A stretch of DNA of 64,000 nucleotides from Actinomadura viridilutea (GTDB lineage: Bacteria > Actinomycetota > Actinomycetes > Streptosporangiales > Streptosporangiaceae): positions 62,001 through 126,000 of the forward strand of contig PVNI01000003.1 in NCBI GenBank assembly GCA_003001795.1. The letters run 5' to 3'. Of the stretch, positions 1 through 64,000 are shown one piece after another (within the stretch, counting starts at the first letter, position 1; each line of letters opens with the position of its first letter). Made by a program: the position numbers and the translations under genes. The notes beneath the pieces are model-generated. The model had not been told where the DNA came from. It did no database searches and saw only the letters and a program-made list of their open reading frames with translations.

Positions 1-765
1 CAGCGCCTCGACGTCGTCCGGAGGCTCGGGACCGGGCTCGCCCGGCCGCGGCGCCGGGACGAGCGGACGCGCGGCGTCGCGCGGGGACGCCGAACCGGTG
101 ATCTCGGCGACGCGGTCGGCGGTCGCCACGGCGGCGGCGCGCAGGTCGGCGGCCTCGCGGTGGGCGTCGCGGCGCCGGTCGGCCAGCCACTGCTCCGCCT
201 GCGTGAAGATCTCGGCGGCGAACAGCCGCTCCAGCACCTTGCGGCGGTCGTCGGCCTTGGCGCGCAGGAACCCGGCGAACTCGCCCTGCGGCAGCATGGC
301 GACCTGGCAGAACTGCTCGCAGGTCATGCCGAGGAGCCGCCCGATCAGGTCGCCCGCCTCGTCCAGCCGCGTGGCCAGCGCCTCCCACTCGCCCTGTTTG
401 AACTCCTCCACGACGACCTTGGCCTGCTCCACCCGGGTGCCCCGGCCGCGCAGCTTGGGCCGCTCCCACTTGGGCGAGCGCGTGATGCGCAGCCGCCGCC
501 CCCGGATCGTCGTCTCCAGCACCACTCTCGGTGCCGTGCCGGGCGGGGCGTGGTCGCTGCGCAGGGCGGTGGCCTCGTTGCGGCTGCGGGCGCCCGGCAC
601 CCTGCCGTAGAGCGCGAAGCACACCGCGTCCAGGATGCTGGTCTTGCCCGCGCCGGTCTGCCCGTGGATGAGGAACAGGCCCGCGTCCGACAGCGCGTCG
701 AAGTCGATCCGCTCGGTGCCGGAGAACGGCCCGAACGCGGTGATCTCCAGGTGGTGCAGCCTCAC
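1..765 (-). CDS. sbcC: SbcC nuclease subunit, N-terminal part (runs off window)
   Basis: This is the ATPase subunit of the SbcCD (Mre11-Rad50-like) complex, which opens and trims hairpins and blocked DNA ends. The N-terminal 255 residues are visible. They begin VRLHHLEITAFGPF and carry a Walker A motif (GQTGAGKTS, about residues 36-44) followed by the Rad50-like DAVCFALYGR stretch and the FRAKADDRRKVLERLF Q-loop-side helix. The rest of the head, the coiled coil and the C-terminal ATPase half lie outside the window. The GTG start at 765 overlaps the sbcD stop codon (GTGA), so the two genes are translationally coupled. The identification is firm. The exact start is supported by the overlap and by family alignment from memory. 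Confidence 0.93.
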   Translation of the reverse strand, partial: MRLHHLEITAFGPFSGTERIDFDALSDAGLFLIHGQTGAGKTSILDAVCFALYGRVPGARSRNEATALRSDHAPPGTAPRVVLETTIRGRRLRITRSPKWERPKLRGRGTRVEQAKVVVEEFKQGEWEALATRLDEAGDLIGRLLGMTCEQFCQVAMLPQGEFAGFLRAKADDRRKVLERLFAAEIFTQAEQWLADRRRDAHREAADLRAAAVATADRVAEITGSASPRDAARPLVPAPRPGEPGPEPPDDVEAL

Positions 766-1913
766 CGGGCGGCCTCCTTCCGGCGGCACGCTTCGAACGC
801 CTCGCGCAGCAGCGCCCGTTCGTCGTCGTCGGGCGGGGCGCCGGTCACCTCGGCCACGAAGTCGGCCGCGATCTCCAGCTCGGACTTCTCCCGCACCCGC
901 CGCGCCCAGGTGCGCCCGGTCCGCTCGCCGCCGCCCTCCGGCTCGTGGCCGAGCACGAGGACGTGCGGGAAGCGGCGGCGCAGCCGCTCCATCGCGCCGG
1001 CGGGCCGGTCCGGATCGGTGAGGGTGATCTGCAGCCAGCTGTCGCGGTGGGCGTCGTGGCGCGGGTCGGTCAGCAGGTCGTCGATGCGGCCGCGCAGCCG
1101 CTTGAGGCGGCGCGGCACGGGCGCCTCCACGAACTCCGCCGACACCGCGCCGTCGTCGGCCAGGTCGACCAGCCAGGACCCCTTGACGTGGTGCTCCTCG
1201 GAGAACGAGTAGGCCAGCGGGGAGCCGCAGTAGCGGACCCGGTCGGTGATCCGCTGCCGTCCGTGCAGGTGGCCCAGCGCCACGTAGTCGACGCCGTCGA
1301 ACACCCCGACCGGGACGTTCGCCGCGCCGCCGACCGAGATGTCGCGCTCGCTGTCGCTCGTCTCCGGCCGCGGGGCCTCGCCGCCGGTGACGAACGCGTG
1401 CGCCAGCACCACCGAGCGGACGCCCGCGCCGCGGCGGGCCAGGTCGGCGCGGACGCGGCGCATCGCGGCGGTGAGCGCGGCGGTGTGCCCGCGCTCGTCC
1501 AGGCCCCAGTCGCCGCGCACCAGGTCGGGCTCCAGGTAGGGGACGCCGTAGACGGCGACGCCGTCGATCAGCACCGGCTCGCCGACCGCCGCGGGATCCG
1601 TCCGCACGTGCACGCCGGAGGCGTCCATCAGGCCCGCGCCGAACCCGAGCCGCCGCGCCGAGTCGTGGTTGCCGGAGATCAGCACCACCCGGGCGGTCTC
1701 CCGCAGCCGCGTGAGCGCCTCGTCGGCCAGCCGCACCGCGTCCACGGACGGCAGCGCCCGGTCGTAGACGTCGCCGGAGACCAGCACGGCGTCCACGCGT
1801 TCCGACCGCGCGGTCTCGACCAGGTGGTCGATGAACCGGCCCTGGGCGTCGAGCAGGTCCTCGCGGTGGAACGTCCTGCCCAGGTGCCAGTCGGAGGTGT
1901 GGAGGAATCGCAT
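762..1913 (-). CDS. sbcD: SbcD exonuclease subunit
   Basis: SbcD is the Mn-dependent phosphoesterase that pairs with SbcC to cut DNA. The 383-residue protein starts MRFLHTSDWHLGRTFHRED and shows the metallophosphoesterase motifs in order: DWHLG (Asp8, His10), SGDVYD, SGNHDS, HAFVTGG and GHLHGRQ. This matches the usual length of bacterial SbcD (about 380-400). It is the first gene of the pair and overlaps sbcC by four bases. The 154-base gap to the divergent gene at 2068 must hold both promoters. No truncation or missing metal ligand is visible. Confidence 0.95.
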   Translation of the reverse strand: MRFLHTSDWHLGRTFHREDLLDAQGRFIDHLVETARSERVDAVLVSGDVYDRALPSVDAVRLADEALTRLRETARVVLISGNHDSARRLGFGAGLMDASGVHVRTDPAAVGEPVLIDGVAVYGVPYLEPDLVRGDWGLDERGHTAALTAAMRRVRADLARRGAGVRSVVLAHAFVTGGEAPRPETSDSERDISVGGAANVPVGVFDGVDYVALGHLHGRQRITDRVRYCGSPLAYSFSEEHHVKGSWLVDLADDGAVSAEFVEAPVPRRLKRLRGRIDDLLTDPRHDAHRDSWLQITLTDPDRPAGAMERLRRRFPHVLVLGHEPEGGGERTGRTWARRVREKSELEIAADFVAEVTGAPPDDDERALLREAFEACRRKEAAR

Positions 1914-2067
1914 GTCCCGGCCACCATAGGCGTCACCACCGACACATCAGGCACAGAAACGCCGACAAGCCCCAAAGGATCACGCCGGCCGTCGACCGGA
2001 CCCGCCGCCCGTCCCCGGACGCCCTCCGGCGGGCTCGCGACGGCCGCTTCTGCCTTAGGGTTGCGGC

Positions 2068-2751
2068 GTGAACGAGCGTCCCTACGTGCTCTTGAGCTGC
2101 GCCATGTCGGTCGACGGTTACATCGACGACGCGAGCCCGCAGCGGCTGCGGCTGTCGACGCCCGCCGACTTCGACCGGGTCGACGCCGTGCGCGCCGGCT
2201 GCGACGCCATCATGGTCGGCGCGGGCACCGTGCGGCGGGACGACCCCAAGCTGCTGGTGCGCTCCCCCGCCCGGCGCGAGCAGCGGGTGCGGCGCGGCCT
2301 GCCGCCCGACCTGACCAAGGTCACGGTGACGTCCAGCGGCGACCTCGACCCGGACTCCCGGTTCTTCACCACCGGGGAGTCGCCCAAGCTGGTGTACGCG
2401 CCGCCGGGCGTGGCGCCCAAGCTGGCCGATCGGCTGGCCGGGCGCGCCGAGGTCGTCGAGGCGGGCGATCCGGTGAGCCTTCCCGCGATGCTGGCGGACC
2501 TGGCGCGGCGCGGCGTGCGGCGGCTGATGGTCGAGGGCGGCGGCGGGGTCCACACCCGGTTCCTGACCGCCGGGCTGGTGGACGAGCTGCAGCTGGTGGT
2601 GGCGCCGTTCTTCATCGGCGACCCGGCGGCGCCGCGGTTCGTCGGCGCCGGGGTGTTCCCGCAGAGCCCGGCCGCGCCGATGCGCCTGGAGGAGGTCACC
2701 CGCATCGGCGACCTGGTGCTGCTGCGGTATCTGGCGGGCGGCGGCCGCTGA
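2068..2751 (+). CDS. RibD C-terminal-type reductase (pyrimidine reductase family)
   Basis: This 227-residue protein has the dihydrofolate-reductase-like fold of the RibD C-terminal domain. RibD uses that domain to reduce the ribosyl side chain of the riboflavin precursor with NADPH. Visible family motifs are SVDGYIDD near the start, DAIMVGAGTVRRDDP, and the substrate/NADPH loop MVEGGGGVHTRFL followed by VDELQLVVAPFFIG. No deaminase half is attached. Instead a separate deaminase gene starts on the last base of this gene's stop codon (TGATG at 2749-2753). The pair therefore looks like a split RibD, or a related pyrimidine-modifying enzyme; which of the two cannot be told from sequence alone. 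Confidence 0.85.
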   Translation: MNERPYVLLSCAMSVDGYIDDASPQRLRLSTPADFDRVDAVRAGCDAIMVGAGTVRRDDPKLLVRSPARREQRVRRGLPPDLTKVTVTSSGDLDPDSRFFTTGESPKLVYAPPGVAPKLADRLAGRAEVVEAGDPVSLPAMLADLARRGVRRLMVEGGGGVHTRFLTAGLVDELQLVVAPFFIGDPAAPRFVGAGVFPQSPAAPMRLEEVTRIGDLVLLRYLAGGGR

Positions 2752-3308
2752 TGGACGGCGCCGCCCCGCCGGCTCCGCCGCCCGCCCCGCCGGCGGCCGC
2801 CGCCCGGCGCGGGGACGACCTGCGCTGGCTGGCGCTGGCGTGCGACCTGGCGGCGCAGTGCCCGCCGTCGGCGACGGCGTTCTCGGTCGGCGCGGTGATC
2901 GTGGACGCGGACGGCCGGGAGCTGGCCCGCGGCTTCTCCCGCGAGACCGACCCGCAGGCGCACGCCGAGGAGACCGCCCTGGCCAAGATCGGCGCGGTCC
3001 TCTGGACGGGGTCGGAGTGGACGGGGCGGGGCCGGACCGGCCCGGATCCGCGGACGCGGGAGCGGCTCCGCGGCGCCACGATCTACAGCTCGCTGGAGCC
3101 GTGCGGGCGGCGGCTGTCGCGTCCCCGCACCTGCGCGGAGCTGATCCTGGCGGCCGGGATCCGGCGGGTGGTGTTCGCCTGGCGCGAGCCGCCGCTGTTC
3201 GTCGAGGGCGAGGGCGTGGAGCTGCTGCGCGCGCGGGGCGCGCAGGTCGTCGAGCTGCCCGAACTGGCGGCGCGCGCCCGCGAGCCCAACGCGCACCTGC
3301 TGCCGTGA
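2751..3308 (+). CDS. RibD N-terminal-type cytidine/deoxycytidylate deaminase
   Basis: This is a 185-residue zinc deaminase. After a proline/alanine-rich N-terminus (about 20 residues) come the zinc-ligand motif HAEETAL and the second motif EPCGRRLSRPRTCAE (Cys-x8-Cys). These are the signatures of the nucleotide-deaminase fold used by RibD. The first cysteine pair spacing is like RibD (PCxHxGRTPPC), but the GRTPPC part is altered to SRPRTC. The ATG at 2751 overlaps the stop of the reductase gene by one base, so the two products are made together. The likely role is deamination of the pyrimidine intermediate before reduction by the neighbour. A standalone nucleoside deaminase is the main alternative. 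Confidence 0.83.
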   Translation: MDGAAPPAPPPAPPAAAARRGDDLRWLALACDLAAQCPPSATAFSVGAVIVDADGRELARGFSRETDPQAHAEETALAKIGAVLWTGSEWTGRGRTGPDPRTRERLRGATIYSSLEPCGRRLSRPRTCAELILAAGIRRVVFAWREPPLFVEGEGVELLRARGAQVVELPELAARAREPNAHLLP

Positions 3309-3417
3309 CCCGCGGATGAGACGGGCGTCTCATCCGGCTCTTGCCAATCCCCGGGGGCTCCGTGCGATGCTGTGACCAAGCAAGCATTCGGTCAAACCGT
3401 GGCGGAGGTGCGGCGGC

Positions 3418-4851
3418 ATGCACGAGCACGACCGGCTGTTCATCGACGGCGACTGGACCGCCCCGGCCGGCACCGGCGCGATCGAGGTCGTCTCGCCGCA
3501 CACCGAGGAGGTGATCGGGCGGGTGCCCGAGGGCACCGCGGCCGACGTCGACGCCGCCGTGGCCGCCGCCCGCCGCGCGTTCGACCGCGGGCCCTGGCCG
3601 CGCATGACGCCCGCCGAGCGCGCCGAGGTCCTCGGCCGGCTCGCCGCGCTCTACGCCGACCGGCAGCAGGAGATGGCCGACCTGATCACCGCCGAGATGG
3701 GCTCGCCGATCCTGTTCTCGGTGTTCGGGCAGGCCGCGATGTCGCAGCTGGTGCTGCAGTACTACGTCGACCTGGCCGCCCGGTTCGCCTGGGAGGAGGA
3801 GCGCGCGGGCATGCTCGGCCCGGTCACCGTGGCGCGCGAGCCGGTCGGCGTGGTCGCGGCGATCTACCCGTGGAACGCCCCCCAGTTCACGCTGATGCTG
3901 AAGCTGGCCCCCGCGCTGATCGCGGGCTGCACGGTGGTGGCCAAGCCGTCGCCGGAGGCGCCGCTGGACGCCTACCTGCTCGCCGAGTGGATCAGGGAGG
4001 CGGGTGTTCCGGACGGCGTGGTCAACATCGTGCCCGCCGGACGGGAGGTCGGCGCGCACCTGGTGGCGCACCCGGACGTCGACAAGGTGGCGTTCACCGG
4101 CTCCACCGCGGCGGGGCGCAAGATCGCCGCGGTGTGCGGGGAGCTGCTGCGGCCCGTCACCCTGGAGCTGGGCGGCAAGTCCGCGGCGATCATCCTGGAG
4201 GACGCCGACCTGGACGCCACCATGGAGGGCCTGAAGACGGCGTCGCTGATGAACAACGGCGAGGCGTGCGCCGCACAGACGCGCATCCTGGCGCCGCGCA
4301 GCCGCTACGACGAGGTCGCCGAGGCCCTGGCCGCCATGGTCGGCGGGCTGGCCGTGGGCGACCCGGCCGACTACTCCACCGAGATCGGGCCGCTCGTGGC
4401 GCGGCGCCAGCGGGAGCGGGTGGAGGGCTACATCCGGCTCGGCCAGGAGGAGGGCGCCAAGATCATCACCGGCGGGCTGGAGCGGCCGCGCGACCGCGGC
4501 TGGTACGTGGCGCCCACCGTCTTCGCCGACGTCCGCAACGACATGCGCATCGCCCAGGAGGAGATCTTCGGGCCGGTGCTGGCGCTGATCCCGTACGAGG
4601 ACGAGGACGACGCCGTGCGCATCGCCAACGACAGCTCCTACGGGCTGGGCGGCTCGGTGTGGACCGCCGACGTCGACCACGGCGTCGAGGTCGCCCGCCG
4701 CATCCGCACCGGGAGCTGCGGCGTCAACCTCTACGTGCTCGACCCCAACACGCCGTTCGGCGGTTTCAAGGACAGCGGTCTCGGCCGCGAGCTCGGCCCC
4801 GAGGGGCTGACGGCGTACCTGGAGCACAAGAGCATTCCCCGACCCGCCTGA
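3418..4851 (+). CDS. NAD-dependent aldehyde dehydrogenase
   Basis: This 477-residue member of the aldehyde dehydrogenase superfamily oxidises an aldehyde to the acid with NAD(P). The cofactor and catalytic motifs are complete: PWNAPQF, the general-base motif LELGGKSA with Glu250, the nucleophile in NNGEACAAQTRI (Cys284, the usual 34 residues after the Glu), and the late EEIFGPVL and PFGGFKDSG motifs. The length is normal. ATG 3418 follows GGAGGTGCGGCGGC. The gene stands alone, 71 bases upstream of the SMC-like operon, and shares no clear function with it. The substrate is unknown; sequence style fits the broad-range betaine/phenylacetaldehyde-like ALDHs. Confidence 0.93.
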   Translation: MHEHDRLFIDGDWTAPAGTGAIEVVSPHTEEVIGRVPEGTAADVDAAVAAARRAFDRGPWPRMTPAERAEVLGRLAALYADRQQEMADLITAEMGSPILFSVFGQAAMSQLVLQYYVDLAARFAWEEERAGMLGPVTVAREPVGVVAAIYPWNAPQFTLMLKLAPALIAGCTVVAKPSPEAPLDAYLLAEWIREAGVPDGVVNIVPAGREVGAHLVAHPDVDKVAFTGSTAAGRKIAAVCGELLRPVTLELGGKSAAIILEDADLDATMEGLKTASLMNNGEACAAQTRILAPRSRYDEVAEALAAMVGGLAVGDPADYSTEIGPLVARRQRERVEGYIRLGQEEGAKIITGGLERPRDRGWYVAPTVFADVRNDMRIAQEEIFGPVLALIPYEDEDDAVRIANDSSYGLGGSVWTADVDHGVEVARRIRTGSCGVNLYVLDPNTPFGGFKDSGLGRELGPEGLTAYLEHKSIPRPA

Positions 4852-4922
4852 TCCCGGCGAACCCGGCGGGTCCAGCGGTTCGATTCCACGTTCGAGGGGC
4901 CGGGGCCGTACCGTAGTGCGCC

Positions 4923-6128
4923 GTGTCCCCCACCAACGATGCTCCGAGCCTGGACGACGTGCTCGTCGGCGAGGCGGTGCTGGGCGTCTACCGGCAGATG
5001 TTCGCCGCGCTGGCGCGCGACAGCGGCGCCGTCGTGGACGACCCGGAGATGGTGGACGTGGCGGAGACGCTCCTCGCCGCGTTCGCCGACGCCGGGGAAG
5101 AGGGGCTGAGCCACGAGCAGATGCGGCACGTGTGCCGCCGCTACCCCGCCGAGGTGTTCGAGAACCGGCTGCGCGTGCTCAAGGGCCTGGGCGCCATCCG
5201 GGAGGTGTTCCCCAAGCCGAACCAGCTGCGCTACCGCGCGTCGTTCACCAGCGTGGTGGGGCTGATGTTCATCCGGCGGATGATGCGGGACGGCGGCCAG
5301 AGCGAGATGCACCGGCTGCTGGCGCTGGAGCAGCTCAACGTGGCCGACCCCCGGATGACGGCCGAGCAGGCGCGTGAAGGGGCCGAAGGGCTGGCGCGGG
5401 CGTTCCGGCTGTGGAGCGTGGAGCTGGTCACGCTGACCAACGGGACGATCGAGGAGCTGCGCGAGCAGGCCCCGAAGCTGTGGGGCACCGAGGAGATCCT
5501 CCAGCGGGCCGAGCGCCTGCACGGCGCGATCCTGCGGCGCTGGCCGCAGCTGGACCGCGCCTGCACGGACCTGCGCGCCGCCATCTACGCCTACGGGGAC
5601 GCCTCGCGGCGCGCCGCCGCCCGGCTGTCGGACTCGGCGGGCACGACGCGCAACCTCACCCTGCTTCCGCCCGAGACGTGGCGCACGTTCGCGCGCACCG
5701 CCTCCCGGGAGGAGCTGGCGGCCGTGCTGGACGGGTTCGTGTTCGACGCGCCGGCGCCGTGGCACGAGCCCGCGGCGGTGGTGTCGGCGGTGGAGGACGG
5801 GCCTCGCACGACTCCGCCCCGCCCGGCGCCGCCCCGTCCGTCCGTGCCCGACCCGGGGCTGTCGGAGGACGCGGCGAGCGACGACGCCGCGGCCGAGCGC
5901 CTGCGCGACGTCGCCGAGCAGGTCCTGAGGGGACGCGACAGGGTCGCCGTGGAGGAGGTGCTCGACCGGGACTGGGCGGCCGCACGGCGCCTGCTGGCCG
6001 ACCTGTCGTCGGCGCACCTGCACCCGGAACTGCCCTACAGGCTGGTGTGGTCGGACGGGCTGGCGTGCCGTCCCGACGGGTCGCCCACGTGGCTGTCCCC
6101 CGGCGTGTTCGAAAGGACCGGCCCGTGA
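4923..6128 (+). CDS. SMC-operon protein 1 (candidate kleisin-like subunit)
   Basis: I do not recognise a named family in this 401-residue protein. The N-terminal half is helical. Residues about 60-120 look like a winged-helix unit (GLSHEQMRHVC, then ENRLRVLKGLGAIREVF). The middle is a long helical region containing EELREQAPKLWG. A proline-rich linker near residues 295-320 leads to a short C-terminal domain. A two-domain protein with a flexible linker, encoded first in an operon that ends with an SMC-like ATPase, is what a kleisin of the MukF/JetA type would look like. That is inference from layout, not from a conserved signature. It starts with GTG at 4923 and overlaps the next gene by four bases (GTGA). 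Confidence 0.8.
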   Translation: MSPTNDAPSLDDVLVGEAVLGVYRQMFAALARDSGAVVDDPEMVDVAETLLAAFADAGEEGLSHEQMRHVCRRYPAEVFENRLRVLKGLGAIREVFPKPNQLRYRASFTSVVGLMFIRRMMRDGGQSEMHRLLALEQLNVADPRMTAEQAREGAEGLARAFRLWSVELVTLTNGTIEELREQAPKLWGTEEILQRAERLHGAILRRWPQLDRACTDLRAAIYAYGDASRRAAARLSDSAGTTRNLTLLPPETWRTFARTASREELAAVLDGFVFDAPAPWHEPAAVVSAVEDGPRTTPPRPAPPRPSVPDPGLSEDAASDDAAAERLRDVAEQVLRGRDRVAVEEVLDRDWAAARRLLADLSSAHLHPELPYRLVWSDGLACRPDGSPTWLSPGVFERTGP

Positions 6129-6706
6129 CCCCGCCCGTGCCTCCGGAGGTGCTCGCCCGCGCGCGTGCGCGTCTGCTGGGGGCGCCCGCGATCCCGGTGT
6201 CGGAGCCCGTTCCGCCGGGGCTGCCCACGGCGAGCGACGGCTCGAGCGTCTGGCTGCTGCCTCCGTGGCCCGACGGCGCCACCCCGGCGCTCCTGGAGGA
6301 GTACGACATCGCGCCCATGCCGCTGGACCGGCCCGGCCAGGCGCGCCGCGTCCTGGCCGCCGCGCTGCGCTGCTGCTGGACGCGCCTGGACGACGCGCCC
6401 TGGCCCGGCGAGCCCGCCCCCGTCGGGGACGTGCTGGAGGTGTACGTGCGCATGTCGCGGGGCGACGCGGAACTGGCGCGCCGCTGGGCGACCGGCGAAC
6501 TGCGCCGCCTGCACGACACCGGATGGCTGCTGCTGGACGAGGACACCGCGACCGTGCGGACCGGCCCCCGCATCGCCCTGTGGCCCGAAGGCTCCCTGGG
6601 GCCGCTGCGCGACCTCGTCCGCCGCCTGCCCCAGCCTCCCGAGCCCCTCCCCCACGTCGACGCGCAGGGCGGCGCGGGAGAGCCCGTGGAGGACCCGGGT
6701 GAGTGA
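6125..6706 (+). CDS. SMC-operon protein 2 (small winged-helix-like protein)
   Basis: This 193-residue protein has no family I can name. The N-terminus is proline-rich (residues 1-50). The core around residues 80-165 is helical and ends in a wing-like segment (LRRLHDTGWLLLDEDTATVRTGPRIAL), which suggests a winged-helix domain like those of MukE/JetB or KITE proteins. It starts at GTG 6125, overlapping the stop of the previous gene by four bases. Its own stop overlaps the next start by eight bases. Such coupling argues for a fixed stoichiometry complex with its neighbours. The C-terminal 25 residues are low-complexity and probably disordered. Confidence 0.78.
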   Translation: MTPPVPPEVLARARARLLGAPAIPVSEPVPPGLPTASDGSSVWLLPPWPDGATPALLEEYDIAPMPLDRPGQARRVLAAALRCCWTRLDDAPWPGEPAPVGDVLEVYVRMSRGDAELARRWATGELRRLHDTGWLLLDEDTATVRTGPRIALWPEGSLGPLRDLVRRLPQPPEPLPHVDAQGGAGEPVEDPGE

Positions 6707-7445
6707 GCTTTTCGAGCCGCTGCTTCGGTCCTACGACGAGAAGCGGCGCGCGGAACTCGTCGCCGCCTACATGGCGGTGGAGCACGCGGCCGAGCCCGTG
6801 CCGGAGGTGCGCTTCCCGGCGCTGCGCGAGCCCGCGTTGCGCCGCACGCTCCAGGAGATGCTCGCGCTGACCGGACGCACGCTGGTGCGCACGACCGCCA
6901 AGGGCGGCCCGACGCGCTGGATCTCCGCCTACCGCGACGACGTCGCCGAGGCGCTGGCGGCGGATCCGGCGTGCGTGCCGCCGCCGGACGAGCGCGCCGT
7001 CCTGACGCTGATCCTCATCCACTCCGTGGCGATCCCCCGCGCGGCCGGCCTGCTGCCGGACGACTCGTGGCTGTCGCCGTACCCGACCCCCTTGGACGAG
7101 CTGCGCCGCCGCTCCCAGCTGCCCATCGGGGAGCTGGAGGCCGCCCTGCGGCGCCTGCGCCTGGCGGGCCTGGTGTCGCAGGTGAAGGCGGGCCCGGACG
7201 AGCAGGGCGGCTTCGTCCCGGGGCCGCAGTTCCACCGCCTCACCGAGGCCGCGCGCCGCCGCCTGCAGGAGGAGCTGATCCTCGCCGCGGGCCCGGACTC
7301 GCCGCTGGCCGCCGCCATCCGCGCCCGCCGCCACAGCCGCGCCCGCGCCGCCGCCCAGGCCGACGCCCGGCGCGCCGAGGGCGCGCGCACCGACGCCGGA
7401 CAAGCCGACGCCGCCGAGAAGACGGACCGGGGGGAGATCGCATGA
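6699..7445 (+). CDS. SMC-operon protein 3 (second winged-helix/KITE-like protein)
   Basis: This is a 248-residue protein with a probable winged helix at residues about 130-195 (LDELRRRSQLPIGELEAALRRLRLAGLVSQV, then a charged wing and HRLTEAARRRLQEEL). The C-terminal 50 residues are rich in Ala, Arg, Asp and Gln and look disordered. An earlier segment (RTTAKGGPTRWISAYRDDVAEALAAD) may form a second small wing. It has no catalytic signature. The GTG at 6699 is the first in-frame start compatible with the eight-base overlap with the previous gene. The stop overlaps the ATPase start (ATGA at 7442-7445). By position it would be the MukE/KITE-like partner loading onto the ATPase heads, which is an inference. 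Confidence 0.8.
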   Translation: MSELFEPLLRSYDEKRRAELVAAYMAVEHAAEPVPEVRFPALREPALRRTLQEMLALTGRTLVRTTAKGGPTRWISAYRDDVAEALAADPACVPPPDERAVLTLILIHSVAIPRAAGLLPDDSWLSPYPTPLDELRRRSQLPIGELEAALRRLRLAGLVSQVKAGPDEQGGFVPGPQFHRLTEAARRRLQEELILAAGPDSPLAAAIRARRHSRARAAAQADARRAEGARTDAGQADAAEKTDRGEIA

Positions 7446-10400
7446 CCGCCGTCCTCGAACCGCTGGTGCCCGGACCCGCGCGCCGGGCCGGGGACGACGA
7501 GAACATCGTCGGGGACCGGGTGCTCATCGCCGTGCAGGCGGTGAACATCTCGCGGCTGTCCACGCATCCCGTGCCCACCGTGCCCGGCACGCTCATCGTG
7601 GTGGCCGGACAGGGCCCCAAGGACTCCAACGGCGCGGGCAAGTCGTCGTTCATCGCCGCCATCACCGCGCTGCTGGGCGACGAGCAGTGGCGGTTCGCGT
7701 CCGGGGCGCGCGCCGTCGCCGAGCTGCTGTTCAACGCCGAGCTGGCGGCGCAGGGCGAAGGGCAGTGGGCCAGCGCCGACCACGGCTACATCATCGGCGT
7801 GTTCGACCACGCCGACGCCCCGGAGGCGGACGGCTCGTCGGCGGTCACGGTGTGGCTGCGCGTCAACGCCGACGCCCCGCACCTGGAGATCCGCTGGCGG
7901 CGCGGGGTGCACCTGGCGTCGGCGCCGTCGGAGGCCGAGCGGGTGTCGCTGGCCGACCGGCTGTGGGCGGGCCTGCCGCGCAGCGCCGGGCGCCGCGACT
8001 TCGTCGCCAAGGACCTGACGCGGGTGCTGTACGGCGGGCAGGTGCGGTGCGTGTCGTTCCTGTCCACGTCGGTGCGGTCGAAGGTGGCCACCAACCTGCT
8101 GTCGCAGCCGCTGAACGAGATCCCGCCGGAGCGGATCTTCAGCGCGATCGCCGCGCTCACCGGGCTCGACCGGGAGCTCGAGGCCGAGCGGGTGTCGCGG
8201 GCCGAGGAGCACCGGGAGCGGGCCAAGGCCGCCGAGGCGGCCGAACGGCTGGCCGCCTGGGAGCGCGAGGCCGCGGCGCTGCTGAAGACCTTCGACCGCC
8301 GCGACCGGGCCCGCGAGCAGGTGGCGGCGGCGGTGCGCCACTGGCGGACGCGGCAGGCGCGGCTGCTGGTGGACGCCGTCCAGGCCGACGCCGCGCACGC
8401 CGCCGAGCTGGAGCGGCTGCACCGCGAGGCCGCCGAGGCGGCCGAGGCGATCAAGGCGGCGGAGCGGGAGGTCGAGCAGCTCACCGGCGGCGCGCTGGAC
8501 GCCCGGCTCGCCGAGGCGGGCGCCGCGCTGGCCGAGCTGAAGGGCCGGGCGGACCAGCTCGGCGCGGACAAGGCGGTGGCCCGCAACCGGCTGGAGGAGC
8601 TGCGCCGCCGGGTGTCGGCGCTGGAGGACCGGCGCCGCGACGCCGACGGCCGCGACGCGGACGCGGCGCGCCGCGAGCTGGCCGAGGCCGAGGCGCGCCG
8701 CGACGAGGCGCAGCAGGAGTTCGGCATGGCCCGGGGCGCGGTGGCGCGGGCGGAACGGGAGCTGGCCGAGGCCGAGGCCGGGGAGGGCAGCGCCCCGGCG
8801 CAGATCCGCGCGCTGGCCGCGGCGGGCGTCCCGGCGGTCGGGCTGCTGGACGCGGTGGAGCTCGCCGAGGACGTGCGCGAACGCTGGGAGGCGGCGCTGT
8901 GGCCGTACCGGGAGGCCGTCGTGGTCGGCCCGGACGATCTGGACGCCGCGCTGGAGGCGCTGCGCGGCATGCCCGGCTCGATGATCGTCCCGGCGGACGG
9001 CGGGCTGCCCGCCGACGCCGACGCCGCCCCGCGCGACGGCCATCCCGAGGGCGTGCGCTGCGCGCTGCCGCTGGGCCGGTTCTTCTCCGCCCTCGACGCC
9101 GGGGACGGCTCGGGCGTCGTCATCGTCGGCGGATTCCCCGAGCCGGTGACCGGCCGGGTGGCCCGGGTGCAGGCGGCCCGGGCCGCGCTGGAGGAGGCGC
9201 GCGAGGCGCTGGAGGCGGCCCGGGAGCGCACCGCCGAGGCCGCCGCCGACGTGGCGCAGGCGCGGCGGCGCCTGGCGGGCGCGCAGGCCGCGGCCGAACT
9301 GGAGCTCGTCCGCGAGCAGATGACGCAGGTGCGGGAGCGGCTGGAGGAGGTGGCCGCGAGCGAGGAGAGCCTCGGGCCGCGGCTGGCGGCGGCCGAGCAG
9401 GAGCTGCGCCGCCTGCAGGCCAAGGCCGACACCCGCGCCCTGGAGGCGGACCGGCTGCGGGGGCGCCGCGAGGCCCACGAACGCGCCCGCGACCAGATCC
9501 GCGCCCGGATCGCCGACCTGGAGGGGCGGCGCGCCGCCCTCGGCCTGGCCGACCTGGAGAAGGAGTGGGGCGGGTCGCGGGACGCGGCCGCCGAGTGGCT
9601 GGACGCGCTCACCGACGACGAGAAGACCTGGACGCCCGACGAGTGGTGGCTCACCGCGGAGAAGCACCTCTCCGAGGCGCTGCGCCTGGTCTTCCCGGAC
9701 GGGATCTCCGACGAGGACATGCCCGAGGAGATCCGCTTCCTGCTGCGGGAGCGCACCGAGGGCGAGGGGCGCCGCACCGACCGGGAGCGCTCGACGTTCC
9801 CCCGTCTGGTCAAGGCCCTGGAGGGGTACCTGCGGCAGCAGGAGGACTACGAGCGGCACCAGCGGCGGCAGATCGAGGTGCAGATGGCCGCGCGCCGCGC
9901 CGACCTGGAGAAGGCCCAGAAGGGCGCCGAGGAGGCGGCGGGCGCGGCCGAGGCGCACCGCGCCGCGCTCACCGCGGCGATCCGCACCCGGCTGCAGCGC
10001 GTCGCCGAGGAGTTCGAGAAGCTGGACCTGGAGTACGGCGGCTACGGGGCGACGCTGGAGTTCCCCACGCCCGAGCCGCCCGCCGACCCCGAGCAGGAGT
10101 GGCGGTGGCGCGTCACGCCCAAGTGGCGCCGCTCGGACGGCCAGCGGTACGTGCCCTACAACCGGCGCGCCAACACCGCGCTCATGGACGAGAAGGCCGT
10201 CAAGCTGGTGTGCGCGGCGGCGCTGGCGTCCTCCGGCGGCGGCCGCCTGTGCCTGGTGCTGGACGAGCTGGGCCGCAACCTGGGCAAGGAGCACCGCAAG
10301 GAGGCGGTGGCGCTGTTCCGGGAGATCGGCGAGTCGCACGGCATCACCGTGATCGGCGCGTTGCAGGACGACATGGAGCCGTACGCGATCGACGCGTGCG

Positions 10401-10540
10401 GGCAGTACATCAAGCTGCGCCGCTCGTCCGACACCATGCCCTACAACGAGCCGCCCGTCGTGGTCGGGTACGACCGGCACGCGGCTCGGGTGCGGGCCCT
10501 GGCCCGGCAGATCGGCGCGTCCCGCCCGGCCGACGGCTGA
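7442..10540 (+). CDS. SMC/Rad50-like chromosome-structure ATPase
   Basis: This 1032-residue protein has the SMC layout: N-terminal ATPase half, coiled-coil arm, central hinge, second arm, C-terminal ATPase half. Walker A is GQGPKDSNGAGKSS with Lys67. The Ala/Glu/Arg-rich arms run about residues 240-455 and 575-870. Between them lies a globular hinge (about 456-570) starting GVPAVGLLDAVELAEDVRERW. Near the C-terminus, SSGGGRLCLVLDELGRN holds a signature-like SGGG and Walker B Asp941-Glu942. The arms are short compared with true Smc (about 1200 residues) and fit MksB/JetC-type ATPases. It is the last gene of the coupled operon. No nuclease (JetD/Toprim) gene follows; the next gene is convergent. 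Confidence 0.9.
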   Translation: MTAVLEPLVPGPARRAGDDENIVGDRVLIAVQAVNISRLSTHPVPTVPGTLIVVAGQGPKDSNGAGKSSFIAAITALLGDEQWRFASGARAVAELLFNAELAAQGEGQWASADHGYIIGVFDHADAPEADGSSAVTVWLRVNADAPHLEIRWRRGVHLASAPSEAERVSLADRLWAGLPRSAGRRDFVAKDLTRVLYGGQVRCVSFLSTSVRSKVATNLLSQPLNEIPPERIFSAIAALTGLDRELEAERVSRAEEHRERAKAAEAAERLAAWEREAAALLKTFDRRDRAREQVAAAVRHWRTRQARLLVDAVQADAAHAAELERLHREAAEAAEAIKAAEREVEQLTGGALDARLAEAGAALAELKGRADQLGADKAVARNRLEELRRRVSALEDRRRDADGRDADAARRELAEAEARRDEAQQEFGMARGAVARAERELAEAEAGEGSAPAQIRALAAAGVPAVGLLDAVELAEDVRERWEAALWPYREAVVVGPDDLDAALEALRGMPGSMIVPADGGLPADADAAPRDGHPEGVRCALPLGRFFSALDAGDGSGVVIVGGFPEPVTGRVARVQAARAALEEAREALEAARERTAEAAADVAQARRRLAGAQAAAELELVREQMTQVRERLEEVAASEESLGPRLAAAEQELRRLQAKADTRALEADRLRGRREAHERARDQIRARIADLEGRRAALGLADLEKEWGGSRDAAAEWLDALTDDEKTWTPDEWWLTAEKHLSEALRLVFPDGISDEDMPEEIRFLLRERTEGEGRRTDRERSTFPRLVKALEGYLRQQEDYERHQRRQIEVQMAARRADLEKAQKGAEEAAGAAEAHRAALTAAIRTRLQRVAEEFEKLDLEYGGYGATLEFPTPEPPADPEQEWRWRVTPKWRRSDGQRYVPYNRRANTALMDEKAVKLVCAAALASSGGGRLCLVLDELGRNLGKEHRKEAVALFREIGESHGITVIGALQDDMEPYAIDACGQYIKLRRSSDTMPYNEPPVVVGYDRHAARVRALARQIGASRPADG

Positions 10541-10548
10541 CGTTCCGG

Positions 10549-10588
10549 GGGCGGTCCCGCCGCGCCGGCCCGGCCGCGGCGGCCGCCC
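10549..10588. terminator. Hairpin between convergent operons
   Basis: An imperfect GC-rich hairpin fills the 48-base gap between the SMC-like gene and the convergent CopD-CtaG gene. Arms GGGCGG/CCGCCC (10549-10554 with 10583-10588) extend, after a two-base bulge, into CCGCCGC/GCGGCGG (10557-10563 with 10576-10582). There is no U-tract, which is common for actinobacterial terminators, so it may serve both strands. Confidence 0.5.
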
Positions 10589-12490
10589 TCAGCCCCGCCT
10601 GGCCGCGCCCCGCCTGGCCGCGCGGACGCGCAGGCAGACGAGCACGGCCAGGAGCAGCAGGGTGGCGGTCACGCCGAACGTCCAGGCGAGCTCGCCGCCG
10701 GACCGCTGGTCGTCCAGCGGCGCGACGCCCCAGGTCCGTCCCAGGCGGCTGAACCAGCCCTCGGCCAGCGCGTCGTCGGAGCCGGTGATGACGAGCCCGA
10801 ACCCCACGTGGAACGGAAGCGACGCCGCCAGCAGCAGGGCGCCGCGCAGCCACCGTCCGGGATCGAGGGCGGCCCGCAGGTAGAACACGCCGGCCGCCAC
10901 GAATACGACCAGGGCCAGCGAGTGGACGGCGTGGTTGCGCAGGGACGCCTCGAACAGCGAGGTGAAGTAGAAGCCGTAGAGAGCGGCGACGAAGACCGCC
11001 GGCGCGACGACGGGATGGCCGAGCAGCCGGACGCCGCGGCTGCGCGCCGCCGCGTCGATCAGCTGCCGCGGCCGACCCTCGGGAAGCGCGCGCAGCGCCA
11101 AGGCGACCGGCGCGCCGAGCAGCAGCAGGAGCGACGCCGGCAGGCTCACCGCCATGTGCTGCAGCAGGTGGTCGCTGAACAGCACCATGCTGTAGCGGGC
11201 CAGCCCGCTGCACGTCGCGACCAGCACGATCGTCAACCCGGCGTACCACGCCGCGACGCGCGCGAGAGGCCAGGCGCCGCCGCGGGCGCGCAGCCGCACG
11301 ACGCCCGCCCCGTACAGGACGCCGCCGAGGACGACCAGCGCGCCGCACAGCGGGTCGATCCACCAGTCCAGAGCGTAGGCGGACAGGCTCGGCGGGCCGG
11401 GGAGCGGGAAGCCGAGCCGCAGCTCCACCGGGTCGAGCGTGTCGCTGGCCAGTTCGGGCGGCGGCGTCCGCGACAGCCCGGTGGCCAGCGCCATCACGGC
11501 GGCCATGACGAGGATCTCGACGGCGGCGACGCGCAGGAACGTCCCGGCGGCGCGCCCGGACCGCAGCCGCGGGATGCTCGCGCGGCGGTGCCGCCAGCCC
11601 AGCGCGCCCAGCGCCCCGAGCACGGCGATCTTGGCCGCGACCAGCGCCCCGTACCGGGACCCGAGGTCGACCCCGCCCAGCCGGATCCACGCGTTGACCG
11701 CGCCGCTCGCCCCGACCGCCGCGAAGCACACCAGCGCCAGCGCGCTGTAGCGGGTGACGATCTCGGCGGCGTGGTCCCCGGCCCACCGGACGGCCGCGGC
11801 GAGCGCGACCAGCCCGCCGACCCACACGGCCGCGGCGACGACGTGCGCCGCCAGGCTGTAGACGGCGAGCGTGTGGAAGGAGGCGTCCGCCGCGTGCCCG
11901 GTGAACGACGGCGGCAGCAGCGCGGCCAGCGCCAGCGCGAGCAGGTACCCGGCGGCCTGCGGCGTGCGCGGCAGGTGCGCGGTGACCGCGATGACGGCGG
12001 CGGCCGCGGCGACGGCCGTCAGGGCCCGCCCCTCCGACAGGTCCCGCACGAACGTGGCGAGCAGGTTCTGGGTGAGCCCGCCGAGCGGGACGCCGAACAG
12101 GTCGGCCGCCGAGAAGGCCACCACGGCGAGCGTGGCCAGCGTCCAGCCCAGCGCGCTCAGCGACGCGGCCCGCAGGCACCGGTCGAGGCGGTCGGACGCG
12201 GCGGGCAGCAGCACGGCGGCCAGCAGCAGCCATCCCACGGTGAGCGTCGCGGCGGCGTTCATCGCCAGCTCGGACACGGCCAGGGCGCCCTTGGTGAAGG
12301 CCCCCGACTGGGTCAGCCCGGGCGCGACCTGCTCGCTCAGCGAGCCGCCGAACCGGACGACGGCCGCCAGCACCACCATCGCGACCGCGACGGCGCCGAG
12401 TGCGACCTGCGCGGGCCCGACCGTCGCCGCCGGCCGCGGCGACGCCGTCAGGACGGCCCGCCCGTTGTCGTGGGTCTGCGCGCTGCTCAT
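10589..12490 (-). CDS. CopD-CtaG fusion membrane protein (copper handling)
   Basis: This is a 633-residue polytopic membrane protein. The first half (about residues 25-320) has the CopD-type copper-resistance domain, with helices and a conserved HVVAAAVWVGGLVAL segment. The second half is a cytochrome-c-oxidase assembly (CtaG/caa3) domain with LFSDHLLQHMAVSLPASLLLLLGAP and HAVHSLALVVFVAAG histidine-bearing helices. Such fusions are common in actinobacteria and are thought to take up copper and deliver it to oxidase or other cuproenzymes. The start is set at ATG 12490, preceded by AGGAAAGG. An earlier ATG at 12604 would add an arginine/glycine-rich, non-membrane extension that looks artificial. 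About 14-16 membrane helices are expected. Confidence 0.88.
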   Translation of the reverse strand: MSSAQTHDNGRAVLTASPRPAATVGPAQVALGAVAVAMVVLAAVVRFGGSLSEQVAPGLTQSGAFTKGALAVSELAMNAAATLTVGWLLLAAVLLPAASDRLDRCLRAASLSALGWTLATLAVVAFSAADLFGVPLGGLTQNLLATFVRDLSEGRALTAVAAAAAVIAVTAHLPRTPQAAGYLLALALAALLPPSFTGHAADASFHTLAVYSLAAHVVAAAVWVGGLVALAAAVRWAGDHAAEIVTRYSALALVCFAAVGASGAVNAWIRLGGVDLGSRYGALVAAKIAVLGALGALGWRHRRASIPRLRSGRAAGTFLRVAAVEILVMAAVMALATGLSRTPPPELASDTLDPVELRLGFPLPGPPSLSAYALDWWIDPLCGALVVLGGVLYGAGVVRLRARGGAWPLARVAAWYAGLTIVLVATCSGLARYSMVLFSDHLLQHMAVSLPASLLLLLGAPVALALRALPEGRPRQLIDAAARSRGVRLLGHPVVAPAVFVAALYGFYFTSLFEASLRNHAVHSLALVVFVAAGVFYLRAALDPGRWLRGALLLAASLPFHVGFGLVITGSDDALAEGWFSRLGRTWGVAPLDDQRSGGELAWTFGVTATLLLLAVLVCLRVRAARRGAARRG

Positions 12491-12582
12491 ACCTTTCCTG
12501 TACGGCGCCGCGCCGAGCCTCCGTTCAACCTTCGTCCGAGCGGTCGCTGCGCTCCGGCCCCGTCCGGCGGGCGGAAACGGCG

Positions 12583-12622
12583 GGCCCCCGCCCCGGGGCC
12601 TCACGGCCTCGAGGCGGGGGCC
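12583..12622 (-). terminator. Terminator after sugar ABC operon
   Basis: Ten-base perfect arms GGCCCCCGCC (12583-12592) and GGCGGGGGCC (12613-12622) flank a 20-base loop. On the minus strand the hairpin lies just after the stop of the ABC ATPase gene and is followed by a short T run, so it probably ends that operon. Confidence 0.65.
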
Positions 12623-12627
12623 TTGTT

Positions 12628-12670
12628 CATCCGGTGCTCATCCGGTGCTCATCCGGTGCTCATTCGGTGA
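12628..12670. repeat. 11-bp tandem repeat over the ABC ATPase stop codon
   Basis: Three perfect copies of CATCCGGTGCT (12628-12638, 12639-12649, 12650-12660) are followed by a fourth, diverged copy (CATTCGGTGAG). On the minus strand each unit contains TGA, and the gene's own TGA (12660-12662) sits at the junction with the diverged copy. The stop region has therefore been tandemly duplicated towards the terminator. Confidence 0.9.
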
Positions 12671-13463
12671 GCTCCTCGGCGACGGTCCGGGACGTCGACT
12701 CCAGCTCGTGGGCGAGCTGCTGGAGCTCGGCGCCGCCCGCCATGAGGGAGGTGAGATCCTCGCGGGTGATCTCGTCCTTGGTGTGGTAGCCGAGGACGCG
12801 GCCCCGGTTGAGGATGAGGAACCGGTCCCCCACCGGGTAGGCGTGGTGCGGGTTGTGCGTGATGAACACCACGCCGAGGCCGCGTTCGCGCGCCTGGACG
12901 ATGTAGCGCAGCACCACGCCGGCCTGCTTGACGCCGAGCGCGGCGGTCGGCTCGTCCAGGATCAGCACCTTGGCGCCGAAGTAGACGGCGCGGGCGATCG
13001 CCACGCACTGCCGCTCGCCGCCCGACAGCGTGCCGATCGGCTGGTCGACGTCGCGCAGGTCGATGCCCATGCGCAGCAGCTCGGCCTTGGTGGTGCGGCG
13101 CATGAAGTCCACGTCCAGCATCCCCCAGGCCTTGCGCTTCTCCGAGCCGAGGAAGAAGTTGCGCCAGACCGGCATCAGCGGCACCACCGCCAGGTCCTGG
13201 TAGACGGTGGCGATGCCGCGGTCGAGCGCGTCGCGGGGCGACTCGAACACCACCGGCTCGCCCTGCACCTCGTAGGTGCCGGTGTCGTGCCGGTGCAGCC
13301 CGGCGATGATCTTGATGAGGGTGGACTTGCCCGCCCCGTTGTCGCCCAGCACGCAGGCGACCTCCCCGGCGTGCACCTCCAGGGAGACGTCGCGCAGGGC
13401 GATGATGTTGCCGTAGTTCTTGCCCACGCCGTCCAGCCGGACCAGCGGCACCCGTTCGCTCAT
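12660..13463 (-). CDS. Sugar ABC transporter ATP-binding protein
   Basis: This 267-residue ATPase powers uptake by the two genes upstream. It has Walker [10 protein letters not shown], the Q-loop region [12 protein letters not shown], the signature LSGGERQ, Walker [12 protein letters not shown] and the switch histidine in [10 protein letters not shown]. It is one ATPase domain, not the double-domain RbsA/XylG form, matching the FrcA-type single-domain subunits of pentose/inositol transporters. ATG 13463 overlaps the permease stop (ATGA). The C-terminal tail (about residues 235-267) is helical and acidic. The 11-bp tandem repeat begins exactly at its stop codon. Confidence 0.92.
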
Positions 13464-14518
13464 CGCGACTGCTCCATTCTGCGCCGGACGACCAGGTTCA
13501 CCACGGTGGCCAGCAGCAGCATCGCGCCGAGGAAGAACTTGAACCAGTCGGGGTTCCACTCCGCGTACACGATGCCCTTGTTGGTCATGCCGAAGATGAA
13601 CGCGCCGATCGCCGCGCCCACCGCCGAGCCGTACCCGCCGGTCAGCAGGCAGCCGCCGATGACCGCGCAGATGATGTAGAAGAACTCGTTGCCCACGCCC
13701 TCCCCGGACTGGACCGTGGCGAACGCGAACACCAGGTGCATGCCCGACAGCCAGGCGCAGAACGCCACCCCCATGAACAGCCCGATCTTCGTGCGGTCCA
13801 CGGGGACGCCCACCGCCCGGGCGCTGGCCGGGGCGCCGCCCACCGCGAAGATCCAGTTGCCGATCCGGGTGCGCAGCAGGATCCACGTGGCGACGGCGAC
13901 GAGCAGCAGCCACCAGAACACGGTGATGTTGACGCTCACCCCGCCGATGTCGAGCTGGGAGGCGAACACCGCGCGGGCCGAGGAGAAGCCGTCCATGTCG
14001 CGGACCGAGTCGCTGGCCACGTTGCCCGTGACGGCCTTGGTGACGCCGAGGTTGGCGCCCGCCAGCATGAAGAACGTCGCCAGCGTGATGATGAAGCTGG
14101 GCAGCCCGGTCTTGACGTACAGCAGGCCGTTGAGGAACCCGAGGGCGAGGGTGACCACGAACGAGATCGCCACCCCCACCCACAGGTTCAGGGTGAGCTG
14201 GTAGCTGACCAGGGCCGCGACCAGCGCCGAGGTCGTCACCATGACCCCGGCGGACAGGTCGAACTCACCGCCGATCATCAGCAGCGAGACCCCGACCGCC
14301 ATGATCCCGAACGTCGAGGCCGCGTACAGCACCGTGGAGAACGACTCGGCGCGCAGGAACGCGTCGGCCACCACGGAGAAGAACACGAACACCACGACGG
14401 CGCCCAGCAGCGCCCCCAGCTCGGGACGCGACAGCAGGCGGCGCGCCAACGACCGCTGCGCCAGGCGCTCGTCGCCCCCCGCCACCTTGGGCGAGGGATC
14501 GGCCACCGCCTGTCCCAT
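13460..14518 (-). CDS. Sugar ABC transporter permease (RbsC/FrcC type)
   Basis: This 352-residue inner-membrane permease of the BPD_transp_2 family has about ten hydrophobic helices. It contains the typical [20 protein letters not shown] segment after the third helix and the late [28 protein letters not shown] coupling region. It starts at ATG 14518, one base inside the stop of the binding-protein gene, and overlaps the ATPase gene by four bases. The N-terminal 30 residues are polar and cytoplasmic. With its neighbours it forms a complete importer for a neutral sugar or cyclitol. Confidence 0.92.
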
Positions 14519-15495
14519 CAGCGCGTCCCCCGGTTCGCGTAGGCCTCGATCTGCGCCGCGGCGTCCTTGGTGACGATGGCCGGACCGGTCAGCACCGGAC
14601 GCCCGCCGCCCAGCGTGTTGCCGTTGGTCTTGTACAGCCACAGCGCGTCGACGGCCTCATAGCCCTGCAGGTAGGGCTGCTGGTCGACGGCGAACTGCAC
14701 CGAGCCCTCCTTCATCAGCCGGACCAGGTCCTTGTTGAGGTCGAAGGTGGCGACCTTGGCCGACGAGCCGCTCTCCTTGACCGAGTCCACGGCGGTCGCG
14801 GCGACCGCGGCGTTCAGGGTCAGCACGCCGTCGATGCTCTTGTCGGACTGCAGCTTGGCGGTGATGGACGACTTGACCTGCGGCATGTTGGTGCCCTGGA
14901 CGAACAGGTTCTGCATCTCGCCGCCGAAGGTCTTCTTCGCCCCGGCGCAGCGGTCCTCCAGCCCGACGTTGCCCTGCTCGTGGATCACGCACAGGGCCTT
15001 CTTCGCCCCGATCTCGGCCAGCTCGCGCCCGGCGGCCTCGCCCGCGACGGTCTCGTCCTGGCCGAAGTGCGCGATCGCGCCGTACTGGGCGGAGACGTCG
15101 GCCCCGGAGTTGATGGACACCACCGGGATCTTGGCGGCGACGGCGCGCCCCACCACGTCCTTGAGCGCGTCCGGCTTGGCGAAGGTGACGATGATGCCGT
15201 CGACCTTCTTGTCGATCGCCGACTGGACGAGCTGCGCCTGCTTGCCGCCGTCCGGGTCGGCCGAGTAGAGGAACTTGGCGTTGTGCTTGGCCGCGGCGGC
15301 CTGCGCGCCCTTCTGGACGATGTCCCAGAAGGCGTCGCCCGGCCCGGAGTGGGTGATCATGGCGATGGTGAGGGGCGGTCCGCCCGCCGTGGCGGCCTCC
15401 TCGGCCTTCTTGCCGCCCGACTCACTGCACGCTCCCAGCGCCAGCGATGCCGCGGTGCCCAAGGCCACCAGCCCCATGATCCGAATGCGCTTCAT
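14518..15495 (-). CDS. Sugar/inositol ABC transporter substrate-binding lipoprotein
   Basis: This 325-residue lipoprotein belongs to the periplasmic-binding-protein type 1 (ribose/xylose/inositol) group. The N-terminus MKRIRIMGLVALGTAASLALGAC carries a signal peptide with lipobox LGAC (Cys23). The mature protein shows AMITHSGPGDAFWDIVQKGA, the hinge-side DGIIVTFAKPD and VVSINSGADV motifs, and late FAVDQQPYLQGYEAV. It would capture the substrate at the cell surface and hand it to the downstream permease. The inositol-dehydrogenase-like gene upstream on the same strand suggests a cyclitol, but a pentose is possible. The 295 bases upstream (15496-15790) hold no gene; I see only GC-rich short inverted repeats there. 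Confidence 0.92.
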   Translation of the reverse strand: MKRIRIMGLVALGTAASLALGACSESGGKKAEEAATAGGPPLTIAMITHSGPGDAFWDIVQKGAQAAAAKHNAKFLYSADPDGGKQAQLVQSAIDKKVDGIIVTFAKPDALKDVVGRAVAAKIPVVSINSGADVSAQYGAIAHFGQDETVAGEAAGRELAEIGAKKALCVIHEQGNVGLEDRCAGAKKTFGGEMQNLFVQGTNMPQVKSSITAKLQSDKSIDGVLTLNAAVAATAVDSVKESGSSAKVATFDLNKDLVRLMKEGSVQFAVDQQPYLQGYEAVDALWLYKTNGNTLGGGRPVLTGPAIVTKDAAAQIEAYANRGTR

Positions 15496-15790
15496 CGACG
15501 GTCTCCGTTCTCCCCGAAGAGGGTGGGTGGGGAACTGAGGTTGTCACAAGTGATCACGATGGGCCTGTCGTTCCCCGGCGGGCGTCCTGCCGGGCGCCCT
15601 CCGGGCGCCACCGTTGTGCGCGTCAACGACAGCCTGCTCACTCTCACGGCACTACCTCGTCGAGGAACTTTAGGCCGCGCGGGACGTCGTTGCGCGCCGC
15701 GGTGCTCGAAGGGAAAGGGGCGGCGGCGAGCCCGGGGGATCGGCGCGGCGGCGGGTCTCGTCGCGCCGCCGTCCGCGCCGGCCCGGCCCG

Positions 15791-16786
15791 TCACCGCCGG
15801 ACCTCCGCCACGTCCACGACCCGGTTCTCCCGCCGGGCCAGATCGCAGGCCTCGGCCAGGTACAGCGCCTCCAAGGCCTCCTCGGGCGGGCAGGGGTTGC
15901 CGCGGCGGCCCGCGACGAGGTCGAGGAAGGCGCGCAGTTCGGCGTCGTAGGCGTCGGAGAAGCGTTCCAGGAAGCCGCTGTAGGGCCGCCGAGGGGACGC
16001 GCCGCCGGGCAGCCCCGTGGCGGGCGTGCGCTCGTCGAGGCCGGCCACGACGCTGTCCTTGGAGCCGTAGAGCTCCAGCCGCACGTCGTAGCCCGCGGCG
16101 TTGTAGCGGGTGGCGGCCACCAGGCACAGGGTCCCGTCGTCGAGGGTGAGCAGGGCGGCGCCGGTGTCGACGTCGCCGTGGCGGCGGAAGACCTCGTCGC
16201 CCTTGTTGGCGCCGACGGCGGCGACCCGGACGACCTCCCGGCCGGTCACGAAGCGGATCGAGTCCAGGTCGTGGATGGCGCAGTCGCGGAACAGGCCGCC
16301 GGAGCCCGGCACGTACGACGGGGGCGGCGGGGCGGGGTCGAAGCTGCAGGAGCGGACGGTGTGCAGCCAGCCGAGCCGTCCGGTGGCGACGGCCTCGCGG
16401 GCGGCGACGTATCCGGGGTCGAAGCGGCGCTGGAAGCCGACCTGCACGGGGACGCCCGCGGCGGCCGCCGAGCGCACCATTTGGAACGTTCCATCAATAT
16501 CGGTGGCGAGGGGCTTCTCGCAGAACACCGGCATTCCGGCCGCCACGCCCCGCGCGACGAGGGCGGCGTGCGCCTCGGTGGCGGCGGCGACCACCAGGCC
16601 GTCCAGGTCCGCCTCGAACAGCTCCTCCACCGAGCCGACGGCCCGCACCCCCGGCCCCGCGGCCAGGGCCCGCGCGCGCCGCGCGTCGGCGTCGGCCACC
16701 ACCAGCGAGTCGACCTCGGGCATCTCCCGCAGCGCGGCGGCGTGGCGCGCCCCGATGCGCCCCGCGCCGGCCAGTCCGATCCTCAT
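15791..16786 (-). CDS. Gfo/Idh/MocA oxidoreductase, inositol 2-dehydrogenase-like
   Basis: This 331-residue NAD-dependent dehydrogenase has the Rossmann motif GLAGAGRIGARH, the family's EKP motif (FCEKPLATD), the DCAIHDLDSIRF segment that carries the catalytic Asp/His, and a late TRYNAAGYDVRLELYGSKDSV run typical of IolG-type myo-inositol 2-dehydrogenases. It would oxidise a cyclitol or sugar to the keto form. The start at ATG 16786 follows GGGAGGGACGC; an upstream ATG would add 37 residues without similarity. It lies upstream of, and on the same strand as, the sugar ABC operon. Two LacI-type palindromes, one upstream and one inside the gene, suggest control by the substrate. Confidence 0.88.
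   Translation of the reverse strand: MRIGLAGAGRIGARHAAALREMPEVDSLVVADADARRARALAAGPGVRAVGSVEELFEADLDGLVVAAATEAHAALVARGVAAGMPVFCEKPLATDIDGTFQMVRSAAAAGVPVQVGFQRRFDPGYVAAREAVATGRLGWLHTVRSCSFDPAPPPPSYVPGSGGLFRDCAIHDLDSIRFVTGREVVRVAAVGANKGDEVFRRHGDVDTGAALLTLDDGTLCLVAATRYNAAGYDVRLELYGSKDSVVAGLDERTPATGLPGGASPRRPYSGFLERFSDAYDAELRAFLDLVAGRRGNPCPPEEALEALYLAEACDLARRENRVVDVAEVRR
16482..16493. promoter_or_regulatory. Intragenic LacI-type palindrome
   Basis: TGGAACGTTCCA is a perfect 12-base palindrome with the central CG typical of LacI-family operators. It lies inside the dehydrogenase gene, 346 bp from a near-identical site upstream of that gene. The local codons are unusually A/T-rich for this genome, which fits a retained binding site. 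Confidence 0.5.
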
Positions 16787-16827
16787 GCGTCCCTCCCGGG
16801 CGGCGGTTGGGTGAGCCCCGAGTGTGC

Positions 16828-16839
16828 TGGAGCGTTCCA
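16828..16839. promoter_or_regulatory. Upstream LacI-type operator of the dehydrogenase gene
   Basis: TGGAGCGTTCCA differs from the intragenic TGGAACGTTCCA by one base and lies about 42 bases before the ATG of the inositol-dehydrogenase-like gene, where a repressor would block the promoter. Two such sites could be joined by a DNA loop. Confidence 0.5.
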
Positions 16840-16926
16840 CTGTCGTCAATGCCTGGACCGGATCCCGCATGCGATTGAGGTGTCCGAAACGCGACACGGG
16901 GTGTTAGCAAGCGTTAGGTTTGCTCC

Positions 16927-17196
16927 ATGCGGGTCCTCGTCACGGGCGCCTCGGGGTTCGTCGGCTCCCACACCGTGCGCGCGCTGCCGGCGGCGGGCGG
17001 GCGCCCGCGCGCGCTCGTGCCGACCGACGACCGCCCCGCCCTCGACACCCTCGGCCTCGTCCTGCGTCCGTCCCGCGAGACGGTCGCCGACGCGCTGCGC
17101 CGCCCGGCCGCCTCCGCCCATCTGCCCACCCGGCGCGCCGGGCGCCTCGCCCCCGAAAGGAGCAGCCGATGCCCGACGCCCCTCGCCAGAGCCTGA
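16927..17196 (+). pseudogene. NAD-dependent epimerase fragment (N-terminal stub)
   Basis: The 89-codon reading frame begins MRVLVTGASGFVGSHTVRAL, a textbook nucleotide-sugar epimerase/dehydratase N-terminus with the GxxGxxG NAD-binding motif. After about 35 residues the similarity stops and the frame becomes arginine/alanine-rich, ending inside the next gene. A complete enzyme would be about 300 residues. The simplest reading is a deletion remnant. A short translated leader coupled to the gene at 17169 is a weaker alternative, because that gene starts inside this frame. Confidence 0.55.
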
Positions 17197-17660
17197 CCCG
17201 CCGGACCGTCCAGCACGTCGCGGCGGCGCCCTGGTTCGCCAAGATCGCCCCCAGGATCGTCCCGCCGCTGGACAAGGCGCTGCACCGGCTGTCGGGCGGC
17301 CGGTTCCTGCTCGGCGAGGCCGTCGTGCCCGGCCTGGTGCTGACCACCACCGGCGCGGTGTCCGGCCTCCCCCGCAGCGTGCCGCTGGCCTGCCTGCCCG
17401 AGCCGCACGGTTCGTGGATCGTCGTCGGCTCCAACTTCGGCCGGGACAGGCACCCCGCCTGGAGCGGCAACCTCCTCGAGCACCCCGAGGCCGAGGTCCG
17501 CTTCCGCGGCCGCACCGTGCCCGTCACCGCCCGCCTGCTCGACGGCGCCGAGCGCGAGGAGGTCTGGTCCCGCCTGCTGAAGACCTGGCCCGTCTACGCC
17601 CGCTACGCCGACCGCGTCGAGCGCGAGCTGCGCGTCTTCCGCCTGATCCCCCGCTCCTGA
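17169..17660 (+). CDS. Deazaflavin (F420)-dependent nitroreductase-family protein
   Basis: This 163-residue protein fits the Ddn/PNPOx-like split-barrel family that binds coenzyme F420 in actinobacteria. Family features are LLTTTGAVSGLPRSVPLACLP (seen as VLTTTGAVSGLPRSVPL), SWIVVGSNFGRDRHPAWSGNLL and VRFRGRTVPVTARLL. The typical function is reduction of quinones or xenobiotics with F420H2, with the substrate unknown here. ATG 17169 follows GAAAGGAGCAGCCG, a good ribosome site. It overlaps the epimerase fragment and ends just before a strong hairpin shared with lon. Confidence 0.87.
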   Translation: MPDAPRQSLTRRTVQHVAAAPWFAKIAPRIVPPLDKALHRLSGGRFLLGEAVVPGLVLTTTGAVSGLPRSVPLACLPEPHGSWIVVGSNFGRDRHPAWSGNLLEHPEAEVRFRGRTVPVTARLLDGAEREEVWSRLLKTWPVYARYADRVERELRVFRLIPRS

Positions 17661-17663
17661 GCA

Positions 17664-17700
17664 CGGCGCCCGCGCCGGGCGGACCCGGGCGCGGGCGCCG
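17664..17700. terminator. Bidirectional hairpin between F420 gene and lon
   Basis: Thirteen-base perfect arms CGGCGCCCGCGCC (17664-17676) and GGCGCGGGCGCCG (17688-17700) with an 11-base loop sit between two convergent stop codons. It can stop transcription from both sides. Confidence 0.75.
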
Positions 17701-17715
17701 CGGGGAAGGGGCGGG

Positions 17716-20136
17716 TCAGGCGGCGATGGCGGCGCCGTCGGCGGCGGGCTCCAGGGCCAGCTCCAGAACCTCGCGGACGTCGCTGACGGTGAAGACCGTC
17801 AGGTCCTCCAGCACCTCGGCCGGGACGTCCTCCAGGTCCGGCTCGTTGCGCTTGGGGACGATGGCCGTGGTGATGCCCTGCCGGTGGGCGGCCAGCAGCT
17901 TCTGCTTGAGGCCGCCGATGGGCAGCACCCGTCCGGTCAGCGACACCTCGCCGGTCATCGCCACGTCCGGCCGCACCGGCCGGCCCGACAGCAGCGACGC
18001 CAGGGCGGTGGTCATCGTGATGCCCGCGCTCGGCCCGTCCTTGGGCACGGCGCCGGCGGGCACGTGGATGTGCACGCCGCGGTCCTTCAGATCGGTGACC
18101 GGCAGCTCCAGCTCGGCGCCGTGCGAGCGCAGGTAGCTGAGGGCGATCCGCGCCGACTCCTTCATCACGTCGCCCAGCTGGCCGGTCAGCGTCACGCCGG
18201 TGTCGCCGGTCTCCGGGTCCGCCAGCGACGCCTCGATGTACAGGACGTCGCCGCCGGCGCCGGTGACGGCCAGGCCGGTGGCCACCCCGGGCACCGCGGT
18301 GCGGCGTTCGGAGCGGCTCAGTGCGGTCTCCGGGGTGTACCGCGGCCGGCCCAGGTACGTCTCCAGGTCGCCGGCGTCGACCGTGACCGGGAGCACCGCG
18401 TCCGCCCCGCCGGACTCCGCCTCGCCGAGCGCCGCGTTCGCGGCGATCTTGCGGAGCACCCGGGCGATCGAGCGGTCCAGCGACCGCACGCCCGCCTCCC
18501 GGGTGTACTCGGTGGCCAGCCGCCGCAGCGCCGCGTCGGTGAACGCGACCTCGGACGCCTCCAGCCCGGCCCGGTCCAGCTGCCGCGGCAGCAGGTGGTC
18601 GCGGGCGATGACGACCTTCTCGTGCTCGGTGTAGCCGTCCAGCCGCACCACTTCCATGCGGTCCAGCAGCGGGCCGGGGATCGCCTCCACGACGTTGGCG
18701 GTGGCCAGGAAGAGCACGTCGCTCAGGTCGAGCTCGACCTCCAGGTAGTGGTCGCGGAAGGTGTGGTTCTGCTCGGGGTCCAGCACCTCCAGCAGCGCCG
18801 CGGTCGGGTCGCCCCGGTAGTCGGCGCCGAGCTTGTCGACCTCGTCCAGCAGCACGACCGGGTTCATCGAGCCGGCCTCGCGGATGGCGCGGACGATGCG
18901 CCCGGGCAGCGCGCCGACGTAGGTGCGCCGGTGCCCGCGGATCTCCGCCTCGTCGCGCACGCCGCCCAGCGCGACCCGCACGAACTTCCGCCCCATGGCC
19001 CGCGCGATCGACTCGCCCAGCGAGGTCTTGCCGACCCCGGGCGGGCCGGTCAGCGCCAGCACCGCGCCGCCGCGCCGTCCGCCGACGACGCCGAGGCCGC
19101 GGTCGGCGCGCCGCTTGCGCACGGCCAGGTACTCGACGATGCGCTCCTTGACGTCGTCCAGTCCCGCGTGGTCGGCGTCCAGGACGGCCCGCGCCCGCGC
19201 GATGTCGTAGGCGTCCTCGGTCCGGATGTTCCACGGCATGTCCAGGACGGTGTCCAGCCAGGTGCGGATCCAGCCGCCCTCCGGCGAGGCGTCGGACGCC
19301 CGCTCCAGCTTGTCGACCTCCTTCAGCGCGGCCTCGCGCACCTTCTCCGGCAGGTCGGCGGCCTCGATGCGGGCGCGGTAGTCGTCCTCCTCGCCCGCGG
19401 GCTCGCCTCTCAGCTCGGCCAGCTCCTTGCGGATGGCCTCCAGCTGCTGGCGCAGCAGGAACTCGCGCTGCGTCTTCTCCATGCCCTCCTGGACGTCCTT
19501 GCGGATCGTCTCGGCGACGTCCAGTTCGGCCAGGTGGTCGCGCGCCCACCCGATGACCGCGGTGAGCCGCTCCACCACGTCGGCCGTCTCCAGCAGCTGG
19601 ATCTTCTGCCGCTGCGACAGGTACGGCGCGTACCCGGCGTTGTCGGCCAGCGCGGACGGGTCGTCGATGCGCTGCACCACGTCCACGACCTGCCAGGCGC
19701 CCCGCTTCTGCAGGATCGCGCTGACCAGGCCCTTGTACTCCTTGGCCAGCTCCTGCGCGCGGCCGCTCGGCGGCGGCTCCTCGATCCGCACGCCCTCGAC
19801 CCACAGCGCGGCGCCCGGACCGGTCGTGCCGGTGCCGATGCGGACCCGGGCGACGCCCCGCACGACCGCGCCCGGCCCGCCGTCCGGCAGGCGCCCCTCC
19901 TGCTCCACCACGCCCAGCGTCCCGACCGCCGCGTACCGCCCCTCCAGCCGCGGCACCAGCAGCACCCGCGGCTTGGGGGCCGACCGTATCCCCGGCCCCG
20001 TCGCCTGCGACGCGGCCCGCGCCGCCTCGACCGCCGCCCGCACCTCGTTCTCCGACAGGTCGAGGGGGACGACCATGCCGGGCAGGACGACCGCGTCGTC
20101 GAGGGGCAGCACCGGCAGCGTCAGGGTCTCGCTCAT
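17716..20136 (-). CDS. lon: Lon ATP-dependent protease
   Basis: Lon degrades misfolded and short-lived regulatory proteins. This 806-residue protein has an N-terminal substrate-binding domain ([19 protein letters not shown]), a coiled middle region, the AAA module with Walker [10 protein letters not shown] near residue 360 and Walker [12 protein letters not shown], and the C-terminal protease domain with the Ser-Lys dyad motif [11 protein letters not shown] (Ser near residue 700). The length is normal. ATG 20136 has AGCGGAGC upstream. A near-perfect HAIR element lies about 70 bases before the start, so the gene is probably repressed by HspR and induced by heat, as reported for lon in Streptomyces. 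Confidence 0.96.
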
Positions 20137-20205
20137 GCTCCGCTCCAAGTCCGTATCGGCATCCGGCCCCCGCCGTCGGGGAACCGCCTGCGGACCCAAC
20201 CGCAA

Positions 20206-20226
20206 GTTGAGTCACTGTCACTCAAG
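20206..20226. promoter_or_regulatory. HAIR element (HspR operator) of lon
   Basis: GTTGAGT-N7-ACTCAAG matches the HspR-associated inverted repeat consensus CTTGAGT-N7-ACTCAAG in 13 of 14 defined positions. Its position 70 bases upstream of lon fits the HspR regulon (dnaK operon, clpB, lon) known in Streptomyces. hspR itself is not in this window. Confidence 0.85.
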
Positions 20227-20427
20227 AAAACGGAGCACGATTTTGTTTCCTCGGCGACGTTCGCTCTGCGCGATCGACTCCTCGGGGCCGCCGCAGATGA
20301 TCTTCCTAGGACGGCGTTTACAGGGCCATGACCTGCGGGTACGTACCGCAACGAGATCGTGACAGCGAGTGAAGGTCAACCCTCCGGGCCGGTAAAGGCC
20401 CGACCCGGCGGATCGAGGAGGGGTCAC

Positions 20428-20910
20428 ATGGCGCACATGGCGAGGGTCGGTGCACCCCTGTCGGCCGCCCCGTCGCACGACCTCGTCCGGACGGCCGAGG
20501 ACGGCCGCCGGGCGTCGCCCCGCACCCGGCACCGCCCCCTGAGCGTCCCGGTGCCCGCGGGGACGGCGCCCGGCGCCACGCCTCGGGCCCTCGGCCGCTC
20601 CGGACCGCAGGCGGGCCTGCCGCCGCAGGAGCGCGGTGCGGCGGCAGGCTCCGAACCACGGACGCCCGTCCTGACGGCCGGGCCACCGCCGGGCGCCGGT
20701 GCCGTACGCCCCCGCGGCACCGGCGCCCTCCGTTCCCGTCGATCCCCCAGGCGGGCGGGGCGGCGAGGGCGCGACCCGACGGCCTCGCCGGGTCCGCCCC
20801 GCGCCGGCCCGCCGCACGGGCCATCGCATCGGCGCGTCACCGCAGCCCCCGTGCGGGCGTCCCCGCACGCGGCCCGTCGTCGAAGGGAGGTGACCGGAGC
20901 AGACATGTGA
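20428..20910 (+). CDS. Doubtful ORF, proline/arginine-rich
   Basis: This 160-residue frame starts at an ATG with a strong ribosome site (GGAGGGG, seven bases away). It starts MAHMARVGAPLSAAPSHD and then becomes very rich in Pro, Arg, Ala and Gly. No domain, membrane segment or motif is visible, and the second half uses rare codons (CGA, GGT, GTA, CCA) much more than neighbouring genes. A strong plus-strand terminator lies 90 bases downstream, so something here is probably transcribed. It may be a real but fast-evolving gene, a decayed gene, or an RNA. Apart from this frame, the HAIR site and the terminator, 20137-21032 shows nothing I can support. Confidence 0.3.
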   Translation: MAHMARVGAPLSAAPSHDLVRTAEDGRRASPRTRHRPLSVPVPAGTAPGATPRALGRSGPQAGLPPQERGAAAGSEPRTPVLTAGPPPGAGAVRPRGTGALRSRRSPRRAGRRGRDPTASPGPPRAGPPHGPSHRRVTAAPVRASPHAARRRREVTGADM

Positions 20911-20995
20911 TCGGCAGGGCGGTCCGGCACCCCTGTTCCGACCCCGTACCGGGCCGTCCGCACAAATGAACCCGGAAGGAACCGCTGCGAACCAG

Positions 20996-21033
20996 GCCCG
21001 CGGAGACGCGCCGTCTCCGCGGGCCCCCCTTTT
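20996..21033 (+). terminator. Strong intrinsic terminator
   Basis: Thirteen-base perfect arms GCCCGCGGAGACG (20996-21008) and CGTCTCCGCGGGC (21012-21024), a three-base loop, then CCCCC-TTTT. The T-run is on the plus strand, so it terminates rightward transcription from the 20.4-20.9 kb region. Its T-run abuts the stop codon of the convergent MarR-GNAT gene. Confidence 0.85.
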
Positions 21034-21956
21034 CACAGGGCGCGGCGCCAGATCTGGCCCTGGATCCGCGAGCCGAACCGCTCGACGGGCTCCTCCACCG
21101 TCTCCAGCCGGAAGCCGGCACGCTCGTAGACGCGGTGCGCGGCCTTCTGCAGGGCCGTGGTCCAGAGCATGATCTCCTGGTAGCCCGCGGCCGCGGCGAA
21201 CCGCAGGCACTCCTCCACCAGGGCCGTGCCGATCCCCATTCCCCGCACGCTCGGCTCGACGTGCAGCAGCCGCAGCTGGGCCACGCGGTCGTCGCGGCGC
21301 ACGCAGAACACGCTGCCGACGGGCTCCCCCTCGACCTCGGCGATCCAGGCGTTCTCGCGTCGCGGGTCGTGTCCGTCGACGTAGTCGGCCACCACCTTGG
21401 CGACCAGCGCCTCGTAGGTGCGGTCCCAGCCGCACTCCTCGTCGTAAAGGGCGCCGTTGCGCTGCACCACCCAGCCCAGATCGCCGGGCCGCAGCGCGCG
21501 GAGCGTGAACGCTCGGGTGCGCGGCCGGCCGTCGAGGACGCCGCGGATGGTCCGCATGGCCGCGATGAGCCGCCGCCGCTCGTCGTCGGACAGCCGCTCG
21601 AGCAGGCCGCGGATCTCGCCCGCCGACCGCTCGTCGAGCATGGCGAACACCTCGCGGCCGTGCGGGGTGAGCCGGACGATCTGGCGCCGCCCGTCCTCGG
21701 GCGACCGCTCGCGCACCACCAGCCCGTCGCTTTCGAATCGGGCCAGCATGCGGCTCAGGTACCCGGCGTCCAGGTCGAGGGCGCGGCGCAGGGCGAGCAC
21801 CTCGGCGGCGTCCCGCTGGGCCAGCTCGAAGATCACCCTCGCCTCGGTGAGCGAGTAGGGGGTGCGCATGAGCCCGTCCCCGAGCACCCCGATGATCCGG
21901 GTGTAGAAGCGGTTGAACGCGCGGACCGTCGCCACATCCTCAGCCGAGACCGCCAT
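21033..21956 (-). CDS. MarR-GNAT fusion: regulator with acetyltransferase domain
   Basis: The 307-residue protein joins an N-terminal MarR winged-helix domain (about residues 5-145; PYSLTEARVIFELAQ, then DLDAGYLSRMLARFESDGLVVRERSPEDGRRQIVRLT) to a C-terminal GNAT acetyltransferase (about 155-305; LRLLHVEPSVRGMGIGTALVEECLRFA is the acetyl-CoA loop). Such fusions are common in actinobacteria and proteobacteria. The acetylated target is unknown. The start is ATG 21956 with GGAGGTG six bases upstream. The alternative ATG 21989 lies inside the operator palindrome. A 21-bp palindrome directly upstream argues for autoregulation. Confidence 0.92.
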   Translation of the reverse strand: MAVSAEDVATVRAFNRFYTRIIGVLGDGLMRTPYSLTEARVIFELAQRDAAEVLALRRALDLDAGYLSRMLARFESDGLVVRERSPEDGRRQIVRLTPHGREVFAMLDERSAGEIRGLLERLSDDERRRLIAAMRTIRGVLDGRPRTRAFTLRALRPGDLGWVVQRNGALYDEECGWDRTYEALVAKVVADYVDGHDPRRENAWIAEVEGEPVGSVFCVRRDDRVAQLRLLHVEPSVRGMGIGTALVEECLRFAAAAGYQEIMLWTTALQKAAHRVYERAGFRLETVEEPVERFGSRIQGQIWRRAL

Positions 21957-21972
21957 GAGCGCACCTCCACGA

Positions 21973-21993
21973 ATGTTTGACTCAGTCAAACAT
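21973..21993. promoter_or_regulatory. MarR-type operator
   Basis: Perfect nine-base arms ATGTTTGAC (21973-21981) and GTCAAACAT (21985-21993) are separated by TCA. The site is 17 bases upstream of the MarR-GNAT start codon, overlapping the probable ribosome-site/promoter region. The A/T-rich inverted repeat with a TTTGAC core and about 20 bp total length is typical of MarR operators. Confidence 0.75.
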
Positions 21994-22032
21994 ATGGGGA
22001 CGGGCGGCGTCCAGGGCGGACCCGCGCGGGGA

Positions 22033-22371
22033 TCAGGCCTCGGCGGCCGACTCGGCGGCCGACTCGGCGGCGCGCAGCGTCTCGCGCGCCTCCCGGACGA
22101 TCCGCCGCTCGATGAAGAAGGCCAGGAACGGCACCAGCCCGGCCGACACCATGATCACCATCTGCTTGAGCGGCCAGTGGGCCCGGCGCCACAGGTCGTA
22201 GGCCATCGCCAGGTAGACGATGTACAGGGCGCCGTGGATCGGCGAGATGATCGACGACGGGGTGGGGTTGCCGCCGATGTACCGGATCGGCATGCCCACG
22301 AAGACGACCATCAGCAGCATCACGCCGACGATGATCGCCAGGATGCGGTACCGGTTGATGGCCGCTTCCAC
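22033..22371 (-). CDS. DUF3817 family membrane protein
   Basis: This 112-residue protein has three hydrophobic helices (about residues 9-27, 40-60, 68-88) and the family-like pattern GMPIRYIGGNPTPSSIISPIHGALYIVYL, where the conserved His-Gly lies between helices. Members are small integral membrane proteins of unknown function, common in actinobacteria. The C-terminus ends in a charged helix with ESAAESAAEA, encoded by a 12-base tandem repeat (about 22040-22072). It begins at ATG 22371 and stands alone. Confidence 0.82.
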   Translation of the reverse strand: MEAAINRYRILAIIVGVMLLMVVFVGMPIRYIGGNPTPSSIISPIHGALYIVYLAMAYDLWRRAHWPLKQMVIMVSAGLVPFLAFFIERRIVREARETLRAAESAAESAAEA

Positions 22372-22512
22372 AGTTCACACCTTTCTCAGCGGGGCGCGGC
22401 CCGGCGGCGCCGGTCCGCGCGTCCTGCGTCGGAATGCGGCCGCGCGGGCGGCCCGGATCGGCACGGGCGCTCCGCGCGGGTCGTGACGGTGCTCAGGCTC
22501 CCGGGGCGCCGC

Positions 22513-22878
22513 TCAGTCGGAGGAGCGGCTCGCCTGGGCGTTGAGGCGCGCCAGGTAGCGGTTGTAGGCCGCCAGCTCCGGGTCCTCTTCCTCCTGCTGA
22601 CGGATGATCTCCCGCTTCACCTCGGCCTCCGCGGGCTCCTCGATCACCTGGGGAGCGCGCGGCGCCGCGTCGCCCTTGAGCTCGTCGCGGATCATCTTGA
22701 CCCACATGACGATCACGAAGCAGGCGAAGATCGGCCATTCGAAGGTGTAGGCCCAGCTGCGGTCGTTGCCCGCCTGGGCACGGTCGAACTGCCACCACCC
22801 GAAGCCGAGGAACGCCACGAACAGCACGATCGCCAGGGCGTGCAGCCCAAGCCAACCGGGGGTGAAGAACCTTCGCAC
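22513..22878 (-). CDS. Small two-helix membrane protein, hypothetical
   Basis: This is a 121-residue protein with two membrane helices (about residues 10-27 and 46-62; the loop carries WWQFDRAQAGNDRSWAYTFEW) and an acidic cytoplasmic C-terminal tail (KREIIRQQEEEDPELAAYN). Proteins of this pattern are conserved next to biosynthetic and DUF3817 genes in actinobacteria, to my memory without a known role. It lies on the same strand as the DUF3817 gene, 142 bases upstream of it, so the two may be one transcription unit. Confidence 0.8.
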   Translation of the reverse strand: MRRFFTPGWLGLHALAIVLFVAFLGFGWWQFDRAQAGNDRSWAYTFEWPIFACFVIVMWVKMIRDELKGDAAPRAPQVIEEPAEAEVKREIIRQQEEEDPELAAYNRYLARLNAQASRSSD

Positions 22879-22979
22879 GCCACCGAGCCTACCTCGGCCC
22901 CTCTCGAGGCCGAGACCACCCCCGCGGATCGCGCGCCCCGGCGTTCAAGGGACCTCTGCGGCCGCCGGGAGGATTCTGG

Positions 22980-23003
22980 TGTGATTGGTCTTGTGATTGG
23001 TCT
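22980..23003. repeat. 12-bp tandem duplication before ogt
   Basis: Two perfect adjacent copies of TGTGATTGGTCT lie 33-57 bases upstream of the ogt start. The position suggests a promoter or leader element, but no regulator is known. Confidence 0.75.
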
Positions 23004-23036
23004 GTGGCGATACGCCGGGACGGCATGGGAGGCCCG

Positions 23037-23579
23037 ATGGAGCGGACACTGGCGTTCGGCGCGTTCGAGAGCGCGCTCGGCAGGCTGCTCATCGGCGTCA
23101 CCGAGGACGGGGTCGCCTGCCTGAGCTTCCGCGACACCAAGGCGGAACGAGCGCGCGCCGCGGCCGCCGCAGGGCTGCCCGTCGTGGACGACCCCGAACG
23201 CGTCGCCCCCGCAGTGCAGCGACTCGACGCCTACTTCGCCGGGAAGCCGGAGCCCTTCGACCTGCCCATCGACTGGCGCCTGACCTCGCGGCTGCAACGC
23301 CAGGTGCTCGCCGCGCTGTACGAGTCGGTCCCCTACGGCTCGGTGGTGACGTACGGCGAGCTCGGCGAGCTCAGCGGAGTGGGGGTGCCGCCGCAGGCCA
23401 TCGGGCAGGTGATGGGCGCCAATCCGATCCCCCTCATCGTGCCGTGCCACCGGGTCGTCGCGGCCAACGGCCTGGGCGGCTACAGCGGAGGATCCGGCGT
23501 CGAGGTCAAGCGCTGGCTGCTCACCCTGGAGGGCGCGCTCCCGGCCACGCTCGACTGGGACCCGACCCGGGGCCCCTGA
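23037..23579 (+). CDS. ogt: Methylated-DNA-protein cysteine methyltransferase
   Basis: This is a suicide repair enzyme that removes O6-alkyl groups from guanine. The 180-residue protein has the acceptor motif PLIVPCHRVV, the helix-turn-helix segment YGSVVTYGELGELSG and the late GLGGYSGGSGVEVKRWLLTLEG, all expected of Ogt/AGT. The start at ATG 23037 is favoured because GGGAGG lies five bases upstream; earlier in-frame starts (23004 GTG, 23025 ATG) lack this. Its stop codon touches the stop codon of the convergent gene at 23580 with no gap. Confidence 0.94.
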   Translation: MERTLAFGAFESALGRLLIGVTEDGVACLSFRDTKAERARAAAAAGLPVVDDPERVAPAVQRLDAYFAGKPEPFDLPIDWRLTSRLQRQVLAALYESVPYGSVVTYGELGELSGVGVPPQAIGQVMGANPIPLIVPCHRVVAANGLGGYSGGSGVEVKRWLLTLEGALPATLDWDPTRGP

Positions 23580-23864
23580 TCAGCGCCGCCGCCGCAGGTG
23601 CTCGATCATCTGGTCGTACGGCAGCTCGTACACCGCGTGGACGTCCCAGGCGACCACGTCCATGTACGGTTCCAGGATCTCCGTGAGCTCCTGCGGGTCG
23701 TCGGTCTCCACGAGCAGGAACCCCGCGCCTCCCCCGGCCAGGTTGTACCAGCCGCGGATCTTGTCGGGATGGGTCAGGCCCCTGTCGTGGTGCTCCAGGA
23801 CGCGATGGCGGACGTCCTCGGCCCGCACGCCGGGCTGGTAGCGGAAGCGGCAGTACCAGAGCAT
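23580..23864 (-). CDS. DUF3303-like small protein
   Basis: This 94-residue protein has an alternating strand/helix pattern of a ferredoxin-like (dimeric alpha-beta barrel) fold. It begins MLWYCRFRYQPG and contains KIRGWYNLAGGGAGFLLVETDDPQEL and EPYMDVVAWDVHAVYEL. This pattern matches the DUF3303 family as I recall it, with no known function. The start is ATG 23864 with GGGAGGGCGGGGC upstream. It is convergent and contiguous with ogt. Confidence 0.78.
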   Translation of the reverse strand: MLWYCRFRYQPGVRAEDVRHRVLEHHDRGLTHPDKIRGWYNLAGGGAGFLLVETDDPQELTEILEPYMDVVAWDVHAVYELPYDQMIEHLRRRR

Positions 23865-24157
23865 GCCCCGCCCTCCCCTCACCGGCCCACTAGCCTGCGC
23901 GAAGCCCGCTAAACCCGCCCGCCCCACCACACCCCGGCAACGTCCGCTCCAAGAACTACGCGCTCACCGACCCCGCCACGGCGAATCGGTTCTACTCGGC
24001 CGTCGGTCACCGTGGCGTACGCGATCCGCGACTGCGCGTTGCCCGCGCGGGGCAGGGCATGCGACGGCCGGCCGCCGGCGCGCAGGGCGCACGCGGCCTG
24101 TCGCGGCGCGCCGTACGGGCCTTCGGCGGGCGACGGGTCGTTGCCGCCGGGGCAGCG
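23865..24157. other. Gene-free stretch
   Basis: No supported gene in this 293-base interval. On the plus strand one frame reads SKNYALTDPATANRFYSAVG at about 23945-24004, which looks protein-like, but it has no start codon and an in-frame TAG at 23891-23893. It could be a relic of a lost gene. Confidence 0.5.
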
Positions 24158-24646
24158 TCAGGCGGGCAGGTGGGCTTCGATCGCGGCGATGACCTCGGGC
24201 GCCTCCGGTTCGGTCTGGGGGGCGAAGCGCGCGACCACGGCGCCGTCCGGGCCGATGAGGAACTTCTCGAAGTTCCAGCGGATGTCGCCGGTGTGGCCGT
24301 CCGCGTCGGCCGCGTCGACGAGCTCGCGGTAGAGGGGGTGCCGTCCCTCCCCGTTGACCTCGACCTTCTCGGTGAGCGGGAAGGTGACGCCGTAGGCGGC
24401 GGAGCAGAATTCGGCGATCTCCTCGGGCGTGCCCGGCTCCTGGTTCATGAACTGGTTGCAGGGCACGCCGAGCACGGTGAACCCGCGGTCGGCGTACCGC
24501 TCCTGAAGCCGCTCGAGCCCGGCGTACTGCGGGGTCAGGCCGCACTTGGAGGCGACGTTCACGATGAGGACGACCTTGCCCCGGTACTGCCGGAGGTCCA
24601 CGGAGCCGCCCCGCAGACCGCCGATCTCCACCTCGTAGACAGACAT
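24158..24646 (-). CDS. Glutathione/thioredoxin peroxidase (GPx family)
   Basis: This 162-residue thiol peroxidase reduces hydroperoxides. It has the peroxidatic cysteine in NVASKCGLTPQY (Cys35, cysteine rather than selenocysteine), GVPCNQFMNQEPG, a probable resolving cysteine at Cys81 (AEFCSAAYG), and the catalytic WNFEKF motif. In bacteria without glutathione such enzymes generally use thioredoxin. The length is normal and ATG 24646 is followed by SVYEVEIGG. It is a single gene, separated from its upstream neighbour by a terminator. Confidence 0.93.
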   Translation of the reverse strand: MSVYEVEIGGLRGGSVDLRQYRGKVVLIVNVASKCGLTPQYAGLERLQERYADRGFTVLGVPCNQFMNQEPGTPEEIAEFCSAAYGVTFPLTEKVEVNGEGRHPLYRELVDAADADGHTGDIRWNFEKFLIGPDGAVVARFAPQTEPEAPEVIAAIEAHLPA

Positions 24647-24674
24647 GAGGAGATCTTAGAGAAGGCCCCTGCGC

Positions 24675-24708
24675 CCCGTCCGCGGTCTCTCGGGGGGCCG
24701 CGGACGGG
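24675..24708 (-). terminator. Hairpin after small membrane peptide gene
   Basis: Eleven-base perfect arms CCCGTCCGCGG (24675-24685) and CCGCGGACGGG (24698-24708) with a 12-base loop lie 25 bases past the stop of the small minus-strand gene at 24733 and just before the peroxidase gene. Confidence 0.65.
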
Positions 24709-24732
24709 ACGACGCGTCCGGGGGCCGGGCCG

Positions 24733-24897
24733 TTACCCCTGGCCCAGGTTGATCGAGGTCACGAACGCCGCCAGCTGGGTGCCGGCGTTGCCCAACTGAG
24801 CGATGGCGTTGTTGACCACGCCGGCCGCGTCCTGAGGTGAGCTGAGCAAGTAGAAGATGACGAAGGCGATGGCCCCATAGCGGAGGTACTTCTTCAT
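24733..24897 (-). CDS. Small single-helix membrane peptide A
   Basis: This 54-residue peptide starts MKKYLRYGAIAFVIFYLLSS: two lysines, then one membrane helix (about residues 7-19), then a short amphipathic segment with VVNNAIAQLGNAGTQL. It is clearly a sister of peptide B 180 bases upstream (shared KK-aromatic-L-basic start, IAF-(V/I)-(I/L)-x-Y-(L/I)-(L/I) helix, and A/G-rich middle ending FV(T/S)(S/A)I). Function unknown. The ribosome site AGAGGGA lies eight bases before a TTG directly in front of this ATG, so translation may begin one codon earlier. Confidence 0.7.
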   Translation of the reverse strand: MKKYLRYGAIAFVIFYLLSSPQDAAGVVNNAIAQLGNAGTQLAAFVTSINLGQG

Positions 24898-25073
24898 CAA
24901 GAGCGCCGTCCCTCTAGTAGCGCAGCGACACAATGACCCGATCTAATTGTGCCCATCTGCTTCTGCCCGCCAAGCGGGAGTTTACTGTGACGGCGCCGCG
25001 CACGGTCGATGCCCCGCGGCGGAACAATCACGTGTCTTCCCGCGGGACGGGGCCGCCCGGTTCTCCTACCGGG

Positions 25074-25229
25074 TCAGGGGATGGCGCTGACGAAGGTCGA
25101 GAACGACTCCGCGGCGTTGCCGAGCCCGCCCAGGCCCTGGTTGACCAGGGCGGCCGCGGCCTCCGGCCTGGTGATGATGTACCAGAGGATGAAGGCGATC
25201 GTCGCCAGTTTGAGCCACTTCTTGTTCAC
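25074..25229 (-). CDS. Small single-helix membrane peptide B
   Basis: This 51-residue peptide starts VNKKWLKLATIAFILWYIIT, a positively charged start and one membrane helix, followed by an Ala/Gly-rich tail with LVNQGLGGLGNAAESF. It starts at GTG 25229 with a good ribosome site (AAGGTGGGG, three bases before GTG). Its similarity to peptide A shows a tandem duplication. A much longer open frame continues upstream but has no similarity and crosses the gene at 25315. Neither peptide has a named family that I recognise. Confidence 0.72.
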   Translation of the reverse strand: MNKKWLKLATIAFILWYIITRPEAAAALVNQGLGGLGNAAESFSTFVSAIP

Positions 25230-25314
25230 GTTCCCCACCTTCTGTAGCCGACGGTCCACGCACAGTGATTCCCAACGTCGGCGCCGAAGATGCCAAGAGA
25301 ACGCAAAGACCAGG

Positions 25315-25620
25315 TCAAGCGCGGTGGGAGGCGGGCATGCCGTGGCGCGCCAGGTACTCGATGTAGAGGGGACGCAGCGCGTCGGCCATCTCCCCCTCGC
25401 CCGCGTGGGTGAACTCCTGCAGCAGCGACACGCCGTGCAGCAGGTCGAACGCGGCGCGGTCGTGCTCGCCGAGGGCGGCCGCGGCCGCCGGGATGGCCCG
25501 CAGCAGCTCCCACAGGAAGCCGACGTCCAGCCGTTCCCGAGCGCGCGCGAGCGCCCTGTCGTGCAGCTCCTTGGACGACAGCCGCTCCAGCTCGGAAGGC
25601 TCGGGCGTGGCACCGGCCAT
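25315..25620 (-). CDS. Hypothetical helical protein
   Basis: This 101-residue, all-helical, acidic protein starts at ATG 25620 (MAGATPEPSELERL) and contains SSKELHDRALARARERLDVGFLWELL and EHDRAAFDLLHGVSLLQEF. No membrane segment, cysteine pair or catalytic motif is visible. I do not recognise the family. It lies downstream of the LCP ligase gene but is separated from it by a 16-base-pair terminator, so it is probably transcribed on its own, possibly with peptides B and A downstream. Confidence 0.65.
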   Translation of the reverse strand: MAGATPEPSELERLSSKELHDRALARARERLDVGFLWELLRAIPAAAAALGEHDRAAFDLLHGVSLLQEFTHAGEGEMADALRPLYIEYLARHGMPASHRA

Positions 25621-25634
25621 GACTCGACTGTAAT

Positions 25635-25675
25635 GCGGCGGCGCGGCCCGCGGCGTCCCCGGGCCGCGCCGCCGC
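25635..25675 (-). terminator. Strong hairpin after LCP gene
   Basis: Sixteen-base perfect arms GCGGCGGCGCGGCCCG (25635-25650) and CGGGCCGCGCCGCCGC (25660-25675), nine-base loop, 22 bases past the LCP stop codon. No T-run is present. Confidence 0.75.
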
Positions 25676-25696
25676 GTCACGCCGACGTGATCGATC

Positions 25697-26779
25697 TCAC
25701 TTGGTGATGACGTCGGAGGGCACCGGCCGGTCCTGCTTGAGGGCGTCGAACAGCCGACCGGCCTTGGCGCGGTCCCAGGTGATGTACGCGCCGACGCCGG
25801 CTGCCGAGCCGCTGCCGCCGATCGGCACGGTGGTGGTGACGCCGTCGCCGCCGGTGACTCCGCGCATCGCCCACATCATGCGGAGCAGGTCGATCAGGTG
25901 GTCGCCGTCGTCCACCGTGAAGTTCTCGGTGGCGTTGAGGGCGAGCGGGATGCTGCGGAACGGGTTGAGCAGCACGCCGGGACTGGTGCTCTTCTTCATC
26001 AGGGCGCCGAAGAACTGCCGCTGGCGTTCGACGCGGTCCAGGTCGGCGCGGGCGGAGGCGCGGGTGCGGACGTAGCCGAGCGCCTTGCCGCCGTCGAGCG
26101 TCTGGCAGCCCGGCCGCAGGTTCAGTCCCGCCTTGCGGTCGCGCATCGGCTCCTTGATGCACATCTCGACGCCGCCGATCGCGTCCACCACGCCCACGAA
26201 GCCGCCGAAGCCGATCTCGGCGTAGTGGTCGATGTGCACGCCGGTGGCCTGCTCGACGGTGCGCACCAGCAGCTTGGGGCCGCCGAAGGCGAACGCGGCG
26301 TTGAGCTTGTTGCGGCCGTGTCCGGGGATCGGCACGTAGGAGTCGCGCGGCAGGCTGACGAGGGTGGTGCCGCCGTCGCCGAAGTGCAGCAGCATCATCG
26401 AGTCGGTGCGGCGGCCCTGCGCGTCGCCGGTGGCGAAGCGGCGCTTCTGCTCCCGCGACAGGCCCTCGCGGCTGTCGGAGCCGACGATGAGCCAGTTCGT
26501 CCCGGGGGTGTCGGCGACGCGTCCGGCGTAGTCCTGCAGCACCGCCTCGCGATTGAGCCGCGAGTCGAGGTAGAAGTAGCCGGCGACCGGGGCCGCGAGG
26601 AGGAGTATCAGCAGCACCGCCAGCACGCGCGGCCAGCGCCGCTTGCGGACACGGCGCCGCCCGTAAGGCTCGCCGCCGTACCCGTCCCTGCCGTAGGGGT
26701 CGCCGTAGGCGTCTCCGTACGGGTCCTGCTCGTAGGCATACGGGTGCTCCGCCTGGGAGGATGCGGGCCTGCGTGCCAC
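25697..26779 (-). CDS. LytR-CpsA-Psr (LCP) cell-wall glycopolymer ligase
   Basis: LCP enzymes attach teichoic-acid-like or arabinogalactan-like polymers to peptidoglycan outside the membrane. The 360-residue protein has a Tyr/Gly/Asp/Pro-rich cytoplasmic tail (repeated DPYG/YGD motifs, residues 14-40), a membrane helix (about 50-70), then the LCP domain. This has the family's RTDSMMLLHFG, VSLPRDSYVPIPGHGRNKLNAAFAFGG, GFVGVVDAIGGVEMCI and the ARADLDRVERQRQF motif containing the catalytic arginines. The length is typical. It starts at ATG 26779 with GGAAGGGGAAACGC upstream. It stands alone between a promoter region and a strong terminator. Confidence 0.93.
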   Translation of the reverse strand: MARRPASSQAEHPYAYEQDPYGDAYGDPYGRDGYGGEPYGRRRVRKRRWPRVLAVLLILLLAAPVAGYFYLDSRLNREAVLQDYAGRVADTPGTNWLIVGSDSREGLSREQKRRFATGDAQGRRTDSMMLLHFGDGGTTLVSLPRDSYVPIPGHGRNKLNAAFAFGGPKLLVRTVEQATGVHIDHYAEIGFGGFVGVVDAIGGVEMCIKEPMRDRKAGLNLRPGCQTLDGGKALGYVRTRASARADLDRVERQRQFFGALMKKSTSPGVLLNPFRSIPLALNATENFTVDDGDHLIDLLRMMWAMRGVTGGDGVTTTVPIGGSGSAAGVGAYITWDRAKAGRLFDALKQDRPVPSDVITK

Positions 26780-26967
26780 GCGTTTCCCCTTCCTGATCTT
26801 CTTCAGCCCCCGTCGGCCGTCATCGTGCTCCCGTAGACCTTAGACAACCCGGCACGTCTCGCGCGTCAATCCACCGCATTATTGTGCGGTCTCCTCCCGT
26901 CGCCTCACCGTGCCACCCAGGGCGGACGGGTGCAGTGCCGGGGCGGGAGGCCCCAGGGCGCGGCGGG

Positions 26968-29900
26968 CTAGATGTAGGGGCCGTGGCCGTGCCGCTGCGG
27001 GTCCTCGGGGCCCGGGGGGAGGTCCTCGGGGCGCAGCATGCGCACCTCCGCGTCGTCGATCTTGACGCCGGGCCGGGCGTCGGCGGCGGCGGTGATGCGC
27101 TGCGCCTGCCGGGCGATCGCCGCGTCCAGCAGGTTGCGCACCATCCGGGCGTTGCCGAAGGAGGGGCCGCGCGGCTCGGCCGCCAGGCGGGCCCGCACCT
27201 GCCCGAGCACGCCGTCGGCGAGGGTGAACCCCGCCTGGTCGGCCATCTGCTCGAAGATCGCCAGCAGCTCGTCGACGCTGTAGTCGGGGAAGTGCAGCCG
27301 CTTGGGGAACCGCGAGGCCAGACCGGGGTTGGACGCCAGGAACCGCTCCATCTCCGCGCCGTACCCGGCGACGATGACCACCAGGTCCGAGCGGTGCTCC
27401 TCCATCAGCCGCAGCAGCTCGGCCACGGCCTCGTGCCCGAAGTCGCGCTGGTCGCCGCCGGTCCCGGCGAGCGTGTACGCCTCGTCGATGAACAGCACGC
27501 CGCCCAGGGCGCGCTCCACCACGGTGCGCACCCGGTGCGCGGTCTGCCCGATGTACTCGGCGACCAGGTCGGCGCGCGTCGCCTCCACCAGGTGCCCGGA
27601 CGACAGCAGGCCCAGCTGCGCGTACACCGCGGCGATGAGCCGGGCCATCGTGGTCTTGGCGGTGCCGGGGTTGCCGGTGAACACCATGTGCCGGGTCGGG
27701 AACGCGGTCGGCACGCCGGCGTCGCGGCGGACCTGCTCGGCGCGCGCCTCGGCCACCAGCGCCGTCACCTCCTGCTTGACGGCCGCCAGCCCGACCAGCC
27801 GGTCGATCTGGGCGAGCGGGTCGTCCAGTCCCGTCTCGCGGCCGGGGACGAGGGTCTCGGGGACGTCGACGAGCAGGATCTCGTCCAGCGACTCGGTCTC
27901 GTCGACGACGCCGTCCTCCAGCACGCGCCGGCCCTGCATGGCCACGGCCCGGTCGAGCAGGTGGCTCATCAGGCGGGCGTTGACCAGGCCGCGGTCGCGG
28001 GGCGCCGCCTGCACCAGCGCCCGCACCTTGGCCAGCACGCCGTCGGCGAGCGCGAAGCCCGCCTCGGCGGCCTTGCGGGCGAACACCTCCACCAGCTCGT
28101 CGTCGGTCAGGTCGGGGAAGCGGACGGTCTTGGGGAAGTAGGCGGCCAGGTCCTCGTGCGAGCGCAGCAGCCCGTTCAGCTCGGCCTCGGGGCCGGTGAG
28201 CACGACGACCAGGTCGTCGGAGTGGGTCTGGACGGCGGTGAGCAGCGCGCCGATCAGCTCCCGGCCGCGCAGCGGCTCGATCTGGCCGAGCGCGTGCGCG
28301 CCGCGGACCAGCAGCACCCCGCCCAGCGCCCGCTCGACGGCGCGCCGCATCTTCAGGGCGCTCTCGCTGGTGTACTCGCCGAGCAGGTCGGCCCGGTCCA
28401 CCTCGACCAGATGCCCGGTGGACAGCACCCCCACCTCGGCGTAGATGCGGCCGAGGATCCCGGCGACCTTGCCCTTGCCTGTGCCGGGGCTGCCCGCGAA
28501 CACCAGGTGGCGGGGCCGGGAGGCGACCGCCATGCCCGCCTCGCGCCGCAGCCGCGCCGCCTTGGCCTCGGCGACCAGCGCGGCGACCTCGCGCTTGACC
28601 GAGTCGATGCCCGCGAGGGCGGCCAGCTCTGCGTACGGGTCGCGTTCGGCGACCCGGCCGGGGATGAGCCGCTCCGGCAGGTCGGCCGCCGTGACCTCCG
28701 GGACGGTCCCGGTGTCCGGCGCGACGGAAGCGCCGTCCCCCGAGGCGGCGCCCTGTTCTGTGCCGGACCCGGGGGCCAGGCGGGCGCGCGCGTTGGCGAC
28801 GCTCTGGGCGGCCAGGTGTTCGACCAGGCGGGCGCCGCGCAGGTTGAGCAGCGGCGGGGTGCGGGCGAGCAGGGCCCCGGCCTGGGCGGCGACGTCGCGG
28901 CCGACCGCGGCGCCGCGGCGGACGACGGCGCGGCGGAACAGCTCGGTGTAGTCGTCCTGCCGGAAGTCGCGGGTGCGGGCCACGTCGAAGGCGCGCACGA
29001 GCGCGGGGTTGGCGTCGAACAGGCGCCGGTCGCCGCCGGGGCGGCACAGCGCGACGACGTCCAGGGCGGGCCAGCGCGCCATCAGCCGCCGCAGCTCCTC
29101 GACGGCGGCCGCGCCGCACCGGTCGTAGCCGGCCAGCCGCTCCAGGTCGTCCACGACCAGCAGCAGCCGCGCCTCCACGCACTCGCGCACGCGGGCCTGC
29201 AGCCACAGCACCGCGTCGCTCACGGTGAGCGCGGCGAACACCTGGTCGGAGATCCACTGCGCCTCGCGGACGGCGCCGCGCCGGACGAGGGCGCGTTCCA
29301 GCAGCTCGGCGGCGGTGCCCTTGCCGGTCCCCGCGGGCCCGGCGATCAGCAGGCGGACCGGCCGCTCCCCCGCCGTCCGCGCGGCGAGGGCCTCGCGCAG
29401 CGCGCGGGTCAGCTCGGGCTGCCCCACCAGCGCGTCCCGCAGCTCGTCGTCGCCGGGCTCGGCGGCGGTCTCGGCGGTCTGCTCGCCGCCGGCGTCCGAC
29501 GGGGCCAGGCCGCGCACCAGGTGGTTGGCGACCCGGCGGGACGCGAACAGCCGCCGCAGGTCCACCTGGAACGCCCGCACCGGGACGCGGCAGCGCGGCA
29601 TGGCGGCGGTCTCGGGCAGCCCCTGCACCGCGCCGGTGAGGCGCACCGCCATGTCCAGCCACGCGCGGCAGGCGTCGGCCTCGCCCGCGACCAGCCCGCG
29701 CGCCAGCCAGGCCCGCAGGTCCAGCTGCCACGCCTCCACGTCGAAGTCGCCGCGGGCCGCGCGCAGCCGCTCCTCCACCCGCTCGTAGCGCGCCGTGCCC
29801 AGCGCCACCGCCATTTCGGCGGGCACGGCGCTCATCTCCGCCGCCAGCAACAGCCGCGCGATCGCGACGTCGACCGGCGCGGTGTCGCCGACCTGCGCGG

Positions 29901-30600
29901 CCAGGCGCGCGTGCGCGGCGTCCAACCCCGCGCACACCCACCCCAGATACCCGACCGGCCCCGACAGCTCCGGCAGCACGGTCAACGTCTCGTCGGACAG
30001 GCCCTCCGTCCACACCGCCTCCAGACGGTCCTGCGGGACGGTCAGGTCCTGCTCGCGCAGCCGCGGGTCGGACGCGCGCGCGTCGAACAGCTCCACCAGC
30101 GCCCGGCGCCGCTCCTCCACCGGCTCCAGCCCGGCGAACACCTCCAGCCCGTCGCGGGCCAGCTCGTACATGACGGCGCGGCGCTCGCGGTCGTCCCCCG
30201 CCGGCTCGGGCAGCCACAGACCCGGCGGACGCCACCGCCCGCCCTGGGTGAACCAGGCCAGCGGATCGCGCACCGGCGGCTCGGGAGCGGCCAGGAAGTC
30301 CGACAGCAGCTCGTACTCGACGTCGCCGCGCGACCCGCCCCGCACCGCCGACGCCCCCAGCAGGAACGTCAGCAGCGACCACTGCTCCGCCCCCGCCGCC
30401 GTCGTCCCCGGACCGTAGAAGTCGCTGAGCTGACGCGCCAGCAGCGCCGCCCGCTCGTCGGCGTTGAACGCCGCGGCGCGCTCGCGCAGCTCCTTGTACA
30501 GGCCGTCCGGCACCCGCCAGGGACCGTACGCGTACACGTCCAGGACGGGCTCGTCGGTCAGCAGCAGTTCGAGGTGGTCGGGCAACCGGGGCGCGCTCAC
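26968..30600 (-). CDS. Triple-AAA ATPase (CbxX/EccA-like)
   Basis: This is a 1210-residue protein. Residues 1-400 are helical, without a recognised domain. Three ATPase modules follow. Module 1 (P-loop AGPAGTGKGTA near residue 421; LLLVVDDLERL) has Gly where Thr/Ser is usual after the Lys. Module 2 (GSPGTGKGK near 705) also lacks the Thr/Ser, and its Walker B reads VLLVRGAHAL with no acid, so it should not hydrolyse ATP. Module 3 (GNPGTAKTT near 975, Walker B VLFIDEAYTL) looks active. Modules 2 and 3 share the LSTGHLVEVDRADL/LSSGHLVEATRADL element of CbxX/CfqX and type VII secretion EccA ATPases. No other secretion gene is nearby. It starts at GTG 30600 with GAGGAGGAG upstream. Confidence 0.87.
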   Translation of the reverse strand: MSAPRLPDHLELLLTDEPVLDVYAYGPWRVPDGLYKELRERAAAFNADERAALLARQLSDFYGPGTTAAGAEQWSLLTFLLGASAVRGGSRGDVEYELLSDFLAAPEPPVRDPLAWFTQGGRWRPPGLWLPEPAGDDRERRAVMYELARDGLEVFAGLEPVEERRRALVELFDARASDPRLREQDLTVPQDRLEAVWTEGLSDETLTVLPELSGPVGYLGWVCAGLDAAHARLAAQVGDTAPVDVAIARLLLAAEMSAVPAEMAVALGTARYERVEERLRAARGDFDVEAWQLDLRAWLARGLVAGEADACRAWLDMAVRLTGAVQGLPETAAMPRCRVPVRAFQVDLRRLFASRRVANHLVRGLAPSDAGGEQTAETAAEPGDDELRDALVGQPELTRALREALAARTAGERPVRLLIAGPAGTGKGTAAELLERALVRRGAVREAQWISDQVFAALTVSDAVLWLQARVRECVEARLLLVVDDLERLAGYDRCGAAAVEELRRLMARWPALDVVALCRPGGDRRLFDANPALVRAFDVARTRDFRQDDYTELFRRAVVRRGAAVGRDVAAQAGALLARTPPLLNLRGARLVEHLAAQSVANARARLAPGSGTEQGAASGDGASVAPDTGTVPEVTAADLPERLIPGRVAERDPYAELAALAGIDSVKREVAALVAEAKAARLRREAGMAVASRPRHLVFAGSPGTGKGKVAGILGRIYAEVGVLSTGHLVEVDRADLLGEYTSESALKMRRAVERALGGVLLVRGAHALGQIEPLRGRELIGALLTAVQTHSDDLVVVLTGPEAELNGLLRSHEDLAAYFPKTVRFPDLTDDELVEVFARKAAEAGFALADGVLAKVRALVQAAPRDRGLVNARLMSHLLDRAVAMQGRRVLEDGVVDETESLDEILLVDVPETLVPGRETGLDDPLAQIDRLVGLAAVKQEVTALVAEARAEQVRRDAGVPTAFPTRHMVFTGNPGTAKTTMARLIAAVYAQLGLLSSGHLVEATRADLVAEYIGQTAHRVRTVVERALGGVLFIDEAYTLAGTGGDQRDFGHEAVAELLRLMEEHRSDLVVIVAGYGAEMERFLASNPGLASRFPKRLHFPDYSVDELLAIFEQMADQAGFTLADGVLGQVRARLAAEPRGPSFGNARMVRNLLDAAIARQAQRITAAADARPGVKIDDAEVRMLRPEDLPPGPEDPQRHGHGPYI

Positions 30601-30860
30601 CTGGGACGCTCCTCCTCAGATCCCTCGGGGGTCACGGGGAGTCGATCCCCGCGAGCACAGCGGTCCGCACGTCTCGCAAGAACCCTACGCCCCGGACGGA
30701 TGACCGCGCGGGCGCCGTCCGCACGGTCATCCGTCGGCGCCGGACGCGGAAACGGCACATGGGACGAAAACTTCGCCGCTCCGCCGCGGCTTTGTTCTCC
30801 GCCATGTCCGGCCTTCGTCACCGTCTCGCCGTCGCCCGCCCCGGGATCCGCCGAGAGCCG

Positions 30861-31661
30861 TCAGAGCGGCAGAGGAGTGGGGCGCTTGGGAGCGCGGCCG
30901 TCGCCGCTGGAGCGGCCCGTGGCGCGGCGGCCGATCCACGGGAGCAGGTACGTGCGGGCCCAGCGCAGGTCCTCGCGGTACATCTCCAGGCGGCCGAGGG
31001 ACCGGACCTCGTCGGGCCAGGGCGCGCGCCAGTCCTCCTTCACCGGGACGCCGAGCACCTCGGCGACGCGCAGCGCCATGCGCCGGTGGCCCTCCGACGA
31101 CAGGTGCAGGCGGTCCTCGGACCAGGCGCGGGGGTCGCCGAACACGGGCATGAGGGACCACAGGTCGACCACGGTGCAGCCGCGCCGGTCGGCGATGGCG
31201 CGCAGGTGCATGTTGTAGGTGGCGGCCTTGCCGCGCAGCCGCTTCGGCCCGATGCGGTGGTCGCGCGGGTCGAAGCCGGTGAAGATCACCACGTGGGCGC
31301 CGGTGCCGCGCAGCCGCCGGACGGCCTCGTCGAACTGCACGGCGAGCGCGTCGGGGTCGGTGCCGGGCCGGATGATGTCGTTGCCGCCCGCGCAGAACGT
31401 CACCAGGTCCGGGCGCATCTCCACGGCGGCCGGGACCTGGTCGGCGACGATCTGCCGCAGCAGCTTGCCGCGCACGGCCAAGTTGGCGTACCTCAGTCCC
31501 GGGTTGTGCTCGGCCAGATGCTCGGCGAGCCGGTCCGCCCAGCCGCGGAAGCGGTCGGGGTCGTCCGGGTACGGGTCGTTCAGCCCCTCGGTGAAGCTGT
31601 CACCGACCGCGACGTACGTCCCGATCCCCCGGGCGGACACTCCATCCTTGGACTGATCCAT
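30861..31661 (-). CDS. SGNH/GDSL hydrolase (lipase/esterase)
   Basis: This 266-residue esterase of the SGNH fold has the nucleophile block VAVGDSFTEGL, the oxyanion GGNDIIRPG block, and the catalytic Asp-His pair in EDRLHLSSEGHRRMA. No signal peptide or membrane helix is seen, so it acts in the cytoplasm. The start at ATG 31661 has AGGGGG six bases upstream. The substrate is unknown; the family removes acyl groups from lipids, sugars or antibiotics. It is a single gene, with the palindromic repeats at 31727-31766 in its upstream region. Confidence 0.9.
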   Translation of the reverse strand: MDQSKDGVSARGIGTYVAVGDSFTEGLNDPYPDDPDRFRGWADRLAEHLAEHNPGLRYANLAVRGKLLRQIVADQVPAAVEMRPDLVTFCAGGNDIIRPGTDPDALAVQFDEAVRRLRGTGAHVVIFTGFDPRDHRIGPKRLRGKAATYNMHLRAIADRRGCTVVDLWSLMPVFGDPRAWSEDRLHLSSEGHRRMALRVAEVLGVPVKEDWRAPWPDEVRSLGRLEMYREDLRWARTYLLPWIGRRATGRSSGDGRAPKRPTPLPL

Positions 31662-31726
31662 CGCTATCCCCCTGATACGGCGCAATCCAACCGATCACGG
31701 GGACACATCATGCAGCGTGCACATAT

Positions 31727-31766
31727 CCCTACGCGACCGTAGGGTTCTCCCTACGCGACCGCAGGG
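31727..31766. repeat. Two 22-bp direct repeats, each a small palindrome
   Basis: CCCTACG-CGAC-CGTAGGG (31727-31744) is followed, 22 bases after its start, by CCCTACG-CGAC-CGCAGGG (31749-31766). The linker TTCT/TTCC is also conserved. Each unit is an inverted repeat with seven-base arms (one mismatch in the second). It lies between the end of the conservon and the upstream region of the SGNH hydrolase gene. Confidence 0.85.
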
Positions 31767-31838
31767 TTCCGGCGGGGCGCCGGACCGGCCGCGCGGCGCG
31801 CGGACGGCGGCCGGGCCCCGCCGGGCGGACGCCGCGGA

Positions 31839-32507
31839 TCAGGTCCAGCTCGGCGAGGTGCCCACCGCGCCGGCGCCGGGCGGCACCGGCGGGGCGGACG
31901 GGGGCATCGGCCCGGCCGTCGCAGAGTGCACCGCCATGGCGTGCTGCACCAGCGTGATCAGGACCTGCTTGGTGGACTGCCGGCTGCGCGCGTCGCACTT
32001 GATGATCGGCACGCTCTGGCTGATCGACAGCGCCTCCCGGATGTCCTCCACCGCGTACGGAAATTCACCGTGGAAGCCGTTGACGCCCACCACGAACGGC
32101 AGGCCCAGCTCCTCGAAGTAGTCGACCGCGGCGAAGCAGTCCTCCAGGCGGCGGGTGTCGACCAGCACCACGGCGCCGATCGCGCCGCGCACCAGGTCGT
32201 CCCACATGAACCAGAACCGCTGCTGGCCGGGCGTGCCGAACAGGTACAGGATCAGCTCGCTGTCCAGGGACACCCGGCCGAAGTCCATGGCCACCGTGGT
32301 GGTGGTCTTGTCGGGCACGGCCGACAGGTCGTCCACCTCGGCGCTGGCCGCCGTCATCACCGCCTCGGTGGTGAGCGGCATGATCTCCGAGACGGACCCG
32401 ACGAAAGTGGTCTTGCCGACGCCGAAGCCGCCGCCGACGACGATCTTGACTGAGGTCAGCTCGCCGTCCGCGCCGGGCGGCGCGGTATCAGAGCTTTCGA
32501 AGGCCAC
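31839..32507 (-). CDS. Conservon Ras-like GTPase (CvnD type)
   Basis: The 222-residue small GTPase of the actinobacterial conservon acts as the output switch. It has Walker A GGFGVGKTTFVGS, the switch-II motif GTPGQQRFWFMWDD and VGVNGFHGE in the place of NKxD. The C-terminal 25 residues are Pro/Ala/Gly-rich. It starts with GTG at 32507, overlapping the DUF742 gene by 20 bases. In Streptomyces coelicolor the CvnA-D proteins form a membrane-associated, eukaryote-like G-protein-type complex that affects development and antibiotic production. Last gene of the operon. Confidence 0.93.
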   Translation of the reverse strand: MAFESSDTAPPGADGELTSVKIVVGGGFGVGKTTFVGSVSEIMPLTTEAVMTAASAEVDDLSAVPDKTTTTVAMDFGRVSLDSELILYLFGTPGQQRFWFMWDDLVRGAIGAVVLVDTRRLEDCFAAVDYFEELGLPFVVGVNGFHGEFPYAVEDIREALSISQSVPIIKCDARSRQSTKQVLITLVQHAMAVHSATAGPMPPSAPPVPPGAGAVGTSPSWT

Positions 32508-32928
32508 TGAGCACCCTTTCGAGTAGGCGGAGGTCCGGCGCGGCGTTGGCGGGGCGCGACTGGTGCAGCCGCAGCAGTCCCTCCAGGGCCATGTCGGCGA
32601 CGAGCACACGGGCGACGCCGAGCGGGATGCGCAGCATCGCCGACACCTCGGCGACCGAGCGCGCCGACCGGCACAGGTCCATGATCGCCCGGTATTCGGG
32701 CGTCAGGCTGGAGATGTCGCGGGGCGGGTAGGGGGCCGCCGTCACCAGCGCTTCGATCGCCAGGTCGTACCGCGGCTTGGTGCGGCCCCCCGTCACGGCG
32801 TACGGGCGCACCAGGGAACTGGACTCGCCCTCCGCCCGGGGCTCCGGCACGGGGCGTCCCTGGGCCGAATCGCCCGACCACCGGGGCGGGCCGCCCGGGC
32901 CGGGCCCGTAGGGCCTGCCTCGATCCAT
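32488..32928 (-). CDS. DUF742 conservon protein (CvnC type)
   Basis: This 146-residue protein has a Gly/Pro-rich start (residues 1-35), the VRPYAVTGGRTKPRYDLAIEALV motif of DUF742 and a C-terminal winged-helix-like segment (EVSAMLRIPLGVARVLVADMALEGLL). This is the partner found between the Roadblock protein and the GTPase in conservons, and it probably links them. It overlaps the GTPase gene by 20 bases and lies 76 bases after the Roadblock gene. Confidence 0.93.
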   Translation of the reverse strand: MDRGRPYGPGPGGPPRWSGDSAQGRPVPEPRAEGESSSLVRPYAVTGGRTKPRYDLAIEALVTAAPYPPRDISSLTPEYRAIMDLCRSARSVAEVSAMLRIPLGVARVLVADMALEGLLRLHQSRPANAAPDLRLLERVLSGLRKL

Positions 32929-33004
32929 CTCGCCGACCTCCGTCCGAGTCAGTCGCTACCACTACGGGGGGACGCCGCCCCCGCACCCCCGGGGTCATTG
33001 CCGG

Positions 33005-33460
33005 TCAGTAACGGGCCGGTCCCGCGCCCATCTCCGACACCGACGGGCCGCCGTACGAGGGCTGCTGCCCGTCGCCCCCCGACCGCAGCGCCGGCGTCAG
33101 CACTCGGCCCACGCGTTCCACCAGCAACGTCATCTCATACGCCACCAAACCGAGGTCGCAGTCGGGCGCGGCCAGCACCGCGAACACCGCGCCGTTGGCG
33201 ATGGACATCACGAACAGCAGTCCGCGGTCCATCTCCACGACCGTCTGGTTCACCCCGCCGGCGTCAAAGATCTTCGCCGCCCCCTGGGTGAGGCTCATCA
33301 AACCCGACGCGATGGCCGACAGCTGGTCGGCCCGCTCCGGCGGGAACCCCGACGAGTACGCCATCGGCAGTCCGTCGGAGGAGACCACGACGGCGTGGGC
33401 GACCTTCGGGACGCGATCCGCGAAGTTCGTCACCAACCAGTTGAGATCCTGCCCGCTCAC
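33005..33460 (-). CDS. Roadblock/LC7 conservon protein (CvnB type)
   Basis: This 151-residue Roadblock/LC7 protein acts as GTPase partner. It starts at GTG 33460 (overlapping the kinase stop as GTGA) and shows DLNWLVTNFADRVPKVAHAVVVSSDGLPMAYS and later ANGAVFAVLAAPDCDLGLVAYEM. This strand-helix pattern is typical of the MglB-like proteins that regulate Ras-like GTPases. The C-terminal 25 residues are Gly/Ser/Pro-rich and not part of the fold. Confidence 0.94.
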   Translation of the reverse strand: MSGQDLNWLVTNFADRVPKVAHAVVVSSDGLPMAYSSGFPPERADQLSAIASGLMSLTQGAAKIFDAGGVNQTVVEMDRGLLFVMSIANGAVFAVLAAPDCDLGLVAYEMTLLVERVGRVLTPALRSGGDGQQPSYGGPSVSEMGAGPARY

Positions 33461-36400
33461 GGGGTGCCTCCTGTCTCTCCGTCATCCTGCGACGGACCCT
33501 CGCCATGCGCGCCGGCGGATCCGGCCGCGCCGCGAGCCTCGTCGCGCCCGCGGCGCACGCCGCGTTGCAGGCTCGCGAAACGATTCCGTACGACCTCGGC
33601 GGACTGGCTCTGCGCCTGCCGGCGCCGAGCCGCGGCCTCCTGCGGCGTCACCGCGCCGGGCACCCGGTTGCGGCCGGGCACCCGCTTGGGAAGGCCGGCG
33701 GCGGTGCGAGCGCCCGCCACGGGCCTGCGGACCGCCGCCTCCGCAGCCCGGAAGCCCTCGTCGGCCGGGGAATCCCAGCCCTTGGCCGGATCCCCGGACG
33801 ACCCGGTCCGTCGCTGGAACCACTCCGATTGCATCGCATCGAAGATAGGCGAGCGCTCAGGGGGACGCGTCGAGTCCTCCTGGCCGGACGAACCGGGCGC
33901 CGAAGACCGGGTCTGCGGCCGCGGTCCGCCCTGCGCCGACGGCTGATCCGGCGCGTGCGCCGGGGACGCCGGCACGGCGGGCATCTGCCCCGTGGACGAC
34001 GCCGACTGCGCGAACGGCTCGTCCGGGTACGGCGCGTCCGCGAACGAGGTCTCGTCCGCGGCCGCCGGTTCCGGGGACGGCGCGTCGTCCCAGCCACGGC
34101 CCCCGCCCGCGGGCTGCGCCGCGTCGGCCGGCCGCCGGCGCATCGGACGGCCCAGCCTGCCCGGCCGGACCGGGGGCATCGGGCCGGTCTCCCACGAGAC
34201 CTGCCGCTGCGGGCTCGGCTCGGGCACGGCGGGCTGCGCCTCCGGCACCACCGACTCGGGGCCGTGCAGGTGCGCGCCGGGCTTGCGGACGGGCAGATCG
34301 CCGCCGAAGCCGGACCGCTCGTCCCTGCGGTACCCGTCGTCGCCGTACGGGTCCTGCGCGTCCCCGCCGAAGCCGTCCGTGCCGAAGCCGTCCGCGCCGA
34401 AGCCGTCCGTGCCGAACGCGTCCCGCGGCTCGCGGTCGCCGGACATCGGGCCGGCGTCGCCGAAGGCGGCCTGCGGTCCCGTGGCGCCCGGCACGGGGTG
34501 CGCGCCGCTGCCGTCGACCGCGCCGTGCGGGCCGGTTCCGGCCACGGGCTGCGGCCCGGTCGCCTGCGGACCGTTCGCGCCGCGCAGCATCGGCTGCCCG
34601 CCGGTGCCGAACCGGTCGTCGCGCTCGGCCCGCTGGAACAGCCCGCCGCCCGAGGCGTGGCCGGATCCGGCCGCCGCGGAGGGCGCCGACACCCCGGCCA
34701 GCTGGCGTCCCGCCATGTCGCCGTCGCGGGCGCCGAAGCCGCGGCTGCCGACGCCGCCGCCCTCGCCGGGGGTGATCACGCTGTCCGGCAGCATCACGAA
34801 CGCGGTGAGCCCGCCGCCCTGCGCGGCGCGCAGCTCCACCCGGATGCCGTGCCGCACCGCCAGGCGGCCGACCACGAACAGGCCCATGCGGCGGGCCGCG
34901 GAGAAGTCGATGACCGGCGGGTTGGCCAGGCGCCAGTTGGCCTGCTCCAGCTCCTCCGGCGACATGCCCACGCCGTTGTCGTTGATCTGCAGCATGGCGC
35001 CGCCGCCGCTGAGCATCTGGCCGGAAACGGTCACCTTGGTGTGCTCGGCGGAGAACGTGGTGGCGTTCTCCACCAGCTCGGCCAGCAGGTGCACCAGGTC
35101 GTTGACGACCGGGCCGGCCACGGTCATGTCGCCCTGCACGCGCACCGCGACCCGCTCGTACTGCTCGACCTCCGACAGCGAGGCGCGCACCACGTCGATC
35201 AGCGGGACCGGGCGGTTCCACCGGCGCACCTGGTCCTGGCCGCCGAGGACCAGCAGGTTCTCGCAGTTGCGGCGCATGCGGGTGGCCAGGTGGTCCAGGC
35301 GGAACAGGTTGGCCAGCTGCTCTTCGTCCTGCTCGCTCTGCTCCAGCTCCTCGATCAGCCGCAGCTGGCGTTCGATGAGGGTCTGGCTGCGCCGCGACAG
35401 GTTGACGAACATCGCGTTGATGTTGCCGCGCAGCACCGCCTCGTCGGCGGCCAGCCGGACCGCCTCCCGGTGGACCTCGTCGAACGCCCGCGCCACCTGG
35501 CCGATCTCGTCCCTGGAGTCGATGTCGATGGGCTCGACCTCGATCCCCTCGGCGGCGGCCTGCGGGTCGCGCAGCCGGTCCACCAGGCTGGGCAGCCGGG
35601 TGCCGGCGATCTCCAGCGCGCTCTCCTGCAGGCGGCGCAGCGGCCGCACCATCGACCGGGCCACCACGACCACCGCGATCAGGACGGCGGCCAGCAGCAG
35701 GGCCAGCAGCACCGCGTCACGGGCGGCGGTGAACTCGGCGTCGTCGCGCAGCCGGTCCACGCGGCGGCTCACGTCGCCGCGCAGCCGGGTCTCCACCTGC
35801 TGCATCCGGTCGATGCGGGCGGTGGAGTCGCGGACCCACTCCGCCGCCTGGCGCGGACCGAGCGGCCGGATGATCAGGCTGGTCGACCGGCCGGCGAGGG
35901 TCAGCGCCTGGGCGCGGGTGAACTCCGCGCGGTCCAGCTCGGGACCGGTGACGGTGTCGTCGTAGAGCCGCTGCTCCCGCAGGTCGGCCGAGGCGCGGAA
36001 GTCGGCCAGGCCCCGGCTCATGTCCGAACGGGCGTCCTGGACGCCCTGCAGGGTCTCGGGCTCGAACCGGCTGTCCCACAGGGCCGCGGCGATCAGCGCG
36101 CGCTCCCGGGACGCGGCGTCCTTGGCCCGCGACAGCGACACCAGCGTCAGCAGGCTGCGCGCGACGTCGGGGTCCTTGGCGTCGTAGGCCGCCACCACCA
36201 GGTGGGACAGGATGTCGTCGTTGAACTCGCTGTACTTGTCGACGACCAGCGCCGGGCTCAGCTTCGCGGCCACGGACCGCAGGGCCGGCATGGACCGCAT
36301 CCGGTTGTCGATGTTGGCCAGTCCCAGCCGCAGCTGCCTGCCGGAGACGTCGGCGTCGGCGACGGCCTCGCGGTATTCGCGGGCCGCGGCGTCCACCGCC

Positions 36401-36765
36401 GCCTGGCGCTGCCGCAGGGTGTCGTCGTCCACCGCCCGGGCGCCGCCCGCGGCCCGCTGGGCCATGGCGTCGCGCTCGTTCTGCAGCGCCTGGGACAGCA
36501 CGCTCAGGCGGCTACCGATCGCGGCCAGATCGCTGCTGCGCCCGTACTCCCGAGCGTTCTCGACGGAGCTCACGACCCGACCGCCGGCCAGCACGGCGGC
36601 CACGGCCGTCGGGATCGCGATGACGGCGATCAGACGTGTGGTCACGCGCCAGTTGCGCAGCCGCAGCCACCCGCCGGAACCCCCTTTGCGCTCGGGTTCT
36701 TTGCCGGTAGTGGGCGCTGCCCGGGGGGACTGCGGGGCGCCCTCGGCCCCTTCCGCTGTGCGCAC
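33457..36765 (-). CDS. Conservon sensor histidine kinase (CvnA type)
   Basis: This 1102-residue membrane kinase has a cytoplasmic start, TM1 (about 43-64), an extracellular helical NIT (nitrate/nitrite sensor-like) region (about 65-345), TM2 (about 347-370), HAMP (to about 445), a dimerisation helix (NLSRRSQTLIERQLRLIEELEQ) and an ATPase domain (ELVENATTFSAEHT is the N box; DNGVGMSPEEL is G1). The last 400 residues are a Gly/Pro/Asp-rich, low-complexity tail with GFGADGFGTDGFGGD repeats. The dimerisation helix lacks the usual His-Glu-x-x-Thr/Asn H box; kinases of this group often do. First gene of the conservon, GTG start 36765. Confidence 0.9.
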   Translation of the reverse strand: MRTAEGAEGAPQSPRAAPTTGKEPERKGGSGGWLRLRNWRVTTRLIAVIAIPTAVAAVLAGGRVVSSVENAREYGRSSDLAAIGSRLSVLSQALQNERDAMAQRAAGGARAVDDDTLRQRQAAVDAAAREYREAVADADVSGRQLRLGLANIDNRMRSMPALRSVAAKLSPALVVDKYSEFNDDILSHLVVAAYDAKDPDVARSLLTLVSLSRAKDAASRERALIAAALWDSRFEPETLQGVQDARSDMSRGLADFRASADLREQRLYDDTVTGPELDRAEFTRAQALTLAGRSTSLIIRPLGPRQAAEWVRDSTARIDRMQQVETRLRGDVSRRVDRLRDDAEFTAARDAVLLALLLAAVLIAVVVVARSMVRPLRRLQESALEIAGTRLPSLVDRLRDPQAAAEGIEVEPIDIDSRDEIGQVARAFDEVHREAVRLAADEAVLRGNINAMFVNLSRRSQTLIERQLRLIEELEQSEQDEEQLANLFRLDHLATRMRRNCENLLVLGGQDQVRRWNRPVPLIDVVRASLSEVEQYERVAVRVQGDMTVAGPVVNDLVHLLAELVENATTFSAEHTKVTVSGQMLSGGGAMLQINDNGVGMSPEELEQANWRLANPPVIDFSAARRMGLFVVGRLAVRHGIRVELRAAQGGGLTAFVMLPDSVITPGEGGGVGSRGFGARDGDMAGRQLAGVSAPSAAAGSGHASGGGLFQRAERDDRFGTGGQPMLRGANGPQATGPQPVAGTGPHGAVDGSGAHPVPGATGPQAAFGDAGPMSGDREPRDAFGTDGFGADGFGTDGFGGDAQDPYGDDGYRRDERSGFGGDLPVRKPGAHLHGPESVVPEAQPAVPEPSPQRQVSWETGPMPPVRPGRLGRPMRRRPADAAQPAGGGRGWDDAPSPEPAAADETSFADAPYPDEPFAQSASSTGQMPAVPASPAHAPDQPSAQGGPRPQTRSSAPGSSGQEDSTRPPERSPIFDAMQSEWFQRRTGSSGDPAKGWDSPADEGFRAAEAAVRRPVAGARTAAGLPKRVPGRNRVPGAVTPQEAAARRRQAQSQSAEVVRNRFASLQRGVRRGRDEARGAAGSAGAHGEGPSQDDGETGGTP

Positions 36766-37076
36766 TGCCCTCCGCTACCTCTCAATGGACGACCGCTCGC
36801 GGCCCACGCTGCCCCGAACGCGATTCTCCAATTGCGTCCCAAGGGCCACTGCGGGCGAGCGCGGAACATTGCAACACAGAGCTACCACCACAGCCAACCC
36901 GAATGATCACAGAGGTCATAACTTGTGATGGATGGCTGCGAGATGTCACAGATTGCTTTCACTCGTTCACATTTATGCATGTAAAGTGGCATCTTGCGAC
37001 ACACGCCGCGCCCGTGCGCTACGCTCCCCGACCGTTGAAAGATCACTTTCATCTCCCCGCATCACGGAGCGTTGCA
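36766..37076. promoter_or_regulatory. Divergent promoter region, A/T-rich, with inverted repeat
   Basis: This 311-base gap separates the conservon from the divergent ABC transporter operon and is clearly richer in A/T than its surroundings. It must contain both promoters. TGAAAG-ATCA-CTTTCA (37036-37051), a six-base inverted repeat 25 bases upstream of the lipoprotein start, is a candidate operator. A looser pair (TGATCACA at about 36904 and TTGTGATG at about 36924) lies in the middle. No gene is visible. Confidence 0.5.
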
Positions 37077-38066
37077 ATGCATGCACTCCATCGCCGTACC
37101 GTTCTCGCCGGAGCCCTCGCCCTGACCGTGGCCGCCTCGGCCGCCGCCTGCGGGGACTCCGACAAGGGCGAGTCCGCCACCGGCCTGGAGAAGTCCGAGA
37201 TCACCGTGGGCACCATGCCGGTCGGCGACACCGCGCCGCTGCAGCTGGCCATCACCCGCGGCCTGTTCAAGGCCGAAGGGCTGACGGTCAAGACCCAGAC
37301 CATCAACGGCGGCGCCGACGCGATCCCCCGGCTGAAGGGCGGTCAGCTCGACATCTCCTTCGGCAACTACGTGTCCTTCTTCTCGGCCGCCGCCCAGGGC
37401 GCGTTCAAGCCCAAGATCGTCGCGGAGGCGTTCTCCAGCGGGCCGAAGACCCACACCCTGCTGGTGGCCAAGGACTCCCCGATCCGCAGCATCGCGGACC
37501 TGAAGGACAAGAAGATCGGGGTCAACACCAAGCGCAACGTCAGCACGCTGATGGTGCGCTCGGCCGCCAAGCCGGCCGGCGTCGAGCTGGACGAGGACAA
37601 GAACTTCGTCGAGGTCCCGCCGCCCAACATGGAGGCGGCCCTGAAGTCCGGCAGCGTCGACGCCGTCCAGGCCATCGAGCCGTTCGGCACCCAGATCCAG
37701 CAGAAGCTGGGCGCCCGCCTGCTGGCCGACCTGTCCAGCGGCGCCACCGCGGACTTCCCCATCGCCGGCTACGCCACCACCGAGGAGTTCGCGGCCAAGA
37801 ACCCCAAGACCGTCGCCGCCTTCCAGCGGGCCCTCATCAAGGCGCAGGGCATGGCCGCCGACCGCAAGGTCGTCCAGGACATCCTGCCCAAGTACGCGCG
37901 CGGCATCACCGCCGAGGTGGCCGCCACGATGAGCTACGGCACCTACCCGACCTCGCTGAACGCCACCCGGCTGCAGCGCGTGGCGGACGTGATGCAGCAG
38001 TTCGGGATCATCAAGCAGCCGCTTGACGTCAAGCCGCTGCTCGTCACCGGGGAATCGTCCGGATGA
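37077..38066 (+). CDS. NitT/TauT-type ABC transporter substrate-binding lipoprotein
   Basis: This 329-residue lipoprotein has signal peptide MHALHRRTVLAGALALTVAA with a lipobox ending AAAC. The mature part has the NMT1/SsuA-like two-lobed pattern: ITVGTMPVGDTAPLQLAITRGLFKAEGL, the IPRLKGGQLDISFGNYVSFF ligand loop and VPPPNMEAALKSGSVDAVQAIEPFG. Relatives bind sulfonates, nitrate, thiamine-pyrimidine precursors, riboflavin or aromatic acids. The monooxygenase downstream argues for an organic substrate to be oxidised. ATG 37077 (GGAG eight bases upstream). The stop overlaps the next start (ATGA). Confidence 0.92.
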   Translation: MHALHRRTVLAGALALTVAASAAACGDSDKGESATGLEKSEITVGTMPVGDTAPLQLAITRGLFKAEGLTVKTQTINGGADAIPRLKGGQLDISFGNYVSFFSAAAQGAFKPKIVAEAFSSGPKTHTLLVAKDSPIRSIADLKDKKIGVNTKRNVSTLMVRSAAKPAGVELDEDKNFVEVPPPNMEAALKSGSVDAVQAIEPFGTQIQQKLGARLLADLSSGATADFPIAGYATTEEFAAKNPKTVAAFQRALIKAQGMAADRKVVQDILPKYARGITAEVAATMSYGTYPTSLNATRLQRVADVMQQFGIIKQPLDVKPLLVTGESSG

Positions 38067-38842
38067 TCAAGGCCCGGCGTTTCGCGCTCGGCGCCGCGGG
38101 TGCGGTCGGGGCGATCCTCGTCGTCGAGGCGGTCAACCGCCTCGGGCTGGTCGACGAGGACGCCCTGCCCGCCGCGACGACGATCCTCGGGGAGGCGGGG
38201 CGGCTGGCCGTCGACGGCGACTTCCTGGTCGACGTCGGCGACACCCTGCGGGCCTGGGCCGGGGGTCTGCTGCTCGCGGTGGCGGTCGCGGTCCCCCTCG
38301 GCGTGCTGCTGGGCTCGGTCCCCTTCCTGGGGACCGCCTCCCGGTTCCTGGTGGAGATGTGCCGCCCCATCCCGTCGGTGGCGCTGATCCCCCTGGTGCT
38401 CATCGTCTTCTCCTCGGTCACCCAGCAGAAGATGGCGTTGATCTTCTACGCCGCGCTGTGGCCGATCCTCATCAACACCCTGTACGCGCTGCGGGACGTC
38501 GACCCGGTCGCCAAGGAGAGCCTGCGCGCGTTCGGGTTCGGCGAGGGGTCGGTGCTGTGGCGGGTGTCGCTGCCCAGCGCCGCGCCGTTCATCGCCACCG
38601 GCGTGCGCATCGCCGCCTCGGTCGGCCTCATCGTCGTCATCAGCGCCGAGCTGCTGGCGGGCGGCGGCGAGGGCGTCGGCATCTTCCTCATGGAGAGCCA
38701 GGCCGGCGGCGGCGACACCGCGGTCATGCTCGCCGGCGCCTGCTGGGCGGGGGCGCTGGGGCTGGCGGTCAACGCGGGCCTGGTCGGGCTCGAACGGATC
38801 GCCTTCCGCTGGAACACCGCCCGCGTGGAGGGAGTCTCATGA
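38063..38842 (+). CDS. NitT/TauT-type ABC permease 1
   Basis: This 259-residue permease of the SsuC/TauC group has six or seven helices and the coupling motif ESLRAFGFGEGSVLWRVSLPSAAPFIATGVRIA (the EAA loop), with MCRPIPSVALIPLVLIVF before it. It starts at ATG 38063 inside the stop of the binding-protein gene and itself overlaps permease 2. Two different permease genes imply a heterodimeric channel. Confidence 0.92.
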   Translation: MIKARRFALGAAGAVGAILVVEAVNRLGLVDEDALPAATTILGEAGRLAVDGDFLVDVGDTLRAWAGGLLLAVAVAVPLGVLLGSVPFLGTASRFLVEMCRPIPSVALIPLVLIVFSSVTQQKMALIFYAALWPILINTLYALRDVDPVAKESLRAFGFGEGSVLWRVSLPSAAPFIATGVRIAASVGLIVVISAELLAGGGEGVGIFLMESQAGGGDTAVMLAGACWAGALGLAVNAGLVGLERIAFRWNTARVEGVS

Positions 38843-39636
38843 CACGGCTGCTGCGCGGGACCGCCGAGCGGCTGTGGCTGGTCGCGCTCGCGGTGATCGC
38901 CTGGGAGGCCGGCACCCGGGCGGCCGACGAGGAGTACTTCCCGCCCCCGTCGACGATCGTCTCCGCGCTGCACGAGATGTGGTTCTCCGGCCCGGCCTCG
39001 CAGGCGTTCCTCACCGACAAGGCGGTGGACGACTTCTCCACCAGCCTGGGCCATCTGTTCGGCGGCTGGCTGATCTCCTGCGTGATCGGCGTCGCGCTCG
39101 GCGTGGCGATCGGCCGGTTCCGGGCGCTGAACGACATGCTCGACCCGGTGCTGCAGTTCCTGCGCGCCGTCCCCCCGCCCACGCTGCTGCCCTTCTTCAT
39201 CATCGTGTTCCAGCTGGGCGCCACCATGCAGATCGTCACGATCGCGTTCGGCGTGGTGTGGCCGGTGCTGCTCAACAGCGCCGACGGGGTGCGCACCGTG
39301 GACTCCCTGCAGCTGGAGACCGCGCGGGTGTTCGGCCTGTCGCGGTACCGGCGCCTGGTGACGGTGATCCTGCCCGCCGCCGCGCCGAAGATCTTCGCGG
39401 GGCTGCGGGTCAGCCTCGCCTTCGCGCTCATCCTCATGGTGCTGTCGGAGCTGGTCGGCAGCACCGCGGGCATCGGCGCCCAGCTGATCGGCGCGCAGCG
39501 CGACTTCGACCTGCCCGCCATGTGGGCCGGCATCGTGATGCTGGGCGTGCTGGGCGTGCTGTTCAACAGCGCGTTCCTGCTGTTGGAACGGCGGCTGCTC
39601 GCCTGGCACAGTGGCGCCCGCAGGCTCGCCAACTGA
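38839..39636 (+). CDS. NitT/TauT-type ABC permease 2
   Basis: This 265-residue permease starts at ATG 38839 (ATGA overlap). It has about six helices, FLRAVPPPTLLPFFIIVFQLG, and the EAA loop ETARVFGLSRYRRLVTVILPAAAPKIFAGLRVS. It shares design but little sequence with permease 1, consistent with the two halves of one channel. The 73 bases after it contain a fresh ribosome site for the ATPase gene. Confidence 0.92.
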   Translation: MTRLLRGTAERLWLVALAVIAWEAGTRAADEEYFPPPSTIVSALHEMWFSGPASQAFLTDKAVDDFSTSLGHLFGGWLISCVIGVALGVAIGRFRALNDMLDPVLQFLRAVPPPTLLPFFIIVFQLGATMQIVTIAFGVVWPVLLNSADGVRTVDSLQLETARVFGLSRYRRLVTVILPAAAPKIFAGLRVSLAFALILMVLSELVGSTAGIGAQLIGAQRDFDLPAMWAGIVMLGVLGVLFNSAFLLLERRLLAWHSGARRLAN

Positions 39637-39709
39637 ATCGCCCCGGGGGCGCGGGGGCCGCCCCCCTCGCGAGGACGCTCCTCGCCACCACCAAGAGAGG
39701 GAGTACGTC

Positions 39710-40543
39710 GTGCTCGAGATAGCCGCCCTCAGCCACACCTACCCGGACGGACACGTCGCGATCCGCGGCATCGACCTCACCGTCCCGGACGGCCAGCTGG
39801 TCAGCATCGTCGGGCCGTCCGGCTGCGGCAAGTCCACGCTGCTGCGCTGCATCGCGGGGCTGATCCGCCCCACCGGCGGGAAGGTCGTCCTCAACGGACA
39901 GCCGGTCACCGGCGTGCCCGAAGGGCTGGCCGTGGTCTTCCAGGACTACAGCCGCTCGCTGTTCCCGTGGCTGACGGTGCGCGACAACGTGGCGCTGCCG
40001 CTGCGCCGCCGCGGCAAGTCCAAGGCGGAGCGGCGGGAGGCGGCGATGGCCGCCCTGGAGTCGGTGGGGCTGGCCGGCGCCGCCCGCAAGTACCCCTGGC
40101 AGCTGTCGGGCGGCATGCAGCAGCGGGTGTCGATCGCCCGCGCGCTGGCCTACCAGCCCTCGCTGCTGCTCATGGACGAGCCGTTCGGCTCGGTGGACGC
40201 CCAGACCCGCGAGGACCTGGAGGACCTGGTCCTGCAGGTGCACCGGGCGGAGAAGATGACCATCCTGCTGGTCACGCACGACATCGACGAGAGCGTCTAC
40301 GTCGGCGACCGGGTGGTGGTCCTCGGCCCGTCCCCCACCGGGGTGGTCGCCGACGTGCCGGTGCCCCTGCCGTCCGAGCGCGACCAGATCGAGACGCGGG
40401 CGCTGCCGGAGTTCATCGGCACCCGCGCGAAGGTCGGCCGGCTCGTCCGCGGCGGCCACGGCGGGGCCGATGTCACGAACGCCGGTCCGGCGACGCCCGA
40501 CCCGCGCGCGGCCGACGTCAGGGCCGCGTGCTCGGACGGCTGA
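39710..40543 (+). CDS. NitT/TauT-type ABC ATP-binding protein
   Basis: This 277-residue ATPase has Walker A GPSGCGKST, the Q loop VVFQDYSRSLFPWLTVRDNV, signature LSGGMQQR, Walker B LLLMDEPFGSVD and the H loop LLVTHDIDES. GTG 39710 with AGAGGGAG seven bases upstream is chosen, because the open frame further upstream has no similarity. The C-terminal 35 residues are Ala/Gly/Asp-rich. Completes the importer made by the preceding three genes. Confidence 0.93.
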   Translation: MLEIAALSHTYPDGHVAIRGIDLTVPDGQLVSIVGPSGCGKSTLLRCIAGLIRPTGGKVVLNGQPVTGVPEGLAVVFQDYSRSLFPWLTVRDNVALPLRRRGKSKAERREAAMAALESVGLAGAARKYPWQLSGGMQQRVSIARALAYQPSLLLMDEPFGSVDAQTREDLEDLVLQVHRAEKMTILLVTHDIDESVYVGDRVVVLGPSPTGVVADVPVPLPSERDQIETRALPEFIGTRAKVGRLVRGGHGGADVTNAGPATPDPRAADVRAACSDG

Positions 40544-40620
40544 GACGGCCGGGGCGACCGGCCCGTCCGAACGCCGGGCCCGGCAGAGGAAATAAAAGGA
40601 CGGAAAGGCGATAACACCAT

Positions 40621-41886
40621 ATGGACGTACTCGTCGTCGGAGCGGGCATCGGCGGTCTCACCACGGCGCTGAGCCTGCACGAGGCGGGGATGCGCACGCG
40701 GATCGTCGAGGCCGCCACCCGGCTGCGGCCGCTCAGCGTCGGCATCAACCTGCTGCCGCACGCCGTGCGCGAGCTGACCGAGCTGGGGCTGGGCGACCGG
40801 CTCGCCGACACCGGCGTCGAGCCCGCCCAGATGGTCCACTTCGACCGGCACGGCGGACGGATCTGGGCGGAGCCGCGCGGCACCGCGCAGGGCTACCGCT
40901 GGCCCCAGTACTCGATCCACCGCGGCGAGCTGCAGATGATCCTGCTCGACGCCGTCCGCGAGCGGCTCGGCGCGGACGCCGTGCGCACCGGGACCGTGTT
41001 CGAGACCTTCGAGCAGGACGACTCGGGCGTGCGGGTGCGGCTGCGCGACCGTGCGAGCGGCGCGGTCGAGACCGAGCGCTGCGACGTGCTGGTCGGGGCG
41101 GACGGGTTCCGCTCGACGGTGCGGGCGGTGCTCTACCCCGACGAGCCCGGGCCGCTGTGGAACGGCGTGCGGCTGTGGCGCGGCATGACCGAGGGCGAGC
41201 CGTTCCTGGACGGCCGCACCATGGCCGTGGCGGGCAGCAACGCCGCCGTCAAGCTGGTCGTCTACCCGATCTCGCGGAAGGCCGAGCGGGAGGGGCGGGC
41301 GCTGCTCAACTGGGTCGCCGAGGTCAAGGTCGTCGACGAGGGGATCACCGAGGCGCCCGACACGGAGACCCGGGAGGGCCGGCTGGAGGACTTCCTGCCG
41401 TACTTCGCCGACTGGCGGTTCGACTGGCTGGACGTGCCCGCGCTGCTGTCGTCGACCGAGCGGATCCTCGAGCACAAGATGATCGACCGGGACCCGCTGC
41501 CGGCCTGGACCCACGGGCGGGTCACCCTGCTCGGCGACGCGGCCCACCCGATGTACCCGATCGGCTCCAACGGCGGCTCGCAGGCCGTGCTGGACGCCCG
41601 CGTCCTGGCGCACGAGCTCGCCCAGGCCGACGACCCCGCCGAGGGGCTGGCCGCCTACGACAAGGCGCGCCGCGAGCCGGTCAACGCGATCGTGCTGGCG
41701 TGCCGCGACATGCCCGCCGACCGCATCCTGCACACGGTGAGCGAACGCGCCCCGGACGGCTTCGAGCGGATCGAGGACGTGCTCAGCGCCGAGGAGCTCG
41801 AGGCCATCAGCAACGCCTACCGGCAGACGTCGTTCTCGGACGTGGAGGCGCTGAACAACCGCCCGTCCCTGAGCGTCCGCCGCTAG
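40621..41886 (+). CDS. FAD-dependent monooxygenase (PhzS/salicylate hydroxylase-like)
   Basis: This is a 421-residue group A flavin monooxygenase. It has the FAD motif VVGAGIGGLTTALSLHEAG at the N-terminus, the DG motif DVLVGADGFRSTVR, and the second FAD motif TLLGDAAHPMYPIGSNGGSQA (about residue 304). It would hydroxylate an aromatic ring with NAD(P)H and O2. The GINLLPHAVRELTELGLG segment is typical of the flavin-dependent oxidoreductase group that includes PhzS. The leader is unusually purine/AT-rich (AGGAAATAAAAGGACGGAAAGG) for this genome. Placed 77 bases after the ABC operon, it probably acts on the imported compound. Confidence 0.9.
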   Translation: MDVLVVGAGIGGLTTALSLHEAGMRTRIVEAATRLRPLSVGINLLPHAVRELTELGLGDRLADTGVEPAQMVHFDRHGGRIWAEPRGTAQGYRWPQYSIHRGELQMILLDAVRERLGADAVRTGTVFETFEQDDSGVRVRLRDRASGAVETERCDVLVGADGFRSTVRAVLYPDEPGPLWNGVRLWRGMTEGEPFLDGRTMAVAGSNAAVKLVVYPISRKAEREGRALLNWVAEVKVVDEGITEAPDTETREGRLEDFLPYFADWRFDWLDVPALLSSTERILEHKMIDRDPLPAWTHGRVTLLGDAAHPMYPIGSNGGSQAVLDARVLAHELAQADDPAEGLAAYDKARREPVNAIVLACRDMPADRILHTVSERAPDGFERIEDVLSAEELEAISNAYRQTSFSDVEALNNRPSLSVRR

Positions 41887-41932
41887 CCGCCCCTCTCACC
41901 CGGCGCCCTCCGCGGCCGCGCCTCCCGCGGCC

Positions 41933-43576
41933 TCATTTGGCGTCGGCGTAGCAGTCGACGGCGGCGATCTCCATCGGGAACACGACGGGGGTGCGGCCGA
42001 ACAGCAGGCGTCCGGCCTCCTCGGCGGACGCCCGCACGGCCGCGCCCACCCGCTCCGCCAGCTCCCGCGGGGTGTGGACGATCACCTCGTCGTGCTGGAA
42101 GAACACCAGGCGGGGCGGGCCCAGCTCGGCGAGCCGGCGGCGCAGCGTGGCCAGCAGCACCAGCGCCCAGTCGGCGGCGGTCGCCTGGACGACGAAGTTG
42201 CGGGTGAAGCGTCCCCGGCTGCGCACCGCCGCGGCCGCGCGCTCGCCGCCCTCGGCGGTCAGGGCGCGCCACTCGGGGGACGGCGGCGGACAGGTGCGCC
42301 CGAGCAGCGACCGCACCAGGTGCCCGCGCTCGCCCGCGCGGGCGGCCGATTCCACGAACCCGAACGCCTCGGGGAACCGGTTCTTGAGCACGGCGAGCAG
42401 CTGCACGGCCTCGCCGGTGCCGCCGCCGTACATGGCGGACAGCAGGGCGATCTTGGCCTTGCCGCGGTCGCCGCCGAAGGCGTCGGCGAGGGCGCTGTAC
42501 AGGTCGCCCTGCGCGGCGGCGCGGGCGAAGGCGCGGTCGCCCGCCAGCGCCGCCAGCACCCGCGGCTCGAGCTGGGCGGCGTCGGCGACCACCAGCGCCC
42601 AGCCGGGGTCGGCGACGACCGCCCGGCGCAGCACGCGGGGGATCTGCAGGGCCCCGCCGCCGTTGGTGGCCCAGCGGCCCGACACCACGCCGCCGACCAC
42701 GTACTCGGGCCGGAACCGCCCGCCCGACACCCAGGTGTCCAGCCAGGTCCAGCCGTGCGCGGTGTACAGCCGGGACAGCTCCTTGTACTCCAGCAGCAGC
42801 GGGACCGCCGGATGGTCGAGTCCCTTGAGCACGTGCGCCCGGGTGGAGGGGACGGTCAGCCCGGCCGCCGCGAACGCCTTGACGATCTGCGCCGGGGAGT
42901 CGGGGTTGACGCGCCGGCCGAACGCCTCGCCGATGCGGTCGGCCAGCTCCTGCAGGCGGCGGGGGCGCAGCCCGCCGGACGGGCGGGGCCCGAGCAGCTC
43001 GGTGAGCAGGGCGTCGTGCCGCTCGGCCGACCAGGGCAGCCCGTCGTGGCCCATCTCGGCGGCGGCCAGCGCGCCGGCCGACTCGGCGGCCGCCAGCAGC
43101 GCGAACCCGTCCAGCCCGGCCGACCGGCGGCGCTGCGCGGCGTGCACCTCCACGATCTGGTCGATGTCGTCGGCGTCGGCGCCCCCGGCGCCGCCGGTCT
43201 CGGCGTCGTCGAACAGCGACGGCTGGGGCAGCGCGTCGGGCGGCGCGGGGTCGGGCGGGACGGGCGCGCCGCGCAGCCTGGCCCAGGCGGCCCGGACCGA
43301 GCGCGGCTCCCCGTAGCGGCCGTCGTGGTTGAGCAGCAGGGTCTCGACGAGCTCCAGATCGTGGCACCGGGCCACCCGCACGCCCGCCCGCAGCAGCCGC
43401 GGGTACAGGCGGGCGGTGGACGGCCACACCCAGCGCGGGGCGAGGGCGCGCTCGCGCTCGGCGATCGCGGCGACGAGGTCGGCGACGCGCTCGGCCGGTC
43501 CGGCGGGCGCGCCGGCGTCGTCCACCGGGCGCAGCGTGCCTCCGCCGTCCTTGCCGCAGGCCACCGCGATCCTCAC
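41933..43576 (-). CDS. PolA-family DNA polymerase, second (non-housekeeping) copy
   Basis: The 547-residue protein has the family A polymerase core. Motif A is VVADAAQLEPRVLA (near residue 332; the usual DYSQIELR has Tyr-Ser and Ile changed), motif B RGKAKIALLSAMYGGG (near 375) and motif C FFQHDEVIVHTP (near 495). The N-terminal 200 residues occupy the place of a 3'-5' exonuclease but show none of its acidic motifs (a DHD/DED set is not seen). Such proteins are annotated as bifunctional 3'-5' exonuclease/DNA polymerase in actinobacteria beside the true PolA. The role in repair is likely but unproven. Single gene. Confidence 0.88.
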   Translation of the reverse strand: MRIAVACGKDGGGTLRPVDDAGAPAGPAERVADLVAAIAERERALAPRWVWPSTARLYPRLLRAGVRVARCHDLELVETLLLNHDGRYGEPRSVRAAWARLRGAPVPPDPAPPDALPQPSLFDDAETGGAGGADADDIDQIVEVHAAQRRRSAGLDGFALLAAAESAGALAAAEMGHDGLPWSAERHDALLTELLGPRPSGGLRPRRLQELADRIGEAFGRRVNPDSPAQIVKAFAAAGLTVPSTRAHVLKGLDHPAVPLLLEYKELSRLYTAHGWTWLDTWVSGGRFRPEYVVGGVVSGRWATNGGGALQIPRVLRRAVVADPGWALVVADAAQLEPRVLAALAGDRAFARAAAQGDLYSALADAFGGDRGKAKIALLSAMYGGGTGEAVQLLAVLKNRFPEAFGFVESAARAGERGHLVRSLLGRTCPPPSPEWRALTAEGGERAAAAVRSRGRFTRNFVVQATAADWALVLLATLRRRLAELGPPRLVFFQHDEVIVHTPRELAERVGAAVRASAEEAGRLLFGRTPVVFPMEIAAVDCYADAK

Positions 43577-43639
43577 GGCTCCAGTGTCGCCGACGGCACC
43601 GACAAGGCCGCGGCGCCGGGACGTCGCCCCGGCGGGCCG

Positions 43640-45190
43640 TCAGGCAGGGGCGATCGGGCGCAGGGGGATGGTCACCTCGTCCTCCACGGGCGGGCGGTCT
43701 TCGTGCTCGCCGCATCCCGTCACCCCGTAGCAGCGGATGCGCAGCCGCTCCTCGTCGACGTCGAGGCGCAGGAAGCTCTTGAAGAACGGGGGGCGGTCCC
43801 AGTCGGCCATCTCCGAACGGAAACGCTGCGGGATCTTGGCCACCGGCAGCCGGGTGCGCACCCTGCGCCGCCGTCCCTTGGGGACGCCCAGCACCGCGGC
43901 GACGAAGCGGGCGCGCCGCGACGGGACGGCTCCGGAGTCGGCGCCGACGCTGTGGTACGCGCGGGCCGGCTCGATCCCGAGGCGGTGCCGGACGACCGCG
44001 GTGGCCTCCTCCGGAGTCAGCTCGAACAGGCTCGGCAGGCGCAGCCACCGGCCGTACAGCTTGCTGTAGCGCGACAGGGAGTCGCCGCGCAGCGGATAGC
44101 AGCGGAAGTCGTCCTCGTCCACCAGGCGGGTGCGGGGGATGGTGTGGGTCGCGTGCATGAACGCCCCGCCGCCTCCCGCCACGAGGTACTGGATCGTGCG
44201 GTCGCCGACGCGCACCGGGTAGCGCTGGTAGTTGTGGATGTCGCCGCCGATGGCGGCGACGTAGTTGTTGGCGGGGGCGCGGACGATGTCGTCCACCGTG
44301 CCTCCGCCTTCGATCGGGCCGGGCTCGCGGCGGTCGTTTACATATAGGGGCTTGCCCGTGATGAGCAGCTTGGGTTTGGGGCCTGCCGAGATCTGGCGCA
44401 GCCATGCCCCTTGGTCGCGGTCGATGACGCCGGTGATGCCGGTGTCGATGGCCACGATCCGCAGCGACGGGGTGTCGATGGCCCAGTAGGGGCCGGGCTG
44501 CCGGGCGCGCTGCCGGGGGGCGCCCCGGTAGCGGTTCCTGGCCTCGGTCAGGGCTTTGTCGTCCACGGCGCCGGGACGGCGCCACAGCAGGCGCGGCACC
44601 AGCGCCAGGGGGCCGTGCCAGGGGTCGGGCGTGCAGTCCATCGTCAGATCGCAGAACACCCGCAGGAATCCCTGCAGCCCGTCGTACCAGTCGTGGTTGC
44701 CGGGGACGGCGTAGATGGGCCCCGGGTAGTGCTGGTAGGGCCGGTAGAACTTGTCCGGGTAGTCCGCCGCCTCGCCCGTCGGGTAAATGACGTCGCTGGC
44801 GATGACCATGAAGTCGGTGTCCTCCCCCACGCGCAGCGCGGGGGGCACCACGGCGTACTGGGAGCGGTCCCCTTCACCCGTGTCCCCGAGGAGAAGGAAC
44901 GAGAACTCCGGGGTCGAGCGGTGCATGGTGAACGCCGCGGGGGTGCCGCGCGCGGTCAGCGCGGCCACGCAGCGCCGCCGGATCCCGGGGGAAGGGTCGC
45001 CGAACAGCCTGGCGATGACGTCGTTGCGCGAACGCCACAGGACCGAGGGACGGCGCCAGGAGAACGCCTGCACCCGCTCGGGCAGCAGGTCGTAGAAGCT
45101 GCCCGGCTTTCCGCAAGCCCATCCCGCGCCCGCCTCCGACGTCCGCGAGTTCTCTGGGGCTCGCTCCGCGGCCGCGTCCTCGGCGCGCAC
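43640..45190 (-). CDS. Metallophosphoesterase, calcineurin-like, cytoplasmic
   Basis: This is a 516-residue protein with a complete metallophosphoesterase set: LLLGDTGEGD, ASDVIYP, VPGNHDWYD, and GGDIHNYQRYP with VAGGGGAF. No signal peptide is present. The N-terminal 85 residues are a helical prefix with FYDLLPERVQAFSWRRPSVLW. The C-terminal 120 residues form a separate beta-rich domain ending in DEVTIPLRP. The target phosphate ester is unknown. It starts with GTG 45190 with GGAGGTGA four bases upstream. Confidence 0.88.
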   Translation of the reverse strand: MRAEDAAAERAPENSRTSEAGAGWACGKPGSFYDLLPERVQAFSWRRPSVLWRSRNDVIARLFGDPSPGIRRRCVAALTARGTPAAFTMHRSTPEFSFLLLGDTGEGDRSQYAVVPPALRVGEDTDFMVIASDVIYPTGEAADYPDKFYRPYQHYPGPIYAVPGNHDWYDGLQGFLRVFCDLTMDCTPDPWHGPLALVPRLLWRRPGAVDDKALTEARNRYRGAPRQRARQPGPYWAIDTPSLRIVAIDTGITGVIDRDQGAWLRQISAGPKPKLLITGKPLYVNDRREPGPIEGGGTVDDIVRAPANNYVAAIGGDIHNYQRYPVRVGDRTIQYLVAGGGGAFMHATHTIPRTRLVDEDDFRCYPLRGDSLSRYSKLYGRWLRLPSLFELTPEEATAVVRHRLGIEPARAYHSVGADSGAVPSRRARFVAAVLGVPKGRRRRVRTRLPVAKIPQRFRSEMADWDRPPFFKSFLRLDVDEERLRIRCYGVTGCGEHEDRPPVEDEVTIPLRPIAPA

Positions 45191-45332
45191 ACGTCACCTC
45201 CGGGGGATGTGGGGAACCAGCGCCACCCTTCCCCGGAGATGATCTCCCCGTCAAGCGATTCGGCCAGGCGCGCGCGGCGGTTCGGCCTGGGGCGCGCGAC
45301 GGCGCGACGGCACGGACGGAGCAAGCAAGACG

Positions 45333-45374
45333 CAGGCGCCGAGAGACAGGCGCCGAGAGACAGGCGCCGAGAGA
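45333..45374. repeat. Three perfect 14-bp tandem repeats
   Basis: CAGGCGCCGAGAGA is repeated three times without a mismatch (45333-45346, 45347-45360, 45361-45374). The unit contains the palindrome GGCGCC. The array lies in the 543-base gap between the metallophosphoesterase gene and the diacylglycerol-kinase-like gene, just after the small ORF at 45396-45536 on the minus strand. Confidence 0.92.
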
Positions 45375-45395
45375 TGGACCGCTCAGAGATAAACG

Positions 45396-45536
45396 TCACG
45401 CGCCGGGGCCGGTCCCGGCGCTCAGCGCGGTAGGCGCCGACGCCACCCCCGTGGACGTCGGCGCCTCCACGCCCAGGACGACCGCGGCCATCTGGATCAT
45501 GAGTCCCCCCAGAACGGCGAGCTGTCGCCATCTCAT
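45396..45536 (-). CDS. Possible 46-aa secreted or membrane peptide
   Basis: This is a short frame with a convincing export-type start: MRWRQLAVLGGLMIQMAAVV has two arginines, then a hydrophobic helix, followed by LGVEAPTSTGVASAPTALS. Third-position GC is high as in the real genes. No good ribosome site is seen before ATG 45536. A second ATG (45503) has GGGGGGACTC upstream and would give 34 residues. The TACGGACGTCCGTA palindrome 52 bases upstream could be its operator. Apart from this frame, the 14-bp repeats and that palindrome, the interval 45191-45733 shows nothing supported. Confidence 0.42.
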   Translation of the reverse strand: MRWRQLAVLGGLMIQMAAVVLGVEAPTSTGVASAPTALSAGTGPGA

Positions 45537-45587
45537 GATCGGGCTCGCGATCGCCCACAGGTCCCAATCGGGACGTAATGAACGCTA

Positions 45588-45601
45588 TACGGACGTCCGT
45601 A
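45588..45601. promoter_or_regulatory. 14-bp perfect palindrome, candidate operator
   Basis: TACGGACGTCCGTA is a perfect palindrome in A/T-enriched intergenic DNA, 52 bases upstream of the small ORF (minus strand). Its size and form resemble TetR-family operators. The regulator is unknown; the TetR gene at 48303 has no similar site in front of it. Confidence 0.45.
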
Positions 45602-45733
45602 ATGCGGGGGCAAACCGACCGAAACATGCCTTCCAAATCTGGCGGCGGTGCGGAAACCGGGTGTCGCGGCACCTCGGCGGCCTCTGCGCGGAGGCCGCGG
45701 GGGGCGCGTCCCTCCTGCTCAGGGGCCCTCCGC

Positions 45734-46639
45734 TCAGGGCGCCAGGACGCGCAGGGCCGCGGGCATGACGGCGGCGGTCACGGGGAGCGTCCCCGGGAGT
45801 TCGCCGTCCGCCCCGTACGGGAGCGTCCGGCCGGGGTCGGCCAGCTCGATCCGGACCTTGCGGCCGCGCAGCACCTCGACCTGGGGGCGGCGCACGTGGG
45901 CGCCGCGCTCCAGCTCCCGCATCACGGTGAAGAAGAGGAGCTTCGGCGCCCGTTTGATGATCACCACGTCCAGCAGCCCGTCGTCCACGCGGGCGTCCGG
46001 GGCGATGTGGCGGCCGAAGCCGTACCACCCGGAGTTGGCGGCGACCACGGTGTAGCCGGTGCGCCGGTGCTCCCGGCCGTCGACGGTGATCACGTAGTCG
46101 GCGTGGCGCCAGGCGAGCACGGCCCGCAGCGCGCCGATGTAGTAGGCGGCCGATCCGCGGAGCAGACGGGTCTTGTTGGCGTTGTCGTTGGCGACGGCGT
46201 CCACTCCGGCGTAGACGCTGCCCAGGACGGGGGTCCCGTTGGCGTCGATGGCGTCCACCGGGCGCGGCTCCCCCTCAAGCAGCAGGCGGGCCAATGCGTC
46301 GGGCTGGGACGGGATGCCGAGTTGGCGGGCGAAGTCGTTCCCGCGTCCGGCCGGGACGATGCCCAGCACGGCACGCGTCCCGGCGAGGGCGCCGCCGACG
46401 CAGCCCACCATGCCGTCCCCGCCCACGCCCAGCACGACGCGGCCGGCGTCGGCGGCGGCGCGGGCGAGCGCGGCCGCGTGCTCCAGGTCGCGGCTGTATT
46501 CGACGACCACCTGCGCGCCCGCCTCGCGCAGCAGCCGCGCCACGGGGACCAGCGCGGCGGCGGAGGCCGACCCGCCCGCGGCGGGGTTGACGATCGCGGT
46601 GAACGCGCGGCGGTCCGGCGAGGGCGCCCCGGCCGTCAT
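45734..46639 (-). CDS. Diacylglycerol kinase family lipid kinase
   Basis: This 301-residue lipid kinase of the DagK/sphingosine-kinase fold has the start AIVNPAAGGSASA, the nucleotide motif VLGVGGDGMVGCVGGAL (GGDGM instead of the common GGDGT), IVPAGRGNDFARQLGI, and the late DDGLLDVVII. It phosphorylates diacylglycerol or a related lipid alcohol with ATP. It starts at ATG 46639, which overlaps the stop of the alkyl-DHAP-synthase-like gene (ATGA), so the two are co-translated. The context suggests action on an ether lipid intermediate. Confidence 0.92.
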   Translation of the reverse strand: MTAGAPSPDRRAFTAIVNPAAGGSASAAALVPVARLLREAGAQVVVEYSRDLEHAAALARAAADAGRVVLGVGGDGMVGCVGGALAGTRAVLGIVPAGRGNDFARQLGIPSQPDALARLLLEGEPRPVDAIDANGTPVLGSVYAGVDAVANDNANKTRLLRGSAAYYIGALRAVLAWRHADYVITVDGREHRRTGYTVVAANSGWYGFGRHIAPDARVDDGLLDVVIIKRAPKLLFFTVMRELERGAHVRRPQVEVLRGRKVRIELADPGRTLPYGADGELPGTLPVTAAVMPAALRVLAP

Positions 46640-48258
46640 CGCGGCCGCTCCTCGGGGACGGGCGGCAGGAGCACCCCGGGATTGAGGATGCCCGCCGGAT
46701 CGAGCCTGCGTTTGACGGCGTGCAAGACGTCGACGCCGAGCGGCCCGATCTCCCGGGCGTACCAGTCGCGGTGGTCGGCGCCGACGCCGTGGTGGTGGGT
46801 GATCGTGCCGCCGGCGTCCAGGATGGCGTCGTTCGCGGCGTGCTTGGCCTTCTCCCAGTGCCGCACCGCGTCGGAGCCCTGCGCGCACACGACCGTGAAG
46901 TACAGCGACGCCCCGGCCGGATAGACGTGCGAGATGTGGCACATGACCAGAGGCGGTGTGCCCTGCGCGGTCAGCGTCGAGGTCAGCGCGTCCTTGACGG
47001 CGGCGTACAGATCCGGCAGGCCGGACCAGAACGTGGCCGTTTCCAGGGTCTCGGCGAAGGCTCCCACGTCCAGGAGCGCGTCGCGCAGGTAGGGGGCGGT
47101 GTAGCGGCCGTGCTCCCACGCCTGGCCGGGCTCGGGGCCCAGGGGCTCGCCGCCTTCGTCCTCCAGGACGGCGCGCACTCTGTCGCGGCGGTCGGCGATC
47201 TCCTGCGGGGCGCCTTCGAAACCGACCACGGCCAGGCAGCCGGACGCCTCTCCCAGGCCCGCTCCGATGGCGTCCGGGTCGGCGAGCCCCACCATCGTCT
47301 CGGCCTCGTCGGACAGCCGCAGGACGGTCGGCAGCGGACCGTCCTGGGCGAGCCGCCGCAGCGCCGCGCCGCCCTGGGAGAAGGAGGGGAACCGCCAGCC
47401 CTCGTAGGCGGACGTCTCGGGGGCGGGACGGATCCGCACCGTCACCGAGGTGATCACACCGAACGCCCCTTCGGAGCCGAGGACGAGCTGGCGCAGGTCC
47501 GGGCCCGCCGCGGACCGGGGCGCCCGCCCCAGGCTGAGCGTGCCCTCCGGCGTGGCCGCGGTCAGCGCGACGACCATCTCGTCGAACCGCCCGTACCCGG
47601 CGGACGCCTGCCCGCTGGACCGCGCGGCCGCGAAGCCTCCGATCGACGCCCACTCAAAGGACTGCGGGAAGTGCCCGAGGGTGAATCCGCGCTCGCGCAG
47701 CAGCGCCTCGGCCCGCGGAGCCCGCAGCCCCGGTTGCAGGACGGCGGTGCGCGAGACCGGGTCGAGGTCGACGAGGGCGTTCATGCGGCGCAGGTCCAGG
47801 GCGACGAACGCGTCGAACGCGCCGCGCGGGGCGAGACCGCCCACGACCGACGTGCCGCCGCCGAACGGCACCACCGCGACGCGCCGCCGCGCGCAGGCCC
47901 GCAGCACGGCCAAGACGTCCTCGTGCGAGCCCGGGAAGACGACCGCGTCGGGCGCGTCGGACGCCTCCCCCGCCCGGATGCGCAGCAGGTCGGGCGTGGA
48001 CTTGCCCCGCGTGTGCCGGATGCGCGTCTCGGGATCGGTCCGCACGTGCGCCTCGCCCCCGACCGCTTCGGCGAGGGCGCCGAGCGCGTCCCCGTCGAGC
48101 CGCGAGGCGGGGACGGCGACGTCCTCCAGGCGCGGCGGCGCGCCGTCGGCGGGGCGCACGCCCAGCAGGTCCCGGAGCAGGCGCACGGCGCCCTCCGGCA
48201 GCCGCGTCGCCCTGGCCGGGTCTCCCCATCCGCTCCACCGCATGTCCGGGGTGTCCAC
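46636..48258 (-). CDS. FAD-linked oxidase, alkyl-DHAP synthase-like
   Basis: This 540-residue protein of the VAO/PCMH flavin family resembles alkyldihydroxyacetone-phosphate synthase, which swaps an acyl group for an ether-linked alkyl chain. It has the FAD-binding VVPFGGGTSVVGGL and the family's SFEWASIGGFAAARSSGQASAGYGRFDEM segment. It also has VMCHISHVYPAGASLYFTV and the active-site triple histidine in GGTITHHHGVGADH. It starts at GTG 48258, chosen for GGGAGG four bases upstream; a GTG eight codons earlier lacks a ribosome site. It overlaps the lipid kinase gene and is divergent from the TetR-glpD pair. Confidence 0.88.
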   Translation of the reverse strand: MDTPDMRWSGWGDPARATRLPEGAVRLLRDLLGVRPADGAPPRLEDVAVPASRLDGDALGALAEAVGGEAHVRTDPETRIRHTRGKSTPDLLRIRAGEASDAPDAVVFPGSHEDVLAVLRACARRRVAVVPFGGGTSVVGGLAPRGAFDAFVALDLRRMNALVDLDPVSRTAVLQPGLRAPRAEALLRERGFTLGHFPQSFEWASIGGFAAARSSGQASAGYGRFDEMVVALTAATPEGTLSLGRAPRSAAGPDLRQLVLGSEGAFGVITSVTVRIRPAPETSAYEGWRFPSFSQGGAALRRLAQDGPLPTVLRLSDEAETMVGLADPDAIGAGLGEASGCLAVVGFEGAPQEIADRRDRVRAVLEDEGGEPLGPEPGQAWEHGRYTAPYLRDALLDVGAFAETLETATFWSGLPDLYAAVKDALTSTLTAQGTPPLVMCHISHVYPAGASLYFTVVCAQGSDAVRHWEKAKHAANDAILDAGGTITHHHGVGADHRDWYAREIGPLGVDVLHAVKRRLDPAGILNPGVLLPPVPEERPR

Positions 48259-48294
48259 CGCGCCTCCCTGGGGTCTCGACACCAGCCCTTACAC

Positions 48295-48321
48295 TGTGAC
48301 ATATGCCGTCCAATCGTCACA
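48295..48321. promoter_or_regulatory. Candidate TetR operator between divergent genes
   Basis: TGTGAC (48295-48300) and GTCACA (48316-48321) form an inverted repeat with a 15-base spacer that spans the TetR start codon at 48303. The position between two divergent genes and a TetR gene next to it suggest autoregulation. The wide spacer makes the call tentative. Confidence 0.4.
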
Positions 48322-48902
48322 ACAGAACCACGACCGACGACGCGGTTCTGGACGCGGCCCGCGACTGCGTGCTGGCGGTGGGGGTGCGCCGCACCACGCT
48401 CACCGACATCGCCCGCCGCGCCGGGGTGTCGCGCATGACGCTCTACCGGCGCTGGCCGGACGTCCGCACGATCGTCGGGGACCTGATGACGCGCGAGTGG
48501 ATCGCCGTCGCGGCGGCCGCGCAGCCGCCCGACGACGGCCGCCCGGTCCGCGAGCGGCTCGTCGAGTCGCTGGTGGAGGGGGTGCGGGCGTTCCGGTCGC
48601 ATCCGCTGCTCCGCAAGATCGTGGACGTCGACCCCGAGCTGCTGCTCCCGTACGTGCTGGACCGGCGCGGCGCGAGCCAGGAGGCGTTCCTTTCGTTCTT
48701 CGAGGAGTCCCTGCGCGCCGGGCACGCGGACGGGACGATCCGGCGCGACCATCCGGCCCGGCAGGCCCGCGCGCTGCTGCTGATCGTCCAGTCGTTCGCG
48801 CTGTCGCTGCGCACCATGACCGACGACGCCGACCCCGACCTGTCCGAGGACGCCTTCGACGCCGAACTGCGCCGCATCTTGGAAAGGACCCTGGCGCCAT
48901 GA
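48303..48902 (+). CDS. TetR-family regulator
   Basis: This 199-residue repressor has the N-terminal helix-turn-helix AVLDAARDCVLAVGVRRTTLTDIARRAGVSRMTLYRRWPD and a helical ligand domain of normal size. It is divergent from the alkyl-DHAP-synthase-like gene and overlaps the glycerol-3-phosphate dehydrogenase gene (ATGA), so it probably controls this glycerolipid locus and is made together with GlpD. No ribosome site precedes the ATG, which may be leaderless. Confidence 0.92.
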   Translation: MPSNRHNRTTTDDAVLDAARDCVLAVGVRRTTLTDIARRAGVSRMTLYRRWPDVRTIVGDLMTREWIAVAAAAQPPDDGRPVRERLVESLVEGVRAFRSHPLLRKIVDVDPELLLPYVLDRRGASQEAFLSFFEESLRAGHADGTIRRDHPARQARALLLIVQSFALSLRTMTDDADPDLSEDAFDAELRRILERTLAP

Positions 48903-50434
48903 ACACCTCTCTCTCCGCGGAGCGCAGGGCCGCAGAACTCGACGCCCTGCCCGGCGAGGTCGTGGACGTCCTGGTCGTGGGGCTGGGCGTCACCGGCGCG
49001 GGCGTGGCCCTGGACGCGGCGTCGCGCGGCCTGTCCGTGGCGGCGATCGACGCGCACGATCTGGCGTTCGGCACGTCCCGCTGGAGCTCCAAGCTGGTCC
49101 ACGGCGGGCTCCGCTATCTGGCGTCCGGGCAGGTCGACGTCGCCTACGAGAGCGCCGTCGAACGCGGCGTCCTGATGACGCGCACCGCCCCGCACCTGGT
49201 GCAGGCCGTTCCGTTCGTGCTGCCGCTCACACCGATGGTCGATCGCTCCCAGGCGAGCCTGATGCGCGCCGGGCTGTTCGCGGGGGACGTCCTGCGCATG
49301 GCCGCGCGCACCCCCCGCGGGGTCCTGCCCCGCCCGCGCCGCCTGTCGGCCGTCGAGACGCTGCGCCTCGCCCCGCCGCTGAGCCCGAACGGTCTGCGCG
49401 GAGGACTGCTGTCCTGGGACGGGCGTCTCGCCGACGACGCGCGCCTCGTCATCGCGATCGCCCGCACCGCCGCCGGCCTGGGGGCGCGCATCCTCACCCG
49501 CTGCCGCGCCCTGGCGTTGAGCGGGGACGGGGCGCAGGTGCGCGACGAGCTCACCGGCCGCGAGTTCGCCGTGCGCGCCCGGGCCGTGGTCAACGCGACC
49601 GGCGTCTGGGCGGGCGGCCTCGTCGACGGGGTCGCGCTGCGCCCGTCCCGCGGCACGCATCTGGTGCTGCGGGGCGAGACGCTGCCCGACCTGTCGGCGG
49701 GGCTGCATCTGCCCGTGCCCGGCGCGTCCAACCGGTTCGTCCTCGTCATCCCCCAGGAGGACGGGCGCGTCTACGTCGGCCTGACCGACGAGCCCGTCGA
49801 CGGCCCGATCCCCGACGTCCCCGAGCCCACCGAGGCCGACATCGGCTTCCTGCTCGACATCCTGGGCGCGGCGCTCGACGTCCCCCTGCGCCGCGACCAG
49901 GTCGCGGGCGCGTTCGCCGGGCTGCGCCCGCTGCTGGACGGCGGTCCGCGCGACCAGGCCGACGGCACCGCGGACCTGTCCCGGCGGCACGCCGTGCTGA
50001 CCTCCCGCGACGGCGTCGTCACCGTCGTCGGCGGCAAGCTGACCACCTACCGGCGGATGGCCGAGGACGCCGTGGACGCGGCCGTGGCGTCCGCCCCACA
50101 CCTGGACGCCGGTCCGAGTCGCACCGCGCGCCTGCCGCTCGTCGGCGCCGCGCCGCCCGCCCGCCTGGCGGCGCTGGACGCGCCGCGCCGCCTGGTGCGG
50201 CGGTACGGCACGGAGGCTCCGCTGGTGGCGGCCCTGGCGCGCGAGGACCCCGCGCTGCTGGAGCCGGCGGCGCCCGGCCTGCCCGTGCTGCGCGTCGAGC
50301 TGGCCTGGGCGCTGCGCCACGAGGGCGCCCTGGACGCCGCCGATCTGCTCGACCGCCGCACCCGGATCGGCCTGGTGCCCGCCGACCGGGCCGCGGCCCT
50401 GCCGATCGCCGAGTCGCTCCTCCGAACGGTGTGA
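48899..50434 (+). CDS. glpD: Aerobic glycerol-3-phosphate dehydrogenase
   Basis: This 511-residue FAD enzyme converts glycerol-3-phosphate to dihydroxyacetone phosphate, passing electrons to quinones at the membrane. It has the FAD motif VLVVGLGVTGAGVALDAASRGLSVAAID, GTSRWSSKLVHGGLRYLASGQ and VVGGKLTTYRRMAEDAVD. The C-terminal cap domain is complete. The ATG at 48899 overlaps the TetR stop. In this locus it would supply DHAP, the precursor of the alkyl-DHAP synthase reaction. A general glycerol catabolism role is equally possible. Confidence 0.93.
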   Translation: MNTSLSAERRAAELDALPGEVVDVLVVGLGVTGAGVALDAASRGLSVAAIDAHDLAFGTSRWSSKLVHGGLRYLASGQVDVAYESAVERGVLMTRTAPHLVQAVPFVLPLTPMVDRSQASLMRAGLFAGDVLRMAARTPRGVLPRPRRLSAVETLRLAPPLSPNGLRGGLLSWDGRLADDARLVIAIARTAAGLGARILTRCRALALSGDGAQVRDELTGREFAVRARAVVNATGVWAGGLVDGVALRPSRGTHLVLRGETLPDLSAGLHLPVPGASNRFVLVIPQEDGRVYVGLTDEPVDGPIPDVPEPTEADIGFLLDILGAALDVPLRRDQVAGAFAGLRPLLDGGPRDQADGTADLSRRHAVLTSRDGVVTVVGGKLTTYRRMAEDAVDAAVASAPHLDAGPSRTARLPLVGAAPPARLAALDAPRRLVRRYGTEAPLVAALAREDPALLEPAAPGLPVLRVELAWALRHEGALDAADLLDRRTRIGLVPADRAAALPIAESLLRTV

Positions 50435-50454
50435 CCCGTGCGACCAGCGGGATG

Positions 50455-50468
50455 CGGTGACGTCACCG
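50455..50468. promoter_or_regulatory. 14-bp perfect palindrome after glpD
   Basis: CGGTGACGTCACCG lies 20 bases past the glpD stop and 180 bases before the iron-regulated gene. It is too short for a normal terminator and lacks a loop or T-run, so protein binding is more likely. Confidence 0.35.
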
Positions 50469-50621
50469 ATACGGTACGGGCGGCGCGGCGATCCGCGCAG
50501 GCAGATCTTCGAATCAACGGTCAGATGAGGGCAGCGGCCGCTCAAACGGAGCGCGATGCGGCCATTGGAGATCAAATCTGGGGTATGGGGTGATTCACAC
50601 CCCCTGGCACCCGGAGGATGA

Positions 50622-50640
50622 TTAGGTTAACCTAACCTAA
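50622..50640. promoter_or_regulatory. IdeR/DmdR iron box
   Basis: TTAGGTTAACCTAACCTAA matches the actinobacterial iron box (TTAGGTTAGSCTAACCTAA) at all but one or two positions. It is 27 bases upstream of the GTG start of the sucrase/ferredoxin-like gene. An iron-bound IdeR/DmdR1/DtxR would block transcription, so the gene should be made when iron is scarce. Confidence 0.88.
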
Positions 50641-50667
50641 TCAATCTCGATCAACGGGGGTTCCCAC

Positions 50668-51576
50668 GTGACGCGCCGGAACAGCTGCGGCCACTGCCCG
50701 GGCAGCCACTCGGGCGATCGACCGTGCCTGGCGAGCGCGACCGCCAAGGCGCGCGGCTGGCTGCTCATCGAGCACCCGGGGCCGTGGCCGGAGCGCGTCG
50801 AGCAGGGCCCGCCCGGTCCCGCCGCGATCACCGAGGCCGTGCGCGCCGCGCGGGCCGCGGGCGTACGGCCGCAGCTCATCCGCAGGCCCGGGCGGCGGCG
50901 CGGCATCCCGCCCGTGCAGGTGTACGTGGGCTATTCCCACGGCGAGCGCGTCTGGCTGGAGGGACGCGAGCTCGCCGACCCCGCCGAACTGGCCGACCTG
51001 GACCTGGCGGCGGTCGCCGCCGGGACGCCCCCGAAGTTCGGCGAACCGGTCGCCGACCCGCTGCTGCTGGTGTGCACGCACGGCAAGCACAACGCCTGCT
51101 GCGCCCAGCACGGCGCGCCCCTCGCCCGCTTCCTGTCGGAGCGATTCGCCCCTTTTGTCTGGGAAACGACCCACGTCGGCGGTGACCGCTTCGCGGCGAA
51201 CCTGGTCTGCCTCCCCCACGGCGTCTACTACGGCGCCCTCGACCGGGACGAGGCCGTGCGGGCCGTGGAGGCCTACCTGCGGGGCGAGGTCCTGCTCGAC
51301 CGCCTGCGCGGCCGGGCCGGCTACCCCGAGCCGGCGCAGGCCGCCGAGCACTTCGTGCGCGAGCACACCGGGGTCCGCGGCGTGACGGCGGTCACCGTGG
51401 AATCGGTGTCGGGAACATCTCCGTACCACGCGGTGGTTGTAGTAGGCGACAGGTGTTACCGGATCGTCGTGGAGCGGGTCGCGCAGACCGATCCATGCGG
51501 CCGAGGATGCCAAGAGAACCTCGAAACCTACGTTGTTAGGGACCTCACCCTTCTCAACGAGGCGGCCCTCGTGTAA
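50668..51576 (+). CDS. Sucrase/ferredoxin-like protein, iron-regulated
   Basis: This 302-residue protein carries a sucrase/ferredoxin-like thioredoxin-fold domain with the cysteine motif LLLVCTHGKHNACCAQHGAPLARFL, which in this family holds a [2Fe-2S] cluster. Further cysteines are in GHCPGSHSGDRPCLAS near the start and in DPCGRGCQENLETY at the end. The HVGGDRFAANLVCLPHGVYYG segment is the second family block. The function is uncertain; a redox or iron-handling role is suggested by the iron box directly upstream. GTG 50668 is preceded by CGGGGG. Confidence 0.88.
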   Translation: MTRRNSCGHCPGSHSGDRPCLASATAKARGWLLIEHPGPWPERVEQGPPGPAAITEAVRAARAAGVRPQLIRRPGRRRGIPPVQVYVGYSHGERVWLEGRELADPAELADLDLAAVAAGTPPKFGEPVADPLLLVCTHGKHNACCAQHGAPLARFLSERFAPFVWETTHVGGDRFAANLVCLPHGVYYGALDRDEAVRAVEAYLRGEVLLDRLRGRAGYPEPAQAAEHFVREHTGVRGVTAVTVESVSGTSPYHAVVVVGDRCYRIVVERVAQTDPCGRGCQENLETYVVRDLTLLNEAALV

Positions 51577-51759
51577 TCTCTCCGGGGCCCCATTCGAGGG
51601 TCTCCCTTGCCGCGCGGCCCTGCGCCTCGGAGAACCGGGCGGGGAACAGAGCGGCAACTCCAGACGTTGGACCTCTCGGTGCTGCTGACGCACGTCTTCG
51701 AGCACGCCGAGCGTCCATGTCCTGAAATTGCTCAGCAAACCAACCAAGGTGGGTGTTCC

Positions 51760-52056
51760 ATGGCTCAGGTACGTCGTCAGGCAAACCTCCCTCGTCCCAG
51801 CTGGGGCTGGCAGGACGCCGCGGCGTGCCGGGGGGAAGACCTGGTGCTCTTCTTCGGACCTGACGGCGAGCGTCAGCCCGAACGCGAGATCCGTGAGCGC
51901 AAGGCCAAGCAGATCTGCATGGGCTGCCCCGTGCGCACCGAGTGTCTCGACTACGCGGTGTCCCGGCCCGAGAAGTACGGCACGTGGGGCGGTCTGAACG
52001 AAGACGAGCGCGCCTCGGAGCGCCGTCGCCGGATGCGTCGCGCGAACGCCGCCTGA
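51760..52056 (+). CDS. WhiB-family iron-sulfur transcription factor
   Basis: This 98-residue Wbl protein has the four [4Fe-4S] cysteines Cys23, Cys53, Cys56 and Cys62 (AACRGED and CMGCPVRTEC), the GTWGG turn (residues 74-78) and a basic C-terminal DNA-binding tail (ASERRRRMRRANAA). These redox- and nitric-oxide-responsive regulators are restricted to actinobacteria and their phages. I cannot assign it to a specific WhiB subgroup. ATG 51760 is chosen from AAGGTGGG upstream and family length. It has a 183-base upstream leader and ends before a clear terminator. Confidence 0.95.
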   Translation: MAQVRRQANLPRPSWGWQDAAACRGEDLVLFFGPDGERQPEREIRERKAKQICMGCPVRTECLDYAVSRPEKYGTWGGLNEDERASERRRRMRRANAA

Positions 52057-52118
52057 GGCGATCCAGGCAGCGGCCGGATCGCCGTATCGCGCACCCCGGC
52101 ACGCCACCGGAAAAACGT

Positions 52119-52141
52119 ACGGCCCCGCCCCGCGGGGCCGT
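52119..52141 (+). terminator. Terminator after WhiB gene
   Basis: Ten-base perfect arms ACGGCCCCGC (52119-52128) and GCGGGGCCGT (52132-52141), a three-base loop, then TTGCGTT. It lies 62 bases after the WhiB stop. The rest of the gap to 52348 shows no gene. Confidence 0.85.
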
Positions 52142-52348
52142 TTGCGTTGCCCTCTCACTGAAAACCCGCGAGCTCTTTCATCACATGTCCGTCACATGTG
52201 TGTCACGGTGCCGCCGAAAACGCCGCGCGACGCGCTAATGCGGAGTATGGAGGGACCCAATACAGGACGCGTCCCGGCGCTGTGATCTATTTCCGTGAAA
52301 GCGCGCTCTGCGCCATTTCCCGCCCGGCTCCCGCACCGCCGGGCGGTC

Positions 52349-53095
52349 TCACTCGCCGAGGCGGGCGCGGTCCAGCCAGGAGATGACGTCGGCGTCGGTC
52401 AGCTGCTCGAAGTCCCGGTACCACTGGCCCACGGCGCGGAACGACCACGGCGCCGCCAGCACCACCACCTGCTCGTCGGCGCCGCTCGGGCTCGCCTGCG
52501 CCTCGAGCGCCAGCGCGCGGACGGTCTCGGCGGCCCCCACCGGCACCGCCAGCACCAGCCGCGCCGGTCGGCGCGCCCGCACGGCGCGCAGGGCGGCGCG
52601 CGCGGTGCCGCCGGTCGCCAGCCCGTCGTCCACCACGATGACCGCCCGTCCCGTCAGGTCGGGCAGCGCGCGGTCGCCCCGGTAGACGCGCACCCGGCGG
52701 TCCAGTTCGGCGCGCTCGGCCTCGACCGTGGCGGCCAGGTCGTCCTCGTCCAGCGACAGGCGCTCCAGCAGGTCCCGGTCGAACACCGGCTCGCCGCCCT
52801 CGGCGATCGCGCCCACGCCCAGCTCGGGCTGGAACGGGTAGCCGATCTTCCGGGTGACCAGCACCTCCAGCCGGGCGGGCCGGTCCGGCGTCGACAGCCG
52901 CCGCGCGATCTCGTAGCCGACCGGGACGCCGCCGCGGGGCAGCGCCAGGACGACCGCCCCTTCCAGGCCCATCGGCGCCAGCCGCTCGGCCAGCAGGCGG
53001 CCCGCTTCGGCGCGATCGGTGAACGGCAGCCGGACGCTCTGGGGGCCGGCGCCCGCGTGGCGCCGGGCGCTCCCGCCGGTCGCTTTCCGAGGCAT
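52349..53095 (-). CDS. Phosphoribosyltransferase
   Basis: This is a 248-residue type I phosphoribosyltransferase with the PRPP loop AVIVVDDGLATGGTARAAL, the LALPRGGVPVGYEIARRL start block and LEVLVTRKIGYPFQPELGVGAI. It attaches or removes a ribose-phosphate from a base, but the base is not evident; the length exceeds ordinary purine enzymes and the C-terminus (VVLAAPWSFRAVGQWYRDF) matches uncharacterised relatives common in actinobacteria. The start at ATG 53095 follows AAGGGGGGTGCCGCCG. A GTG at 53104 is possible but poorly spaced. Confidence 0.9.
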   Translation of the reverse strand: MPRKATGGSARRHAGAGPQSVRLPFTDRAEAGRLLAERLAPMGLEGAVVLALPRGGVPVGYEIARRLSTPDRPARLEVLVTRKIGYPFQPELGVGAIAEGGEPVFDRDLLERLSLDEDDLAATVEAERAELDRRVRVYRGDRALPDLTGRAVIVVDDGLATGGTARAALRAVRARRPARLVLAVPVGAAETVRALALEAQASPSGADEQVVVLAAPWSFRAVGQWYRDFEQLTDADVISWLDRARLGE

Positions 53096-53242
53096 CGGCG
53101 GCACCCCCCTTCGGGGTCGCGGAGCTTCGCCCGTCCCTCTGCCCCTGTGACCTACCCAGCCACGCCGGGATATCGAGTGGGCCGCGGCTCGGGCGGCGCC
53201 GCCGCCCGAGGACGTCTCCGGCCCGTCCGCCCCGGTCGGCGC

Positions 53243-54208
53243 TCAGGCGGTGTCGGCGCAGGTCAGCCAGCGCAGGGGGTTGTCGCGGACGAGCCGCGTG
53301 AGGGTGTCCTCGTCGGCCCCGGCGGCGCGCAGCGCGGGCAGGAAGACCTCGAACAGGTAGCCGTAGCCGGGGCCGCCGTAGCGGCGGACGTGCGCCATCC
53401 GGGACACGCCCGTGCTGAGCAGCACCCGGTCGCCGAGCCCGGCCTCCAGCAGCTCCATGACGGCGCGCACGCGGGCGCCCAGCGCCACGGGGTCCTCGCC
53501 CGCCAGGCCGAGCGAGCCGAACGACACGTACGCGCCCGCCTCGGCGATCTTGCGGGGCAGGGCGGGGTCGTCGGCGAGGTCCTGCCGCCCGACGGCGACG
53601 CGGTGCGGCTCCAGTCCCGCGCCGGTGAGGATGTCCAGCTGCACGGCCCCGGCCCGTCCGCAGGTCGCCACCGGCAGGCCGGCGTAGCGGGCGGCGCGGG
53701 CGGCGGCGCGCAGGCAGCGCTCCTCGCGCGGGGTGGGCGCCTCGCCCCAGGTGCCGATCTCGCCGATGACGCCGGGCAGCGCGTTGGTGCCGTCGAGACC
53801 GAACCCGATCTCGGCGAGGAAGTGCTCGGCCAACCGCTCCTCGTCGGCGTCGCCGACGAACGCGGGGTGGAACGGCTCGGCGAACACGCCCGTGCCGGCC
53901 ACCACCGCGACCCGGGACCCGGCGCTGATGCGGGCCAGCGACGGGGCGCTGCGTCCCATCCCGTCGCAGGTCAGGTCCACGACGACGGCCAGCCCGCGCT
54001 CGGCGCGCAGCGCGGCCAGCTCGGTCATGACGGCCTTCTCCTCGTCCAGCCACCGCCGCGGGTCGGACTCCAGCAGCGCGGGCCGGGTCGGCCAGCGCAG
54101 GTCCAGCCGCAGGTGCTCGTGCGGGAGCACCGGCCCGGTGACGGCGGAGACGGGGACGGGGCCGGTCACCGTGCGGATCCGGCCGCCGCTCTCCTCATGG
54201 AGCGTCAT
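53243..54208 (-). CDS. Phosphotriesterase-family protein with missing metal ligands
   Basis: This 321-residue TIM-barrel protein has the family start GPVLPHEHLRLDL (His30 and His32) and GVIGEIGTWGEAP (Glu150). Three positions that bind metal in this amidohydrolase family are changed: Cys183 in PVATCGRAGA, Arg208 in VAVGRQDL and Gly267 in LLSTGVSR stand where His, His and Asp are normal. Each change is supported by clear codons. The barrel is otherwise intact, so either one metal remains (His, His, Glu) or the protein has lost hydrolase activity. The ligand is unknown. Start ATG 54208 is preceded by a short intergenic stretch. Confidence 0.85.
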   Translation of the reverse strand: MTLHEESGGRIRTVTGPVPVSAVTGPVLPHEHLRLDLRWPTRPALLESDPRRWLDEEKAVMTELAALRAERGLAVVVDLTCDGMGRSAPSLARISAGSRVAVVAGTGVFAEPFHPAFVGDADEERLAEHFLAEIGFGLDGTNALPGVIGEIGTWGEAPTPREERCLRAAARAARYAGLPVATCGRAGAVQLDILTGAGLEPHRVAVGRQDLADDPALPRKIAEAGAYVSFGSLGLAGEDPVALGARVRAVMELLEAGLGDRVLLSTGVSRMAHVRRYGGPGYGYLFEVFLPALRAAGADEDTLTRLVRDNPLRWLTCADTA

Positions 54209-54256
54209 GTCTGGCGAGGTTACGCCATGTTTAGCCTTGTCAGACCGTTATCAGGC

Positions 54257-55363
54257 TTATTTTTTACCGTCGGAGCCGTTTGCCGGATTCTCCGCCGCGG
54301 TACGGGCGCGCGCCCGCGCCGTGTCGCCGCTCGGCCAGCGCCGGTCGATCTCGGCGTTGAGCGCCGCGCCCACCAGCACCGCCAGGGCCACCACGTACAG
54401 CCAGGCGAGCACGGCGATCGCCGCCGACAGCGGCCCGTACACCGACACCCCGCTCAGCGACCCGCTCAGGTACAGCCGCAGCGCGGACCCGCCGCCGATC
54501 CACACCGCCAGCGCCACCACGGCGCCCGGAACCTGCCGCCACCAGGACGTCCGCACCGGGACGCTCATGTGGTACAGCAGCGCCAGGAACAGGACCGACA
54601 GCGTCACCACCACGGGCCAGTACAGCACCGGCACGTACCCCGCGCCCACCGGCAGCGTCCGCCGCAGCAGGGCGGGCCCGGCCACCAGCAGCGGGATGAC
54701 GATCAGCATGACCACGAGGCCGACCAGGTAGAGGACGAACGCGCGCAGCCGGGTGCGCACCACCCCGCGCACGCCCGACAGGCCGTAGGCGATGGTGATC
54801 GTGTCGACGTAGACGTTGGTGGCGCGCGACCCCGCCCAGAGCGTGAACAGGAAGCTCAGCGAGACGACGTTGGGGCTGCCGCCGCGGATCACCTCGTCGA
54901 TCAGCGGGACCACCACCGAGTCCACCGCGGGCCCGGTCAGCACGGTCTCGGCCCGCGCGATGACCCAGGCGCGGACCTCCTCGACGCCGCCCGGGCCGAG
55001 CAGCCCGCGCAGGTGCCCCATCAGCCCGACCAGCGCGATGACCAAGGCCGGCAGCGACAGCAGCGCGAAGAACGCGGCTTCGGCGGCCAGACCGGTCACC
55101 CGGTAGCGGAAGGCCGCGACGGCCGTGTCCCGCACCAGCCCCCAGACCACCCCGCCGCCTCCCGGACGCTCCCCTGCCCGGCTCGCCGCCGCCTCGCCCT
55201 CGGGATCGCCGGCGGGCTCGCCCGCGGGTCCGCCGGCGGAGACGGGCGCCTCGAGACGCGCCTCCGGGCGCACGGCGAGCGCCGCGGCGCGGAGGCGCGG
55301 GCCGCCCCGCCGGAACACGCCGGTCACGCCCACCCGCCAGAGGGGGTGTTCCGTCCACACCAT
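54257..55363 (-). CDS. YihY/BrkB-family membrane protein
   Basis: This 368-residue polytopic protein of the YihY family has six helices and the characteristic VVWGLVRDTAVAAFRYRVTGLAAEAAFFALLSLPAL first block. It also has SFLFTLWAGSRATNVYVDTITIAYGL and a last helix pair with YGPLSAAIAVLAWLYVVALAVLVGAALNAEI. Function is unknown; it was once linked to tRNA processing in error. The first 85 residues are a long polar, Gly/Glu/Ala-rich tail. It starts at ATG 55363, with nothing stronger upstream. Confidence 0.88.
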   Translation of the reverse strand: MVWTEHPLWRVGVTGVFRRGGPRLRAAALAVRPEARLEAPVSAGGPAGEPAGDPEGEAAASRAGERPGGGGVVWGLVRDTAVAAFRYRVTGLAAEAAFFALLSLPALVIALVGLMGHLRGLLGPGGVEEVRAWVIARAETVLTGPAVDSVVVPLIDEVIRGGSPNVVSLSFLFTLWAGSRATNVYVDTITIAYGLSGVRGVVRTRLRAFVLYLVGLVVMLIVIPLLVAGPALLRRTLPVGAGYVPVLYWPVVVTLSVLFLALLYHMSVPVRTSWWRQVPGAVVALAVWIGGGSALRLYLSGSLSGVSVYGPLSAAIAVLAWLYVVALAVLVGAALNAEIDRRWPSGDTARARARTAAENPANGSDGKK

Positions 55364-55532
55364 GCCGCACCGTCCCACTCGGCCGTCCGCGTCGCGGTTC
55401 CCGTGATCAGTTCGACGCACGCCGGGCCCCGGCCGATCAAGATCGTTTCGATCCCGCGCGTCCGGGGCGCCGCGCGCCGAAGGAACCGCGCCCCGGTTCC
55501 GCGCACCGCGCCGGATCGGCGACAATGAAGGG

Positions 55533-55757
55533 GTGATCTGTGCGGCGTGCCGGGACCACCGCCATGGCGAGTGCCGTGGCGGCTCGTGGTGCGACTGCCA
55601 GCACTCGCCCTCCCCCGCGACCCCCGAGGAGCGCCGCCGCCGCGACGAAGCCCCCGCCGAAGCCCCCGCCGAAGCCGCCGACGAAGCCGCCGACAGGGCG
55701 GACGAGCGGCCGCCCCGCGCCGCCGAGCCCGGGGTGAACTGGAGGCGCCAGGGATGA
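55533..55757 (+). CDS. Small cysteine-rich protein
   Basis: This 74-residue protein begins MICAACRDHRHGECRGGSWCDCQH, with five cysteines and three histidines in 24 residues, a likely zinc or cluster site. The rest is acidic and Ala-rich with EAPAEAPAEAADEAADRADE repeats, and is probably disordered. Short proteins with this cysteine pattern are common in actinobacteria to my memory, without a known role. GTG 55533 has AAGGG upstream. It precedes the sulfate-assimilation leader by 89 bases, on the same strand. Confidence 0.72.
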   Translation: MICAACRDHRHGECRGGSWCDCQHSPSPATPEERRRRDEAPAEAPAEAADEAADRADERPPRAAEPGVNWRRQG

Positions 55758-55846
55758 GCGCCCCGGCCGCGGCGGCCGTTCGCCGCATGCGTCCGCATGT
55801 CGGACGCAACTGGACATGCCGCGAGTGCGCGTGTCAAAGTGCTGCT

Positions 55847-55924
55847 ATGAGTGCTGCGGACCCGTTGCTGGTGATGCGCCGGCACGTCGACTTCCTCCGC
55901 GTCCGCAGCGCGATCTGTCGGTGA
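55847..55924 (+). CDS. Leader peptide upstream of sulfite reductase
   Basis: This 25-residue peptide starts MSAADPLLVMRRHVDFLRVR and ends SAICR. Short peptides of this form, with a basic RRHVDxxRV stretch and a final Ala-(Ile/Leu)-Cys-Arg-stop, recur in front of sulfur-assimilation genes in streptomycetes and relatives and are thought to sense cysteine supply through slow translation at the Cys codon. Here the single Cys is codon 24 (TGT), two codons before the stop. The peptide lies 195 bases upstream of the sulfite reductase gene with tandem repeats between. Confidence 0.72.
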   Translation: MSAADPLLVMRRHVDFLRVRSAICR

Positions 55925-56050
55925 CGCCCTGACCACGACTCACGTTGTCCGCGAGTGCGTGGTGCCCGGCGTCACGTTCCTTCCGCCCTGCGCTCAGCGT
56001 CGAGCCCCCGGCCTTTGAGAACGCCGGTGCGCCACGCGTCCCTCCACCCA

Positions 56051-56107
56051 CCGATCGTTCTGACCGACACCGATCGCTCTGATCGACACCGATCGTTCTG
56101 ACCGACA
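56051..56107. repeat. Three 19-bp tandem repeats before sulfite reductase
   Basis: CCGATCGTTCTGACCGACA (56051-56069), CCGATCGCTCTGATCGACA (56070-56088) and CCGATCGTTCTGACCGACA (56089-56107). Copies 1 and 3 are identical and copy 2 differs at two positions. The array ends 12 bases before the start codon and its last bases (ACAAGGA) form the ribosome site. Confidence 0.93.
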
Positions 56108-56119
56108 AGGACGCGCGCC

Positions 56120-57772
56120 GTGCCACCAGCGACGAGACGCAAGCGAGGAGAGGGCCAGTGGGCCCTCGGCTACCGCGAGCCGCTGAACAAGAACGAAGAG
56201 AACAAGAAGAACGACGACGGGCTGAACGTCCGCCGCCGGATCATCGACATCTACGCCAAGCGGGGGTTCGACTCCATCGACCCGGCCGACCTGCGCGGCC
56301 GGTTCCGCTGGTACGGGCTCTACACGCAGCGCCGGCCCGGCATCGACGGCGGCAAGACCGCCGTGCTCGCCGACGAGGAGCTCGACGACCGCTACTTCAT
56401 GCTGCGCGTGCGCATCGACGGGGGGCAGCTCACGTCCGAGCAGCTGCGCACCATCGCCGACATCTCCGTCCGGTACGCCCGCGGCACCGCCGACATCACC
56501 GACCGGCAGAACATCCAGCTGCACTGGGTCGAGATCGAGAACGTCCCGACGATCTGGGAGAGGCTGGAGGCGGTCGGGCTGCGGACCACCGAGGCGTGCG
56601 GCGACACCCCCCGAGTGATCATCGGCTGCCCGCTCGCCGGGATCGCCGCGGACGAGGTGATCGACGCCACCCCGCAGCTGCGCGCGGTCGCCGACCGCTA
56701 CATCGGCTCGCCGGAGTTCTCCAACCTGCCGCGCAAGTTCAAGACGGCGATCTCCGGGTGCGCGGCGCACTGCACCGTGCACGAGATCAACGACGTCGCG
56801 TTCGTCGGCGTGGTCAACGACGCGGGCGAGGTCGGCTACGACCTGTTCGTCGGCGGGGGCCTGTCCACCAACCCGATGTTCGCCAAGCGGCTGGGCGCGT
56901 TCGTGGCGCCCGAGCGGGTGCCCGAGGTGTGGGCGGGCGTCACCTCGATCTTCCGCGACTACGGCTACCGGCGGCTGCGGTCCCGGGCCCGGCTGAAGTT
57001 CCTGATGCAGGACTGGGGCGCGGAGAAGTTCCGCGAGGTCCTGGAGAAGGAGTACCTGGGCTACGCGCTGCCCGACGGGCCGCCGCCCGCCGACCCGCTG
57101 CCGCACCGCGACCACGTGGGCATCCGCCCGCAGAAGGACGGCGACTACTACGTCGGGTTCGCGCCGAAGGCGGGCCGGGTCAACGGGGAGCTCCTGCGCG
57201 TCGTCGCCGACCTGGCCGAGCGGTACGGGTCGGGCCGGGTGCGCACCACCACCGAGCAGAAGATGGTGATCCTGGACGTCCCGGAGAGCAGGACCGAGGC
57301 GCTCGCCGACGAGCTGGCCCGGCACGACCTGCAGGTCCGCCCGTCCACGTTCCGCCGCCAGACGATGGCCTGCACCGGCATCGAGTACTGCAAGCTGGCG
57401 ATCGTCGAGACCAAGCAGCGGGCCATGGACCTGATCGACGAGCTGGAGAAGCGGCTGCCCGACTTCGACCAGCCGCTGTCCATCAACCTCAACGGGTGCC
57501 CGAACGCCTGCGCCCGCATCCAGGTCGCCGACATCGGCCTGAAGGGCCAGCTGGTGCTGGACGAGAACGGCGACCAGGTCGAGGGCTACCAGATCCACCT
57601 GGGCGGCCAGGTCGGCGCCTCCTTCGGCAGGAAGGTGCGCGGCCTGAAGACCACCTCGGCGGAACTGACCGACTACATCGAGCGGATCGTGCGCAGGTTC
57701 GACGAGCAGCGCCGCGAGGGCGAGACCTTCGCCGAGTGGGTGCGGCGCGCCGACGAGGCCGACCTCACGTAG
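56120..57772 (+). CDS. sir: Ferredoxin-dependent sulfite (nitrite/sulfite) reductase
   Basis: This 550-residue enzyme reduces sulfite to sulfide by six electrons. It has two ferredoxin-like/SIR halves. The [4Fe-4S]-siroheme ligands are Cys418 and Cys424 (MACTGIEYC) with Cys460 and Cys464 (NGCPNAC). Tyr68 (YGLY) and Cys160 (EACGDTPR) sit where M. tuberculosis sulfite reductase has its Tyr-Cys crosslink. Sulfite rather than nitrite is the likely substrate, because APS reductase and a sirohydrochlorin chelatase follow in the same operon. It starts at GTG 56120 after AAGGA. Confidence 0.95.
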   Translation: MPPATRRKRGEGQWALGYREPLNKNEENKKNDDGLNVRRRIIDIYAKRGFDSIDPADLRGRFRWYGLYTQRRPGIDGGKTAVLADEELDDRYFMLRVRIDGGQLTSEQLRTIADISVRYARGTADITDRQNIQLHWVEIENVPTIWERLEAVGLRTTEACGDTPRVIIGCPLAGIAADEVIDATPQLRAVADRYIGSPEFSNLPRKFKTAISGCAAHCTVHEINDVAFVGVVNDAGEVGYDLFVGGGLSTNPMFAKRLGAFVAPERVPEVWAGVTSIFRDYGYRRLRSRARLKFLMQDWGAEKFREVLEKEYLGYALPDGPPPADPLPHRDHVGIRPQKDGDYYVGFAPKAGRVNGELLRVVADLAERYGSGRVRTTTEQKMVILDVPESRTEALADELARHDLQVRPSTFRRQTMACTGIEYCKLAIVETKQRAMDLIDELEKRLPDFDQPLSINLNGCPNACARIQVADIGLKGQLVLDENGDQVEGYQIHLGGQVGASFGRKVRGLKTTSAELTDYIERIVRRFDEQRREGETFAEWVRRADEADLT

Positions 57773-57813
57773 CCGACCTCACGTAGCCGACCTCACGTAG
57801 CCGACCTCACGTA
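57758..57813. repeat. 14-bp tandem repeat of the gene end, including its stop codon
   Basis: GCCGACCTCACGTA is present four times in a row (57758-57771, 57772-57785, 57786-57799, 57800-57813). The first copy encodes the last residues of the sulfite reductase (Ala-Asp-Leu-Thr) and its TAG overlaps the next copy. Three extra copies, each with TAG, follow. Confidence 0.95.
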
Positions 57814-57875
57814 GCCGACGGCCGGCCGCGTCCGCGCGGCCGGCTCCGCAGCCGATCTCACAAGGCCCTGGAGCG

Positions 57876-58055
57876 ATGAGCGAACGAGCGGCGCCGTTCT
57901 ACTGCCCGTACTGCGGCGAGGAGGACCTGCGACCGCACGAGGAGGACGGGACCTGGGCGTGCGGGGACTGCCTGCGCGTCTTCAGGCTGGCCTTCCTCGG
58001 CGTCGGCGGGGCGCGGGCGGCCGAGCGCCGGACGCACAAGGAGACTTCGCGGTGA
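57876..58055 (+). CDS. Small CxxC zinc-ribbon or cluster protein of the sulfate operon
   Basis: This 59-residue protein reads FYCPYCGEEDLRPHEEDGTW followed by ACGDCLRVF, giving two CxxC pairs that could bind zinc or an iron-sulfur centre. A basic C-terminus follows. Proteins of this size and motif are regularly found between sulfite reductase and APS reductase in actinobacteria; a redox or assembly helper role is likely. It starts at ATG 57876 and ends overlapping the next gene (GTGA at 58052-58055). Confidence 0.82.
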   Translation: MSERAAPFYCPYCGEEDLRPHEEDGTWACGDCLRVFRLAFLGVGGARAAERRTHKETSR

Positions 58056-58762
58056 CACTGCTGGAGACCGACAGACCGGCCCTGGATCTGGAGGACATCG
58101 TCGCGTCGGCGGCGCAGGCCCTGGAGGGCGCGTCCGCCCTGGAGATCATCCGGTGGGCGGTGGCCACGTTCGGCGACCGCATCTGCCTGACCTCGTCGAT
58201 GTCGGACGCGGCGCTGATCCACCTGGTGTCCAAGGTCAAGCCCGGTATCGACGTGCTGTTCGTCGACACCGGCTACCACTTCGCCGAGACCATCGGCACC
58301 CGGGACGCGGTGCAGGCCGTCTACCCGGTCAACGTGATCAACGTGACGCCGTCGCGGACCGTGGCCGAGCAGGAGGCCGCGCTCGGTCCGCGGCTGTACG
58401 GGCGCAACCCGGACCTGTGCTGCCACCTGCGCAAGGTGGAGCCGCTGAGCAAGGCCCTGGAGGGCTACATGGCCTGGTTCAGCGGGATCCGCCGCGAGGA
58501 GACGCCCAGCCGCCGCGACCGCAAGGTCGTCGAGTGGGACGGCCGGCGCGGCATGGTCAAGGTCAACCCCATCCTGGACTGGACCCAGGAGGACATGGAC
58601 AACTACATCGCCGACAACGGGGTGCTGGTCAACCCGCTGCACTACGACGGCTACCCGTCGATCGGCTGCGCTCCGTGCACCCGTCCGGTCGCGCCCGGCG
58701 AGGACCCGCGCAGCGGCCGGTGGGCCGGGACCGGCAAGACCGAATGCGGCATCCACCTGTGA
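58052..58762 (+). CDS. cysH: APS reductase (adenylylsulfate reductase)
   Basis: This 236-residue enzyme reduces adenylylsulfate to sulfite. The [4Fe-4S] ligands are Cys123-Cys124 (DLCCHLRKVEPL) and Cys206/Cys209 (IGCAPCTR), so the substrate is APS rather than PAPS. Catalytic Cys232 is in KTECGIH. ICLTSSMSDAALIHLV and DVLFVDTGYHFAET are the nucleotide-binding blocks. It starts at GTG 58052, overlapping the small CxxC gene. Its stop overlaps the chelatase start (GTGA). Confidence 0.95.
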   Translation: MTLLETDRPALDLEDIVASAAQALEGASALEIIRWAVATFGDRICLTSSMSDAALIHLVSKVKPGIDVLFVDTGYHFAETIGTRDAVQAVYPVNVINVTPSRTVAEQEAALGPRLYGRNPDLCCHLRKVEPLSKALEGYMAWFSGIRREETPSRRDRKVVEWDGRRGMVKVNPILDWTQEDMDNYIADNGVLVNPLHYDGYPSIGCAPCTRPVAPGEDPRSGRWAGTGKTECGIHL

Positions 58763-59529
58763 CGGCTCCCTTGCTGACGGCGCCGGCCGGCGCGCCGATG
58801 GTCGCGGTGGCGCACGGCAGCCGCGATCCGCGCGCCGCCGCCACCGTCGAGGAGCTGCTGGCCGCCGTGCGGGCGCGGCGGCCGGGCCTGGAGGTGCTGA
58901 CCTCCTTCCTCGACCACGCGCCCCCCGCGCCCGCCCGCGTGCTGGACGGCCTGGCGCGGCGGGGTGTCGGCGAGGCGGTGGTGCTGCCGCTGCTGCTGAC
59001 GGCGGCGTATCACAGCAAGACCGACGTGCCGGGCGTGCTGGCCCGCGTCCGGGCGCTGCACCCGCGTCTCGGGCTGCGCACGGCGGCGACGCTGGGGCCG
59101 CATCCGCTGCTGACGGCGGCGCTGGAGCGGCGGCTGGCCGAGGCCGGCGTGGCGGCCGGCGATCCGGACACCGCCGTGGTGCTGGTGGCGGCGGGCTCCA
59201 GCGACCCGTCGGCGAACGCGACGATCTGCGGGCTGGCGCGGCGGTGGCGGGCGCGGGGCTGGCGCGGCGTGGTGCCCGCCTTCGCCTCGGCGGCCCGTCC
59301 GACGCCCGGCGAGGCCGTCGCGGCGCTGCGGGACGCGGGCGCGCCGCGCGTGGCGGTCGCGTCGTACTTCCTGGCGCCGGGGTACTTCGCCGACAAGGTG
59401 CGCGAGGAGTCCCTGGCCGCCGGGGCGGACGCGGTGTCGCCCGTCCTGGGCGCCGCCCCGGAGCTGGCCGGGCTGGTGCTGCACCGCTACGACGAGGCCG
59501 TGGCCGACGCCCGCGCCGTCGCCGTCTGA
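58759..59529 (+). CDS. Sirohydrochlorin chelatase (CbiX/SirB type)
   Basis: This 256-residue protein is made of two repeated CbiX-like halves. The first has VAVAHGSRDPRAA and LLLTAAYHSKTDVPG (metal-binding histidines). The second begins VVLVAAGSSDPSANATI and has AVASYFLAPGYFADKV. It would insert iron into sirohydrochlorin to give the siroheme used by the sulfite reductase of this operon. The GTG start at 58759 overlaps the cysH stop. Last gene of the operon. Confidence 0.93.
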   Translation: MTAPLLTAPAGAPMVAVAHGSRDPRAAATVEELLAAVRARRPGLEVLTSFLDHAPPAPARVLDGLARRGVGEAVVLPLLLTAAYHSKTDVPGVLARVRALHPRLGLRTAATLGPHPLLTAALERRLAEAGVAAGDPDTAVVLVAAGSSDPSANATICGLARRWRARGWRGVVPAFASAARPTPGEAVAALRDAGAPRVAVASYFLAPGYFADKVREESLAAGADAVSPVLGAAPELAGLVLHRYDEAVADARAVAV

Positions 59530-59584
59530 CGCGGCCCGGATCGGGGAGATCCCGCGCGCCGCGTCGCCGGCCGCTGGTCGTCCA

Positions 59585-60265
59585 CTAGTCGCCGTCGCCG
59601 TGCCGCCGGGCGCGGCGCTCCTGCCACCAGGAGGCCACGGCCCGGCGCACCGGGGCGTAATGCTCGTCGTCCACGACGTTGATGTCGCCGAGCACGGCCT
59701 GCGCCCGCACCCGCACGACGGGCACCTGGAGGTCCGGCGCCACCTGCCGCACCGCGACCCTGCGGTCGCCCAGGATCGCGTAGCCGGTCAGGTCCACCCG
59801 CACGCCGTCCGGCACGATGATCCGCACGTCCCCCAGCACGGCCGTGGCGCACACGCGCACCTCGCTCGTGGGGACCTGCGCGCCGCGCAGGTCGAGCGAG
59901 ACGTCGCCCAACACCGCGTGGGCCTCCAGCTCGGAGCTGATGCGGCCGGAGATCCGCTCGTCGCAGTCGCCGAGGAACGCCCCGAAGCGGCGCGGCGCGG
60001 GCGGCGCCGGCTCGGCCCCGGGCGCGCCCATCGCGGGCAGGTCCGCGACGATCTCCTCCAGGTCGGCGCGGGTGGCGGCCAGATACGCCTTCTCGGTGCG
60101 CTCGGCGAGCTCCGCGAAGGTCAGCCGGCCCTCCACGGAGGCGACGCGCAGCCGCTCGACGGCGGCCTCGCGCTCGGCGTCCGACACGCGCGCCGGCGGT
60201 GCTCCCTTCTGCTGCGGGCGCGGCGTCGCCGGACGCGAGCCCTGCTGCGGGGTGGAGTCGGCCAT
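59585..60265 (-). CDS. DUF1707 protein with cell-wall-response-like domain
   Basis: This 226-residue protein has the DUF1707 block ARVSDAEREAAVERLRVASVEGRLTFAELAERTEKAYLAATRADLEEIVADLPA (about 25-78). After it comes a beta-strand-rich region with LGDVSLDLRGAQ, AVLGDVRIIVPDGV and AVLGDINVVDD, three times a LGDxxL/I/V turn, like the LiaF/cell-wall-active antibiotics response domain. Membrane helices are absent. Such proteins are suspected to sense cell envelope or antibiotic stress. ATG 60265; no ribosome site seen. Confidence 0.85.
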   Translation of the reverse strand: MADSTPQQGSRPATPRPQQKGAPPARVSDAEREAAVERLRVASVEGRLTFAELAERTEKAYLAATRADLEEIVADLPAMGAPGAEPAPPAPRRFGAFLGDCDERISGRISSELEAHAVLGDVSLDLRGAQVPTSEVRVCATAVLGDVRIIVPDGVRVDLTGYAILGDRRVAVRQVAPDLQVPVVRVRAQAVLGDINVVDDEHYAPVRRAVASWWQERRARRHGDGD

Positions 60266-60421
60266 GAGTCAGACGTTACGTGACGTGGACCGCCGCCCCC
60301 TCCACCGCCCGGACGAGATTTGCCCCGCCCTGAGGATGACCCCGGTCGACACCTCCTCCGCACTTCCTCCGAACTCGATTCGGTAACGTACTGGGGACGG
60401 CACGGCGAAAGGCGGTGTGCG

Positions 60422-62047
60422 ATGCCCCCGACCCACGAGGTGTTCAACCAGGTCCCCCCGCTCGTCGACTACGACGTGGCCGACGACCCGGCCCTCCTGG
60501 AGGGGCTGGAGCGCGAGGGCGCCGGATGGGCGGCCGAGCGGCTCCACGAGCTGGGCCGGCTGGCGGGCACCGAGCGGGCGCAGGAGTGGGGCCGGCTGGC
60601 CAACGAGTACCCGCCCGTCCTGCGCACCCACGACCGGTACGGCCACCGCGTCGACGAGGTGGAGTTCCACCCGGCCTGGCACGAGCTGATGCGCACGGCG
60701 GTGACCTACGGGCTGCACGCCGCGCCCTGGGCCGACGACCGGCCCGGCGCGCACGTGGCGCGGGCCGCCGGGTTCTACGTGTGGCGGGTGGACGCCGGGC
60801 ACGGCTGCCCGATCAGCATGACCTACGCGGCGGTGCCCGCGCTGCGCCACAGCCCCGAGCTGGCGGCCGCGTACGAGCCGCTGCTGGCCGCCCGCGAGTA
60901 CGACTTCGGCCTGCGTCCCCCGCTCACCAAGAGCGGCCTGCTGGCGGGCATGTCCATGACGGAGAAGCAGGGCGGCTCGGACGTGCGCGCCAACACCACC
61001 CGCGCCGAGCCCGGACCGGACGGCGCGTTCCGGCTGACCGGGCACAAGTGGTTCACCAGCGCCCCCATGTGCGACGTGTTCCTCACCCTCGCGCAGGGGC
61101 CGGACGGCCTGACCTGCTACCTGGTGCCGCGCGTCCTGCCGGACGGGACGCTCAACCCGATGCGGCTGATGCGGCTGAAGGACAAGCTCGGCAACCGCTC
61201 CAACGCCTCCGCGGAGATCGAGTACGACGGCGCGCTGGGCTGGCAGGTCGGCGAGGGCGGCCGCGGGGTGCGCACGATCATCGAGATGGTCAACATGACC
61301 CGGCTGGACTGCCTGATCGGGGCCGCCGCGGGCATGCGGCACGGCACGGTCACGGCCGTCCACCACGCGGCCCACCGCGCGGCGTTCGGCCGCGCCCTGA
61401 TCGACCAGCCGCTGATGCGCAACGTGCTGGCCGACCTGGCCGTGGAGTCCGAGGCCGCCACGGTGCTCATGCTGCGCCTGGCCGGGGCCGCCGACCGCTC
61501 CGTCCGCGGCGACGCCGCCGAGACGGCGTTCAAGCGCCTGGCCCTGGCCGTCGGCAAGTACTGGGTGTGCAAGCGCTGGCCCGCGCACGCCGCCGAGGCC
61601 CTGGAATGCCTGGGCGGCAACGGCTACGTCGAGGAGTCGGGCATGCCGCGCCTGTTCCGCGAGTCCCCCCTCAACTCCATCTGGGAGGGCTCGGGCAACG
61701 TCGCGGCCCTGGACGTGCTGCGCGCCATGGCCAAGGAGCCGCAGTCGGTGGAGGCGTTCTTCGCCGAGGTCGACCGGGCCGCCGGCGCCGACGCCCGGCT
61801 GGACACGGCCGTCAAGCAGGTCAAGGACGCCCTGGCCGACGCCGCCACGATCGAACTGCGCGCCCGCCGCGTCGTCGAGCGCCTCGCCCTCGTCCTGCAG
61901 GCGTCCCTGCTGGTCCGGCACGGGCACCCCGCCGTCGCCGACGCCTTCTGCGCCACCCGCCTGGACGGCGACTGGGGCGCGGCCTTCGGCACCCTTCCCC
62001 CCGGCCTCGACCTCGGCGCGATCATCGAGCGCGCCCGGCCGATGTAG
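60422..62047 (+). CDS. Acyl-CoA dehydrogenase, AidB-like
   Basis: This 541-residue flavoprotein of the acyl-CoA dehydrogenase family is longer than the usual 380 residues, with an N-terminal extension of AidB/isovaleryl type. Motifs are GMSMTEKQGGSDV (FAD-proximal), HKWFTSAPMCDVFLTLAQ, DCLIGAAAGMRH, the helix HAAHRAAFGRALIDQPLMRN, and the late LECLGGNGYVEESGMPRLFRESPLNSIWEGSGNV with the catalytic region. AidB in E. coli protects against alkylation; the branch here is uncertain. It starts at ATG 60422 with AAAGGCGG upstream. A terminator follows. Confidence 0.92.
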   Translation: MPPTHEVFNQVPPLVDYDVADDPALLEGLEREGAGWAAERLHELGRLAGTERAQEWGRLANEYPPVLRTHDRYGHRVDEVEFHPAWHELMRTAVTYGLHAAPWADDRPGAHVARAAGFYVWRVDAGHGCPISMTYAAVPALRHSPELAAAYEPLLAAREYDFGLRPPLTKSGLLAGMSMTEKQGGSDVRANTTRAEPGPDGAFRLTGHKWFTSAPMCDVFLTLAQGPDGLTCYLVPRVLPDGTLNPMRLMRLKDKLGNRSNASAEIEYDGALGWQVGEGGRGVRTIIEMVNMTRLDCLIGAAAGMRHGTVTAVHHAAHRAAFGRALIDQPLMRNVLADLAVESEAATVLMLRLAGAADRSVRGDAAETAFKRLALAVGKYWVCKRWPAHAAEALECLGGNGYVEESGMPRLFRESPLNSIWEGSGNVAALDVLRAMAKEPQSVEAFFAEVDRAAGADARLDTAVKQVKDALADAATIELRARRVVERLALVLQASLLVRHGHPAVADAFCATRLDGDWGAAFGTLPPGLDLGAIIERARPM

Positions 62048-62065
62048 GCCGGACCGGCGGCGCCC

Positions 62066-62095
62066 GCCCGGCGCCGGGAGCCCCCGGCGCCGGGC
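62066..62095 (+). terminator. Hairpin after acyl-CoA dehydrogenase gene
   Basis: Thirteen-base perfect arms GCCCGGCGCCGGG (62066-62078) and CCCGGCGCCGGGC (62083-62095), four-base loop, 19 bases after the stop codon. No T-run. Confidence 0.7.
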
Positions 62096-62113
62096 GCCCG
62101 TAAGCTGATCTTC

Positions 62114-62662
62114 ATGTCCGCCGGGCCGCCCCCCTGCCGCTGCATCCTCTGCCACGACTACGGTGATCGCGACCGCCTGGACACCTTCGCGCTGCGCACG
62201 ATCGTGCACATCACCGAGTACGGCTGGAGCGTGGTGCTCGTCGAGGCCGACGAACGGGGACCGGGCTGGGCGTACACGATCGGGCTGTGGCACAGCCACC
62301 GCTCCCCCGAGCTCGGCATGTTCGGCGGCGACGTGTTCGAGATGGAGGAGTGCCTCAACACGCTCGGCCGCCAGATCGCCGCGGGCCGCCCGCCGGCCGA
62401 CGGCGAGCGGCGCCCGGACGTGATGCGCGGCCTGCCCGTCGCGTTCCGGACCGTGGACCCCGGCTGGTACACGCCGATGTTCGGCGGCGCGGTGGCCTTC
62501 TACCGGCGCTCCCCGCTGCCCATCCTGCAGGTCGCGTGGCCGAATCCGGACGGCCTGTTCCCCTGGCAGCCCGGCACCGACCTGCCGTTCCGCCGCTCCC
62601 AGCCGTGGCTGTGGCTCAGCCCGCGCCAGCACCCGCCCGGCGTCTGGACCCGCCGCCTCTGA
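62114..62662 (+). CDS. DUF4262 protein
   Basis: This 182-residue protein has the DUF4262 pattern: CILCHDYGDRD with a Cys-x2-Cys, ITEYGWSVVLVEADERGPGWAYTIGLWHSHRSPELGMFG, and a long basic/aromatic C-terminal half. Function unknown; the family is found in many soil bacteria, often near toxin-like or defence genes, but none are seen here. ATG 62114 has no ribosome site and lies close to the probable start of the transcript, so it may be leaderless. Confidence 0.85.
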   Translation: MSAGPPPCRCILCHDYGDRDRLDTFALRTIVHITEYGWSVVLVEADERGPGWAYTIGLWHSHRSPELGMFGGDVFEMEECLNTLGRQIAAGRPPADGERRPDVMRGLPVAFRTVDPGWYTPMFGGAVAFYRRSPLPILQVAWPNPDGLFPWQPGTDLPFRRSQPWLWLSPRQHPPGVWTRRL

Positions 62663-62764
62663 GCGTTCTGCGGCGAACCGCCTTGCACTCCGCGCTTTCG
62701 GGCATGAAACCACCCGGTCATGACGACCGGGACGGCGTACCCGACGGGGAAGGAGCGGAGAGCC

Positions 62765-64000
<1,236 letters not shown>

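Follow-up and report, generated by a model that had tools for sequence, protein, structure and literature searches.

The four overlapping genes described here, carried by a soil actinobacterium, appear to encode a MukBEF/Wadjet-type complex of SMC, kleisin and KITE subunits. No nuclease gene adjoins them, and the complex would probably clamp and loop the cell's own chromosome; to this reading, taken as a whole, we give an even chance of being correct. The operon is best read as a divergent sister line of Wadjet, and it is likely that it was disarmed by loss of its nuclease and acts as a condensin-like chromosomal complex. In such a complex two SMC subunits would dimerise through the hinge, the kleisin (A) would bridge the ATPase heads of the pair, and the KITE position on A would be taken by C together with B, the latter contributing a further winged-helix domain; the binding and release of ATP would then drive the entrapment of DNA and the growth of loops. 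We infer these subunit roles, and a target that is chromosomal and not plasmid, from the structural and comparative evidence presented below.

Structure and conservation of the operon

All four genes lie on the forward strand of the window, that is, the whole 64-kb stretch of DNA that was analysed. Gene A (4923-6128; 401 aa, GTG start; alignment A2, 40 sequences) is the predicted kleisin, gene B (6125-6706; 193 aa) a predicted single winged-helix subunit, gene C (6699-7445; 248 aa) a predicted tandem winged-helix, KITE-like subunit, and the SMC gene (7442-10540; 1032 aa) completes the set. The overlaps of 4, 8 and 4 bases reported in a preliminary description of this DNA are borne out by the coordinates of the open reading frames. 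Compared with the nearest relative (L030), dN/dS is 0.11 for A, 0.35 for B, 0.22 for C and 0.24 for the SMC gene, and because all values fall between 0.11 and 0.35 we regard the four as real genes, B being the fastest evolving among them.

Gene order was followed through 89 loci, the window included, which were chosen for having both C and SMC. Clustering of open reading frames places an A homologue upstream and on the same strand in 76 of these; ten of the remaining 13 have less than 2.1 kb of upstream sequence, in two (L053 and L068) A is detected with tblastn, and one (L127) has a divergent A. The order A, B, C, SMC on a single strand holds in 75 of the 76 loci with all four genes annotated, the sole exception (L057) being a locus for which the script chose an SMC start too far upstream.

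Predicted folds of the small proteins

The predicted model of A has the layout of a kleisin, with an N-terminal winged helix (residues ~64-106), a helical middle (108-239), a low-confidence linker and a C-terminal winged helix (~319-398). Its first Foldseek matches include MukF and not ScpA, while a joint model of B and C matches ScpB first and MukE and JetABC chains as well, in neither case with E at or below 0.001. Within the joint model C forms two winged helices and B forms one; its VIA matches are mostly generic single winged helices, and the lack of JetB or MukE from that list is not evidence of absence. Confidence in the two small-protein models is moderate (pLDDT 71.0 and 71.6; pTM 0.38 and 0.53). 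On this basis A is a candidate kleisin whose model may resemble MukF, C looks like a KITE subunit and B like an extra winged-helix subunit. The winged helices suspected in the preliminary description, which had named structural prediction as the check, are supported by these models along with a kleisin-like fold, and for C also by a match to Pfam DprA_WH (32 bits, above the cut-off of 22.9).

A, B and the SMC protein all stay below the cut-offs of every Pfam and NCBIfam model; B scores 10.9 bits against Pfam JetA (cut-off 26.2, E 0.16), and the only PADLOC match of A is DrmMI (E 0.025). At E up to 1, neither the Jet models in PADLOC nor any nuclease-like Pfam or NCBIfam model matches A, B or C, and solved MukE and MukF show no sequence-profile match to A or to B-C. 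Profile searches against PDB sequences gave no meaningful match for A, B-C or the SMC protein.

The earlier proposal of two distinct winged-helix partners stands as far as the modelled folds go, but not as to their separateness: B and C are a single fused gene in 36 of the 37 Streptosporangiaceae-group loci with both annotated, which favours reading them as a single KITE unit in two pieces over reading them as independent partners. Among the 39 loci of this group the split form is found in L040 (Bailinhaonella), the first branch of the group, and in two others (L037 and L041) B was not recovered by the script. Loci whose SMC is less than 65% identical to that of the window are assigned to the Streptosporangiaceae group and those above 65% to the Thermomonosporaceae group, fusion being used as well for the neighbour and fusion counts.

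Motifs of the SMC ATPase

The SMC protein has ABC-type head halves at both ends, with a Walker A motif (GPKDSNGAGKSS, 7613-7648, forward strand, residues 58-69) and a Walker B motif (LCLVLDELG, 10247-10273, forward strand, residues 936-944), and between them two coiled-coil-like arms around a middle hinge-like domain. The arms correspond to stretches with few glycine, proline or aromatic residues (234-301, 350-449 and 567-701) that flank the middle domain, a crude proxy for coiled coils; together with the Walker motifs they agree with the original account of a 1032-residue SMC-like ATPase with arms and a hinge. The Walker A form GPKDSNGAGKS recurs in 84 of 92 SMC locus copies, a count in which two genomes account for four duplicates (L001 is the locus of the window itself, and L002, L125 and L127 are one locus).

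The signature motif of canonical SMC proteins is LSGGEK. By hand alignment, the equivalent position in the window protein reads NTALMDEK (10172-10195, forward strand, residues 911-918), with no LSGGE-type signature; the same alignment gives NTA(L/Q)MDEK in 89 of the 92 copies and NSAREK in the other three, all of which are the JetD-bearing locus described below. To judge from the motif, its replacement may have changed the ATP cycle and perhaps slowed it, and the change could impair ATP hydrolysis. An unusual signature that is so strictly kept gives a means of asking how complete an ATP cycle complexes of this kind need.

Absence of the nuclease gene and its history

A JetD profile finds no match in the 64-kb window, in the 80 named loci or in nine Jiangellaceae loci, within the flanking DNA covered, in keeping with the initial view that the SMC operon is condensin-like, includes winged-helix partners and lacks a nuclease gene. 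That view had also raised the question of whether a JetD gene is linked to the same four-gene order elsewhere, and in L127, a distant relative, A-B-C-SMC is indeed followed directly downstream by a DUF2399/JetD gene. A second such locus (L128) has a JetD remnant. The JetD-bearing state is known from the intact L127 locus and the L128 remnant, which come from assemblies of ~200 and ~170 contigs and lie on a very long branch; a search for further JetD-bearing operons in 30 and 66 genomes around G151 yielded only G151 and G140 again.

We infer that JetD was lost rather than gained along the branch leading to the window operon. The mksFEBG genes are ordered kleisin, KITE, SMC, nuclease (PMC10123090); since A-B-C-SMC-JetD reproduces this Wadjet/Mks order, loss requires fewer assumptions than gain. 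The reverse history, in which the complex originally lacked a nuclease and JetD was acquired in the L127/L128 lineage, is rather unlikely in our view, although it is consistent with JetD being confined to two related loci and with an SMC tree whose root is not fixed, given the long branch of L127. Besides gene order, the 133 other homologues of the L127 JetD (E up to 1e-6, counted without regard to gene context) argue against it. This alternative concerns history only, and is compatible with the chromosomal function that we favour.

A fuller history, which we offer as possible while falling short of probable, is that the operon represents a fourth, unnamed branch of Wadjet-like plasmid defence that was disarmed once, through loss of JetD and remodelling of the signature, and was then kept for chromosome care in three actinobacterial families, in one of which the two-gene KITE became fused; defence machinery would thus have been turned into a condensin.

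Distribution and mobile elements

The SMC gene tree, built without the duplicates L001, L002 and L125, without L074 and L057, and without any SMC shorter than 900 aa, follows host families. Gene A is present in 47 of 65 genomes of the host's own genus and in 168 of 341 genomes of the family (E up to 1e-5), so the operon is dispensable; the own-genus figure rests on 18 non-matching rows among the non-matching genomes listed (20 of 173). In wider samples A occurs in 29 of 394 genomes of the class and the SMC gene in three of 296 genomes of the phylum, host counted. In one genome (G310) A is represented by no more than a 187-aa piece, and B, C and SMC were not found on its 13.4-kb contig. The relatives search covers the best 80 of 180 relatives, and more distant operons fall outside it.

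Plasmid records contain the operon (A and SMC) only in one chromosome-sized record, of 11.85 Mb, from Nonomuraea, and no JetD was found in them. In viral contigs, pattern scans turned up nothing related to the JetD family or to the SMC proteins of the window and of L127, the scans for both SMC proteins reaching close relatives only, and no JetD was found in phages. A mobile-element origin was rejected on the absence of close relatives from viral contigs and the single 11.85-Mb plasmid record.

These data also bear on the idea that the operon acts against plasmids or phages without cutting, loop extrusion serving to recognise circular foreign DNA that would then be compacted or silenced, by analogy with Smc5/6. 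We consider this unlikely. The operon is related to the JetD-bearing operon of L127, it is not universal in its own genus, as would be expected of defence genes, and there is a precedent in eukaryotic Smc5/6, which a review treats as acting against extrachromosomal DNA (PMC10586767). However, the gene tree tracks the hosts, the mobile record amounts to one chromosome-sized plasmid and, for close relatives, nothing in viral contigs, and there is no defence gene among the six typed window neighbours, which are SbcD, a RibD-type reductase, an aldehyde dehydrogenase, a CopD/CtaG protein and two sugar-transport proteins.

Neighbouring SbcCD and the host's Wadjet type II

The resident SbcCD mentioned in the preliminary description is present: an SbcD exonuclease gene (762-1913, reverse strand) lies outside the operon, 3 kb upstream, with a partial SbcC (1-789, reverse strand) that is cut by the window edge and was identified by homology cluster. 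The host genome also has a separate and complete Wadjet type II with JetD (TIGR02677-TIGR02680, G000:C6). It was suggested at the outset that the operon might use a nuclease encoded elsewhere, for example SbcCD; we find recruitment of SbcCD or of the host's JetD improbable, and the evidence so far does not support it. Among loci with at least 9 kb on both sides, SbcC or SbcD does lie in the flanks of 25 of 30 from the Streptosporangiaceae group, downstream, and of 11 of 23 from the Thermomonosporaceae group, upstream, with L029 as the exception to this pattern. Of the 12 commonest neighbour clusters they alone are common to both groups, and in these two families SbcCD often adjoins the operon; against this, neither was seen in nine Jiangellaceae loci (flanks 4.5-12.5 kb). 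As for JetD, of 28 operon genomes without a nuclease at the locus 15 lack DUF2399 and 13 lack both JetD families, while 11 of the 13 DUF2399 genes present (those of the host and ten other genomes) already sit beside JetA2, JetB2 and JetC2 matches, within Wadjet type II operons. Of the other two, G401 has only A and C matches beside DUF2399, and G414 has none, its DUF2399 being a fragment. The operon thus coexists with a Wadjet II matching all four parts in 11 of 28 operon genomes, host included.

Relationship to known systems

The operon bears on how Wadjet relates to MukBEF and MksBEF, occurring with JetD in one lineage and without JetD, inherited along with its hosts, in three families. A review describes as a tempting speculation the idea that defence systems arose from a chromosome system and later produced new chromosome systems themselves (PMC10586767). 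As armed and unarmed versions of the same operon exist, the proposed switch between defence and chromosome can be tested by comparison; if the operon acts on its own chromosome, it would be a living test of the conversion between defence machines and chromosome organisers. A literature search that covered neither preprints nor the bulk of subscription journals turned up no article describing this operon, and the genes do not figure as Wadjet or MksBEF members in the name lists consulted, a possibility that the preliminary description had allowed for.

A Lamassu-like sensor with its effector hidden in A or B is very improbable: LmuB is the best PADLOC match of the SMC protein (2.1e-11), but that match runs across the coiled coils (48-696) and the model also matches the host's JetC2 and the L127 SMC, no LmuA effector or LmuC partner model matches A, B or C at E up to 1, and A models as a kleisin. 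From SbcC/Rad50 the 1032-aa protein differs in that no CxxC zinc hook was found between its arms when the sequence was read by eye. Smc-ScpAB supplies the first Foldseek matches of the B-C model, in ScpB, but the SMC protein stays below the NCBIfam cut-offs (35 and 33 bits against 729 and 567), and the first matches of A include MukF, not ScpA.

Membership of Wadjet types I-III by sequence was rejected on Pfam, PADLOC and NCBIfam matches and on profile comparisons with type II; the best Jet-model match of the SMC protein in PADLOC is JetC2 (1.4e-4, residues 235-494). The operon shares with Wadjet (JetABCD; also MksBEFG) the predicted kleisin-KITE-SMC order, the Walker motifs and KITE- and kleisin-like models, with a gene of the DUF2399 nuclease family only in L127, but differs in having no adjacent nuclease, no PADLOC JetA or JetB match of A, B or C, a KITE unit split between two genes, the NTALMDEK signature and inheritance along host families. 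The host's Wadjet II is likewise a kleisin, KITE and SMC operon in the same cell, with a DUF2399-family nuclease gene as in L127; however, it is JetD-complete, its SMC has the canonical SGGE signature, and comparison with profiles of its kind shows weak similarity for SMC (probability 47) and none for A, B and C. MukBEF differs in the length of its SMC, MukB having ~1486 aa against only 1032 here, in the extra winged-helix subunit B and in the lack of a MukE or MukF profile match. Nevertheless, it is with MukBEF, and with the form of MksBEF that exists without a nuclease, that the operon shares a predicted kleisin whose nearest Foldseek matches, all with weak E-values, include MukF, the combination of SMC with putative kleisin and KITE subunits and without a nuclease gene and, likely, a chromosomal role.

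Anatomy of the operon

The operon consists of four forward-strand genes, whose products would serve as a kleisin (A, 4923-6128, 401 aa), a single winged-helix protein (B, 6125-6706, 193 aa), a KITE-like protein (C, 6699-7445, 248 aa) and an SMC ATPase (7442-10540, 1032 aa). The preliminary description of four genes with 4-, 8- and 4-base overlaps, the last encoding a 1032-residue SMC-like ATPase, was reproduced at the same coordinates. A minus-strand gene with CopD and Caa3_CtaG domains (10589-12604) points toward the operon end, and genes for a transport permease and a sugar-binding periplasmic protein lie beyond it (13460-15495). The host genome (6.7 Mb, 62 contigs) contains one match of the operon SMC. 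Among the best 80 of 180 SMC relatives found in a genome-collection search, which carry the names Actinomadura, Nonomuraea, Streptosporangium and their kin, the nearest named one by SMC identity is Actinomadura sp. NBRC 104425 (92%); dN/dS values against it (A 0.11, B 0.35, C 0.22, SMC 0.24) indicate that purifying selection is acting on all four genes.

Counting duplicates, 92 copies of the SMC were compared: 84 carry the Walker A sequence GPKDSNGAGKS, three carry GPKGDSNESGKT and five have no match, and a DELG-type Walker B is present in all 92. The canonical ABC signature is LSGGEK; its position, set by hand alignment anchored on the subsequent EK and helix, is occupied by NTALMDEK in 80 of the 92 copies, by NTAQMDEK in the nine Jiangellaceae SMCs and by NSAREK in the three copies of the JetD-bearing locus (L127), an exchange that may alter the ATP cycle. 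The SMC of the host's own Wadjet type II operon (JetC2) retains SGGE, unlike the operon SMC.

Distribution and inheritance

Gene A occurs in 29 of 394 genomes of the class sample: 14 of the host's family, 14 Jiangellaceae, and one with a solitary 187-aa piece (L124 6041-6604, 37% identity), whose contig yielded no B, C or SMC gene. Within the family it was matched in 168 of 341 genomes and within Actinomadura in 47 of 65 (E <=1e-5; a few weak), and also in 53 genomes of genus g205. The operon is thus widespread in some genera and missing from part of others, and is therefore dispensable. Its inheritance follows the three families: for each of them the tree of 88 SMCs has a branch (support 97-100) that parts it from all the rest, and the tree shows three label changes versus a shuffled mean of 35.9. 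B and C form a single ORF in 36 of 39 Streptosporangiaceae-group loci (two of the 39 are not resolved) and in no Thermomonosporaceae-group locus; they are separate in Bailinhaonella, the first branch of the former group, a pattern that fits one fusion event.

A and SMC homologues labelled Mycobacterium tuberculosis (P0021 and P0176), both from contigs of 38,360 bases, share 89% and 77% identity with the window proteins; the label is probably wrong.

The nuclease and the proposed function of the complex

JetD profiles matched nothing in the window, which upholds the earlier claim that the operon lacks a nuclease subunit, and nothing in other operon loci apart from L127 and L128; of the 78 named loci in which the SMC was annotated, 75 offer at least 1.5 kb of sequence after it. 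These two distant relatives answer the earlier question of whether JetD is linked to the same gene order elsewhere. In L127, from the host's phylum, A (30% identity to window A over 264 residues), B, C and SMC are followed 12 bases on by a 461-aa protein matching DUF2399 (36 bits, cut-off 23.4) and PADLOC JetD (1.7e-6). Among the candidates scored, 133 further homologues of this protein reach E <=1e-6, and E317, D364 and D366 are invariant across 16 aligned sequences, in line with a Toprim active site. L128 (465-2408), from another genus of the same family as the L127 genome, has pieces of A, C and SMC and then directly a JetD remnant, in order; this copy, with internal deletions, is either degraded or misassembled.

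We consider it most likely that the operon encodes a nuclease-free SMC complex that would hold and loop chromosomal DNA, and that its ancestor was a Wadjet-like system of five genes that lost JetD. One main rival is the opposite direction of change, with JetD gained in the L127 line; L127 sits on a very long branch of the unrooted SMC tree, and loss is the direction we infer.

A second main rival is that the complex borrows a nuclease. JetD_C (PF09983) was not found in the host genome (a Corynebacterium glutamicum control was positive), and the one DUF2399 gene, from a search in which control genomes gave no match, lies on another contig. It belongs to a complete Wadjet type II operon of JetA2, JetB2, JetC2 and JetD (TIGR02677, TIGR02678, TIGR02680, TIGR02679; L126 9262-17305, equivalent to G000:C6:16262-24305), giving this genome a second SMC operon of the same general type. 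DUF2399 occurs in 13 of 28 genomes that carry the operon without a nuclease (14 from the host's family, 14 Jiangellaceae), JetD_C in two others and neither in 13; where present, the gene is always on a different contig from the operon or at least 177 kb from it. Eleven of the 13 DUF2399 genes adjoin JetA2, JetB2 and JetC2 matches (partial in three), one (G401) adjoins A and C matches only, and one (G414) is a fragment on its own.

The best support for borrowing, specifically from SbcCD, is the adjacency of SbcC/SbcD (1-1913 in the window), which recurs near 36 of the 53 relatives that have 9 kb or more of sequence each way (11 of 23 Thermomonosporaceae-group and 25 of 30 Streptosporangiaceae-group loci). 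SbcC and SbcD are the only two of the 12 commonest neighbour clusters that the groups share; they lie on the opposite strand in both, upstream in the former (except L029) and downstream in the latter; they were not seen in nine Jiangellaceae loci. The adjacency may reflect either reshuffled old synteny or a functional link.

The remaining main rival is plasmid or phage control without cleavage. A search of viral contigs, sensitive to close relatives only, found no relative of the operon, and among 72,556 plasmid records it occurs only in one of Nonomuraea gerenzanensis (NZ_LT559118.1), a chromosome-sized record of 11.85 Mb filed among plasmids. The preferred reading, a nuclease-free complex, would have the chromosome as its target.

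Comparison with known systems

Our literature search, judged from result listings, found no paper on this operon. Three papers describe Wadjet as kleisin, KITE and SMC with JetD/MksG, in three types of which type I is the most studied, its relation to other SMC complexes being unresolved (PMC10586767, PMC10512200, PMC10123090). According to one, MksB of C. glutamicum leaves chromosome organisation unaffected (PMC10123090), a caution against reading a chromosomal role out of SMC likeness alone; that Mks system, unlike the window operon, has a nuclease. We likened the operon to the MukBEF/Wadjet core while keeping likeness separate from membership: by sequence and by nuclease it falls outside Wadjet, and at the level of predicted architecture its folds agree with those of MukBEF, with mixed results in finer detail.
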